A stretch of DNA of 64,000 bases from Zingiber officinale (lineage: Eukaryota > Streptophyta > Magnoliopsida > Zingiberales > Zingiberaceae): contig NC_056000.1 of NCBI RefSeq assembly GCF_018446385.1, positions 49,198,722-49,262,721 of the forward strand. The letters run 5' to 3'. Position numbers and translations under genes: made by a program. The notes below the pieces were generated by a model that saw nothing but the letters and a program-made list of their open reading frames with translations, was not told where the DNA came from and ran no database searches. This document shows, in pieces, positions 1 to 64,000 of the stretch; position 1 is the first letter of the stretch; each line of letters begins with the position of its first letter.

Positions 1-149
1 GTCGGAGGGTTGCCGCCGGGAACTCCTTCCCGGCCCGACTTCAGTGCAGGTTCGCCGGAGACTCGTGCGGCCAGACGGAGACCTACACCATTGAATAGGA
101 GCGCGCCACGTGCCCAGCGTCCTTTGGTTCGGCGGTCCGGACAGGATCA
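1..149 (+). repeat. 5' LTR, 3' portion only
   Basis: Matches 9204-9352 with very few differences (for example in the run after the GTCGGAGGG motif) and ends in the same ACAGGATCA. The upstream part of this LTR lies outside the window. The ending CA is followed at once by the primer-binding site. Confidence 0.92.
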
Positions 150-170
150 ATTTGACGCCGTCTGTGGGAA
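150..170 (+). other. primer-binding site of the Tat element
   Basis: Directly after the LTR end comes TTTGACGCCGTCTGTGGGAA, the typical Tat-clade primer-binding site, apparently with one substitution in the opening TGG. The tRNA species was not determined. Confidence 0.7.
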
Positions 171-194
171 CGCTCCTGTATCCGATCGGAAACA

Positions 195-1334
195 ATGGAC
201 GAGGCTGGACGACAACACGCGGTGACACTTTCAACTGAGGAACTCGACGCTCTGATTGAGATAAGGGCCGCCAAGCTTGTGGAGCAAAAACAGAAGGCAG
301 CATCCGAGCGGTCGGAGCAGCAAGCAACTTCAGCGTCTGGCGGCCGAGCGGAAGCACCACCTGCCACCGTCGCCTTTCATCGGGCTCTGTTCCGCACCCC
401 TGAAGCAGTGGCAGCCCACCGGGATAGGGGATCTTCTTCGGATGAAATGTCTAGGCGAGATGACAGGAAGGGGAAAGCCCCCCGAGCGGACTCATCGCCC
501 GAGCGGATCAATCGCCAATTTTCAGAGGCTATCCTACGAGACCCTCTGCCAAAGCACTACGCGCCTCCGACGATCGGCGAGTACAATGGGACAACCGACC
601 CGGATGATCATCTGGGTAAGTTCGATAACACAGCTACTCTCCATCAATACACAGATGGAGTAAAGTGCCGAGTTTTTCTTACCACCCTCTCGGGCTCGGC
701 TCAACGGTGGTTCCGGAGGCTGCCGGATGGATCCATCACGAGCTTCAAAGATTTCCGAACGGCCTTCCTCTACCATTTTGCGAGCAGTCGACGCTACCAG
801 AAAACGAGCGTGAGCCTGTTCGCCATCAAGCAAGAAGCCCGTGAATCGCTTCGAGCTTACATCCAGCGGTTCAACCAAGTGGCGATGGGCATTCCAACGA
901 CCACCTCAGAAACCATGATGAATGCCTTCACACAAGGCCTGGTGGATGGGGATTTCTTTCGATCGCTCATCCGAAAGCCGCCCCGAGACTATGATCACAT
1001 GTTACACCGGGCGAACGAATACATCAACGTGGAAGAGGCACAAGCGGCTAGGAAAAAAGAAACTCCAACCGAGCGGAAGCAACACGTCACTCATCAGCCG
1101 CCCAGAGGACCAAGGGCCGAAGCAATCCGATCCCCCCATGCCAGGTCCCACGTGCAAGAGGTAGCCGCCGCCCGGCCCAAGCCAAAAAAGAAATGGACCC
1201 CGATGTTCTGCTCCTTCCACCGGACGGATACGCACAACACAAGGGATTGTCGAAGTCTTCCCTTCGTGTCTCATCCCGTACCCCGGAATGCCGGACGACG
1301 GTCTCCCTCAGTCGACAGGCGACAGAGAATTTAA
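195..1334 (+). CDS. gag polyprotein of Tat-type Ty3 element
   Basis: A 379-residue capsid/nucleocapsid protein that would package element RNA in cytoplasmic particles. After a polar, charged N-terminus, residues about 110-275 match the plant retrotransposon gag domain (motifs such as LSGSAQRWFRRLP, REAILRDPLP-like start, INVEEAQAARKKE end). A degenerate Cys-His knuckle (CSFHRTDTHNTRDC) lies near the C-terminus. The ATG at 195 is 45 bases after the LTR and is the first good start. The frame is the same as that of pol and is closed by a single TAA at 1332-1334. The linker after it is open and typical of gag-protease junctions. The stop may be the natural gag/pol boundary or a later mutation; the sequence does not decide. 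Confidence 0.9.
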   Translation: MDEAGRQHAVTLSTEELDALIEIRAAKLVEQKQKAASERSEQQATSASGGRAEAPPATVAFHRALFRTPEAVAAHRDRGSSSDEMSRRDDRKGKAPRADSSPERINRQFSEAILRDPLPKHYAPPTIGEYNGTTDPDDHLGKFDNTATLHQYTDGVKCRVFLTTLSGSAQRWFRRLPDGSITSFKDFRTAFLYHFASSRRYQKTSVSLFAIKQEARESLRAYIQRFNQVAMGIPTTTSETMMNAFTQGLVDGDFFRSLIRKPPRDYDHMLHRANEYINVEEAQAARKKETPTERKQHVTHQPPRGPRAEAIRSPHARSHVQEVAAARPKPKKKWTPMFCSFHRTDTHNTRDCRSLPFVSHPVPRNAGRRSPSVDRRQRI

Positions 1335-4300
1335 GAAGCCGATCGGACGCGAGCTGATAGGCGACAGCAACAAACTCCCGATCGGCACCGTTCCTCAAGG
1401 CAGGAGAATCGCCGAGCGTCCAGAGAACGGTCTCGACCGTCCGCTCGGGAAGAGGAAAATAAAAGCAATACCTCCCGAGGCGAAATCAACGTTATTGCTG
1501 GCGGGCCGACCGGAGGAGACTCCAACAGAGCAAGAAAGGCGAGCGTCCAGCAGCTTCAAATCCATGCCGTTGGCTGCAGCCAAGAACGGATGAACGGACC
1601 GGAAATCAGTTTCGGGCCAGGGGACTTGGAAGGAGTTGAAGTACCCCACGACGATGCGCTGCTCATCAAAGCGGTAATAGCCAATTACACAATTCACCGT
1701 GTATTTGTTGACACAGGGAGCTCAGTCAACATCTTATTCAAGAAGGCGTTCGATCAGCTGCAAATTGATCGAGCCGAGCTGTTACCCATGACAACTCCGC
1801 TCTACGGGTTTACGGGTAACGAAGTGCAGCCGGTCGGACAGATCCGGCTGGCTACCTCGTTGGGAGAAGAGCCGCTCAGGAGGACAAGGACAACAAACTT
1901 TGTGGTGGTCGACTCTCCCTCGTCCTACAACGTCATTCTGGGACGACCGGCGCTCAGCGAATTCCGAGCGGTCGTCTCAACCTTCCATCAGAAGATCAAG
2001 TTCCCCGTGGAGGACAAAGTGGGAGAAGTACGAGGAGATCAGTTAGTAGCTCGGCGATGCTACATCGAGATGGTCCGTGCAGAAGCCAATTCCGCTCGGA
2101 AGGCGCCCCGGATCGAGGTAAACGTCATCACCGAAAAGCCACCCTCTTTAATTTATGAAGAAAAAGAGGAAGTGCAAATTCACCCATCCCGATCGGAGGC
2201 CACAACCTTTATTGCGTCCGATCTGGAGGAGAAACAGAAAGAAGAGCTGATCCAATGCCTCCGAAGAAATCATGATGTCTTCGTCTGGTCGACACATGAG
2301 CTGCCCGGAATTTCGCCGAGTATAGCGCAGCACGAGTTACATGTCCGACCGGACGCTCGGCCGGTAAAGCAGAGAAAAAGAGATTTCAGTGCCGAGCAGA
2401 ACGTCATCATTCGAGCGGAGGTGGAGAAGCTTCTGGAAGCCGGCCATATACGCGAGGTTCAGTTCCCGAGCTGGCTGGCGAACGTAGTATTAGTCTCCAA
2501 ACCGGGCAACAAATGGAGAGTATGCATAGATTTTCAGGATCTCAACAAAGCTTGCCCGAAAGATTTTTATCCTCTGCCCCGGATAGACCAGCTGGTAGAC
2601 TCTATGACCGGCTGCGAATTAATCTGTATGCTTGACGCCTACCAGGGCTATCACCAAGTGCCGCTCGCCCGTGAAGATCAAGAAAAGGTCAGCTTCGTGA
2701 CGGCCGACGGCACTTATTGCTATAATGTGATGCCGTTCGAATTGAAGAATGCGGGAGCCACCTATCAGCGCTTAATGAATAAAGTATTCAGAGAGCAGAT
2801 CGGGCGGAACCTAGAAGTTTATGTGGACGACATTCTCATCAAATCCGTCCGAGCGGCAGATCTCTTCAAAGACTTGGAGGAAACCTTCCGAACGCCGCGC
2901 AAATATGGAGTCAAGCTAAATCCCCTAAGTGCCTGTTCGGAGCGCTTCCTGGGGTACATAGTGACCGAGCGGGGAATCGAAGCAAATCCCAGCAAGGTGA
3001 AAGCCCTACAAGACATGCCGCCCCCAAGAAATACAAGGGAAGTGCAGCGTTTGACCGGTCGGATAACCGCTCTATCCAGATTCATCTCCAAAACCGCCGA
3101 CCGGAGCCTTCCTTTTTTCAAGATCTTACGCAAAGCTACAAAATTTTACTGGGACGAAGAATGCGACCGGGCGTTCGAAGATTTGAAGGCATATCTAAAT
3201 TCGCTCCCGGTATTAGCCAAGCCGACTATTGGTGAGCCACTTTGTATTTATCTATCCTCGACCGAGCAGGCAATCGGCTCAGCATTGGTGAGAGCGAGCG
3301 GAGAGGAGCCTGTGTATTTCCTTAGTCACATTTTAAAAGATGTTGAATCTCGCTACACTGGGCTCGAAAAGTTAGCCTTCGCTCTGGTCCTCGCCGCTCG
3401 GCGCCTTCGTCCATATTTCCTGGCGCATACCATTATTGTCAAAACCAATAGCCCGCTCGGACGTGTTCTACTAAATCCAGAGGAATCCGGACGGCTCATC
3501 AAATGGACGACAGAGCTAAGTGAATTTGACATTCAATACCAGCCCCGCTCGGCGATCAAGGCGCAATCCTTGGCCGATTTTGTGACTGAGGTGCAAAGGC
3601 CGGAGCCCGAAGCTATGTGGAGAATATATGTGGATGGGTCGTCCACTCGGCTCGGAAGCGGGATTGGAATATTGTTACTCTCCCCTCAAGAAGAGAAGAT
3701 GCACCTATCCGTCCGGCTGGATTATAAAGCTACCAACAACGAAGCAGAGTATGAGACCCTCATAGCCGGCTTGCAGGCAGCTCGGATTCGCAGTTGGCCG
3801 CTCAGCAGCTTTCTGGTACCTTCGAAATCAATAGTGCTCGGCTCAAGCTCTACGCTGAAGCCTTTAAGAAGCTGAAAGCCGATTTTAGAGAAGTTATTGT
3901 CCAGAAGATACCCAGAGCAGAAAATCAAGCAGCCGATGAGTTAGCCAAGCTCGCGAGCTCAATAACGCCGGTCGCCATTCAGCAATCAATTGAAAAAGTA
4001 CTGTTGGTGGCGCACGTCAACCGGATGGAATGTCTCACATTTCCAAGCGACTGGCGGACACCCATCATAGAGTTCCTCCGCTCGGGAGCCACACCGTCCG
4101 ACCGGAACGAAACCCAGCTGCTAAGGAGGAGAGCCGGTCGGTTCACACTCATCGGCGATCAGCTTTATAAAAAGGCTTTCTCACGCCCGTTGTTGAAATG
4201 TGTGAGCTCGGAGGACTCGGCTTACATCCTCCAAGAAGTACATCAAGGATCGTGCGGAGGACATCCGGGCGAACGAGCACTAGCTAAGAAGATCCTGCTA

Positions 4301-5277
4301 GCTGGATACTTCTGGCCTACTTTACAAGCAGATGCCGCTCGGACAGTGTCAACGTGCCTTTCATGCCAAAAGTACCATTACTTCAACCACCGACCGGCAG
4401 AAGAAATGAAGGCATCCACAGTTTCATGTCCGTTCGATCAATGGGGAATGGATATTGTTGGTCCATTCCCGATGGCGACCGGGCAGCGGAAATTTTTGCT
4501 AGTAGCGGTTGATTATTTTTTCAAGTGGGTGGAGGCCGAGCCGCTAGCCAAGATCACCGAACAGATGGTCAAAAAATTTATCTGGCAACACATCATCTGT
4601 CGGTTCGGCATCCCTCACCGATTGGTCTCAGATAATGGGCGGCAATTCACAGGGAAGATGCTAGAGGATTGGTGCAAAAGCTACGGCATCGAGCAACACT
4701 TCACGTCCGTGGCTTATCCCCAAAGCAACGGTCAAGCCGAAGTGGCCAATCGGGAAATTCTTCGTATTCTGCACGCTCGGCTCGACCATTGGGGAGGAAG
4801 TTGGCCGGATGAAGTGTCGGGCGTCTTATGGGCCATCCGAACGACTCCGAAGGAAGCGACGGGCGTCACACCGTTCCATTTGGTCTATGGCGGCGAGGCG
4901 GTCATTCCGGTTGAAGTCGGTGTTGAGTCCGTCCGGAGGATGAGCTATGATGATGACAACGCCGAACGGAGGAATATGGAGCTGGATTTGGTTGACGAGG
5001 AGCGAGCCAAGGCGTCTGTTCAGCTGATGGCATACCGGCAGCGGATGAAGCAAAACTACAACCGCCGCGTAATCCCCAGGTCATTCCAAGTCGGTGATCT
5101 CATCTGGAAGAAAGTCAAGCCGGTCGGCGATGTCGGTAAACTGGAGGCACCGTGGGCGGGCCCCTTCAAGGTTATTGAAAAGCTCCGCTCGGGCGCATAT
5201 TTTTGGAGGATGAAGACGGGCGGCAGCTAGATCGACCGTGGAGTGCAAATCATCTCCAGCCTTATCGAGCCGGATGA
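1335..5277 (+). pseudogene. pol of Tat-type Ty3 element (protease, RT, RNase H, aRNH, integrase), disrupted
   Basis: Continues in the gag frame after the TAA. In order: retropepsin with DTGSS (1710-1724); reverse transcriptase with the YVDD active site (2820-2831) and a typical VCIDFQDLNKACPKDFYPLP block; the first RNase H (about 3240-3600); a second, archaeal-type RNase H starting YVDGSSTR (about 3629); an integrase with HHCC zinc finger (about 4230-4375) and DDE residues in GMDIVGP, SDNGRQF and GQAEVANRE (about 4447, 4629, 4740). Two lesions are seen. A small deletion with frame change near 3785 removes part of the second RNase H between GLQAA and DSQL. A one-base frame change near 5199-5206 sends the integrase tail into an early stop at 5228-5230; the family-typical tail would run to about 5277. 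Enzymatically dead as a single polyprotein. Confidence 0.9.
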
Positions 5278-5406
5278 AAGGTGCACGAATGTAACTCATT
5301 TTTGTGTATATGCTAGTAGCTCGTGTCCTTGTAATGCAGGAAGCAAAATTAATTTAAAGGATGGTCAAGGGTTACGCCGATCGGTGATATCTAAGTTAGC
5401 CGTGAA
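5278..5406 (+). other. spacer between pol and tandem array
   Basis: Noncoding stretch of the element after the integrase. It contains no motif I recognise and leads into the first unit of the tandem array. Confidence 0.6.
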
Positions 5407-6343
5407 GACCGTCGAGCTCCGACGTTAAATATCGAGAGACGAGCCGGCGTCTATAAACGTCCGAGCGGAAGACCGTCGAGCTCCGACGTTAAATATCGAG
5501 AGACGAGCCGGCGTCTATAAACGTCCGAGCGGAAGGCCGTCGAGCTCCGACGTTAAATATCGAGAGACGAGCCGGCGTCTATAAACGTCCGAGCGGAAGG
5601 CCGTCGAGCTCCGACGTTAAATATCGAGAGACGAGCCGGCGTCTATAAACGTCCGAGCGGAAGGTCGTCGAGCTCCGACGTTAAATATCCAGAGACGAGC
5701 CGGCGTCTATAAACGTCCGAGCGGAAGACCATCGAGCTCCGACGTTAAATATCGAGAGACGGGCCGGCGTCTATAAACGTCCGAGCGGAAGGCCGTCGAG
5801 ATCCGACGTTAAATATCGAGACGAGCCGGCGTCTAAACGCCCGAGCGGAAGGTCGCCGAGCTCCGACGTTAAATATCGAGAGACGAGCCGCGTCTATAAA
5901 CGCCCGGCGGAAGGCCGCCGAGATCCGACGTTAAATATCGAGACGAGCCGACGCCTATAAACGCCCGAGCGGAAGACCGCCGAGCCGACGTTAAATATCG
6001 AGAGACGAGCGGCGTCTATAAACGTCCGGCGGAAGACCGCCGAGCCCGACGTTAAATATCGAGACGAGCCGGTCTATAAACGCCCGAGCGGAAGGTCGCC
6101 GAGCTCCGACGTTAAATATCGAGACGAGCCGGCGTCTATAAACGCCCGAGCGGAAGACCGCCGAGCTCCGACGTTAAATATCGAGAGATGAGCGTCTATA
6201 AATGTCCGAGCGGAAGACCGTCGAGCTCCGACGTTAAATATCGAGAGACGAGCCGGCGTCTATAAACGTCCGAGCGGAAGACCGTCGAGCTCCGACGTTA
6301 AATATCGAGAGACGAGCCGGCGTCTATAAACGTCCGAGCGGAC
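5407..6343 (+). repeat. 15-copy tandem array, 59-64-bp unit, inside the Tat element
   Basis: Units start with GACC/GGCC/GGTC followed by GTCGAGCTCCGACG at 5407, 5471, 5535, 5599, 5663, 5727, 5791, 5851, 5913, 5975, 6035, 6094, 6156, 6216 and 6280. The first seven are exactly 64 bp. The middle ones are 59-62 bp with small deletions, and the last is 64 bp again. Each unit contains GTTAAATATCGAG and the GTCTATAAACG block. Arrays between pol and the 3' LTR are known in Tat/Ogre elements and can seed satellites. Read on the minus strand, each unit offers a TAA stop in the frame used by the antisense gene. Confidence 0.97.
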
Positions 6344-7913
6344 TGCTCGGTACCCCCCGCAGCTTTTTGTTTTTTCAACTCGTCCTCCAGTTCGGCCAAT
6401 CGATCGCTAATGGCGATCTGCTCCACCCAGTTCTGCTAGCAAATGTGGACAGGTTAAAACATAATTTAAATACGCAAACAAAGAAACAGAGCATACCCCG
6501 GTGGCCTGTTGTAGATTGCTGTCGTCGAGCTGCCCGGGAGTCAGCCTGGCTATTCGACGCTGAGCGTCCACCCAAGCTTGGGCCAAAGGGGACCACAGGC
6601 CGATCAGCAGCATCCATGTACGCCTCCGAAGGAAGGCGCAGAACGGTTTTAATTAAATTCTGGCCGCTCGGCTCGCTCTTGGAAGCGTCGGCCTTACCGC
6701 ACGGCCCACCGGTGGACGAGGAGGGAAGCTCGCCCAAGCGCCTGATACGGCGCAAAGTTCTTGAAGGACTGGACGGCGGCACCTCAGAGCTGGCCCTCGG
6801 AGAACCACGAGGGGTCGGAGTACTCTCGAGGGAAACCGTCCCGGACAGCACCGGTGCATCCTCGCCCCGCTCGGGCTGTGACTCATCAAGTGTAGTTGAG
6901 GCAGATGCGAATTCCGATCGTCGGCGCTTCCGAGTGCGTAGCGGCACCTCATCGGCCGAACGGCCCTCCACCTCGGCTTCGGTAGGAGGTTCTATGTCGC
7001 CCGCGGCCTCATCGTGAGAGGCAGGGGCGTCTGAGGCTTCGGGGACAGTTGGTGTCCCCTCACCTTCTTCGCCGGCCGGATCAGCTGGGGAAAGGCCCCG
7101 TTCGGCGGCCTCCTTGTTAGTCACCGCCTCGATCTGAGCGGCCTTCAATTTGAGCTTCTTGGTAGCTTTGGCGCGCCACATGACTTCAGCTGCAGAAGCA
7201 AAAAATAAATCAGTTAGAACAAAACAAATGGGAAGATAAGGGAACTTACTCATGCTGCAGGGCAGGTCGGCTGTCGTAGAGGACAAGCCGAATATGTGCA
7301 TTACTCCCGGGAGGAGTAGCTTGTCAATATGATAGCGCTAACCGGCTGCATGAAGGTAGGCCGCGCCTCTAAATTTGCCGAGCTCCGGCTGTGCTGACAC
7401 CGTCTGCCACTTGGTCCGAAAAGTTGGCCGCTCGAAAGCGGATATAGAAAAATGCTCCTTCCAATATTTGTTGGAGCTCGCATGTTATCGAAAAGTACGA
7501 AACCTATCCTAGATTGAAAACAAAAGTACCCCACTCGACCGCTTGAGATAGTAGAAGTAGTGGAAAATTTTGGGTCTAAGGGGATGTTTGAACAAAACTA
7601 TCACTCCGCTCAGCAGCCTAATAGAGTTGGGAACTACCTGGCCGAGCGGAATGCGAAAATAATTGCAAACTTCTAAGAAAAACTTGTGGGGTGGAAAACG
7701 CAGTCCGGCTAGAAATTGGTCTCGGAAGAAAAGAACTGTGCCGGGCGGCAGTTCATGAGGCCCATCGGCCGGTATGGCTAACACTATTTGGTGGTCGGTC
7801 GGCAGGTCGTAAGTCCAAACGAGACGCAATGCGTCTTCCTCATCAAAGCGGCTCTCCATGGTCGCGTACCATAGACCCGGAGCGCCGCCGGTCGACTGCG
7901 AGGTGCTAGTCAT
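6298..7913 (-). pseudogene. antisense 'putative gypsy type transposon' gene (PF04195-like), disrupted, with introns
   Basis: Antisense gene of the Tat clade; its function is not known. The start is probably the ATG at 7913-7911 (MTSTSQSTGG...). The following stretch (PGTVLFFRDQFLAGLRFPPH, then YFRIPLGQVVPNS) resembles the plant 'putative gypsy type transposon' family. Two good introns are visible on the minus strand. One runs 7249-7190 (60 nt, GTAAGT...TGCAG). The other runs 6496-6433 (64 nt, GTATGC...TAGCAG) and joins in phase a coiled-coil exon (DRLAELEDELKKQKAA). That exon reads into the tandem array and stops at TAA 6300-6298. Damage: frame changes near 7525, near 7450 and near 6570, and a TAG at 7340-7338. 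A Ser/Glu/Pro-rich hinge fills 6650-7150. Confidence 0.75.
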
Positions 7914-8167
7914 GGGCGAAAGACGAGAATACGGGACCGAAAGAGAAGGTTCAAGCAAGGAATGGAGGAAAACCGACTGAAGGAAACGAGTAACAAAGAG
8001 CAGAAAACGTTGGGGAACAAGAAAGAGGGTCTTACTAGCAAGAAAGATGATCGACGAGGGCCTGGGGTTTGCCGAAGAATGGAGGGGCGAGGTCGCCGGA
8101 GAAAAAAACGAGCAGAGAAGCGCCGGAGGAGGATGAAGCAATATGGCGGCGGAGACGGAGTTGCGGG

Positions 8168-8176
8168 CTTTATATC
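8168..8176 (-). promoter_or_regulatory. TATA box of the antisense gene
   Basis: On the minus strand this reads GATATAAAG, 255 bases upstream of the proposed ATG at 7913. It lies before the 3' LTR, so the antisense gene may have its own promoter. Inferred from sequence only. Confidence 0.5.
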
Positions 8177-8515
8177 GCCGCCCGGGAGCAACCTCCACCG
8201 TCCGATCCAGGTCGTCGATAACGAGGTCATCAGCCAGCCGTCCATTTCAAACGGCGGCTGTCCCATCGGAAGTGACGCCACCGCCATACGCTGACAAACG
8301 CATGATCGCCACGTGTCATCGGGATACTGGCCGCATTTAATGAGCTCCCCTTACCGTGCTCAGTGCACGTGATGAATAGTAGGGAGAGCATCGGACATGG
8401 GGTCCAAGAGACCATAAGGCACGAATCAGATACCGCCGAACGGCCCAATACAATGATCGTTGTTCTGTCAGATCGGCAGTCCAGTCAGTCGGACTTCGCC
8501 TCCTTCGACTAGACT

Positions 8516-8530
8516 CGAAGGGAAGGCAAG
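8516..8530 (+). other. candidate polypurine tract
   Basis: GAAGGGAAGGCAAG sits directly before the TGATCAGG that I take as the start of the 3' LTR. It is purine-rich with one C. Position agrees with second-strand priming. Confidence 0.55.
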
Positions 8531-9352
8531 TGATCAGGTGGTAAGAGCCCGGGACCCCCTAACGAGGGGTCAACGCCACGTAGAGGTCAAATGACCAAGC
8601 AGCCCGCCGAAGAAGGGTGACCCGACCGGACTTGGAAGAAATGGACCAGACCGATCGGCTGACTAAGGGACTTTCGGTAGTAAAAGGCGCCCTGACCGAG
8701 TCGGGGTTCCGACGCTCTGTCGAAACAGTAGTTAAGAGCCGAGCGGAAGAACCAGAAAATAATGACACTGCTAACAGTCTCTACATAGCGCCTACTGGAA
8801 ATTTCCCCAGCACACCAATGTCAACGGCGGGCTGGACGCGAGGTGAGTGCCATCCGGCCAACGCGTAAAAGGAGGAAGGCCCGGCCGGACGCCCCGGATT
8901 ATGAACAGTAAAGAGGGGGGAACATCTTCTGACAGCCGTCGAATCATATGGCTAGGCCATACTCCTAGTCTGACAACGGGGTGTCCTGTTGTCCCATCGA
9001 AGGCGCAATGAGACTGTCGCAGTATGGCGTCAGGTAAGCTCTCTGACAGGTACACACTGAGGCATGGGCTGCGGACATGCACGCGCCTCGATAGGCGTGT
9101 AGGAGCTTTTTCATCACCCTATATAAAGAGCCGTAGACTTCGCCGGAGGTACGCATTCTACAAGATGGGGAGCTCATTTTTCCGCCACTTACCTGACTTG
9201 AGCGTCGGAGGGTCGCCGGCGGGAACTCCTTCCCGGCCCGACTTCAGTGCAGGTTCGCCGGAGACTCGTGCGGCCAGACGGAGACCTACACCATTGAATA
9301 GGAGCGCGCCACGTGCCCAGCGTCCTTTGGTTCGGCGGTCCGGACAGGATCA
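8531..9352 (+). repeat. 3' LTR of the Tat element (822 bp, start inferred)
   Basis: The end at 9352 is certain because 9204-9352 repeats the 5' LTR end. The start is inferred: TGATC at 8531 forms a perfect 5-base inverted terminus with the closing GATCA and follows a polypurine tract. The upstream half of the other LTR is outside the window, so the start cannot be confirmed by pairing. Confidence 0.75.
9119..9128 (+). promoter_or_regulatory. LTR promoter TATA box
   Basis: CTATATAAAG lies about 230 bases before the LTR end, which is the expected U3/R position. Transcription would start around 9150. Confidence 0.75.
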
Positions 9353-9616
9353 CGTCTGTTGTTATCCATGGTATGATCGTCCCGACCTGCACGTTGGGTC
9401 GGATCCATGACCTGCATCCGTCTGTTGTTATCTATGGTATGATCGTCCCAACCTGCACGCTGGGTCAGATCCCTGACCTGCATCCGTTAGTTATTATCCA
9501 TAGTACGAACATCCCGACCTGCACGATGGGTCGGATCCATGACCTGCATCCGTCTGTTGTTATCCATGGTATGATCGTCCCGACCTGCACGCTGGGTCAG
9601 ATCCCTGACCTGCATA
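9353..9616 (+). repeat. four tandem copies of a 66-bp repeat flanking the Tat element
   Basis: Units begin at 9353, 9419, 9485 and 9551 with CGTCTGTTGTTATCCATGGT or a variant (the third is the most diverged) and contain CGACCTGCACG and GACCTGCATC. The array starts exactly at the LTR end, so the retrotransposon appears to have inserted into it. Confidence 0.95.
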
Positions 9617-10256
9617 GCTTCCTCAGAAGTTTTATTCGGTATACTCATCCGCTCCATAAGCTGACTCCTTGGTCGCGCACAATCCCTGATTATATCTGAC
9701 CCATGGGTATGATCCTCGATTGACCTTGGTCCTATGGGTCGGGTCCATTTCCGATTCCCTTAGAGGTCAAATCCGACCCACCTGGTGATTCTGATCTCTG
9801 ACCTTCACGATGGCGTTGTCCCAGAGGCAAAACTTTCGACTTCCAAGCTGGCGTGACTTTTGACTAGCCACGAGGGCTAGACTTTTGACCTCTAGGCTAG
9901 CGTGACTTTTGACTAGCCATGAGGGCTAGACTTTTGACCTCTAGGCGGGTATGATTTTTGACCCTTCTGTAGCTTTGACTCTGTGCCAGATCATCTCACA
10001 GACCCCATATTCATATACCGTATCAGTTGTCTTATGGTACGTGAAGAGAAATAAATTATATAATTGATTGATCGTCAAATGATTAAAAGATGAGTGGAAT
10101 TTTTTCTTAGAATATACATAAGTCGGAAAGTAAAATTATACTCCATACAGTTGATACAGTTAGCAGTTTATTTCTTTTTGAAACCGCCCCCATGAATTTT
10201 AAATTAATCAAGATACGCCTCAATTTTTAGAACTCTTTTCAAATCTTAGCTCTCAG
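9617..10256. other. noncoding DNA with a 49-bp tandem duplication
   Basis: No gene seen. Two adjacent 49-bp copies start at 9851 and 9900 (GCGTGACTTTTGACTAGCCA). The TTTTGAC motif recurs several times between 9825 and 9975. The rest is AT-rich. Confidence 0.6.
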
Positions 10257-10566
10257 TGTTAGAATTTAGAAGGTGAAAGAGTACCCTTCATTGCATAGAA
10301 GAAGAAAGGGCATCACTTTCTCAGTTTCTCTTCATCTTTAATGAGCAATATTTCTGTTACTTGACTTTTGTATAAAAGGCGTACAAGTCAATCGGTGAAA
10401 GATATCGAAATTAAGAGAGAACATCAAGAGCAAATTGAGGGTTTTGATTCGTGGAACTTTAAAAAGATTTTGGATTTTTTCGTGATCGCTCTTCCGACAA
10501 ATACTTCTTCCAATCTTAATCTTCTCCAAGCACTTCATTTCATATGAATTTATTTTACTATCAACA
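10257..10566 (+). repeat. 5' LTR of the old copia element
   Basis: Begins TGTTAGAATTTAGAAGG and ends TACTATCAACA. It contains a TATA element (TTGTATAAAAGG) near 10368. ATGATATCAGAGTG follows at once, a mutated version of the copia initiator-Met primer-binding site TGGTATCAGAG. Confidence 0.8.
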
Positions 10567-12191
10567 ATGATATCAGAGTGAGTTTTGCTCAGCACTAGGA
10601 GAAATCCCTCAGGTGATAACATCGCTATAGAGGAAGTGTAGTCGCGCTAGGAAAAAACAACTGTGTTGCGTTTTCTCCATTGGAGGGACTGATGCAAGCA
10701 TTGGCGAGGTGGCTGGTGACTGGCATCCATGGTCGATGAGCACTCACTACTGCATTGGGCAATCGGCCGGCCACCGTATTCACGGCGAAAAAACACATGA
10801 AAGTTTAATCGATTAAACTTATGAAGCACAGTAAATTAAGAAAAAGTTTGATTTAATTTAATCGATTGAATGAAAATTTTAATCGATTAAATCTGTTTAA
10901 CATATTTAAATAGAAAAGTTTAATCGATTAAATTGTTTAATTGATTAAATGGAAAATTTGATAGATAAATAAAAGATGAGTTGTATGAACCTGTCTCATT
11001 GTGTACCGATCTATTTGTCAAATCGACCAAGCAAATTTGATTTAAACAGAATGATTTTGAACCTGTCTGATTTAATCTTTCATTGGTTTAACTAGACCAA
11101 TATGATCCAATTAAACTTGGTATGGTTTAAACCAATGGATTGGTTTAACCAAACTATTTTAGTCCAAACTAAAACCCGTCTGATTGGTTTGATCAATAGG
11201 TCTAAGTTTGAATTAAATGAGATTAGATTAAACAATAACAACTGGATATATCAATTAAACTGGTTCTAATAAGGATAATAGACTAAGCTAATGCTCAAAA
11301 TCCGGCTTCCTAATCGATTGGTCTAGTGTGTCAGTCAACTAGGGTTCCTCAAATGAAGAAAATTTGATTTTTTTTTTTTATTTATTTCCTTATCGATCTT
11401 GTGTATTTTCTCTATGCATATGTGTAAATTGAATTGAACCGATTTTATTACTGGTTTATCGGTTTGGTACTGATATTAATATTTTCAATTCAGATGTCAC
11501 AAATGATATACATGATGACTCGTCGCGATGTGCGAAGGAATGAGCTATGGGAGGAGATTCTGGAGATCAAATATGACTTAGTTTGCAGAGTCAAAAAACA
11601 TATTGGGTGACTCAACTGATTATTCTGGAATTCGAGCAGGAAGAGTTTCCAATACTAAATAATTGCAAGATATGAGCAGTGATTTGATCATTGTCGGAGT
11701 ATTCCAAGATGGCAGCACACCATATATGGGGGGTCTCTAAAGGGCTTACCTCATATGCAGAGTTGTGTGTGGAGTTACTTCATCATGTGGAGCAAAAGGA
11801 TCCTGAAGAGTTTGAGGAGGATCCAGAAGAGGATCCAAATATGAACCAAATGAAAAATCATGAAGCTGACTTACCTGAGATTGTCCCAACCAAATCCAGG
11901 ATAAAAAGGATAGTGTGTGACCAGTACTGCACTAGTGTTTATCCTAGTGGGAGTGATGTTAACTTATCTAGCTTATTTGAGTTTTACCGTTGTTACTATC
12001 GATATGTACGAATAATATTAGCTTATTTAGTTTATAAAAATAATATAAAAGAAACTGTTATTATGTACAAACCGTACTATATTTTATATAAAAAAGAATG
12101 TTATGTGTTAAAAATCTTATAAAAATGATTTGTTCATTTCATGATTGGTTCACTTAATAATTAATCTATTTGATGAGATATGTGTAATATA
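10567..12191. other. copia leader and unclassified inserted DNA with ORF remnants
   Basis: Primer-binding site at 10567-10580, then leader. From 10807 to 10945 the palindrome TTTAATCGATTAAA or close variants recurs about six times. From 11070 to 11210 GGTTTAA/TTAAACC motifs recur. Two short open stretches follow: 11491-11610 (starting MSQMIYMMTRRDVRRNELWE, stop TGA) and 11691-12122 (143 codons; an acidic stretch EDPEEDPN, then AT-rich low complexity). I do not recognise either; they could be remnants of an older element. They are too short and isolated to call as genes. Confidence 0.5.
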
Positions 12192-12407
12192 TGTTGGTGC
12201 AATATCCCTCAGGTCAAGGTTGACCTGGTTGACCAAGCTTGAGTCTTGGTTTGAGTTTCGATGTTTGATAATGCAGTTGCTCATTTGGGGAGATTGTTTG
12301 GTGCAATTCCCCTCTGGTCAGGTCTGATCAGGTTGGTTGAAGATGAGTCAAGTAGGTCAAGGTTGACCGGATACTTGATTGGGAAGTCCTAACTGGGATG
12401 TTAGGCA

Positions 12408-12960
12408 GTAAGGAAATCCTGGTGAGTGAAGTCAGGTGAAAGACCTAGTGAGTGAAGCTAGATAGTTTGAAAGTCCTGGTGAGTGAAGCCAGGCAGAATT
12501 GAAAGTCCTGGTGAGTGAAGCCAGGCAAAGTGAAAGTCCTAGTGAGTGAAGCTAGGCAGTGAGAAAATCCTAGTGAGTGAAGCTAGGTGAAAGTCCTGGT
12601 GAGTGAAGCCAGGCAGAAGAAAATCCTGGTGAGTGAAGCCAGGTGAAAGTCCTAGTGAGTGAAGCTAGGCAGTAAGAAAATCCTAGTGAGTGAAGCTAGG
12701 TGAAAGTCCTGGTGAGTGAAGCCAGGCAGAAAAAAAATCCTGGTGAGTGAAGTCAGGTGAAAGTCCTGGTGAGTAAAGCCAGGCAGAAGAAAATCCTGGT
12801 GAGTGAAGCCAGGTGAAAGTCCTGGTGAGTGAAGCCAGGTAGAAGGAAGTCCTGGTAAGTGAAGCCAGGTGAAAGTCCTAGTGAGTGAAGCCAGGCAGAA
12901 GAGAAGTCCTAGTGAGTGAAGCTAGGCAGAATGGAAGTCCTGGTGAGTGAAGCCAGGCAC
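12408..12960 (+). repeat. LTR tandem array of GTGAGTGAAG units
   Basis: About 20 imperfect copies of a 22-37-bp unit built on TCCTGGTGAGTGAAGCCAGG, alternating with the variant TCCTAGTGAGTGAAGCTAGG. In each unit the flanking CCTGG/CCAGG or CCTAG/CTAGG pair is itself inverted, so each unit can fold into a small hairpin. The other LTR repeats the array at 18540-19095 with some copies changed. Confidence 0.9.
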
Positions 12961-13266
12961 GGGGAAAATCCAGATGGATCAAGGCTGATCGGGCATCTGG
13001 TGTTGGAAAGTCCAAGTAGGTCAAAGGGATTGACCGGATACTTGGCACGAGGAAGAAAAGTCCAAGTAGGTCAAGGGAGTGACCGGATACTTGGCATGAT
13101 GAGGAAAAGTCTAACTGGGTCAAAGGGATTGACCGGACACTTGGTGAGGGAATCCTAGTAGGTCAAGGGTGACCGGATGTTAGGCATGATGTTCCAACAG
13201 GTCAAGGATTGACCGGATGTTGGTTTGAGGGCTTTGGGACTTGGTTTTGGGCAAAAACCAGTATTT

Positions 13267-13600
13267 GGATCGATCAGCTGATCAATTGGATGCTTCCCAA
13301 TCGATCAGCCGATCGATCGGGTGAGTACCTGCGACAAAGCTCCTCCCAATCAATCAGCCGATCGATTGGGAAGAAATGTCGCGAGAAAAGAATGCCTCTG
13401 GATCGATCAGGTGATCGATCCAGAGACCCCGATCAATCGGTGGATCGATCGGGGTGGCGCGTTTTGTCGCGATAAGCCCTGGATCGATTAGCTGATCGAT
13501 CCAGGCGAATTTCTAGAGCACAGAGGCGCTCTGAATCGATCCACCGATCGATCCAAAGCCTCCCCGATCGATTGAGAGCATTCCAATCGATTGGGATCCG
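13267..13600. repeat. series of GATCGAT-based inverted repeats in the 5' LTR
   Basis: Seven or eight successive short inverted repeats, each built on GATCGAT arms with a 2-6-base centre. Examples are CAATCGATCAGCCGATCGAT, TGGATCGATCAGGTGATCGA and CTGGATCGATTAGCTGATCG. Arms differ between units (AATCGAT, GGATCGAT, CCCGATC), but within each unit the two arms match each other. The same series occurs at 19399-19732 in the other LTR, and a related one at 17327-17505 in the interior. Confidence 0.9.
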
Positions 13601-14098
13601 ACCGTTGGCGTCGATAAAGGCCGCAGGCGTTCATTTCCTTCGACATCGCTTCTACGATTCATCTCCGATCTTCACTAGCGACTCCACAGCTCTCTCTCAA
13701 ATTCAGATCGCCAGTTCTTGAAGATTCTTGGAAGTTCTTCCAAGTCAAGAGTCGGATTAAAAGTAAGAAGAGAAGTTAGGATTACAGTTTATTGTAAGCT
13801 TTTGCTTGTATTTCATTTTCTTTCCATTCTTCTTGTATTGAGAGTTTGTAAAGGCTTCTCCGCCTTCGGTAGTTACCGTAGAGGAGTGTGTTTCATAGTG
13901 GAGGGTGCGTGAGTGTGTGGATCCTTGGATTAGTCACCTCTTGTGAGGTGGATACCAAGTAAATCCTTAGTGTTAGCGTTGAGTGTTGTTTTCTTGTATA
14001 TTTCCGCTGCATCTTTGAAGAAACAAACAACGTCAAGCATACGAGCACGCGATGAGCTATTCACCCCCCCCCCCTCTAGATACTTCGGTCCCAACAAG

Positions 14099-14110
14099 TG
14101 GTATCAGAGC
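14099..14110 (+). other. primer-binding site (initiator-Met tRNA type)
   Basis: TGGTATCAGAGC, two bases after the LTR end, is the standard copia-type primer-binding site. Confidence 0.9.
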
Positions 14111-14228
14111 AAGACCGCTCTTCACCGGAATCATCGCCGGAAGGGGCAAACATAACAAGAGGAGCTAGAGGGTGAAGAAGTTGGAGCAAATTACCAAAGT
14201 CAAAGAATTCAAGAAGCTCAACTTCAAG

Positions 14229-16031
14229 ATGCAATTCCAAGATGGACTTGGATTTAACACAAGGGTAGCTCCACATTACACATCTACAAGCTTCGATCTT
14301 TGGAAATCAAGGATCGAAAACTTCTTAATGGTGGAGATAGAGCAATGGTTTGCTCTTATGGAAGGCTTCGAAGCTCCAACGAATTCAAAGGGAAAAGTTC
14401 TCAAGATGAGCAAATGGAGCCCGGAGCACGTCCAAAGGTGCGAAGCAAATGACAAGATAACCAAATTATTGGTTAATTTATTGCCTAGCACAATTCTATG
14501 CAAAATTGGAGAGTTCAAGGATGCCAAGGAGCTATAGAGCAAGTTGGCATCAATTCATGAGATCCCCTCCACTGCACCAATCCAAGAAGAATCCAAAGAG
14601 GGTGACTCATTGGAGCAAGACCAAGAGGAGGATTCCGAAGTTGAGAGATGCTCAACTTCCGAAGAAGAGGAAGTCCAAGAAGCTTCATCCTTAAAGGAGT
14701 GCAATCAAAAGAGCAAGGAAGGAGTATATTCCTTGTTTCATGTACAAGAGGATGAAGAAGAAGGTGAAGTCTCCACCTCTAGGATTGAGGGGGAGCAATC
14801 TTCACTGACATCGGATCAAGAGCGAGAAGAATCCTCCACATCCGGGTCAAGAGAAGAAGAGGATGAAGAAACTTCCACCTCCACAAGTCAAGCAAAATCA
14901 AATGGAGGAGTATCATCTTCGGAACAAGAGGAAGCCTCTACCTTCGGATCCAAAGGAGACAGTGTCATCCCTACACAAAAAGGTATAAACATTTTAATTA
15001 ATAATAAAAATCATATTATATGCTTTGAATGTAGGGAAAAAGGGCGTTACAAAAGTAAATGCCCTAAAGTGGCCAAGAAGAAGGGTCAAGTGACACAAAA
15101 GGGCAAGGAGAAGCCCAAGGAGACCATCCCCGGAACAAAGAAGAGCAAGGAGCACATTGTGTGCTTTTCTTGCAACCAAAAGAGACATTACCGAAGTCAA
15201 TGCCCTAAGGGCAAGAAAGTGGTCAAGGCTCATGGAGGAAGCTCAAGTCAAGGGGGAGCCTCCAAGGTAAAAAGAAAGGTAACTTTCATTGAGCCTACCC
15301 CTTTAAATTATGGTAAAAAGCATGATAGTTCTAACTTATATCATTTTAATGCTATTTACCATGAAAATAGGAAGCATGATAGCGTTAAGGAAAAACATAT
15401 AGCTTTTCATGCTAAAACTACTACACCTAAGGCTAGGAATGTAGGTAAAAGTCTAGGCAAGAACTCTAAGGATTTTAGCTACAAGCCTAGAAACAAAAAT
15501 ACTCATGAATTTAATGGAAAACCAAAAACTAAGGACTTAGTGATGGAGAATCAAGTCTTGGGGTCAAGACTTGACAAACTAGAAAAGACCCTAAAAAGGA
15601 TGGAAAATATCCTTAAAGGGCAAAATGAGCAAAATCTAGGTTTAGGGCAACAAGGGTCATCCAATGGCCATAGAGGTTTGGGATACAAACCTAAAATCAA
15701 AAAGAATGTACCTACTTATCATAGAGTTCCATATAGTTATGGAACCAACCCTAAGTCTAGAGGGCAAGCCAAAAATACTAGGGAGGTCATCCCTAAGAGT
15801 ATTTTTGTAATAAATGTGACTAAGGCTTCTAAGAAGTCTAAGAAAGTCACACACAAGGTCACAAGGGAAGTAATCCCTAGGATTGACCTAGAAAATGTGA
15901 CCAAGGCTTCTAAAAAGCCAAACAAGGTCACTAGAAAGGTATCTAGGGAAGTTATCCCTAGTGAATACCTAGAGCATCCAAGGAGCACCAATAGGTTTTG
16001 GGTTCCTAGGAGCATCTTCTCTACCCCATAG
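14229..16031 (+). CDS. gag protein of the gag-only element, one internal stop
   Basis: Frame from the ATG at 14229 (open upstream to 14172) to TAG/TAG at 16029-16031, interrupted by a single in-frame TAG at 14535-14537. The N-terminal part resembles copia UBN2-type gag (FDLWKSRIENFL, then KLLVNLLPSTI). The middle is very acidic and Ser/Glu-rich (about 14580-14960). Two CCHC knuckles follow: CFECREKGRYKSKC, in which the His is replaced, and CFSCNQKRHYRSQC, which is intact. The C-terminal third is Lys/Asn-rich and holds three related blocks around REVIP and NVTKASKKSKKVT (15780-15960). It would bind RNA and form particles using another element's enzymes. The single stop suggests recent inactivation or readthrough. 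Confidence 0.75.
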
Positions 16032-18321
16032 ATAGGTTAGAGAGTGTCAACTCTAAGAAGAAGGGTAGTTAACCCAACTTTGAAGAAATTGACACTCAAG
16101 GAGCATTTTCAAGGTTATTATTAACCTTTGAAAATGAAATGGATTTATCATTCACTCTTTGGAAGAGTAAAATGTGCCAAATTTGAGAAGTATTGATTTT
16201 ATTTTAAAATGACACAATTTGGGAAAATCTAAGAAATACCAAGTTGGGATTTTGGTAGTTTCTTAGTGTTACTCTTGTGAAAGAACGAAATATGCCAACA
16301 TTTTAGGAATAAGATTAATTTCAATTGGCTTAAGTTAATCAAGATAACTAGAAATGCCAATTTAGGATTTGGCATTTTCTTGGAGCACTTTAGGCAATCT
16401 AGGTTTAATTTTTAATTTAGCTAAGCTTTAAGGACACTTAGATAGGTAATCTAGATATTTTATTCATGCTAAATCTTGCCATGATTGTTTGCCCATGATA
16501 TGCCATGACATCATACTTATTTATTTGTATCTTGCATTCATGACTTACTATGAAAATACAAAAATACCATGTCATGCATTCATACATCATGTAGTTATAG
16601 GAATCTTTCTTTTGAAAGCTATTTCTTTTTTATGTATGTCATAACATATTATGCATTATTTTTAATTCCTTAAAATCAAGGACAAGTGACATTTATCAAC
16701 TTGTACCAACAAGTGGTACAAGTGTATCAACAAGTGACATCCTAGGTGGATGTTCAATATTCACGAAAATGTCTAGATAGATATGCATGATCCCTAGATT
16801 AGGGTAAAACCAACTTTTACATCTCACAAAGACCTAAAAAGATGACTTGTATGTGTTTTGTGCACATTAGAGACAAGTGAGATGTTAGGATGATGAACAA
16901 AACTCAACATGCTGATTCAGTGCATTCTTTTGAGTTTTAAATTCATCAAAATACATAGTTATGTGTTCCCATCATTGGGAAAGCTAGTGTACAAGTCATG
17001 TGCATTAAGCCCAAGGAACATGGTGGGATATTGGTTTTGAAAATGATTTTAAAATGATTTTGGAAAATCATGGTGAAGGCTATCTTTTAATAGTAATCAC
17101 CATTGAATAGTTAGACACAAACTTGAAGAAAACACTAAAGTTTTTGTAAGTTTTCAAGTTTGTGTCAATCTTTGAAAATATGATGTATTTTCTTAGAAAA
17201 CTATTTTTCCTTGAAAATATATATCCTAAATAATGTCTACACAAAGTTTCACGATTTTTAGAATTTTGTAGAATTTTTTAGGGGTTTCTGAAGTTGACTG
17301 AAATGAAATTTCAGCAATTATCAGACCTCAATCGATCACCCGATCAATTGAAGGGTCTCAATCGATCGGGCGATCGATTGAGAACAGGCTTCTCGCGAAC
17401 AGAAGCCGTCTGGATCGATCCAGCCCTCCTGAATCGATCAGTGGATCGATTCAGCATGGTCCGATCGATTGGGACCCAACTCCAATCGATCGAAGTTGCT
17501 GATTGTGGCTGGTAAAGCTTGATTTCAGCATTTTTGAACCATGGTTAGTCTAGGCAACCATTCCAAACCCTTAAAAGTATATTTGTATACATAAATAAGG
17601 TGTTTTCATGTTGAAAACAAGGATGGATTGGTTAAGGGAGACTAAGTAGAAGTTTAGGTTGAGGTTTGCTTCAAATATTGAATATTTGAACCTCAAAACT
17701 TCTAAATTTGGGTTTCCTAAAGGTTTAGGGATTCCAAGTCATTGTTCGTGAAATGACAGAAGTTATCACCATGTCTTTAGGAGGAGGGACTCTTTAAAGA
17801 CATGAAAACGATTTTTTCATGAACCTTGGAAGGTGGTTAACCTTCTTTTCAGACCATGCTCAAGGTTGAGCGTTTGAACTTTAATGGGGGGTGGATATCC
17901 TCATTGTTCAAGTGGTTTAAGTTAAAAATGCTCAAGGATGAGCATTTAACTACATTAATAGGAGAATGTAGGGTTAAGGATAATGAAGGGTATGAGACTT
18001 TCATTATCGTGTTGATCACAATGAGTGAAGTTGTGAACAACGATAAGCAACTCTTCAGGGGGAGAGTCTCAAAGGGGAAAACTTTCAACAAGTGAATTTG
18101 TCGATGTGTGCCCAAAGATAGGGCATTTGTTGATGTGTGTCAATAGGGGGAGAATGAAGGGTTTAAGTTAGGACTTCATTACCTAGAGGGAGTTTGCGCT
18201 CTTAGGAGGAGAATGAAGGGTTTAACTTATGTTTTCATTACCTTGTGGCATGAAGGAGGTTGAGGCTATGGGATTAGCCTAACTTAAATGTGGTATTGTC
18301 AAACATCAAAAAGTGGGAGAT
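16032..18321 (+). other. noncoding interior of the gag-only element, including hairpins and polypurine tract
   Basis: AT-rich with no long frame and no pol motifs. Segments recur (ATGCCAATTTAGGATTTGGC-like phrases at 16290-16380; AGGGGGAGAATGAAGGGTTTAA at about 18145 and 18205). GATCGAT hairpins lie at 17327-17505. The polypurine-like AAAAAGTGGGAGAT ends at 18321, directly before the 3' LTR. Confidence 0.75.
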
Positions 18322-20194
18322 TGTTGGTGCAATATCCCTCAGGTCAAAGTTGACCTGGTTGACCAAGATTTGAGTCTTGGTTTGGGTTTCGATGTTTGAC
18401 AATGAGTTGCTCATTTGGGGAGATTGTTTGGTGCAATTCCCCTCTGATCAGGGTTTGATCAGGTTGGTTGAAGATGAGTCAAGTAGGTCAAGGTTGACCG
18501 GATACTTGATTGGGAAGTCCTAACTGGGATGTTAGGCAGTAAGGAAATCCTGGTGAGTGAAGTCAGGTGAAAGACCTAGTGAGTGAAGCTAGGCAGTTTG
18601 AAAGTCCTGGTGAGTGAAGACAGGCAAAATTGAAAGTCCTGGTGAGTGAAGCCAGGCAGAGTGAAAGTCCTAGTGAGTGAAACTAGGCAGTGAGAAAATC
18701 CTAGTGAGTGAAGCTAGGTGAAAGTCTTGGTGATTGAAGCCAGGCAGAAGAAAATCATGGTGAGTGAAGCCAGGTGAAAGTCCTAGTGAGTGAAGCTAGG
18801 TAGTGAGAAAATCCTAGTGAGTGAAGCTAGGTGAAAGTCCTGGTGAGTGAAGCCAGGCAGAAAAAATCCTGGTGAGTGAAGCCAGGTGAAAGTCCTGGTG
18901 AGTGAAGCCAAACAGAAGAAAATCCTGGTGAGTGAAGCCAGGCAGAAGGAAGTCCTGGTGAGTGAAGCCAGGCAGAAGGAAGTCCTGGTGAGTGAAGCCA
19001 GATGAAAGTCCTAGTGAGTGAAGCCATGCATAAGAGAAGTCCTAGTGAATGAAGCTAGGCAGAATGGAAGTCCTGGTGAGTGAAGCCAAGCACGGGAAAA
19101 TCCAGATGGATCAAGGTTGATCGGACATCTGGTGTTGGAAAGTCCAAGTAGGTCAAAGGGATTGACCGGATACTTGGCACGAGGAAGAAAAGTCCAAGTA
19201 GGTCAAGGGAGTGACCGGATACTTGGCATGATGAGAAAAAGTCCAACTGGGTCAAAGTGATTGACCGGACACTTGGTGAGGGAGTCCTAGTAGGTCAAGG
19301 GTGACCGGATGCTAGGCATGATGTTCCAACAGGTCAAGGATTGACCGGATGTTGGTTTGGGGGCTTTGGGACTTGGTTTTGGGCAAAAACCAGCATCTGG
19401 ATCGATCAGCTGATCGATTGGATGCTTCGCAATCGATCAGCCGATCGATCGGGTGAGTCCCTGCGACAGAGCTCCTCTCAATCGATCAGCCGATCGATTG
19501 GGAAGAAATGTCGCGAGAACAGAATGCCTCTGGATCGATCAGGTGATCAATCCAGAGACCCCGATCGATCGGTGGATCGATCGGGGTGGCACGTTTTGTC
19601 GCGATAAGCCCTGGATCGATTAGCTGATCGATCCAGGCGAATTTCTAGAGCACAGAGGCGCTCTGGATCAATCCACCAATCGATCCAAAGCCTCCCCGAT
19701 CGATTGAGAGCATTCCAATCGATTGGGATCCGACCGTTGGCGTCGATAAAGGCCGCAGGCGTTCATTTCCTTCGGCATCGCTTCTACGATTCATCTCCGA
19801 TCTTCACCAGCGACTCCACAGCTCTCTCTCAAGTTCAGATCGCCAGTTCTTGAAGATTCTTGGAGGTTCTTCCAAGTCAAGAGGCGGATCAAAAGCAAGA
19901 AGAGAAGTTAGGATTACAGTTTATTGTAAGCTTTTGCTTGTATTTCATTTCCTTTCCTTTCTTCTTGTATTGAGAGTTTGTAAAGGCTTCTCCGCCTTCG
20001 GTAGTTACCGTAGAGGAGTGTGTTTCATAGTGGAGGGTGCGTGAGTGTATGGATCCTTGGATTAGTCACCTCTTGTGAGGTGGATACCAAGTAAATCCTT
20101 AGTGTTAGCGTTGAGTGTTGTTTTCTTGTATATTTCCGCTGCATCTTTGAAGAAACAAACAACGCCAAGCATACGAGCACGCGACGAGCTATTC

Positions 20195-20234
<40 letters not shown>
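18322..20234 (+). repeat. 3' LTR of the gag-only element, 3' end missing
   Basis: Nearly identical to 12192-14073 along its length, including the tandem array and hairpin series. It runs into a 39-base C homopolymer (20196-20234), where the 5' LTR has about 11 C followed by the last 23 bases of the LTR. After the C-run the sequence is unrelated (TTGATCAATATTGG), so the LTR end and target duplication are absent. Confidence 0.88.
20196..20234 (+). repeat. 39-base poly-C run
   Basis: Uninterrupted C run at the broken end of the 3' LTR. It could be real slippage with a deletion, or an assembly artefact at a homopolymer. Confidence 0.95.
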
Positions 20235-20342
20235 TTGATCAATATTGGTTAGTTTAGATTATATGAATGATAAGCGAAAACACAATTGCTACTTGATTTT
20301 GTAAACTAACTCAAATTAATATTAAATCAATCATAAATTATA
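20235..20342. other. short AT-rich junction sequence
   Basis: Lies between the poly-C run and the Helitron-like element. No gene or repeat recognised. Confidence 0.4.
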
Positions 20343-20965
20343 TTAGTCATCACGCACACGCGTTGCTTATGTAATATAATACTTGAATACACATAAATTA
20401 TATAAAATGAATATTTACTGTCAAGTAATTAAACAACATTATTCAATGCTAATATGATTTATTCTATAAAAATCTTAATCTGAAAATAAAGTAGAAATTA
20501 GGTTGTTAATTATACCTCAAGTTATGTAGTGAGAATGTCTTATATCACTCAAAAAACTAATGAAATAACTGATGAAATACTGAGATGGATAGATGTGTGT
20601 GTGATTTTTCTCAAGAATCGATGAGATACAGATGGATTGATGCAGCTATATTGATATGCAGAAGAGCTAAAACATATGGATTAATGTGTTGTGATATAAA
20701 AAGGATAAAGAGAAAATTGTTGCAAAAATTGGAGAGAGAGGGGGGAGGAGAGAATGATGAAAAACCGATGAGCATTGAGATGATGAAAAGAAGCGATGCA
20801 GATAGTAGAAATTAGGTTATGCATATATGATTTGAGAATGATAAGAAGTTGAAATTACTAATAAGCTTTGAAATTATTTTCGGTGTGAAAAGAAAAAATG
20901 ACATTAACATAACTTAATTTTAGGCTTCACCAAATCAATTGAGAGTTGGTTATTAAAGGGTTGAA
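20343..20965 (-). mobile_element. Helitron-like non-autonomous element, copy C
   Basis: Extensive similarity to 34863-35440 and, at its right end, to 34740-34842 (shared TAGGCTTCACCAAA block). On the minus strand the 3' end reads ...GTGATGACTAA followed by T, as in Helitron CTRR ends inserted at AT. No coding capacity is seen; the reading frame near 20585-20815 is not conserved in the other copies. The right (5') boundary is approximate. Confidence 0.55.
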
Positions 20966-21394
20966 ATTCTTAATTAAATAATAAGATACATATAAATTAC
21001 ACTAAATTATTAAATAATGTGTTTATTTATGTTAGGTCATAACAACTAAGAATATCATAGCTAAACTCAATAAGGAAGAGAAACTATATGGGAATAACTA
21101 TAAAATATAACATCTTGAAATACAATATATTCTTGAGGAATAAGAAGTTCTAGAGGCCATAAATCAGTTTATAGAAGAACCTACTGATGATTTAACAACA
21201 CAGTATAAACGTGATCTTGATGCATATAAGACACGGAAGAAAAAGGACTCTAGTGCTAAGAGAATATTGATTATTCAATGATAGATAATCTAATATTTGA
21301 ATATGAATCATTACCATAAATTCATGTCAAGGTTGCCCTAAGGGAAAAATGCAGTGGAGTTAGTTTAATCAAACTTCGTTAGTTGACAATTAAG

Positions 21395-24300
21395 TGTTGG
21401 AGTGTATACTAAAAGCCTAGCTTTTGTATAAACAAGAATCACATTGATCAAGTGTCTACATTTATATATACCAAATGTAGATGTTCAATTAATTTATATT
21501 GTAGATAACATAGTGTGTGGTGTCACACACAGAAGATCGAGTTATCGGTTCTTTATAAATTATAAACAGTAGCTCACGACTAAGATGGAAAGGAACAAAC
21601 CATTAGAATAGTTGTAGTATAATTAGGTATTAGTTTATCTTGACTAATAGATTACACTAGTACACTCTAAGTGTATTGAGCAGGACTATTTAAGGTAAGT
21701 TCTTTTTATACTGATTTAATAAAAGAACTAGACCTTAGTTATTATGGAAGTGTGTGCTCTTAATCCTAATATAATAACAAGCACATATATTTAATATTTA
21801 TTTCTTTGACTTATCAAAGGGTGAGATTTAGCTCGATAAATTAAAATGCCCGATAAGTTGGGAAATGATGTTACTTATAGTGTAACTTGTTGATTATAGA
21901 AGGAAACTATGTCCTAGTAATCTAGGTTGATAATGTCCCCAAGAGGAGCTCATAAAGATTGTCATGTTAAACCCTGCAGGTGGACTTAGTCCGACATGAT
22001 GATAAGGTTGAGTGGTACTACTCTTGGACTAAGATATTAATTAAATGAGTTGTCAGTAACTCACTTAATTAGTGGACATTCGACATCTTAAACACAAGGA
22101 GACTAACACACTCATAATAAGAAGGAGCCCAAAAATATAATTTGGGATTGGTACGGTAGTTCAATAATAATTCTTTAGTGATATGAATTATTATTGATGA
22201 AGTTAAGTTGTGTGTTCGGGGCGAACACGGGAAGCTTAATTTCTTCGGGAGATCAAAACCAATTCCTCCTCTCGGTCCCTATCGTAGCCTCTTGTATATA
22301 GAGATTTATACTTACCACATACCCACCTTCTTACCCATCCTAATAGGGTCGATCAAGCTAGCTCGAAACCCAAGTTAGGGTCGGCCAAGACCAAGTGGAT
22401 GAGCCAAGTTGGTGGCCGGCCAAAGCTTGAGTTCCAAGCTTAGGTGGTCGACCACTAGAATATTAAAAAGGATTTTTATTAAAATTATTTCTTATGTGAA
22501 TATCATGTTTTTTAAAAGAGAGTTTAAAATTTAAATCTTTCTTTTTATAGCTTTTTACAAAAGATTAAGAAAAGATTTAAAATCTTTCCTTATTTGTAGA
22601 TTGAAAGGAGATTTTAATTTTGAGAAAACTTTCCTTTTTAACCATGATCATAATTTAAAAGAGAGTTTTAAACATTAAATATTCTCTTTTATTAGTTTCT
22701 ACAAAAGATTAAGAAAAGATTTGATATCTTTCCTTATTTATAGATTGAAAGGAGATTTTAATTTTAGAGATAACTTTCCTTTTTCGAAATCATCCACATG
22801 TTTAAAAGAAATATTTTAATTTATAAAATTTCCTTTTTATAATCCACTATGAAGAAAAAAATTATTGGAAAATTTTTTTATAAATTTCCGGAAACAAATT
22901 AGGAAGTTTTAATTAAAACTCTCCTTGTTTTGGGGAAATAAGTGGCCGGCCATTGAAATTGAAAAAAAAAATTAATTTTAATTAATTAAAATTTTCTTTT
23001 TCATGACAAAAGAATTAAGTAAGTTTTTATTTAAATTTCCTTATTTGTCAAGACCAAGGATTATAAAAGAAGGGGTAGAGGTGTCTTCATGGTAAACGAC
23101 TCTATTATATTCTTCTTCTCTTTTCCTCCTTGGTGGCCGGCCCTAGCTTCTCCCTCTTCTCTTCTTCTTGTGGCCGGTGGCAACCCCTCTTGGAGCTCTT
23201 GATGGTGGCCGGTGTTGGGGGATCGGTGGCCGGCTTGAAGGGGGGTTGGATAGACGGCGCCTCCAAATCGATCGCTTTCTACGTATTTGTTAGTTGCACG
23301 GCGGAATACAAATAATACAAACACAAATACGAAAGTTAAATACAAATACAAAGAACAAGAAAGAGCAAGCAAACCAACACACGCCGATTTACGTGGTTCG
23401 GAGATAAAGCTCCTACTCCACGACTGTCCGTAAGGTGGACGATCCCTATCCGTCGGTGGATTACTCCCCGGAAGACCTCCGGCTAGCTCACATAGCTCCT
23501 TGTGGGTGGAGAAACCTCACCACAACTCTCACCAAGGACTCTTTACAAGCTAGGGCACAAGTAGACTACTAATAGAGATTAACCACCTCTATTTCGTCAA
23601 CGATAACCAAGCTTCCAAGCCTTGGTTATATAGGTCGCGGGTTGAAAACTCGGCCTACCAGTCGACTGCCAAAACATGCAGTCAACTGCCCTCTGTGGAA
23701 ATTCGGCCGTTACATCCCAACGACTCGATTCCACACTAACCGAGCGAACAGAGACATTCTGTTCGCTGCCAGTCAACTGCCCCAGTCAACTGCTAAAACA
23801 TGCAGTCGACTGCTACAGTACTGCTACAGTGGCGGTATAGTACTGCTACAGTAAAACCCTAAAACTAGGATTTTTCTCCGAGTACAATCTCTCATGCACT
23901 CGTACCCTCACCCTTATGACTCATTTGACGCTTCATTTGCAGCTTTGACCTCTTGCCTTCAAGCCTACTTCCTTTGGCTCTCGTCCCTCGAATGCATTCA
24001 AGCCCGCGGCTCGTCCCCAATGTCATCCTTCGCGTATGCCTCGAAGTCGCTTCTCTCGGCCCTTGTCCTCGCTACCTTGTCCACGGTCCCTCGGATGCTC
24101 CATCCTTCACCGGACCCGAAGCCATCAACCTGAGTCACATGTGTATCCTGCAGTCCTGCACAACTCAAGTACACATATCAAATACAAGGGTGAACCGTAC
24201 CTAACTTAAACCCTTTGCCCAAACACCAAAACACATGGTCGCGCGGACCATTGGGATTGCTCCAACAGCCAGTTCTAGCTAGGAGAAGAAGGAGAGAAAG

Positions 24301-25043
24301 GAGTTTTTGTTTCTAGCATTCCTTGGAGCTTGGTGGTGGTGGTCGAACCTCATATCTCTTGGAGTTTATGTGGTGGCCGAATCTTGCTTGGAGAAGAAGG
24401 TGGCTTAGGTGGATTCTCATCTCGGTAGATCGTTGTCCACACAACGTCCGGGATAAGAAGAGGAATATGGTAGAAGATCAAGAGGTTATTTTGCTTACAA
24501 AGAAAGGTATAACTAGTAATTATTTTTCGCATCATACTAGTTTCTTTGTATAGTTATTTATGGAAATACCAAACACAAGAGGCATATGATTCTAGAGTTT
24601 TCGAAATAATTTTTTCGAGTTTGTGTTTTCTTCTTTTTCAAATTTGTGATTCGATTGTTCTTTTTGGTTAACCTAGAGTTATTTAAGGAAATAAATATTA
24701 GCTTTCCTTAAAAGGTTTTGCCTAGGCGGTGGTGGTTGTTCCCATATCCAAGAAAGTCATGTGCCTCGCCATGCAGTCCTAGAAGTCAATTTTAGAAATT
24801 AATATTTATTGAATTAATAACTTAGGTAGATTTGAATCAATAGTGTTAAGTTCCGTTTGCGATTCAAATCTAAACCATTAAGAACAGATAAGTTAAATTT
24901 GGAATCAATGATGTTAAGTTCCGTCTGCGATTCTTAATTTAACTTCTAAAGAATACAATCGGTTATTTAAGGAAGGGTTCGACACTTGTACAAAAAAATT
25001 TTGTACAGTAGAACCGGTACGATTTTCTTAGGACTAACCAACA
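21395..25043 (+). mobile_element. long copia-type solo LTR with TTAAG target duplication, carrying a nested solo LTR
   Basis: Starts TGTTGGAGTGTATACTAAAA and ends ACTAACCAACA. It is flanked by TTAAG at 21390-21394 and 25044-25048, a perfect 5-base duplication. Without the nested insert it is about 2.6 kb. No coding is seen. It interrupts the old copia gag, whose frame resumes right after it. Plant SIRE- and Angela-type copia elements have long LTRs with this kind of start; the family is not certain. Confidence 0.88.
23213..24267 (-). mobile_element. reverse-oriented solo LTR nested in the long solo LTR
   Basis: On the minus strand it begins TGTTGGAGCAATCCCAATGG and ends ATCCCCCAACA, 1055 bp. 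Flanks are GCCGG (23208-23212) and GCCAG (24268-24272), a target duplication with one change. A minus-strand CTATATAAC box lies at 23625-23633. The motif CAGTCGACTGCC and variants repeats between 23658 and 23815. Open frames in it have no recognisable domain. Confidence 0.8.
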
Positions 25044-28000
25044 TTAAGTTTAGCAACTACAAAAAGTGCCCGAATGTTACCATGCCCTAGCATATTAGGG
25101 AAATGACATATGATTCAGGATTTAAAGGCTATCGATTATGAGTTGACTGATGAACAACAATTAGTTCAGGCAGTTATCCATTCCTTTCATGATTCTTGGA
25201 AAACGATGAAATAAAATCTGACTCACAGTGAAAGTATCAAGACTTTCATTGATGTTTCACGCCATGTTAAACTAGAGGTGGAGAGAATAGAATTCATAAG
25301 GACTTCTAGATAAGCTTTTGTAGCTGAAGGTTCTGTTAGAGCATCTAGTTTCAAGGATAAGAAAAGATGGTTCAAGAAAGGAAAGGAAAATGAAAAAGAA
25401 GTTGGTGCTACTGATGGGCAAGACCCAATCAAGAAGAAAGGAAAGAAGTATGGAAAGAAACCTAAAAGCAAACTGACTTGCTATAATTATGGCAAGAAGG
25501 GGTCACTTTGCTTAGAAATGTATTGAGTCGAAAAATGTAGATTCATGTTTATCTTCTTTCTATAAGCATTATGTTGCTAGTTTAGTGTTGTTTGCTAATT
25601 CTTATCCTTTGTAGATTATAGATTCAGGAGCAATGAATCATGTAGCTTGTTGTCGAGCTACATACGTGGAGTACTGTCGAATACAAACTGGTAACAAATG
25701 GATATATGTGGAAAATAATGAAAGAATTGAAGTCAAAGGAGTTGACACTTGCAAACTCAGCCTACATGGTAGACATACCTTGTTTCTACATGATGTCTTA
25801 TATGCTCCTGAGATTCGACTGAATTTGATTTTCATTACTAGTCTTCTTGATTTGGGTTATTGTGTAAACTTTTATAGTCATTGTGTGGAACTAAGAATTA
25901 ACTCTGTATTAATAGAATATTGTTATGTATCAAATGATTTCATGATTATGACAATAATGGTTGTTTTTTTAAAACATTGCTCTTACTAGCGATGTTGATG
26001 TAAATGATAAAATTTATCATGGTAGATTAGGATATATAGGACAAGAACAAATGAATAGATTAGCTAAAGAGAGTCTGCTCAGCACTCATATTAAAGTTAA
26101 CTTATCTATATATGAGCATTGCCTTACTAGAAAAGTAATTAGGAAATCATTATTAGGGCTAAATTACCATTGCAATTAATTTATTTAGATATTTGTGATC
26201 CAATGAATGTGAAAGTTAGATATAAAAGTTCTTATTTCATTACATTTATTGATAACTTTACATGTTTTAATCATGTGTATTTAATTTCTCATAAATTTGA
26301 AGCATTAGATTCTTTAATCGCTATTTGAACGAAGTTGAGAATCAATTAGAATGTAAGGTTAAAACCTTACGTACTTACCGTAGAGGTGAATATTTGTTTG
26401 ATCAATTTAAGACAATATATAATGAAAAAGAAATTATTTGACAGCTAACTATCCTTAGAACTCCACAACAAAATGGAGTTGTTGAAAGCATAAATCAAAC
26501 TCTTCTAAATATGGTTTGGTCTATGATTGCTCAAGCTAATTTGTCAATTTTCTATTAGGGAGATGTGTTATTAGCTGCAAGCTATATATTTAACCGAGTG
26601 TCTTCTAAATCTATTTCATCTACTCCATATAAACGTTGAACAGATAAAAAATTAGATTTAAGTAATCTGAGACCTTGGGGGTCAGCTACTTATGTTCATG
26701 ATAAGACTCACAAATATAAAAAAAAATAAGGACTCAGAGGTAAGATGTGCATTTTATAAGGTATTCTGATACTTCTAAGGGTTATATTTTCATTGGTAAG
26801 CAATAAGATGAAACCATCTTTGAAATAGAGTCTAGAGATGCAACTTTTCTTGAAACTGAGTTTCCAATGAGAAGGTTGATAAGATAATCATTTGTTTATG
26901 ATAGAGGAGAAGGATAATGTTCCTTTATAAATAAATCATGTATCATGAGTGATTTGTCGATAAATAAGTTAGTTTCTCAACAATATAACCTACGACTAAG
27001 TAGTCATCAAATTATTCTTCAGAGAAGATTTGACATTGAGAATGAGCCATTAATGATTCTCCCAATTGATGATAAGGAACCTCTGACGGGTGAGGAAATA
27101 TTGAGAAGCTCAGTAAGAGAAAAATGAAAAATTGCAATGGATAAGAAAATAGTGTCTATGAGAAAAATTAAGTTTGAAATTTAGTCAATCTTCCTTTAGA
27201 TTGAAGGGTTATTGGGAATAAGTGAATTCTCAAAATTAAGAGGAAAGTAGATGGATCGATTAATCAATACAAAGCTCGACTTGTTGCCAAAGAATATACC
27301 CAAATAAAGGGTATTGATTTTAAAGAGACATTTTCCCTAGTTGTGAAGTTTATGTCAGCACGTGGTGAGTATCAAATGGTATAGTAGCACATTTTGACAT
27401 GGAATTACATCAAATGGATGTAAAAAGTGGGTTTCCTTAATAGTAATCTTGGTGAGAAAATCTATATGGCACACAGCTAGAAGGTTATATTGCTAAAAGC
27501 CAAGAGAATAGAATATGTAAACTTAAAAATTTTATATATCAACTAAAGCAAGCGATAAGACAATAGAACCTAAGATTTAATAAAGTCATCTTAGTTTATG
27601 ATTTCTAAATAATCAATGAGCATCATTGTGTTTACCTAAGAAAGAAAAAAAATAATCATCTTATCATTATATGTTGATGATATGCTAATGGCTGGAAGTG
27701 AAATAAAATATGTGATAGAAGTCAAATCATGGCTTTCATCATAATTTGATATAATAGATATGGGAGAAGCTAAGTACATCTCAGGAGTAAAGATCATTAG
27801 AGATCGATCAAAAATACTTTTAGGTTTATCTCAAAAGGCTTATATCACTAAGATGTTATAGCACTTCAACATGTCAGATTGTAATATTGAACAAATACCT
27901 ACAGTGAGAAGTACTATTCTGAGCAAAAGTATACATCTTAAGACTCCTAAAGAAATAGTCAAAATGAAGAAAAAAAATCATATGTCAATGTCATTGGTAA

Positions 28001-28596
28001 TTTAATGTACACTATATTGTGTACTCGTCCTGATATAAGTTATGTTGTTGGCTTAGTTAGCCACTTCCAATCAAATCCAGGATCGAGAGACTGAAAACAG
28101 TGAAGATGATATTCAAATATCTCAAAGGGATAATAGATTATTGTCTTTATTTTTAAGGGTCCAATATAAGCCTGAAGGACTACACAGATATAGATTGGGC
28201 CTAAGACCTTGATGACAGAAAATTCACATTAGCTATACTTTCTTGATGAATGGTGGCGTCATCTCATGGAATAGCAAGAAATAGACTTATGTAGCGCTAT
28301 CGATATTGGAAGCTGAATATGTAGCTTATGCAGCGACTGTGCAAGAAGTTGTCTAGTTAAGGAGGTTTTTGAAACATTTAAACATTGCTAAGGACAGTGA
28401 GAGTTCTGTTACAATATACTATGATAATCAAGCTGCAATAACTTTTTCTAAGGATCCCAAATATCACAGCAAAGGCAAGCATATAGAAATTAAGTATAAT
28501 TTTGTAAGAGATATTGTTGATAAGAAAAAGATAATTCTTGAGTATATCTCTACACATGCTATGCTTGCAGATCTTTTTACTAAGTCATTTAACTAA

Positions 28597-29678
28597 AGAG
28601 TCATTTCAAGGATAAATGAAGTTTTTGGGACTTTATCAAATGTAATACTTTGTAAAAACATGAAAATATCATGATTTATTTAGTGTATATGTTACATTTT
28701 GGATAAAGTCTCAGTGAGCATATTGGCGGATTAAGATTGGTCCACTCACATAAACAATCATCTCTATTTATTAAGTATAAATAGATATAAGATAGTTACT
28801 TATGGGATAACTTATATAGTTGTGAATAGAGATATACCTATAAATTAAGGTCACCTTGATAATTATGTTAAGATGAGATCATTTATGTATTAACAATTAT
28901 CAAAGTAAATGAACCCACCATTTACTGAATCTACTTAAGGCTAGATTGGAATTCATATATTAGATTTAGTATTAGATATTAAGTATATCTAGATCAAAAT
29001 CTATACGATGTTAAATTTAAAAAAAAAACATACACTCTTTTTGATAAAGAGAAAAATACCATAGCATATAATTCATACTACATGTGTTATGATGATAATA
29101 AGGGTATTAGAAGAATGGATCTCTGCTTCTATAGTATGTGAGACCCTTGAGATTATAAGTTAATCTTAATCTTATCCTAAGTGACTATTTAATTATCTAC
29201 TTAAAGTTCTATTTGGTATTTGCTACTTTACCATGTTTCCTATTATGTATGGATGATCTAGTTTATGGAACATAACTAGAAAAGTGACTAATTACAATGA
29301 ATAGATTCTAGCTAAAAGGAATATTGATATTGATTTACATTTTTGATATTTATTCATGGGTCGATCAGTTACATTTTTTATTGAGTACTTAAAATATAAT
29401 TGTGAATAATTATATTGATTGGAGATGTTGAACATGTTTTTGACATAATAGTCATTATAAGGGATTAGAGATGTTTATATTGATATAAATAATGTAATCT
29501 AGGGTAAAGGCATGTTATTGATGTCTCTGATTTAGCTGATAAAACAGCTAAGTTAAGTGTAACAACTTTTTTAGTAGTAATTGTTCAGTGTGCTTGTTGT
29601 CGCATGAGCTATTTTTCCTGAAGTATGAATTGAATGTTCTTCCATGGTCTTTATGAATTGACTTATATGAGTGAGAGA
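28597..29678 (+). other. 3' noncoding region of the old copia element
   Basis: AT-rich, no frame. Ends with the purine-rich GAGTGAGAGA just before the LTR. Confidence 0.65.
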
Positions 29679-30017
29679 TGTTGGAATTTAGAAGGTGAAA
29701 GGGTACCCCTTCATTGCACAGAAGAAGAAAAGGCGTCGCTTCCCCTTCCTCGTCCTCTTCCTCTTTCATGGGCAGTGTTACTACTGCTGGCCTTTTGTAT
29801 AAAAGGTGTCCAAGCTAATCGGTGAAAGATGATCAGTTCATCAAAAGTGTGTGATCAAGAGAAAACTTCAAGAGCAAACAGAGGGTTTTAGTTCATGAAA
29901 TTTTGAAAAGTTTTTCGATTCATTCGTAATCATTCTTCTGATGGCAAGTTCTTCCAATATTCTTCTCCCAGCACTGTAAGTCTTTTTGTTTCATATGAAT
30001 TTATCTTACTATCAACA
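29679..30017 (+). repeat. 3' LTR of the old copia element
   Basis: Begins TGTTGGAATTTAGAAGGTG and ends CTTACTATCAACA. A TTTGTATAAAAGGTG promoter block lies near 29794. Homologous along its length to 10257-10566, with many differences. Confidence 0.82.
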
Positions 30018-30965
30018 CTTAAGATCAGTTTAGTTTAAGTTATTAGAATAAAATATAATCTAATATTATTTTATTCAATTTTTGAAATATTTGTTTTGGA
30101 AAAAACATAGAACATGAATTTTGGAAAAAAAATATTAATTTTAAAATCACGTAAAACCTTACACTTACAAAATAATCACATTCCATCATTTGTTAATGTA
30201 GCGGGCATGCTCCATCATCTGAGAATCATTCGTTACTTGAACCAAACATGATTAAATAACATAATATTAGACGAATTATAAGAATTAACAATAACTTTCA
30301 ACCAAAAATATGCCCTCAGCCATCATTTTAATTGGCCATATTTGATTAGCTATCTCTATCCAATAATTTAAGCAGATTAAATTAAAATTTTATCAATTTA
30401 AATTATTTAAAGATATACTAAATAGGCTAGCGGTAGGGAGTAGGTTCTTGGGTGGCTCATGAATTGAGAAGGAAAAAATTTAAAATTGAATTATAGATTT
30501 ACAATGATATACTTATTTTTTTAAGTGGAAATTATGGATTTTTTATGTCAACTATTTTACTGTATAAGTTTGAAATGGAGAATTATGAAATTTATTAGAG
30601 ATTTTTTCAAATATCTATTTATAAAATGATCAATTTCAATGAATTATAGAAATTTTTAGATTTGTTCATGGGCTAGTTCGTCTAAAATGCCATCCAGCTT
30701 TCAACAGTACATGGTCAAACAGTGCAAATTATTAGGGTGTACTTTGGAAAACATATAAAATTGTGAGGTTAAAAGTAAAAGTTCGCTTTTATTGGAGCCC
30801 ACCTCACTTTGGAGCCTGCCTCGGCAGAAGACTTCCCTTATTCGGTCACAATGGAGTCGTGAGCAGGTAAATCCCCCCTCGGTCGCTGCCTCCGCACTCC
30901 AAATCGCCATCGATCAAGGGATACAAGCGTCGAAGTCGGGATCGAACTCGCAATTCGGAAGAGTT
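30018..30965. other. AT-rich intergenic DNA and 5' flank of the next gene
   Basis: No gene in 30018-30790. From about 30780 the base composition becomes GC-richer and marks the 5' UTR of the gene at 30966. No clear TATA box was assigned. Confidence 0.6.
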
Positions 30966-33635
30966 ATGGATCTCCAGAAGCGGCGAGTACAGCTCCTGCT
31001 CTTCGTCACCGGCCTAATAGCGCTCAGCATGACAGGTGCGCTTCGTTTCTGTCTATTCTGTCCAAATACAAGTCTTTTTTGTTGTCCCCTCTGTAGAGTT
31101 GTCACCTAATATAAGTGTAGCGGACGCTTCTTGTCATTTGGGATTTTCGGATGAAGTTGATCGAAAATATCCTTGATTCTATTTTTATGTACTACAATTT
31201 TGTGTTAGGAACTCAGGTGATAGTGGGGCGTAACCAAGTTTTTCATGAATTGAATTTGCATGGACCTAGAACTAACGATTAAATGGGTTAGGGTTTTTAA
31301 AGGGGGAAATATAGAATAGGCTGAAATAACATAGGAAGACATCACCTGGAGGGAGGGAGGGAGAAGTAATCATAGATGAGTAGGAGGCTTGGAGAATTAT
31401 TCTGGGAGTCCTTTCCTCTCCAACTATGGCGAAGAACACTTTTGAGATTGCACGTAGACTTGATACTCAATCAGGTTCATCTCCTTTATGGAACTACCTC
31501 TATTTTACTGAAATGAGAAATTCGATTAAATTTTAATCTGATGTCACAAAAAACTTTGTTGTTGTTTTGATAGTGTATATGGAAGCAAGGCCCAAGACCT
31601 ACCAAGGAATTTACAAAAGATGCTCATTTTTCCTTAAAAAAAATGTGTTTGTTTATTTTTAAAGTCTGTGATGAGCTTTGTAGTCCTTGGTTGCTATTGA
31701 AACCTTGAAAGTATGTGGCGACTTGCAATAAACACACTAATAAAAGGACATTGGATTTACTATTGACATGGTCCATTCCTATTGAGTTGCAATTGGTAAA
31801 CTAAGCTTAAAATATTACTTATAGATGAACTTCAAATCCTAGGGCAAAGTGCTGCTTTATTGGCATGAATGATTGTCTGATTATGCAATCAACTTTGCTG
31901 AGAATTCAGACTGAAACATGTAATATAATCTTTATCAAACCAAGACTTGGTCTAAGTAGCAGATTGTATTGGTTCACATGAGAAGAGCATCTTTGCATTG
32001 GATCTGCACACTTCTTTCAATACCTTGCCTTGAAACAGGATTTGTTGTCAATTTTGGCTGACTAAATATTCAGCTCCTATTCCTGCCTTGTTGATGTACT
32101 ATTATTATTTTACAATTTTGTTTAGATGATTCTGAGATACATTTCATCATGTATTTGTTTGAACTATTCTAAATATTTTTTTATAAAAATTATGATATGG
32201 ATTTGGATTTTTCTAGCTATCCTTGATCTCTTTTTAATTGGCGCACACTCGATATTTTGTTATTTATGTACATGGATATATGGTTTTTTCGGAATAATGA
32301 GTTATGAACTCAATGTAGGGATAAGATCTGTGTAGTCTATCTCAAACGGTTGATATAAACATAGCTTAATGATGATTGAAGTTATATGGACTTGGAATCC
32401 TAATGATCAACATCAGCCCATCCCCATATGGCTCTTAAATCTTAACTATTATCTTCCTCAATTATAACTTTTGAGAGGTTAAGTTGTCTATCTGGTTAAC
32501 TTTTCTGATCAGCTTATGATGATGATGGGCTGGAAGTTGAGAAGTGATCAAACCATGTAGATGACTCTACTAGTTAAATGAGCACACAGCGATCTAGATG
32601 ACAGTATAATACTATTCTGAACTAGTTTTTGAGCCCACTGACTACATCGCATAACAGAGAATAAAACTGTCTTATTAAATTTGCAGCAATTAACAATCTG
32701 TATTAGTTCCAATTTTTAATGTTCGGCTATAGGATATTGTCCTTCCATCGATCTTAGTAAGGTTAGAATCCATGGTTACAAGGGTTTAGCGTTTAGAGAC
32801 AATTCTAAACCTTTTTATTTGGGACTGACATTATTAGCTTCAGAACTATCTTAGTTTTCAATCTTTTGTTCGTTTTTGATTATATGTTGTATAAGCTTCT
32901 TTTGACTGTCCTTCTGCACTTGCAGCTGAGAAATTTAGGGAATTTGTCGGAGAGGAAGCTGCATCCAAAAGTGGAAAATTCACATTTTTGAACTGCTTCG
33001 ACATGGGCTCTGGAACACTTGCTTGTGTCGCCAAAGAGGGGGTCAAGCTCTATGTCTACAACATAAGAAATTCACATGTAGAAAGAGTAAGGCAACGCGC
33101 AACTGAGATAGCCCTGACCGAGGCAATCACCGGGGGCCTGAGTGCTAGTGTGGCGGCAAAGCAGGCGCTAAAAGCTGGAACCAAAGCTGCAAAGGATGCA
33201 TCGAGGCAGGCCAGGCGCATTGTGGGTCCAATCATATCGTCAGGCTGGGATTTCTTTGAAGCTATATACTTCGGAGGAACAATGACAGAGGGTTTCCTTA
33301 GAGGGGCTGGCACTCTGTTTGGCACCTATGCAGGAGGTTACCAGGGAGAGCAAAGACTGGGAAGATTTGGCTATCTCATGGGAAGTCATCTCGGTAGCTG
33401 GATTGGAGGAAGGATGGGATTGATGGTATACGACATCATCTACGGACTCGACTACTTGATTAATTTTGTCCAACCAGAAGAAGAGACCTCATTTGCCGGT
33501 AATGGAGATTCAGGATCTGAAGAAACATATGGCTCAGGACAGAGTATCGAGTATGAGATTCCTAGCGAACAAACCGAAGAATCTGAGCCTGTTGATGAAA
33601 ACCGTGAAGCTTCTGAGGATTGGAGCCTCTTCTGA
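30966..33635 (+). CDS. conserved plant protein of unknown function, signal-anchor and Gly-rich domain (2 exons)
   Basis: Exons 30966-31035 and 32926-33635 join in phase (ACAG|GTGCGC...TTGCAG|CTGAG), giving 259 residues. Visible parts: a hydrophobic N-terminal segment at residues 8-22 (VQLLLFVTGLIALSM), likely a signal anchor; an Ala/Arg-rich helix at 78-120; a Gly-rich weakly hydrophobic region at 122-205 (GPIISSGWDFFEAIYFGG, GTLFGTYAGGYQGE, GSWIGGRMGLMVYD) that may lie in or on a membrane; and an acidic Ser/Glu tail to 259. I recognise it only as a conserved plant type and assign no function. The frame is open upstream to an ATG at 30792, which would add 58 residues. I prefer 30966 because the hydrophobic segment then starts the protein. 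The 1.9-kb intron appears free of recognised elements. Confidence 0.8.
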
Positions 33636-34392
33636 TGATGTTAGCTCAGTTAGATGTTGGTCACTATTTAGTGGTGTCCGATAAACAATAATTTATTGAT
33701 ATTGTATGTGACTAGATAGATATCCAATGTTCTTAATCTCATCAGAGATGTGTTAAATGATATAAACTCTTGAGATGTGTTATGAGATCCTCAATGCAAT
33801 TGGAGTGAGTTTGTTCCATCTAACTCTGTTCATTGTTTGGTAGAGGTTAAGACCATAACTGCTTATCGTAATGCATAACAATATTGAGCCGGATTGTGTT
33901 AATGTGTTGTAACAGTTATGGTCATAATTGCTACAGACATGTGTAACCAAAGGGATGAGCATAATGAGCTATTGTATAAGAAATACATGAAAGTGTTGGA
34001 AAAGTTAGGAATAGATGACTTTGAATATGTTTTCTATGTCATCCATTTTTTGCTTTTTCTCCTAATTCTGATTCAACATATATATTCTATAACTCTGTAA
34101 GTTTATAAGTTGCTCGAGCTGTCTCAACTCATTTAGCGGTCTTAGATAATTTTTTTTAAAATAAATATTACTTTTTTAAAAAAATATATTTTTTTCTCAT
34201 TTTTGATAATAATTTTTTAAATTAATAAAATAAAAATTATTTAATCTTTAAAAATTATTAAAAACTTTATTAATTTTAATTTAAAATTATTTTTATATAT
34301 TATTTAATTCTGAATTTATTATTTTTAAAAAAATATTTAATTCTAAAAATAAATCTAAATCATAAACTAAAGATAGTCATTTTTAATTTATA
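33636..34392. other. 3' flank of the gene at 30966 and AT-rich DNA
   Basis: Contains the 3' UTR (to roughly 33790) and AT-rich low-complexity sequence up to the Helitron-like end. No gene recognised. Confidence 0.6.
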
Positions 34393-34842
34393 CTAGTGTG
34401 ATCGTGCACACGCGCTGCGTGTGTAATATAATAATATATAAATTATTTGGGCCCCAGCAATAAACTACTGTAATGGACTTCCCTATGAAAAAAATTATTT
34501 AAATTTAATATTATATTTATCTTAGTAAAAAAACTAAGAAAAATATATGTTTTAACATCGTCGGTTTAAAATATTTATAGAAGTTTCTTTGATGTTATCA
34601 ATTCTAAGATGTGGGACTAAAGAGAACTTTATTTTTTTTATATAAAACAACCAAAGAAAATTAATGATGAGAAAAATTCATAATAATACGTCGTAACTGA
34701 GTCTCGAACTCTAGATCACTGATTATTTCGCTTGTGGAATTACTAATAAACCTTGGAATTATTTTTAGTGTGAATAGAAAAAAGGACAGTAACGTAAATT
34801 CATTTTAGGCTTCACCAAAAATTAGTTAGTAAAGGGGGGAGA
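34393..34842 (-). mobile_element. Helitron-like non-autonomous element, copy A
   Basis: The minus-strand 3' end is a perfect 7-base hairpin (CACACGC GCA GCGTGTG), then 10 bases, then CTAG followed by host T. The minus-strand 5' end is TC (34842-34841) after A. These are the Helitron terminal rules. It shares the CCTTGGAATTATTTT / AGGCTTCACCAAA segment with copies B and C. Confidence 0.6.
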
Positions 34843-34862
34843 TTTTTAATAAAATAGTAAGA

Positions 34863-35440
34863 TTAGTTATCGTGCATACGTAATGTGTGATATAATGCAT
34901 GAATACATGTAAATTATATAAAATAAATATTTATTGTCAAGTAATTAAACAATATTATTCAATGCTAATATGATTTATTCTATAAAAAATTTAATCCAAA
35001 AATAAAGTAAAAAATAGATTATTAATCATACCTAAGTTATGTAGTGAAAATGTCTTATATTACCCAAAGAACCGATCTGATAATCAATAAGATACAGAGC
35101 TAGATAGATACGGCTATTATTTTTTTCGAAGAATCAATGAGATAATGTGGCTATATCAATATGCAGAAGAGCTAAAACAGATAGATTGATGCATTGTAAT
35201 ATAAAAAGGATAAGAAGAAAACAGCTATAGTAAAAATTGAAGAGAGCGAGAGAAGGAAAACGATGAAAATTCGATGATGATTGAGGGGTGAGAATAAGCG
35301 ATGCAGATAGTAAAAAATAGGTTATGCATTGTAATTTGAGAAAGATAAAAAGTTAAAATTAATAATAAGCCTTGAAATTATTTTCGATATGAAAAAAGAA
35401 ATTTTGTAGCTCACCAAATCAATTGAGAGTAATTATTAAA
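34863..35440 (-). mobile_element. Helitron-like non-autonomous element, copy B
   Basis: Homologous to copy C (20343-20965) along its length, for example TATTTATTGTCAAGTAATTA and GAGCTAAAACA. The minus-strand 3' end is ...GATAACTAA followed by T. It begins 20 bases after copy A, in the same orientation. The 5' boundary is approximate. Confidence 0.55.
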
Positions 35441-35760
35441 GGGTTAAAAAAATTAATTTGATGTTTGAAAAATTAACATAAAACATAATGAATGAAAATT
35501 TTCTATTTTTTCGAAAAAAATGAGGAAAAAAGAAAAATAATATACTTTGGTTTGGTAGTAGTGTAAAAGGGTTGCTCTACTAAATCAAAATTACCCTATT
35601 TATTTACCTCCCTTTTAATAAGTTTGGGCATAGTTTGTAGAATAACGATTTGGTGTTAAGATTGGATAGTCGAGATTGTAAAATCGCATGATCCTATCAA
35701 AAACCCTTAAACTTTTATAATACATATTAATTATTAGAAAAAAAATATCTAAAAAAACTC

Positions 35761-35813
<53 letters not shown>

Positions 35814-35966
35814 GCAATCGTTTATACTCAACAACTCGGATTATATTACTACATATACAAATTTAAATTAACTAGTAATTTAACTACTATTCTCGCACTC
35901 AATAATATTTATATTTTCATATCATAGAATGAACTAATATAAAATTTCTATTAACACAACAACAAC

Positions 35967-36021
<55 letters not shown>

Positions 36022-36519
36022 TTCCACCTCAAAAATATTTTCTTGGTGTATGATCCAATTTAAAGGTCAACAAATCACCTAATGTACATAGCAGAAACTA
36101 TTAAATCTTTCGATTCGAATATGAATGCCGGAAATAATCTTCTAAAGACTTTTTGATTCCACATAATACTAGATAATAGGGGTACAAAAACTTGTTATTT
36201 TAGGGAAAAGAAATGACATAATAATATTGATCAAAAATTAACTCAAAAAAATTAAACATGTGTTTAAATAATCTCAAAACCCTAACTCCGCAAAAAAACA
36301 AAAAAAATATATAATAAAAAGATAAAATATTTCGGGTCTCCGAAAAAGCTTTAAATGATATTTTTTAAACTGGATGGTTAAGGGTAAACTTTGAAATTAA
36401 TTATAGATCTTTGAACAAGCTTCGATTTGTTATATTATAGATCCTGTAATTCAATTCGAGTTAAAAGTTATGACCTCTCAAAACTTCTACTGATCCTGCT
36501 CTGATTCTACTCTAATCTT
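35441..36519. other. AT-rich intergenic DNA with two microsatellites
   Basis: (TA)n at about 35764-35808 and (AAC)n/(AAT)n at about 35955-36019. No gene seen. Confidence 0.75.
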
Positions 36520-36680
36520 GCTACGATCCTACCAATCATGTTTCGATCCTACCGATCTCGTTGCAATCCTACTACAAAAATTGATTCTACACAATCCATG
36601 ATCAATTTGTGCTTTCGTATCGTAGAATCATACAATCCTACGATCTAGGATCGTACGATCCTACGATCCAGGATCACAAT
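36520..36680. repeat. cluster of GATCCTACGATC-type palindromic motifs
   Basis: CGATCCTAC/GATCGTAG motifs recur and pair with each other (for example CCTACGATCTAGGATCGTAC near 36632-36655), forming a small inverted-repeat cluster. Confidence 0.6.
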
Positions 36681-36740
36681 TTTATAAACACTGTGTGTGG
36701 GGTAGTCTTGGAGGGGTTCTCGGAGTGAGAGTTATCACTT

Positions 36741-37347
36741 TTTTGCCGCCGACTAATAAGAGAAGAGAAGGGCACAAAATCAATTAACAAAAGAGAAAAA
36801 AAGAAAAATAATACACAAACATCAACTAGAGAGGAAAATGATATAAAATAACTATGAGAGCATAAATTTTTGAGAAATTAATCGAAAAAGTAGACTAGAT
36901 TTTTAAAAAATGATATACATTAAAAAAAATCAACAAATAAGATTGAAGTAATTAAAATTAAAAATATTTTTTTAAAAAAAAATCTAAAATTAAAGTGAAT
37001 ATTTTTTTAAAATAAATATAAATAATATAAGAATATTTTAAACTTTTTTGCCGCCGACTAATAAGAGAAGAGAAGGGCACAAAATCAATTAACAAAAGAG
37101 AAAAAGAGAAAAATAATACAGAAACATCAACTAGAGAGGAAAATGATATAAAATAACCATGAGAGCATAAATTTTTGAGAAATTAATCGAAAAAGTAGAC
37201 TAGATTTTAAAAAAATGATATACATTAAAAAAATCAACAAATAAGATTGAAGTATTTAAAATTAAAAATATTTTTAAAAAAAGAATCTAAAATTAAAGTG
37301 AATATTTTTTAAAAATAAATATAAATAATATAAGAATATTTTAAAAA
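36741..37347 (+). repeat. 305-bp direct tandem duplication
   Basis: TTTTGCCGCCGACTAATAAG begins both copies (36741 and 37046). They remain near-identical to their ends apart from A-run length changes and a few substitutions. No coding seen; a recent duplication. Confidence 0.93.
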
Positions 37348-39079
37348 AATATGGCCCCACTCAATTTTAGAGCTGGCAATGCTCTAGTTTTTTTTATTCC
37401 TAAGTGACATTATTGCACATTAGAATTTTGTTTAGAAAGTTGGTAAAATTCATTCGGCAACAATAGTGATCTATATGTAGTGTTGAGAAATTAATTTAAA
37501 ATCAAACCGATCGAACTGATTTCATTGAAACTGAACTTTTTTTTTAACTAACCAAATAGATCAAATTTTTCAACAAAAATTGAACAAATCAATCGAATTA
37601 ACTTATCTTTTCAACAATTATATATTTCTATCTGACTTTAACTTTCTATTCAGTTAATTCAGAATTAAGAACTTAGGGTTTCTCGATTTAGAGATTTAAA
37701 GTTCAACTTATTAAGTTTAATTGAATTAGAAGTTTTAAAATCAAAATCAAATTGAAGTAACTAATATTTTTATAAAAAATCTAAATTTCTAAAACAACTA
37801 AACTGAAAGTTCAACGAGTTTAAACTTTAATCGAACTTTTACTCACCCTATTTATATGTCATAATTAAGAGCATCCTTTTAAATAATGATTAATTTTGGG
37901 GGAAAAAAACTACATTAATTATAATTGAGACAAGTACTAACAGTGCATGTATCTGCAAAACATCAATTAAGTTTCATTCCTAATTGCAAAACATCTCATT
38001 CTCAAATCCTCTCTATTTCCATGCCTTATAACTAGGTCATATATTTTTATCTTAGACATCAAATGAGATAATTATATAGAACTGAGTCCTACTTATTCTA
38101 CCTTAGACAACTCGAAAGCTAGAGTTTGTTTGAGTTAAAATTAAATACAATTCCTGGCAATGAAAACAAAAATTAAAGAAGAGACAGAAAAGGAGGGAGG
38201 TTAGAAAATGTGCAATACTTTCACAACTATGTACTACTTATCACTAGTTTCTTTTAAGGCCAAATGATATTATCCATACTGTAATCAAATGCATTATGTA
38301 CACATGTCATATATGTGTGTCTTTTCTTCAGTAGCCACCCAAGTATGAAAACCAAGTGGTACGCTTGAGTTCATGTTGTGTTTGCGACACTTCCAATCAT
38401 ATTAAAACCTTACTTTTAAAACATTTCAGAAATTTATACTGAGAGTTAGATTCTAAATTGTGATAGAAGTTGCACTCTTATTGAAAAGAAAAATTACACC
38501 AGTTATATGATATGCGTAACAATTATCACCTAGTCTGTAATTAGAATAATTGGAACTTTAAACGGTAATGACATAGAATGATGTTGCACAAAAACAATTA
38601 TACATGTTTGGCCAAAAACATAAACTTCTAATGAAATTCAATTTATCAATAGAAAAAACTTTGTTCACAATAAAACAATAGTGGATAATATGAAATGGCT
38701 AGACGAGAAGTAAATCAATAAAGAACAACTTTGGATCTTATAGCTGGCTCAATGAAATCTCATTTCTTTTAACGTTGGTATAATGTACAGTAGACAGTAC
38801 ACTTTTCCCCTTTCTAATCAAGGAACACAAGTGAGTAAGAAATTATTACAACAGTAAAAGCAGACACTTACAAACTAATTATACTACATTTATGTAAGGG
38901 TGGTTGTTCATATAAGATATAAGATAGAATTTACAGAAATTCTAGCATGTATAGACAATTCAAATAAAGAACCGAGATATTGAACTCAAGGTTTTGCACC
39001 ATCCAAGAAGCTACAATTTTCATTTGGTCCAGGAATTGAAATTTCCAAAGGGCTAAATTACACATATCAGGAATCACCG

Positions 39080-39082
<3 letters not shown>
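37348..39082. other. AT-rich intergenic DNA
   Basis: No gene, RNA gene or element recognised on either strand. Confidence 0.6.
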
Positions 39083-39114
<32 letters not shown>

Positions 39115-39590
39115 TAATTGTCCTATATATACCAATTATATATTATAATTTCATAGAAATATGGGTGATGATTTAACATAAATTTATATAAAAAAAAAGT
39201 ATATGAAATTATAATGCATAATTTGTGTTTGAGTATAATTTGTGTTTGATATATATAATTGTCGCCGATAGTATTTAATAAATTATATCAGCAATGAATT
39301 ATATATTATAATTTCATATAATTATAAATTTAATATATCGGCAACAATTAAATATAAATTTATCAAAAAAAATATGAAATTATAATATATAATTTGTTAT
39401 TAGCTTGATATATAATTATCGCCAATAGTATTTGATAAATTATATTGACAACAAATATATTGGCGACAAATTATATATTATAACTTCATATAATTATATA
39501 TTTTATATATGGACAATGATTTAATATAAATTTATCAAAAAAATATATGTAAAATTATAATATATAATTTGTGGCTGATATAAATACACA
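39083..39590. repeat. microsatellite followed by three ~170-bp copies of a hairpin repeat
   Basis: (TA)n(GA)n at 39083-39115. Then AATTATATATTATAATTTCA starts near 39134, 39297 and 39469. In each copy a complementary TGAAATTATAATATATAATT follows about 60-80 bases later, so every copy can fold. GTCGCCGATAG/TATCGGCAAC motifs lie between copies. Confidence 0.75.
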
Positions 39591-42500
39591 ATAGAGATGC
39601 CTACAGCTAGATGAGTTAATCAAATATCAATCTTCAACTTATGAAAGTGAGGTAGTTGAAGTTCTAACAAAGAATTCAATCAATAAGGTCAAGTATTTGT
39701 AAAGATTAGGTCCTCTAAGTCTTTCTCTAAATGTTCTCTTTTAATCAAATCTTCTATTCGCTAGTTTATTAGTTTGAAGTCGGGTTGGAGAAGTACATAA
39801 GCGTTTATATGTGTTCTTCCCCTATCGTTTAACAAAAAAAAATTGAGTACCTTGAACATTCGACTAACCTATTTGATATATCCAGTAATAAACTGTTGAT
39901 TATTCAACACTTTATGACTTTTCATAATGCGATCTAAGCATCAATAGCAAATATTCTCTCCTTATCCACGTCTTCAAATATTTTCTATTTTTCATCCATT
40001 AGCAGTGGAAGAAGGATCTGCTGTCAAGTTATTAGACAAATATAAAAACAGAACAAAAAGAAAATCAACAGCTTAACTTCCTTGCTTTAAAACATACTTT
40101 GATCTTTCTTAGTTTAACAGTGAATTTGAATTGACCTCGAAGACATCATTTGAGGAAATAGAATTCATGTTGAGCTCTTTATTCAAAATTTTATACTTCG
40201 AGCAAAAAAGAGAGTGAAGCAATTTGACTACATCATCATTAGTTAACTTGAGCTAGGACATCATGTTTGAGTAGTTTAATCTCTCTGAGTCATTAAAGAA
40301 CAATAGAAACTCATAAAAATTTTATCAACTGTTTACAAAAAAAGGGAGAAAGAGTTGAATGGATAGTTGATATGTTGCCACAACAAACTCCATGTTGTAG
40401 GCTTCAAGTTGACAGTCATGTTGTAGGTCCCCAAAGAATATATCCATGAGAGCTTCCTACAATGTGTTTGCATCTTATAGAACTATTTGAAAACTTGTGA
40501 CCGATATTCACCCATCCCCCTCTCTCTATTGCTGCTCATCGATCTTACAACTTATACACATCTAACTTGAAAACAACATTCCAAATAAGTTCCTAATGTT
40601 TTTAGTAAATACACCGTCCTTAATTCAATATCATACTAATCATTTTGTCTAAATTTGGTATAGAACTCTCATACAATTTCATTATTTGAAATAGGAGGAT
40701 GATTAGATCAATCTAAAAGGTTTAGCTCTATTTATTAGAGAAAATTTCAATTCCTTTTTATGTATGTGACATAGTTAAATAGTATTAAAAAAAAGGAAGT
40801 GATATGAAATTTTATCACATAGGAGTGTGTAGGGCCATCATTTCTAATAAAATTTAATTTATTCATATTAGAAGAAAATTAATTTTATAACCACTAACAA
40901 TCTTAGAAGAAATCTCAATTTCAGAATGAATTTTGAGATTAGATGATCTATAATTTAACCAGAATATACTTGTCAAAATAGTAACTGTGGATTAGTTTGA
41001 AGATATTTCTTAAAATTAGCTTGATTTTGTTTAGCGAGTATTTGGTTAGTTACCTGAAACCAAAGATATTAACCCATTATTTAAATGCAAAAAAAAACAT
41101 TTGAAATAAAAGTATACAGGTCATAGGTCAACAAACAAATGAAGTTGATTTTCACCTAAAGAATTTGAAAAATAGATCTTTGTCACAATCTGAAAATATA
41201 GAAGATTAGTTCGGATCAAGGCCAAAATATAAAGGTTGTCAACAAAAAATGTAAAAATACATTAATAAGCCAGCATAGAGTTTATTTTTTCAAATATCTT
41301 CTCAATTGCTTCATTGTTTAGTGTCTCACTTCCACTCTTCTTAAAAATATTATTACAAAAATTTAGTTAAATCAAATAAACCAATCGAACGGATCGAATT
41401 TAAAATTTTAATTTGATTATTTTAGAATTTCATTAAAAAAATTGATTATATCAATTAATTCAATTTGAATTTAATTGAAGTCTTCCTCAACACTAAAGCT
41501 ACTTGCAACACTCAAAAATCTCCTTGAGTGCCTAAAGGACAGGTAAAGCTTTAAGAGGGATAATCATTCACAGAAATACCATATACTTGTCATACAGTTT
41601 AATAATTTTCTTAACACAAAATCTAAAAACATAAGATTAATTTGATTAAGTTTAAGTTTTTAAAATCATTATTCAGTTAAACCAAATAAAAAAATGAACT
41701 AGTAAATCTCTTATGTTAAAAAAAAATCGATTTCGATTTCACTTAAACCTCCTATTATTCCACCATTGTTAAAAAAAAATAGTTAATTCGGTTAATTTAG
41801 TTTTTAACTAAATTAATCGATATTTTATCCGTTTGATTTGTTCCATTTTTATTAAAATAATTCGATCGGTTTAGTTAATTCAACATAATTTAGTTTATTT
41901 GATTTCAATTTATTATATTCAGTTTAATTCAGTTTTAGCTAAATATTCAACGCTACACAATCAAGTTTTAATTGTCATACACACAATCAAATATAAGTTG
42001 TACTCTTTTTTTTTTCTAATTGGTAGAAAACTAATAATTATATAGGTCTTCATGGATAAATTTTTCTATCGTGTACAAAGAAATTTTACATTCTATCATT
42101 TTTTAAAAAAATCAATAAACTAGGTAGGTGAATATGTAAAAGATATTATTTGTTTTGCATCACTTAAATATGTATAAAAAAAATATTATGATATTTCATT
42201 TCATATGTGAAGTCGATTACTTGTATATACCGTGATGAATGATTTCACCGATTATAATTTAAAAGAAAAGTTACAAGAAAATTTTCAAAAAGATGTATTT
42301 TGTCCACTCAGATTTTTTTAGTTTGATCTGTTTTGAATGTCATACTAAGATAAGCACAAACACTAAGTTCTTGCAAGCCAATGACATTATCTTTGTGAAA
42401 AAATTCTAATTTATAACAATATAATAAAAATATTCATCCCCTAAATAAACAATTAAAATAAAGAGAGATCGGGACATATAGGCATGAAAACCAAAAGAGA

Positions 42501-43160
42501 TTCTAGATCAGTTGACAATTGAATTGAAGAATCAAAAATATTATAAAAGGAAAATTAATTAACCTAACATTTGGAGTGATCCGAGAGTCATAACAAGTGA
42601 ATAAGGATATTATCTAAGAAGATAATAAATACTTATCTTCTAGTTGCTTGCAACAACATAGAACTAATTACGTACCCAGCAATCACATGCTGTTCAAAAA
42701 TGATAATTAAAAAAAATATTGATAAATAAATATTAAATTATTCAAACTAATTCTGTGGTAGAAAGTTAATGATATTGTAACTATTAATTTCATGACCTTA
42801 TATAATTGAGAAATATATCATCCACCTCAGTGATAATTAGACATAAGGATGTTATAAATGTCAAAAAAAAAAAAACTAATTGATAACATCAACTAAGAAA
42901 AAGTATCTTGTTATCTCGAAGTAAGACACAATCATCAGAATTTTCTTTTTTCAAAGTGGCACAACTAGTACCTCATCTTACACTTTCTACAAGTATTGAA
43001 AAATTAACAAATCTTAAAAACATATGAACTAAAAGAAATAGAGATTTGTATCATTTTCTATCTCATTTAGAACCATCTATCTCTAACCGTCTAAGTTCAC
43101 TAGAAGAGTGCAATTAATGAGTTCTCCCAAAGCATCCGCCTAGTAAAAAAACAAGGATCA
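39591..43160. other. AT-rich intergenic DNA
   Basis: No gene or element recognised in 3.5 kb. No open frame of note on either strand. Confidence 0.6.
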
Positions 43161-43345
43161 GTACTACAAGAAAACCCTCAAGCAATGACAAAAATAGTGA
43201 CCGAATTAATTTTAGTCCCTAAATTAACGATCGAATTAAATTCGGTCCTTATATTAATAATCAAATTAAAATCAGTCACTAAATTAAGGACCGAAGTTGA
43301 TTTTAGTCCCTAAATTAGAGACCGAATTTCGATCCCTAATTTAAT
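43161..43345 (+). mobile_element. CACTA-like transposon terminus (relic)
   Basis: TACTACAAGAAAACC differs by one base from the CACTACAAGAAAA terminus of plant CACTA elements. It is followed by several direct and inverted copies of GACCGAATTAATTTTAGTCC-like subterminal repeats. No opposite terminus was found in the window. Confidence 0.5.
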
Positions 43346-44241
43346 ATGAGAAATGAATGTTCATGAAGATATGTATTAGGGAGCCCCTTCTACATGTAAT
43401 TTGATCATGATTCAACCAAATCAAATTTGAAGCATTCATAGAGTAATAGCCTTTTGTATCTTTAAGTATTTCCACTTAGAAGTCATTTTTCATAATAATT
43501 CATCTTATCTTAGCCAATTTCAACAAAAATATTAATAGTATTATTTCAGTAAAGTCAATTTATTCATCAATTTATTTAAAAGAACTGGAATAATAAAAAT
43601 TAACTAATAGATGTTAAATATAATTAAAATAAGTAAAATAAACTTAAAAGTATACTAAATTAATCAATTAATTAATAAATCAGTGAATTAGTGTTCTGTG
43701 AATAAAGTAATATATTATCAGTTAATCAGTGAATTAAGGATAGTTGTTAGTAAAAAAAAATTAATATTTCTATTGCTATGGAAATAAAAAAGAAAAAATA
43801 TTAAAATATTTTTTAAAGTTTATTTATTTTTCAAGTGCCTTTAAAAATTATGAATGTCAAAAAACCCCTTAATATCTTTAAAATTAAATATCTATTATAC
43901 TTTTTAAGATTATTGTCAAATTATTCACTTATTGTCATTTAAATTACTCATTTATTAATAAAAAGAGCGCATATTTACATTAAAATAAAAATATTAGAAG
44001 CATTTTAAAAATTAAATTAGAAAATACTTTCTTTTTTTTAATTTCAAACAGGCTTTCACCACACGATCGGCCCGGCCGAGTATTCGGCCTAAGATTATTC
44101 GATCTTTCGATCGCTCTAGAACGGCGGCTTCTTCTTCCCCTCAACTCGGCTCTCACTCTCTTCCGACTCATTCATAACTCGATTCCGCCTCGTCGCCTCC
44201 TCATTGATCTGCTTCGTCGTCCTCATTGAAAGCGTGGGAAG
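43346..44241. other. intergenic DNA and promoter region of CCT6
   Basis: AT-rich to about 44035, then an abrupt GC-rich stretch (44050-44241) that is probably promoter and 5' UTR of the CCT6 gene. No clear TATA box was found in it. Confidence 0.6.
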
Positions 44242-47200
44242 ATGTCGATCCGGGCGTTGAATCCGCAAGCTGAGGTGCTGAACAAGTCGGCCGCGCTTCA
44301 CATGAACATTAACGCCGCCAAGGGTCTCCAGGATGTCCTGAAGACCAACCTTGGACCCAAGGGCACCATCAAAATGTTATTTTTTTTCTCTCTCTCTTTT
44401 CTTCTTTACGTTCCTTTCCTTCGCCAAGTATTGATTTTCGCGTGCAGGCTTGTCGGAGGGGCTGGGGATATCAAGCTGACTAAAGACGGGAACACTCTCC
44501 TGAAAGAGATGGTAATGGGACTGAAATTTTTGCATTGAAGTTCGGATTTTTAACCTTTTTTCTAGGAAATGGTTCGTCATGCTCAGCATTCTGTTGGATT
44601 TGTAGCAAATCCAAAACCCTACGGCGATCATGATTGCGAGGACAGCAGTAGCACAGGATGATGCTAGCGGTGATGGAACAACCTCCACTGTTCTCTTCAT
44701 TGGGGAACTCATGAAGCAATCAGAACAGAAAATCAGTGAAGGTATTTGCTGTTTGATTTTGTTTGAAATTCATGAATCTCAGCAAAAAAAAAAAAAAAAA
44801 TTGTTTGTCCTTACTGAGATTATTAGCCTGGACAATGCAAACAATCCATTATTGTTAGTTCGAGGCATATTGCATGCTTGATATGCTTTTCTACTGACTT
44901 TTAGCACATTAGAATATAGATTCTCATTCTGCGACTCCATCCTCCAAGATTGTCAGCAGAAGCATTGATTCTTTAACTTGAAGATGATACTTCCTAATCA
45001 TAACTCTTAACAAGAACTTTTCCTTATAGAAAAATAATGAAGGCTTATTCTTTGTCATTCAAGAGTTGCAATTATGACACCCTTCTTTACTTGCGTAGTT
45101 GTCCATTTACTTTATTTAAGGGATACTGGATAGAACTTAGCACTATCTGCATTATCATGGTGGAGTATCTGTAACTTGAGCACAAGAGTTTGATGATTTG
45201 ATATATCCTTCACTCCAAGGCTCATGGTTTTTGGGTTTTTAAAAGAGTGAGTTTGAACTTGAAAGAATTAGATGATTATGGATTTATGATTATAATCAGA
45301 TGGGATTCAACAGAGGATTGGCAGGAGCTAACATTCTTAAACTAACTAATTTCTTTTGGTTTTGCATGACTAGAGATAAGTAAGAAAGTTGTCTTTTTAC
45401 TCTTTTGCTTACCATTTTTATATCATTAACTTTTGGAAATTCAAGGCATGTGGAAATTAGAATAATTATTTGTTCTTATTTTTGTTATAATAGTTGTCTC
45501 TATAGCCATTGTGTGTTCAGTTTAGTGACTATCAATGGGTAAGATAATATATTATTATATAAATTCTCTTAGTTCAAGCTTCAAATGCTGAATACCATAA
45601 AAGAACATTTCGTATCTTTAGGAATGCATCCGCGAGTATTGGTAGATGGATTTGAAATTGCCAAGCGGGCTACTCTAGAGTTTCTAGAGAAGTTTAAGAC
45701 ACCTGTCGTGATGGGTGATGCACCTGACAAGGAGATATTGAAAATGGTAGCAAGGACAACTCTTAGGACAAAGGTAAACCATATTTCTTAATATAAAAAT
45801 TTATTAGGTCATTGATATGAGTTTCTCTTAACTTTGTTTGAATTTTCTTTTTCTGTAGTTATATGAATCGCTAGCTGATCAACTGACCAACGCTGTTGTT
45901 GATGCAGTAAGTTTATATTTACTTGCACACGTTTTCTTGTAGATCTTGTTTAATGCTTTTGGATTGAGTCTGGTTAAAGCACATTAGTAGTAATAAAGCT
46001 CTGAACTGACTGCATATCACAATTGAATTTTCTTGATAGGTTGAGGAAAATTATCATCTCTATTTTGTTGAAATATATCAGTATCACCTGAAAGAAATTC
46101 TGTTTGATGCATGTCTTTATTTATAGAATGTGTTTATCAAGTTTGTTCTTGGCTCTTAAGCTGCAAAACTCTCTCTCTCTCTCTCTCATTCATTATATTT
46201 ATTCTGTCATGTATTTATTATTTTTTTATCATTCTACCATTTCTTCCCTATGAAGATCCTATTTGTTAATACTTTATGATTTATACATGATGTTTGTAAT
46301 CTCAATCTTAGTTTCTAACTATATTTACTAACTTTTAAAATTTTCATTAACAGGTACTCTGTATAAGAAAACAGGATGAGCCAATTGATCTCTTCATGGT
46401 TGAGATAATGCACATGCGACATAAATTTGATGTTGACACACGCTTGGTATGTTTTTCTTGCGATTGTTCTTTAGTGTTGTTAAAAGTCTCTAGGTTGCTT
46501 GCCTAGGCACCCAAGTGAGGTGAGGTTTGAATGCCTTGACACCTTAACCAGATAGGCATTGCCTAGCCATGTGCTTGCTTCTAGGAGATAGGGTAGTTGG
46601 TTAAGAAAAAGGCCAAAAAAGCTTGTGGAATGTCAAAAACAAAAAAAAAACAACTCCTACACAAAGCCTCGGCACCTCATCCTCGCAATAAACTCTAGAG
46701 AAGTGTACTCCTTTGCCACACAATTTTGGTGGACAAACTATCCTACAAACTTCTCTAGTGAATTTCTGGTGGTGATCTTTGTAGGTGGCTATCTCTTTAG
46801 GAAAAGTTTTGTTAACCAAAAATTGTTGTGTGGCTCAGTCAACAATAAAGATTAGTCACACGATCAAATATAATGAGGCTTCATTGAGAGGCAAGTGGCC
46901 ATTGTTTTAGAAAGAAATTGCATTTTAGACAAGAGACTTAATCTCATATTTGATATAGCAGTTTATCTGCCTAGGAGACCTAGGGCGATGCTTTTGCAGG
47001 CCAAGACTGCATATATCTGGTGAAAAGGAACAATGGCGAACATATGTGCAATAAAAGGGAACAAATGGTTCCGTTCATTTGATGATTAAGAACTTATCTT
47101 GATGATATTTGTCTACTAAAGATGACTAATTATTGTGGTTTGAAACACTGAACTAAACTTTTGATATCTTAATCCGTAACTTTATATTTTATTTTATAAG

Positions 47201-50200
47201 TTAATAATTGATAATTGTTAACTATTATGTTTTGTTGATTAATACTTTAATACTAATAATCTAATATTATTAATAAACCTTAACATATGTATTATTGATG
47301 GTTTAATATGGTTTAAATATATAAGTCATTAACTAATAAGCTATAACTATATGTTATTAAGTAATTGTTTCGTACTACTGAGGATTAATTATATAAGGTT
47401 GAGAATTTAAGATAGATATGTGATATTACTTGCAAGGTGGGATAGAATAAAATTAACTACTATTTAAGCAAATAGGTGTAGCTCCAAATGTCGATAAAAA
47501 AATAGAAAATGGGTTAAGATGGTATGAAGATGCTTCGAGGTGAGCAATAAATTCTACGGTTAGTAGAGTAGAATTGATTAGGTAGAAGGTCTAAGGTATT
47601 GGAGACTTTTTTTTTTGTTGATTTATAAATTTTTTTATATGTTTAGAATATTGCTAGGGATATAGCCTGGCATAGAAAGACCCCAATTAAAGGATATGAT
47701 CTATGCAATAAACCTCAAATAGTTGGGACAACTGCATGCTTATAATAAAGATAATATAGGTTATTAATATATTGTTTAACATTTAGTCAACTGATAAATT
47801 CACGCTATTTATGAACTATAAGATATTATTAATAATATGGTTTATTTGTTAAGAATCTTTTATATTTACACACCTTGAATCGTTTTGGAAGCACCTAGGA
47901 TCTTGGACAATATGGGATCTAGGTGCCTTATAGTGCCTTAACAACCCTGCGCTTCTTGTTGGTTGTTCACATTGAATGTGGTAGTGCATGGTCCACCTGT
48001 TTTTTCTTGTATATTTAGGGGTTTGGATTCATTAGTTCTGGAGATATTTTTTCCTTTGGAATTTGTAGTTTTTGGTGGTTTCTTCAGTGATTTTACAGAG
48101 GAATGATATGTGCAAGAGAGTGGCTAGAAGCTATTAGAAACTTGCAAATTAGCGAATATATAGAGTATTTGCTGTAAATGAAATTGGATATAGGATACTT
48201 TACTGAAAATTAATTCCAAAAATGTCACTAAAGCACTTGTTAACAAAGGCATATACAAGATTCACCAAGTTACGTAGCCAAATTGTTAGGAGCAAGTAGC
48301 TTCTTCGCATGAGTACTGCTGCTGCATTTTTCTCTTGGTCATCAATGGCTTTACCCACTTAGAACCACATAAGAATTAACTATTCTGTATTGAGGGATTG
48401 CTTTTTATTAATTGCTTCACATAATTATTCTGTCCATTTTTTTTCTTTTCAAGGTTGAAGGCATTGTCCTTGATCATGGATCTCGACATCCTGATATGAA
48501 GCGGAGGGCAGAAAATTGCTATATCTTGACTTGCAATGTCTCCTTGGAATATGAGAAAAGGTGAATCTTAATCTGTTTCTTCGTCATCTAGTATTTATGA
48601 AAAAAAAAGTTAAAAGAAACTAGTAAATGAGATAATTCAGTTTTTCCATACGTAGAATTTTTATTTGTTGTCATTTATCTATAAATTCATGTGGCTAATT
48701 TGAAAATTGAAAATTACTTCCTCTCTAAATTCCTGGATGCAAACTGAGTATAGTTTTCTTAGTTGCTTTGTAGAAACTCAACTTGTGGTTATTATGTTGT
48801 ATTTTAATACTTCATTCCAATCATTCTATCAATCAACTCCATTGAATCCTTTGCTAACAATTCTTTTTGTGTACAATGTTCATCACATAATGTGATAATG
48901 ATGCCTCTCCCGTGCATTTATGCACCTATACCACAACCAGTCAAGCATTTTGTTTGTTTACAATTTTAGTCCTGATAATCAAGAACCTTACTTCTCATAC
49001 ATGCGGTTGATGTGTTCTCTTTTCAGTGAAATAAATGCAGGGTTTTTTTACTCCAATGCTGAGCAGAGGGAACAAATGGTTGCTGCTGAACGACGTCAAG
49101 TTGATGAGCGAGTAAAGAAGATCATTGAACTGAAAAACAAGGCAAATTAATATTTTCTGAATCCTTCAAATGATCTCGATTCTCATATATTTTCTGTTTC
49201 CTGAAATTCCTCCTTCAATGCAGGTCTGTTCAGGCAACGACAAAAACTTTGTTGTGATTAACCAAAAGGGCATTGATCCTCCATCTCTAGACCTACTTGC
49301 CAGAGCAGGGGTAAATCATGCCCTCACTTAATGACATTTTTTTTTTCTGTTCAAGTTGTACCTAGGTGAAACTTTCAACTTTGCCTAGTTGTGTTCATCA
49401 TGATCATGTTATATCTTCTTGCGCACAAAGCTATCAACGAATATAGCTAGGCTTTTCAATTTGATGTAGATGATATGTAGTATGACCAAAGCTATCAATG
49501 ACGTGTAGTATTCTAAAACAGCTTATTTACGGTGGTGTTTGACTATATAGCAATGGCAGGAATTTATGACATAATCTGCTCTTGCCTTTGCCATATTGTA
49601 TTTTACATTTTTCCGTTTCTAATTCTGTGCGTGAATACTAGTGATGTTTGATTGCTTCAGCTTTTGGTTAGCCATTTTTTCACTTGTTTAATATTTGCCG
49701 CTAGTGATTTTTTTGTAGTCGTGAACAATAAGGATCTATGTTTTTTGCAACATCAACTGCTATTAACTCTCCAGATTTTGTAAACATTACAGAAATATGA
49801 TGTTTATTTTCTTCTTTTCGCGAGTACCTTTAGATTATTGCACTTAGAAGAGCTAAGAGGAGGAATATGGAAAGATTGGTTTTGGCTTGTGGTGGGGAAG
49901 CTATTAACTCCGTCGACGACTTGACGGTTGACTGTCTTGGTTGGGCTGGGCTTGTTTATGAGCATATTCTCGGTGAAGAAAAGTATACCTTTGTGGAGAA
50001 TGTGAAAAACCCTCGCTCTTGTACTATCTTGATCAAAGGTTGCATAATTATTTTGATAACTTCTTTTTTATTAGCCTTTGAAACATATAATTGGAATATC
50101 AACGAAGGTTATTGCCATCTTTATTGTAGGGCCAAATGATCATACCATTGCTCAAATCAAGGATGCTACTCGTGATGGCCTCAGATCTGTCAAGAATACA

Positions 50201-51693
50201 ATTGAAGATGAAGCTGTTGTTCTGGTGAGTTTCAAATATCTGAAATATTTGAAAGAGATGCATGAAACAAGTCGAGATAAACTATTATTGGTCTAGTTTA
50301 GTTGCACTGAAAACCAAGGCTTCTGGCACAAGATAGACAGTAACTAAATGGTGTCCATGTCTGATAAGTTTTGTTTTGTCTAAGCATCAAGGTATGAGTA
50401 ATTCTGCTGCAGAGAGGACAAACAACCATATACTTTCGGTTAGTGGAAATATTACGATCATCAATTTAACAAAATTTTCAACCAATAAATTTGCACTAGA
50501 ACAATTATGATCAAAGATATTAAAAATTAATCAACAAATTATGATGTAAATAAATAAATAAGAGTAGAGAGAATGAGCCAGAGACAAGCTCTAGGGATGG
50601 CTTACAATCCTAAGGTAAAGATTCAGCCTACTCGTGCAGGTTTATCCAATCTTCTACCGATGTTAATCTCTCTACTGGCACACTAGTGCAGAGCTCAAGG
50701 TCGAGCAGGTCTAATACTGTAACATCGAAAATATAGTAGAAAATGAATAGAAGAAATCAACACTTTATTCAACAAACTTTGTTTATAAGGAATATTATCA
50801 ATATCTTTTGGCTAAACACCAACACTAACTAGAGTAATTTAAAACTGCTCCAAGTTTCCTTAACCTACACTGCATTTCCTGAATCTTGTCTTCTATTATT
50901 TTCAACTTGTCTGTGAAATGTCGTCATGGATTTGATTTCTTCTGTTTATGTTAATTGCTAGTCATGCAAATGCTGCATCATATTACTTCGTTTCCACCTT
51001 CTGTTACATATCTTCGAAACTGTAAGCATTGAACAAATTCTGATATTAATATCTTCGCCATCTTGTTTTTGACAGGGTGCTGGGGCTTTTGAGGTTGCAG
51101 CGAGACAGCATTTGATCAACAATGTAAAGAAAACTGTTCAAGGGGTAAGCTGCTCTTATATTTGAGACATCCAACTATCTTGATGTTCGTCTAACATTCA
51201 GTCATCAATAGCGTGCACAAATTGGAGTCGAAGCTTTTGCTGATGCTCTTCTCGTGGTTCCGAAGACACTGGCAGAGAACTCTGGCCACGACACCTTGGA
51301 TGCCATTATTGCAATCTCGGTAAAGGCCTCTCTTGCGATATGCTACACCGATATTTTTCCTGCACAATTCAAGTTAGAATCATGATCTAACCTCTCCATC
51401 ATATATGATTTTAAAGGGTGAGCATGACAGAGGCAACATTGTGGGTTTGAATCTTCATACCGGTACTCCGGTAGATCCACAGATGGAAGGCATCTTTGAT
51501 AACTACTCAGTAAAACGTCAGCTCATAAACTCGGGGTAAGTATTACTGGACACCACTGCCAACAAGTTACTTGATTCTTACTAGCCATTTAACTACTGGT
51601 TCCATTTCTGTTTGCAGACCTGTTATCGCTTCCCAACTGCTTCTGGTGGATGAAGTGATTCGGGCCGGCCGAAACATGCGAAAACCAACATAG
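44242..51693 (+). CDS. CCT6: T-complex protein 1 subunit zeta (CCT6), 15 exons
   Basis: Zeta subunit of the cytosolic chaperonin CCT/TRiC, which folds actin, tubulin and other proteins with ATP. Exons: 44242-44375, 44448-44511, 44606-44741, 45622-45773, 45859-45906, 46354-46446, 48454-48560, 49027-49141, 49224-49310, 49834-50038, 50130-50224, 51076-51144, 51212-51319, 51417-51535, 51618-51693. They total 1608 bases, 535 residues, the usual plant CCT6 length, with phase kept at every junction. Motifs: [11 protein letters not shown] near residue 36, ATP-site GDGTTST at 88-94, LACGGEA near 329-335, [11 protein letters not shown] from 413, and [11 protein letters not shown] near the end. Intron 8 (49142-49223) starts with GC; the other donors are GT. 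Intron 6 (2.0 kb) holds a hAT-like insertion. No damaged codon was seen, so the gene looks functional. Confidence 0.96.
46473..47949. mobile_element. hAT-like non-autonomous element in CCT6 intron 6
   Basis: The left end reads TAGTGTTGTTAAAAGTCTC. The right end, on the minus strand, reads CAGGGTTGTTAAGGCAC, giving inverted ends of the TGTTGTTAA type with CTAGGCAC motifs just inside both. Flanks TTGTTCTT and CGCTTCTT agree at 5 of 8 bases, as an aged 8-base duplication might. No transposase is seen; the interior is AT-rich. Confidence 0.45.
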
Positions 51694-51906
51694 TTCTTGG
51701 GATATCGGATCCAGGTTTGCAAGTTAACATGAACTTGATGTGATTGCGATGTTGGGCTTTGGATGTTCAATGTAATCTGCCATTTTTGTTCAATTTTTTT
51801 TTTCTGTTGGTTTTTGTTTTTGTTTTTAATGATTAAGAAATAATTGTCGTTAAAGTTTTTTAATCATTTTTAAGTTTTGCATTTTTGCTAGAGCTATTAT
51901 GGCATG
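51694..51906 (+). other. 3' UTR/flank of CCT6
   Basis: T-rich sequence directly after the stop, with AAGAAATAA near 51834 as a possible polyadenylation signal. Ends at the solo LTR duplication GCATG. Confidence 0.5.
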
Positions 51907-53526
51907 TGACATGGGTTATAAGTAGTGGAGTCCGTGTAATAATGTGAAAGGGAATATGAGGAGAAGAAGAAGTAAAGAGGTTCGGTCAAGATTAATTCGC
52001 TCGGTGATGTAATCTCGAGTGACCGAGCAGACGTATGAACTTAAGTCATCAGGAGGGAATTGGCTTAGCGCGGTCGGTAGAATAAACTCGGATGAGCGTA
52101 TACATAGGTCGTTCGGTAATATAATTCTGGGCAATCGAACAGACGTACTAACTTAAGTCACTAGGAGGGGCTTGGCTTAGCGCGGTCGGTAGAATAAATC
52201 CGAACAAGCATATACATAACTCGTTTGGTAATATAATTCCGGGCGACCGAGCAGACGTACGAACTTAAGTCACTAGAAGGGACTCGGCTTAGCGCGGTCG
52301 GTAGAATAAATCCGGATGAGCATATACATAGCTCGTTCAGTAATATAATTCCGAGCAACTGAGCAGACATACGAATTTAAGTCACTAGGAGGGACTCGGC
52401 TTAGCACGGTTGGTAGAATAAACCCGGACGACGGGACGAGCATATACATAGCTCGTTCAGTAATATAATTTCGAGCGACCGAACAGACCTACGAACTTAA
52501 GTCGCCAGGAGGGAATTGGCTTAGTGCGATCGGTAGAATAAATTCGAATGAGCATATACATAGTTCGGTAATATTATTTCGGGTGACCGAGCAGATGTAC
52601 GAACTTAAGTCACTAGGAGGGACTCGGCTTAGCGCGGTTGGTAGAACAACGCCGGACGAGCATACTCATAATTTACTCGGTAATGTGATATCGGGTAGGT
52701 ATACCAATACGCACCTTTAGAAGGCTATTAGTATGAAATCAACCTGGCAAAATCCGGTCGGGCATAAGAACACTCACATTCATTAAATCTTGTGAACATA
52801 GCCAGTAAGGAGTATTACAACCAAATATAGGTGATGTATAAATAATATACAATCATATGGCAATTTGGCGGGAAACGACTTCTAGAAACTCCTGTAAATA
52901 TGCTAGACGACAAAGAAGGTACATCTGGGGTACGAAAAAGATTCCTTAAACTATTATTGCAAGTACTTACGTCATCTGAGAACAAACTCTAACAAATCAG
53001 GATCCACTTCATGACTACGAAGGTTGTATGAAGTGGTATAAAAAGGGGAATCTCCTCAGTTGGTCAGGTACGCGCACATTACATTAGTACCGAAACCCTA
53101 GTTTCATTCGAGTTTTTACTGTACTTCTTCTTCCTTCCTATCGACAACAGAGGGAGCTAACTTGAGCGTCGGAGGGTCTAGCCAGGGATTTCCACTCCGG
53201 TCTTAAATCACTGACGTCTAGTTGATTAGCTGCGTGGTGTGCAGGAGACGATAGCGTTCGCCGGGGTCGTGAGCTGGGTTTCCTTTATCGCGGCATTCCA
53301 ATTTGTCAGAGTCTTCCCTAGATCGACTTTGGGTTTCTCCGATCTAGCTTCGACGTGCTATTCCTTTCACTGGGAAGGTATTCTCTGGTTATATTTCTTC
53401 GGATCTCCTTTGGTTTTCTCAGATTCGTAGTGGTTTCTCTTCTCTGAAGTTGTCATCCGCTTATTCTCTAAATTTTTCGTTCGTCGCCTTCAGCTCTTCA
53501 TCGCGTTGCGCTCTCAGACAGGATCA
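51907..53526 (+). mobile_element. solo LTR of a Tat-type Ty3 element with GCATG target duplication
   Basis: Begins TGACATGGGTTATAAG and ends CAGACAGGATCA. Perfect flanks GCATG lie at 51902-51906 and 53527-53531. The end ACAGGATCA and the internal CTTGAGCGTCGGAGGGTC also occur in the Tat LTR at 9195-9352, which ties it to that lineage, though the rest differs. A TATAAAAA box lies at 53037-53044. No internal element sequence is left, so LTR-LTR recombination is the likely origin. Confidence 0.88.
51975..52700 (+). repeat. six tandem copies of a ~112-bp repeat in the solo LTR
   Basis: GGCTTAGCGCGGTCGGTAGA (or a variant) recurs at 52062, 52174, 52286, 52399, 52519 and 52626. Spacings are 112, 112, 113, 120 and 107. 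Each unit also has GACCGAGCAGACGTACGAAC and AACTTAAGTCACTAGGAGGG. Confidence 0.93.
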
Positions 53527-54145
53527 GCATGTTTGGCTTGTATTTTTTTTATTGTTATTTTAGTTTTCATTATTTAAATATAAAATGGTTTTAAAGGTAT
53601 TTTAAAAGTGATATTAAAATATTTGGTTTACGTTCTTAATTAATTAATGTAGCATTATTTCAAATTCCCCCTCAAGGTTTAGAATTCTTGTTACCCTTGG
53701 ATTGTGATTTCGAATTCTACAAAATGCTTCTCTAATTTCTTTTATTTATATTTTCACCCTTAACAAAAATTACTAGGACGAGAACTTATAGTTTTGCCAT
53801 TTAATATATTTATATTCTGCCCAAGAACTCAAGCGACACCTAATAAGATATCTTATATATGTTGAAAATTAATCTCAAGACCAATTAGTTAGGTCAATAC
53901 GTGGGGTTCAAATTTTCAATTATTGATCTAAACATTGTTAAGGTAAAAAAATTCATGGTGGGAAATTGTCTTATGTATTTTAAAAAGAATGAAATATATT
54001 TCTTCCTCGTGGATATAACAATTCCTCTGCGGATATTTTTTATAATATATTTTTCATTCGACCGGATGGAAATCAATTTTCTCTTCCCCTCTTCAATTTC
54101 TCCCGACGTGCTCGCAACCGCAAACATGTCTCACAGCTGCTGGGG

Positions 54146-54372
54146 AGGTCAAATTGTGCAATTCAGATCTTCTGTTCCTAAATTTTTTTATCCTCGTTAA
54201 TAGGACGAATTAGATTACATCTCAAGACATCATGATATTTTTAAGATGTGCAAGTATTCTCGTGATGTGCAAAACATCCTTGAGATGTAATCTGATCCGT
54301 CCGATTGACAAGGAAATACGGGGACAGAGAAATTTAGAGACAGAGGATCCGAACTCCGAATTGTGCAGCTGC
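54146..54372. mobile_element. foldback/MITE-like inverted repeat, ~230 bp
   Basis: Left arm about 54146-54226, right arm about 54279-54372. The innermost 15 bases pair perfectly (AGATTACATCTCAAG at 54212-54226 with its complement at 54279-54293). The outer parts pair imperfectly (AATTGTGCAATTCAGATC / GACGAATT against GTCCGATT and CCGAATTGTGC). The loop holds two ATGTGCAA motifs. Confidence 0.7.
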
Positions 54373-55147
54373 AAGCGATGGCCGTGAGTTGATCTGTCCA
54401 TTTTTTTTTTTTCCTTTTTTGTGTTTGTTATTTGTATTTTTTTAATTTTATTTCTCTCGGATTTCTTTCTTTTCTCTATTCTTTCTCTAACCTTTTTCTA
54501 AGGATTTTTTTTGCCATATTAAATTTGTTTCTCCATATTAAACAGAACATAAATGTCTTTATAAAATAAGCTTCTTTGTTGAAATCCTTATATTCAAATG
54601 GATGAACATATAAAAAAAACATAGAAAATTTATCGAAAATGATATTAAAGTTATTATCTTAGTTAAAATTTTCAAATCAAAGAGCGAGAGTTGTAAGTAT
54701 TTAACCTAAGAACTCCATTACCTACCGATAGAAAGTTTTTCATGAAAAATAGTTTAAAAAAAAAGCCAGATTCAAAAAACTATCATTTCGTTTTCTTTGA
54801 TGGATAAAATATATGCATGTTAAAAAAAATAAAAATAAAAATAATCTTGAGTAAAAATAAACATAAAATTTTCACAAATTCATTTTTCATATTCTAATCA
54901 CTTCACACCATAGAGATTAATATTGCCAATTATGATAAAATAATAATTCAATAGAACCTTTGGCATTGATTGTTGACTGTACGAGTTCTAAGAAATCTTA
55001 TATTAAACATAGGATAGCAAGAAAAAAAATATAAATATTGCATGTAATTATGAATCTAAAGAAACAACTTAAAGGTATGCACGAAATTCCCACAAATACA
55101 GATCCCAAAGTTAGAACAAGAATTGAATCATATTAAATCTATGAGAA

Positions 55148-55281
55148 ATGATATTCATCTAGAAAATTCATAAAGATAGACACATAAATGATGGGACCCA
55201 CAAAAAGTGAAATGGTAGGTTCCATCATTTATGTGTCTATCCTTATGAATTTTCTAGATGAAAATTTTAGATGAATATCAT
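55148..55281. mobile_element. foldback/MITE-like hairpin, ~134 bp
   Basis: Left arm 55148-55196, right arm 55221-55281. About 45 bases pair almost perfectly around GATAGACACATAAATGATGG, with a 24-base loop; one arm has an extra ATTTTAGATGAA-type insertion. No coding. Confidence 0.85.
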
Positions 55282-55809
55282 AGCTCTAAATCTATTATAC
55301 CCAATTTTATTCTAATTGTTTCCACGATTCAAACTCGTGATCATAAAATCACATAGCAGCAAGGCTCCCTTTAATCTAAAGAAACAACCATTGATATATA
55401 AAATCATGATCATCTATGTTTCCAAGTCTACAGCTTAAACTAAAAAACATCATTCCTATCAATCTCAAATGCAGCGAACATCTTAGAGGTCGGCTTCTAC
55501 TAGCAAATCAAAGGAAGGCCGTCTATCTCCAGATTAATCGATGAAACCCGGACACTTTAGATTAGCAATAAAAAAAAAATTGCATGCACAATAAACTAGA
55601 ATTGAATATTAACTCAATTCATAAATTAGGCATGCACAGTAAACCACTGCATTGAGTATTACAACAAGAAGCATAGTTACCACATCGCATCAAGTTGCCA
55701 AAAAATACTCTACCAAGATTAGGAAAGCAAATAGGCAGGAGATACCCAACTGCAAATGCCGCCATAGCAGCAAGTCCTAACCTTCCAATTGTTTGTCGAG
55801 TTAATAATC

Positions 55810-58077
55810 TTACTGGTAACCAGCCACTTCGCCAGGCATCGGAGCCAACTCATTGTTTCCAAACTTTTCCTCATCATAAAATGAAGCGCGCACCACTCTT
55901 CCGCCAAAGAAACGCCCATCAAGGTCAATCAATGACTTTGTCGCGCCCTCTGACCTCTCAAATTGCACAAAGATCCTAACTGCTTCTTCTACTGGGAAGT
56001 TTGGTTCGGTTATCTCAAATATCAACACTCGTGTAACAGTGCCATATTTTGTGCACTCTGATGCGACCTCATCTTCAAGCTCGTCGTCTACTTCTCCTGG
56101 TCCAACCTGAGAAAAATGGTCTCTTTAGCAACCATTTCAATAAACTATTTTTAATCGCCTACGATCCACAAGTTAAGCAAGTGGGAAAAGTTTCACCCGT
56201 TCAGCAGCCATTTCAAATAACCATTATTAATTGTCTATAATCCACAAGTCGAGCATAGCAAGAAACATTTCACTGGAAATATTGACCTAAAGAGATTGCC
56301 AAGTGCTAAAAAATCATAGTGAGAAACAATATTCCAAGACACAGAAGTAACAGTAGTTCAAAAGTGATCTAAAGCAAATATTGAAAAAGTAACATTTTGA
56401 GCTCTCAACCCAAAATTGCTTCAATAAAACAAAAGGTAAAATTTTACTCAAAAAGAATCCAAACAAACCTACAAAATTTTGGAGGGTTGATCCCTAGTGC
56501 CTTAGTGTGTGATATTAATTCTGACCGAAATGGAAGATTTTTTTTCCTCAGCACTACCAACTACTCTTTTACTTGTTACATTGAAAAAAAATACTTTAAT
56601 GCAAAAGGAGCAACAAGACTGCTGTTACAAAAGCCTAATGAGCATTTAGTAGAAAACTATTCTGAAACTTTTAGTGTCCAAATAATTAATTTGACAAGAT
56701 AGAACTGTGTTCAAAAGGAATGCCAAAAACATCGCAAATACACAATTACATGAAATGAAGTCAGCCTTGTGTAAAATGCAAAGTGGATTTGATGAAGTGC
56801 AACCAATTTGAATGATCTTTACCAATAAAATTAAGACAAGGCATAGAATCGCTCCCCAGTCTTCTAAATATTCTTAAATGTGATGTGACCAGAACCATCC
56901 TTCTGGAGAATTGAGTTTTCTAGGAGTTAGACATGCAACGGTCCCTTGCTGATTGAGAACAGAACTATCTCTTAAACTAAGTACCATAGGCAAATAAAAA
57001 CAAGGTGCCTTGATAAAGTATACCGCTGTTAAATTTAACGGCATCTAAAACTAATCAAATTACTGAAGACCCAAATTCACGTGCGGCGCCTAAAGGTTTC
57101 TATGCAAGAAAGTAGACAAATATACTCAACAGAATAATCTTGTATCAGACAGTTGTATGAACAAAATGAACTTCTGTTATTTGAAGCATGCATTTTTTGG
57201 ACTGTCTTACCATGTTTCGTAGTAGTACGACACGAGTGGGTGGGCTGTTCATATTGACACTTTTAACCTTCTTCTCGGATTTAGGCTCACTAGCATTAAC
57301 AATAACCCCAGCTCGCCTATCAGTTTTTTTTGCCATCAAGGGAGTAGTAATACCCTGTTCCTGTTTGCCAAGACCCTGGCCTTCTTTCCAACCCATTTTT
57401 GCCATCATCCTCTGTGCAGCAGTCATTTGTCCACCAGCACCAATTCCCAATCCGGCAGTAGTTGACTTTCCAATGCTAAATCCATCTCCATTTGGAGGCG
57501 GAGAAGGTGATTTTGGAGGAACTCCTCCACTCATGGAAGCACGTCTTTTCCAGGCTTCTTCACCAGATACACTCAGTGATGAGGACCTTGATCGATGATC
57601 ATTATCTTCTCTCTCTGCAGCTTCCTGTTCCCTTCGTTCCCTCTCCTTCTCCCTTTCCTCCTCTTCCCGGCGTCTCCTATCTAGTTCCCGCTTCATTTCT
57701 GCCTCTGCAACCCTTTTCTTCTTCTCTCTCCTGTACTCCTCATAATCATTTGGCCTAGCAGGATCATATTCCTCGATGACTGTTGATGTCACGCCAACAA
57801 GAGCTGGCTGAAAAGCTGGGCCTTTGGTATCATTTTCTAGCAAAGATGGTGGAGTGGAAGCACTCAGTGGCCTTGGTTGTGGTGTGATTGAACTTTTAGC
57901 TTTGATCTGTAACTGTTGATTCCTCAAAATAGATTGAGGTGGTGAGAATACAGTTGACTGCTTTCGCAACGTGGGCGGAGCCATCTTTCCACTGCTTGAC
58001 CAAACAGATGAACTGTTGCTTCTCTCCTCATCAGCTGCTGCAGGAGGAGGAAGGTCTCCATAAAGTCCACCCAACAT
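55810..58077 (-). CDS. DRT111: SPF45/DRT111-type splicing factor (G-patch and U2AF-homology RRM)
   Basis: Coding exons 58077-57211 and 56106-55810 (minus strand) join CATG|GTAAGA...CTCAG|GTTGG in phase to 387 residues, the length of Arabidopsis DRT111 (also called SFPS/RSN2). Nuclear factor acting in 3' splice-site choice, with roles in light and abscisic-acid responses and an older DNA-damage tolerance annotation. Domains: N-terminal MLGGLYGDLPPP; Arg/Glu-rich coiled region at 118-160; Ser-rich patch at 162-195; G-patch at about 220-250 (MAKMGWKEGQGLGKQEQGIT); RRM from 281 to the end with U2AF-homology R-x-F (RFF, 354-356). An intron in the 5' UTR runs 59367-58093 (CAG|GTATGT...TTATAG); the upstream noncoding exon ends at 59368. 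No lesion seen. Confidence 0.95.
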
Positions 58078-58092
58078 TTCTCTTTCAACTCC

Positions 58093-59367
58093 CTATAACA
58101 AATAAAGAAAATATCAGTATCCTAAGATGTTCAAACTGAAATCTGAAAAACTTATTCCATGAATCAAATTAGTTAACCAATAAATTGTACATGATTGCCC
58201 AAAACTAACTCATGAAACTCAATACCTGAACCTCCATGACTAATTGTCTAGAACCTAGTTTAAAACTTTACTTCACATTCTTTTTTTCACTTTGCAACCA
58301 ATTAAAAATCTCGTCTGTGTTGGAATGAATTTTTCTTCTATATTTTTTTAATTCGAGTTAAGAACATGCTAAATTCAATTTTTTAACATTTGTTTCTTCT
58401 TTTAAGAAACAAAGACCTATGAAAAACTATGCTTTAAGAAGGCAAGTCTGTATTGTAGAGACCAGAGCACGAGATGTTGATGATACTTTATGCTTGCGAT
58501 TGGTTGAGGTCTACTAGTGTTAAAAGTCAGCACATCCCAATGTGGAAGGCGGTGTTAAGTATTATGTGAGGTTAAAAAGATGCCAAAGTTAGGATAGCAT
58601 CAGCAGAAATCTAGAGTTGGCAATTGCTGAAAATGGGTTGTGGTGTAGAGGGACAATAGGATTGGTGGTTTTACAAACATGTTGATGAGTAATGATATGC
58701 AGAGAGAAATCTCAAGGAAAAGCTCAGGGATAGACACAAATCACTTTATGTGTCTATCCCTTAGCTTTTACTTGGGATTTTTTCCCTCTGCATATCATTT
58801 TTCCATGTTGATAGGATCCTAGATTTTATCATAAATAATATAAACAGGAAGAGAAGAATAGGGATGATCACTTACAGGGATTCAAGCTCCAAATCTCTGA
58901 TGGATAATTAAAGTATTTGATAGCAAAGAAAAACACAAGGTAATAATTATAGATGTTCAAGAGTGTCATGCTGCCTACAAATAGATAAAACTCATTCCAG
59001 ACACAACAACAAAAAAAAACTTTCAATCCAATAAGTAATTGACAGAATCGTATCACTTTTACTGATATTTCACAAACTTATCCTCAAAAAGTAACCTATC
59101 AGATAATTGAATTCTTAAAAGAAGATGCACATCAAAGTAATTTATCCCAAAATTAAAAATTTTAATTAGAATCCAACGTTGCGATAGAAAAGCAATCGTG
59201 GCTTGCCCTAGGTCAGAATGGTACAAGTGATGCGGAATTATATAGTATAAAAGATCCTGGAATTAAGACGTGGACAGCAAAAAGGGGGGAGAATAGAAAA
59301 GATTGGAGAGCCTAAGGGTTTGACGGGAAGCCGGATTTGATAAGAAGATGAAGTAAGTTTTACATAC
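58093..59367 (-). other. 5' UTR intron of the DRT111 gene
   Basis: Minus-strand donor CAG|GTATGT at 59367 and acceptor GTTATAG|GGAG at 58093. Contains the hairpin at 58691-58800. The noncoding first exon upstream is GC-rich and reaches to roughly 59500. Confidence 0.75.
58691..58800. mobile_element. foldback/MITE-like hairpin in the DRT111 5' UTR intron
   Basis: Arms 58691-58739 and 58746-58800 pair over about 48 bases with small mismatches around GGGATAGACACA and ATGATATGCAGAG, with a very short loop. The core GGATAGACACATAAA is shared with the hairpin at 55148-55281, 3.5 kb away. Confidence 0.85.
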
Positions 59368-59499
59368 CTGCTAGGGCAAGACTTCGTCGGGACGCTGTTC
59401 GCCTCCTTCCGCTGCCGCCGACGCAGACGCCGCGCGAGATCGAGTAGTGCAAGGGAAAGAGGAGACGAGATCCTCTGTCCGCCCCGTATTCCTTCGCCA

Positions 59500-60848
59500 A
59501 TCGGACCAATTAAATCACATCGATGCAATGTGTCTCGGGAAAGAGACCAAACAAGTTTTGAAGGGCAAAATCCTTTAGAAGTCTTCATTAATATCTCGCT
59601 AATATATTAGGGTAGCTGACGTTTATTTAGGATAGTAAATGAATTAAACATTCGTGAATAAATTTAGTGTTCGACTGGGTAAAAATTATTTATGTTCGTT
59701 CAATATACATAAGATTAATTAAACAAATAAATTTGAACAGTTCCTTAAGCTAAACAAACAAATAAATAAATTTAAATTATCATTAATAAATCAAAAAAAA
59801 GTTAAACAATCAAACAAGCTTGAATTGAGAGTTTGATAACATCTAAACGAATCAAACTCAAGCCAAGCTTCAAACAAACTCAAGTTCATAAAAAATAAAC
59901 TAAGTCAAGCTTAAACACTCATTTCAAAAACTTGGTTCATTTTAAACTCGGCTCGATTTGATTATCTTATCAAACAAACTTAAACACTTCAAAGCTTAAA
60001 ACTTAACTTGACTCGTTTCGTTTACCGCCCTACTTCCGCATGCCAACTTCTCGAAATTCTTAGAAACGTTGTTAATATTAAAATATTAGCAATACGTATT
60101 TTAGTTTTCTAAATAACCATTTAAATTATTCAACAGTCAAATAATCTAATCGGCATTTCAACATTAAAAATATAAAGAACACAAAAATTTATTAAATATT
60201 AAAGATATTCCAAAATTGTTTGAATATACCTTTAAATTATTGCACATATAATAAAGAAAATCACTCTTTCCAATTAAAGGAGATTTTACTTTTATTTTAT
60301 AAATGGACAACAAAAACATAGGAGACAATAAAAACTCAGAAAACATTCCCTTAAAAATATATAAATTTATGAAAGAAGCCGCTAAAAGAGGAAAGACTTA
60401 GAAAAACAAAAGTTATACAAGAGGCTAGCCATTTGCAAACGCTTTCAACTCTCGACAACTCAACTAGAACCAAAATAATTCAAATTCAGTGGCATCACTT
60501 GCTTTTGGAAGGCTATTGATATTTTCACAGGCCAACGGATGCACAAAATACCACGAAGATGGCTTCGATCAACCTGCGATATCATATTTTCTTTGACTTG
60601 ATGATGAGGGGAAAAATGATACATAATCGCTTCGCAGAACTTTACAGGCATCGCATTGCAGAGAACTCATGTTAAGAAAACAAGCACAACCTCAACAGCA
60701 ATGGAATCTCTTTGCAGTTGTGGGACGTCAAATGATTTAAGGGCCAATTCTTAGCTTCCAGAAGGGCTTTCTGCAATTGATTGATCCACAGTGAGAATGT
60801 TGTCTCCATGTAGATACCACTTTGAAGGTTCGCACGAACAGTTGAACA
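59500..60848. other. intergenic DNA between DRT111 and the HOS1-like gene
   Basis: AT-rich, with AAACAAACTCAAG-type phrases repeated at 59730-60010. It includes the 5' flank of DRT111 and the 3' UTR of the next minus-strand gene. No other gene seen. Confidence 0.6.
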
Positions 60849-63080
60849 TCATCTTCTTGAAAGTCTGGGTCGTCTCCTGCGTGTAGAGGAAGCACTACCG
60901 ATAGTATATTTGGCCAGCTCAATGTCCTCTTCATCTTCACTAGATTCATCAGACCTCCACCTTCCCCCGACAGTGAAGCTGTTGTCTTCAGGCGTCTCCC
61001 CCTTTCGAAACCTATACATCAAGAGAAAAAAGAACCTCCTATTAAAGCTACTGGAAGTCAATAGTCTTACAGTACAAATTCACCGATCATGTTTTGATCT
61101 AGTGCGTAAATAATCTAATGGTGAACAATAAATCAAGCCAAGGTATATCGAGGACTATCTTAGGAATACTTTGATGTCCACTTAGTCCATAATTTGAATT
61201 TATGAAAAAGCCACTTACTCCAATGGATACTCATGGACTTTCTCCAAATTTATCAATGGTCCATTCGGTATGTTGAAATTTCCTGAGCTCTCAATTAGAT
61301 CTTGAACAGACCCATTAGGGAAGCCATTGCGGTTGTGGTCTGCTAAAGTGACTCCAAGCGAGGGTTCCATATTTGCCGCTTGGCCAGGAAAGTCAACAGG
61401 TTGAACATCGAAAGAGCTTTCACTGTGAAAATGATATTCACTTTTAAGCACTCTTGTCGCACTTGAATTCAGATCTTTAACAGGTTTAGCCTTAGAACTG
61501 TGGTGTAACTTCAAAGACTGACGACTAAATTCAGTTTTCTGCATCATATTTCTAAGATTTCCACCATTAGAAAATGGATTGCCATCAGTAAGAGGAAACG
61601 ATGATGATAGTCCATCAGTACCTACAGCATTTGCATCGGCAGAAGTACTTTCAAATGAAGCAAGGAGTTTCCGTTGGAGAACAGATGGAAGCATGCTTGC
61701 AGATTCAGAGTCATCATTATGCACAGGACTTCCTGACAGTGGATTAGATTTCTTTGAACGAATAACAGAGGTCCGCATAGAAGAATTTATTAGGGAAGTT
61801 GGATTTGGCTTTTCATTGGATAAATCAGCTACTAAAGGAAATTTTACAGCTTCTGAAGAAAAATGTCCTAGGTCAGTGATATCTCCAGTCAATATTTTCT
61901 GTCGTTCTACCTCAGGGAGTAAACTGAGACTTTTATCCTGTTAACAGAATAAGCAACAAACATCAGAAGTCAAAGAAAGAAAATCTATATTTACACCCAA
62001 ATCAGCACAAATAGTGGAATGTAACAAGCCCTTAGAGAATAATTTACGGCCACTTTCAAGAAATGCACCACATCCATAGCCCATAGCAAATGTGGCCCCC
62101 AATGTAGACATATGCTGTGCATTTCTTCATTCTACTTCAGAATTTTCACATGAGTGCCAACAACAATATTATTTACCCAGAGAACTTACACTTTATATTG
62201 TAATACCATTGCAGCCACAAATGAATTTAATTTTGGTCCCTCCATCAAATTAAGGGACCATCAATCCCCCCCCCCCAATTTTTATCTCCAAAAATATTTA
62301 TCTTGACTTACAAAGAGTTCACCTTTGTCCCATTAATTTGACAGACTATAAGTTGATGTGTTTGCAATATGGTTTACTGCATTATCCAATCTTTTTTAAC
62401 TAAGATTAGTTACAGGAGAACATGAGTTAGTAATTCTCAAGGTTATGAACTCCTATGGCAAGTAAAATTTGATAGGACAAAAGCTGCAACAAGTATATGC
62501 CGTAGCTATATAATATGGCCAAAACCACCAGATAATGCATAAAAAATGTTTGAAAATGGTACTAGCTTGAGATTGAAAGAGGAACTTACGACCAATCCTG
62601 CCCTCCACTGGCATATCAACCGTATTCTAGAACCGACTTCTTCACTTGCAGACTCCAAAAATGTTTGCTCAATTTTCTCAAGACCACAATTGACTTGATA
62701 TGCCTCTGTGAAACGATGCCGCTATGAAAAAGATAAAATCTAAAATTAAGTTTCTGTACTCAGACTAAATGAAAGAAAAAAAATATTACTACTTTAGACT
62801 AGCACTCATGTTACAGACAATAAACTTCTGCAAAATATAATAATACAATCTAACTCCCATTTGATAGGTGAATAACTAAGGTTTGAATTTATTGAGTTGA
62901 GTTAATTGTCTTGGAACAATTCAGCTCGAAGATATTTTCTAAACAATTAGTATTGTATATACGTGTGGGTGTATATAAGGTAGGTGACAGAAGTTAAAAA
63001 AAAACATTATATATATATACACACAAAGATAAAATCATCCTTAATTTAAGGAAATGAATTATTGAAATATTTCCTCCTTT

Positions 63081-63133
<53 letters not shown>

Positions 63134-64000
63134 AAGATAAAAACATCCTTAATTTAAGGAAATGAATTATTGAAATATTTCCTCTTTTTTTCTAGTATCA
63201 CGGACCTATGAGAATGTACCAAGCATTGAACTTTTGATGAAAAAATTGTTTTTAGCAGCCCTAAAAGTGAGTGGACTCGGAGGCAATCTATGATGTGTTC
63301 TTATGTCAAGAATTAGGTGCGGCAACTTACTAAAAATAAATGATAATTAATGGGTGACCATGACATAAATTGAAAAGTACTTTTTCTAATTAGGAGTCAA
63401 AAGAATCTCTTATAATTGAAACTCTTCTCAAATGACATGGTGCAAAAAAGACAATGTACTTTTAATAAACAACCTATTAAATATCTATAAAAGGTAAATC
63501 TACTCCAGCTATTCAAGGTTATTGGATCAAGGATCCACATAAAAATAGAAAGGATTCTAGATTAATAAGATCCTAGAGGATTCAAAACCTAGCCTCTATT
63601 GTTTAGGTTTATTTATCATATGTTCATAAGGTCCTAAGGTCTAGATTACAATGTTGACTACCAGTTCTCCTAGATTATATTCTCATCTAACCTATAAGAG
63701 CAAACCCAGTTTCTGACTACTTTCCTAAAGAATTGCACAACCCGTTTGAACCTCAAATGTTAACATCTGAACAAGAAAGGATCATATCTAGGGTGACGAG
63801 GAAACATCTCTAATTTATTGAAGTTGCTCATCTTTTGTGTCTTTCTTGATCTTGATTAATTTCGCCAGGATTGATTTTCATTGTTACAGCTTTTCCCCAT
63901 CAGGTTCTATTTTATCTGCTTTTGTTCCATTCCCACCAAAATAAACCTAAATACTTTAAAGGAAATCAAGAATTATGAAATTACCTGAAGATAGAAAACC
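60849..64000 (-). CDS. C-terminal part of a HOS1-like E3 ubiquitin ligase (partial, runs off window)
   Basis: Minus-strand exons >64000-63985, 62721-62590, 61937-61219 and 61011-60849 join in phase with GT-AG borders and give the last 342 residues up to TGA 60851-60849. The opening segment (VFYLQRHRFTEAYQVN, then RLICQWRAGLVDKSLSLLPE) resembles, from memory, the ELYS-like region of plant HOS1, a nuclear-pore-associated ligase in cold and flowering control. I see no RING domain because the N-terminus is outside. The long exon encodes a Ser/Asn-rich, probably disordered region; the end is acidic then basic (SDESSEDEEDIELAKY, then RRRRPRLSRR). The identification is tentative. What is solid is an intact, intron-containing plant gene on this strand. 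Confidence 0.6.
62265..62277 (+). repeat. short poly-C run in an intron
   Basis: A run of about 12 C in the intron between the exons at 62590 and 61937. Confidence 0.8.
63016..63192 (+). repeat. tandem duplication around an (AT)n microsatellite in the HOS1-like intron
   Basis: CATCCTTAATTTAAGGAAAT and its downstream ATTGAAATATTTCCTC occur at about 63037-63078 and again at about 63145-63184, with (AT)n at 63085-63131 between them. It lies in the intron 62722-63984. Confidence 0.88.

What the first reader, a model, noticed from the sequence alone, without database searches (positions are those of the whole stretch)
12192..20234. Gag-only retrotransposon with 1.9-kb LTRs (TR-GAG-like)
The interior between two very similar LTRs carries a PBS, a gag frame with two zinc knuckles and a PPT, but I found no pol motif in any frame over 2.3 kb after gag. 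This suggests a non-autonomous family that supplies its own gag and borrows enzymes. Only one TAG interrupts gag, so selection on gag may have been recent.
Basis: partly seen in the sequence, partly recalled or inferred. Interest (0 to 1): 0.7.

Follow-up and report, generated by a model that had tools for sequence, protein, structure and literature searches.

The report
Gag-only Sirevirus-type retrotransposon family in ginger
A many-copy family of ginger jumping elements encodes none of its own enzymes, yet has kept one protein-coding gene under selection over many rounds of copying; that gene makes a particle (Gag) protein that lacks half of the usual shell-building part, so the element probably rides in the particles of related, complete elements.

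Summary
The element at 12192-20234 has 1.9-kb LTRs, an iMet-type PBS, gag, a 2.3-kb non-coding linker and a PPT. In 26 of 26 junctions examined in other copies, linker follows the gag stop directly, leaving no room for pol. What is taken to be the other haplotype carries the empty site.

Gag is under purifying selection. Median pairwise omega is 0.29 (210 pairs; 1.05 and 1.23 in shifted frames). Indels are multiples of three in 43 of 51 cases, against 56 of 363 in the linker. About 90% of synonymous divergence predates insertion.

Its Gag matches a complete ginger Sirevirus Gag only up to the middle of the capsid domain (E=3e-14; Pfam 15-77 of 172 against 27-165); an acidic, Ser-rich stretch, zinc knuckles and a putative coiled coil follow.

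Gag-only elements are known (TR-GAG; barley RLC_Giselle with Sirevirus-type RLC_Inga), so this is a variant of a known kind. No pol-bearing partner with a closely similar LTR was found; the mechanism is inferred.

The parts
12192..14096 (+). 5' LTR, 1905 bp, TGTTGG...CCAACA
12418..12960 (+). U3 array of short stem-loop units (CCTGG-TGAGTGAAG-CCAGG type, stems covarying with CCTAG...CTAGG), repeated at about 18549-19091
12971..13245 (+). U3 longer stem-loop units with inner GGTCAA...TTGACC
13269..13560 (+). seven ATCGATC...GATCGAT palindromes (up to 2 mismatches), like Sirevirus LTR repeated motifs (RM); seven also at 19401-19690
14064..14074 (+). C-run of the LTR end, like the Sirevirus polyC integrase signal, 22 bp from the LTR end
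   Evidence: PMC2829016
14095..14110 (+). 5' LTR/PBS junction CA/AGTGG/TATCAGAGC (initiator Met tRNA type)
14229..16031 (+). gag, interrupted by TAG at 14535-14537 in this copy; half capsid domain, acidic stretch, two CCHC positions (first degenerate here), putative coiled coil
16032..18321 (+). non-coding linker, pol and env absent
17331..17450 (+). three RM-like palindromes inside the linker
18057..18152 (+). two upstream PPT octamers AGGGGGAG (18057, 18145)
18312..18321 (+). terminal PPT (AGTGGGAG here; AGGGGGAG in 14 of 18 readable copies) plus AT before the LTR
18322..20234 (+). 3' LTR, truncated in C39; last ~22 bp and target-site duplication missing

Best explanation
A non-autonomous, gag-only (TR-GAG-type) family descended from a Sirevirus (Ty1/copia). 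Shown: one structure (LTR, PBS, gag, linker with RM-like palindromes and several PPT octamers, PPT, LTR) shared by many copies, no pol in those examined, gag kept under purifying selection while copies multiplied, insertion at a site that is empty in the other haplotype, and a Gag that retains only the first half of the copia capsid domain plus zinc knuckles and a putative coiled coil. Inferred: pol-bearing Sireviruses in the same nucleus supply protease, reverse transcriptase, integrase and most or all of the capsid, because PBS, PPT/attachment site and C-rich LTR end are of the type their enzymes use. The family's own Gag acts in cis, binding the RNA that encodes it through the zinc knuckles and joining helper particles through its retained capsid half. 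Cis action is needed because a protein shared freely would give its own copy no advantage to select on.
For: Gag-linker junction without pol in 26 of 26. Omega 0.29 median of 210 pairs, shifted frames 1.05 and 1.23; pooled pN/pS 0.32, codon bootstrap 0.27-0.38, and 0.21 in codons 1-129. Indels 43 of 51 in frame (counted per copy, shared ones repeatedly) against 56 of 363 in the linker. 5 of 20 gag copies with neither stop nor frameshift. LTR-LTR K median 0.022 in the 16 of 20 copies that could be dated, against gag dS 0.207, so about 90% of divergence and omega about 0.22 lie before insertion. Sirevirus junctions. Gag homology to a complete ginger Sirevirus Gag: BLASTP 3e-14 over 104 aa, then ends (hhalign 9e-11). 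Pfam coverage 15-77 of 172 in 5 of 5 uninterrupted members against 27-165 in the Sirevirus. Sirevirus-like pol in open frames of 1000 aa or more at 8 of 150 scored places (one with a TAG in the matched stretch; 150 scored of 48,042 first-look candidates). Empty site.
Against: No pol-bearing element with a closely similar LTR was found; the best LTR similarity to two pol-bearing relatives is 67% over 216 bp, plus 92% over 26 bp at the PBS in one of them. The 20 main copies were chosen for similarity to this gag, so counts do not describe the whole family. Zinc knuckles are both canonical in only 12 of 20 copies, and 15 of 20 gag frames are broken, as expected of decaying insertions. The Gag domain scores are below Pfam's cut-off. 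Cis action, co-assembly and RNA binding are untested. Low synonymous divergence in parts of gag could mean that part of gag is kept as RNA.
Confidence: 0.72

Rival explanations
1. One deleted copy of an ordinary autonomous element.
For: This copy is damaged: a TAG, a lost knuckle histidine, a truncated 3' LTR.
Against: The same gag-linker junction without pol in 26 of 26 junctions.
Confidence: 0.02
2. Gag is kept only as a cis-acting RNA (packaging or structure), not as a protein.
For: Fourfold-site diversity is low in 5 of 6 150-bp bins from 15129 on (0.000-0.064, the sixth 0.176) against 0.195-0.234 in the first two bins (few sites); gag 15229-15640 folds with z -5.8.
Against: Non-synonymous changes are suppressed relative to synonymous ones only in the gag frame; indels keep the frame; the N-terminal capsid-like part has the lowest pN/pS (0.17 in codons 1-80) where synonymous diversity is highest (0.37), so its conservation is of the protein.
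Confidence: 0.08
3. The selection signal is inherited from a pol-bearing ancestor: pol was lost recently, and gag has drifted since.
For: A gag-pol ancestor is very likely from homology.
Against: All sampled copies share the same junction although their gag dS is about 0.2, so the gag-only state predates their divergence unless recombination spread it; after subtracting post-insertion divergence omega is about 0.22.
Confidence: 0.1
4. The truncated Gag acts against other elements (interferes with helper particles) or for the host, rather than helping its own RNA.
For: It lacks half the capsid domain, as an interfering capsid fragment might; the retained half has the lowest pN/pS.
Against: Selection on many dispersed copies is hard to explain without a benefit to the copy itself (argument, not a test).
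Confidence: 0.12

Closest known systems
[quoted passage not shown] Chaparro 2015, paper not held, known here through citing papers)
   Same: LTRs, PBS, PPT, a gag frame and no pol; Arabidopsis AT5TE33540 shows that such elements can transpose (PMC8704663 passages)
   Different: Here the Gag lacks half of the capsid domain and the non-coding parts are Sirevirus-type; capsid domains of published TR-GAGs were not compared
Barley RLC_Giselle with autonomous partner RLC_Inga (PMC5738225 passages; Inga is in the Sirevirus set of PMC2829016)
   Same: Copia family with potentially intact gag and no RT or integrase, thought to depend on a Sirevirus-type partner; conservation highest at the PBS
   Different: Other plant; whether Giselle Gag has a whole capsid domain could not be seen; here dN/dS and indels were measured and no partner was found
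Sirevirus (SIRE/Maximus lineage, Pseudoviridae)
   Same: PBS junction, PPT octamer with AT/TG, several PPTs, PPT-flanking inverted repeat, palindromic LTR motifs, polyC LTR end, Gag with CCHC and putative coiled coil
   Different: No pol, no env; capsid domain half missing; two zinc-knuckle positions rather than one
LARD (large retrotransposon derivatives)
   Same: Long LTRs, large non-coding interior, non-autonomous
   Different: LARDs lack coding capacity (recalled); here gag is kept under selection

Membership tests
TR-GAG | two LTRs with PBS and PPT | tested here: met
TR-GAG | a gag frame | tested here: met
   interrupted here; 5 of 20 other copies have neither stop nor frameshift
TR-GAG | no pol, in many copies | tested here: met
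   26 of 26 junctions; no pol similarity in the element
TR-GAG | target-site duplication | tested here: inconclusive
   lost with the 3' end of this copy; the empty site is present on C16; 5' flanks of the other copies were not fetched
TR-GAG | autonomous partner with shared LTR ends | tested here: inconclusive
   two Sirevirus-like elements with pol frames have a similar PBS and LTR end, neither with a closely similar LTR
Sirevirus | 5' LTR/PBS junction CA/A(T/G)TGG/TATCAGAGC | tested here: met
   exact in the window and in 17 of 20 copies, one base off in 3
Sirevirus | terminal PPT AGGGGGAG followed by AT/TG | tested here: met
   14 of 18 copies with the junction exact, 4 one base off; the window is one base off too
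Sirevirus | several PPT octamers in the linker near the 3' LTR | tested here: met
   two upstream octamers in the window; 2-4 in each of the 18 copies with the junction
Sirevirus | inverted repeat flanking the PPT/3' LTR junction | tested here: met
   window only: 16 of 17 bp, right arm 65 bp inside the LTR rather than about 28
Sirevirus | palindromic repeated motifs in the LTR | tested here: met
   7 per LTR, 3 in the linker; ATCGAT core like Tnd-1, not CGG-CCG
Sirevirus | polyC-rich signal about 21 bp from the LTR end | tested here: met
   14064-14074
Sirevirus | Gag with CCHC and downstream coiled coil, homologous to Sirevirus Gag | tested here: met
   N-terminal half 3e-14. Weaker: C-terminal LEKTL...GLGYK region E 6e-4 but probability 28%; two other comparisons with pieces of the L028 gag gave nothing (probability under 3%). 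Coiled coil judged from sequence, not predicted by a program
Sirevirus | RT in the Sirevirus clade | not testable with these tools
   no RT in the element
Sirevirus | complete copia capsid domain | tested here: not met
   Pfam PF14223 positions 15-77 of 172 only, below the curated cut-off; so 'Sirevirus-derived', not a full Sirevirus
Sirevirus | CpG island and TATA box in the LTR | not tested
   -
LARD | no coding capacity | tested here: not met
   gag under selection

The most novel reading that the evidence does not exclude
The family encodes not a particle-forming Gag but a new kind of satellite factor: a Gag cut down to the first half of its capsid domain, with an acidic linker, two zinc knuckles and a putative coiled coil, that cannot build a shell and instead attaches its own RNA to particles of helper Sireviruses. 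It would be a retrotransposon counterpart of a satellite virus carrying its own packaging adaptor, kept by selection for an estimated 7-14 million years.
Probability: 0.35. Interest if true: 0.75.

Novelty: new variant of a known kind. Interest (0 to 1): 0.5.

Why it matters
Whether gag-only elements keep gag because they need the protein, or merely because they have not yet lost it, is unclear from the papers seen; this family gives a measured answer (frame-specific constraint through many insertions). A conserved Gag with half a capsid domain makes it testable which part of a Gag a parasite of particles needs, and whether it works in cis.

Tried and rejected
Rfam on 12000-20400: no family at gathering score. 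Solved structures with the five-row gag profile: only two entries of the zinc-knuckle protein AIR2, E 0.24 and 0.75. Linker as a conserved structured RNA: the fold is far better than shuffles (z -4.8 and -18.2, 20 shuffles each), but in the one block tested (17001-17560) only 9 of 151 predicted pairs show a double change and the covariation term is -0.05, so no RNA function is claimed. RVT_2 search for a partner: 120,716 candidates, 150 scored; the ten loci cut out showed no LTR or interior of this family beyond short matches, the strongest 32 bases. Partner hopes that failed: pol-like matches beside L009, L017, L023 and L027, and gag beside L028, lie outside the element (nested insertion targets or neighbours). 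The 9.8-kb LTR pair on C9, examined over 2.2 kb of its interior, shows the gag end and then linker, not pol. The U3 hairpin array at first looked new; the Sirevirus paper already describes palindromic repeated motifs in LTRs. Text searches that found no match: TR-GAG with Zingiberaceae; gag-only, retrotransposon, purifying selection and capsid; this covers only the held library.
Full report
Observation. The element at 12192-20234 is real. Its LTRs differ at 80 of 1901 aligned positions (K2P 0.044), which is 1.7 or 3.4 million years at 1.3e-8 (recalled rate) or 6.5e-9 (the rate used in ginger paper PMC8342499, passages). The host is Zingiber officinale, judged from contig lengths (PMC8342452, passages). 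The best match of the left flank elsewhere lies on C16 (93%), taken to be the other haplotype; there the two flanks lie next to each other with one base between them, so the insertion is absent. In the window copy the 3' LTR ends inside a run of 39 C, and the last ~22 bp and the target duplication are gone; an assembly error at the homopolymer cannot be excluded.

Is it one deleted copy? No. DNA searches of the whole genome with the gag part and with the linker gave 40 scored places each, out of 13,603 and 16,624 first-look candidates; these are not copy numbers. The 20 best gag places, the window's own left out, were fetched with 10 kb each. All 20 have linker directly after the gag stop, and 18 of 20 continue to a 3' LTR, some with nested insertions; the linker is broken off early in 2. 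Five loci chosen from the linker list carry 526-582 bp of gag ending where the linker match begins, and one chosen from an LTR pair carries the last 28 bp of gag and then linker. That is 26 of 26 junctions. Ten Copia pol proteins and the Gypsy pol of the window find nothing in the element (best E 1.7). Where pol was seen in fetched loci it lay outside the element.

Selection on gag. Projected onto the window's codons, 20 other copies have 0-3 in-frame stops each, and 5 of 20 have neither stop nor frameshift; 43 of 51 indels are multiples of three, against 56 of 363 in the linker of 17 copies; indels are counted per copy, so shared ones count repeatedly. Median pairwise dN is 0.062, dS 0.207 and omega 0.29 (210 pairs, range 0.20-0.85); the same count in shifted frames gives 1.23 and 1.05. 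Pooled pN/pS is 0.32 (codon bootstrap 0.27-0.38): 0.21 in codons 1-129, about 0.59 in the acidic stretch, 0.32 in the rest. The low ratio at the N-terminus goes with a high pS (0.37 in codons 1-80); in absolute terms pN there (0.064) is not the lowest, which is 0.02-0.04 in codons 321-480 and 561-600, where pS is low too. Pairs share branches, so the bootstrap understates the error. Sixteen of 20 copies could be dated from about 440 bp of LTR (four lacked a usable second LTR end): K median 0.022, range 0.007-0.044. Subtracting this leaves omega about 0.22 before insertion, about 90% of the dS, and a depth of 7-14 million years for the two rates. This is an estimate from medians. Because the junction is shared, the gag-only state is at least that old, unless recombination spread the junction.

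What lineage. The non-coding parts match the Sirevirus description of PMC2829016 (abstract and parts 1-3 of 7 of the main text read): PBS junction (exact in 17 of 20 copies), terminal PPT octamer with AT/TG (exact in 14 of 18), 2-4 upstream octamers, an inverted repeat around the PPT junction, palindromic repeats in the LTR and the C-rich LTR end. In that paper linker repeats occur in env-bearing elements; three such palindromes in this linker hint at an env-bearing ancestor (inference). Other Sirevirus-like elements of the same genome show the same kinds of ends: L047 (whole gag), L048 (gag cut by the end of the locus) and L039 (LTR and gag start only; pol not seen). A Sirevirus-like pol piece finds open frames of 1000 aa or more at 8 of 150 scored places, one of them with a TAG in the matched stretch, out of 48,042 first-look candidates, so enzymes could be supplied.

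What is odd about the Gag. An uninterrupted family Gag aligns with the L047 Sirevirus Gag over 104 residues (28% identical, E 3e-14) and the match stops at the HE after AKELWxKL; the next matches are a zinc knuckle (2e-6) and a short C-terminal piece (0.05). The profile comparison agrees (9e-11); comparisons with three broken pieces of the L028 gag were weak. Pfam Retrotran_gag_2 is covered at 27-165 of 172 in L047 (55 bits) but only at 15-77 in five family members, at 18-22 bits, under the cut-off of 27; the window's own piece gave no match. The following ~155 residues are 26-27% D+E, 23-25% S+T and poor in hydrophobics (two members). Both zinc knuckles are canonical in 12 of 20 copies (first 16, second 13). 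So half of the capsid domain is missing in a protein whose retained half has the lowest pN/pS. That the missing half corresponds to the C-terminal capsid domain is recalled, not tested.

Mechanism. Shown: copies spread without encoding enzymes, and the Gag frame matters. Inferred: helper Sireviruses provide the enzymes and the particle; the family's Gag works in cis as an adaptor between its RNA and the particle. I give the gag-only Sirevirus identity about 0.9 and the adaptor mechanism about 0.35; the rest is shared among ordinary co-assembling Gag, a partial RNA role of gag and interference.

Known or new. Gag-only elements are an established class (PMC6696364, PMC10025401, PMC8704663, passages seen); barley RLC_Giselle with RLC_Inga is the nearest precedent (PMC5738225, passages). 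What I did not find in print (held library only, most listed papers seen as listings) is a gag-only family in ginger or its relatives, or one with a conserved half-capsid Gag. This is therefore a new variant of a known kind.

Noticed in passing
12418-12960 and about 18549-19091; 20 loci: U3 holds a long array of stem-loop units whose stems covary (CCTAG/CTAGG 57 and CCTGG/CCAGG 55 of 185 loop matches, chance matches included; at the fourth pair A-T 80, G-C 69, G-A 11, G-T 8, A-C 3); RNA fold z -5.2, 20 shuffles.
   Followed up: partly
L039 and L009 (LTRs of other Sirevirus-like elements): Other LTRs in the same genome carry arrays of the same design with different stem sequences (seen by eye), which suggests that stem pairing rather than sequence is kept, or that repeats turn over by hairpin-templated copying.
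   Followed up: no
15129-16031: Fourfold-degenerate sites in much of the 3' half of gag vary little (0.00-0.06 in 5 of 6 bins, 0.18 in the other) against 0.20-0.23 at the 5' end; few sites (15229-15628 against the 5' end, 15 sites each, p 0.03; against the middle, p 0.24): a possible cis-acting RNA inside gag.
   Followed up: partly
14788 and 15251: Two exact PPT octamers AGGGGGAG lie inside gag and recur in 18 and 19 of 20 copies; the Sirevirus paper calls the octamer rare outside the linker.
   Followed up: no
20196-20234: A run of 39 C replaces the last ~22 bp of the 3' LTR and the target duplication: slippage deletion or assembly error.
   Followed up: partly
LTRs of the window element: 15 W-box-like motifs (TTGAC[CT], both strands) per LTR against about 3 in shuffles; many sit in the stem-loops; possible stress-responsive promoter.
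   Followed up: no
17001-18000: Linker RNA folds with z -18.2 against 20 shuffles; palindromes and inverted repeats contribute; little covariation in the block tested.
   Followed up: partly
14535-14537 and L013: The TAG at codon 103 recurs at the same codon in one other copy of 20: shared descent or a mutation hot spot.
   Followed up: no
156-5230: Gypsy-type gag and pol frames; a close relative of the pol lies in L023 (89-93% protein identity).
   Followed up: no
57145-58092, minus strand: Frame with a G-patch-like segment (MGWKEGQGLGKQEQG), recalled as similar to the DRT111/SPF45 splicing factor; not searched.
   Followed up: no
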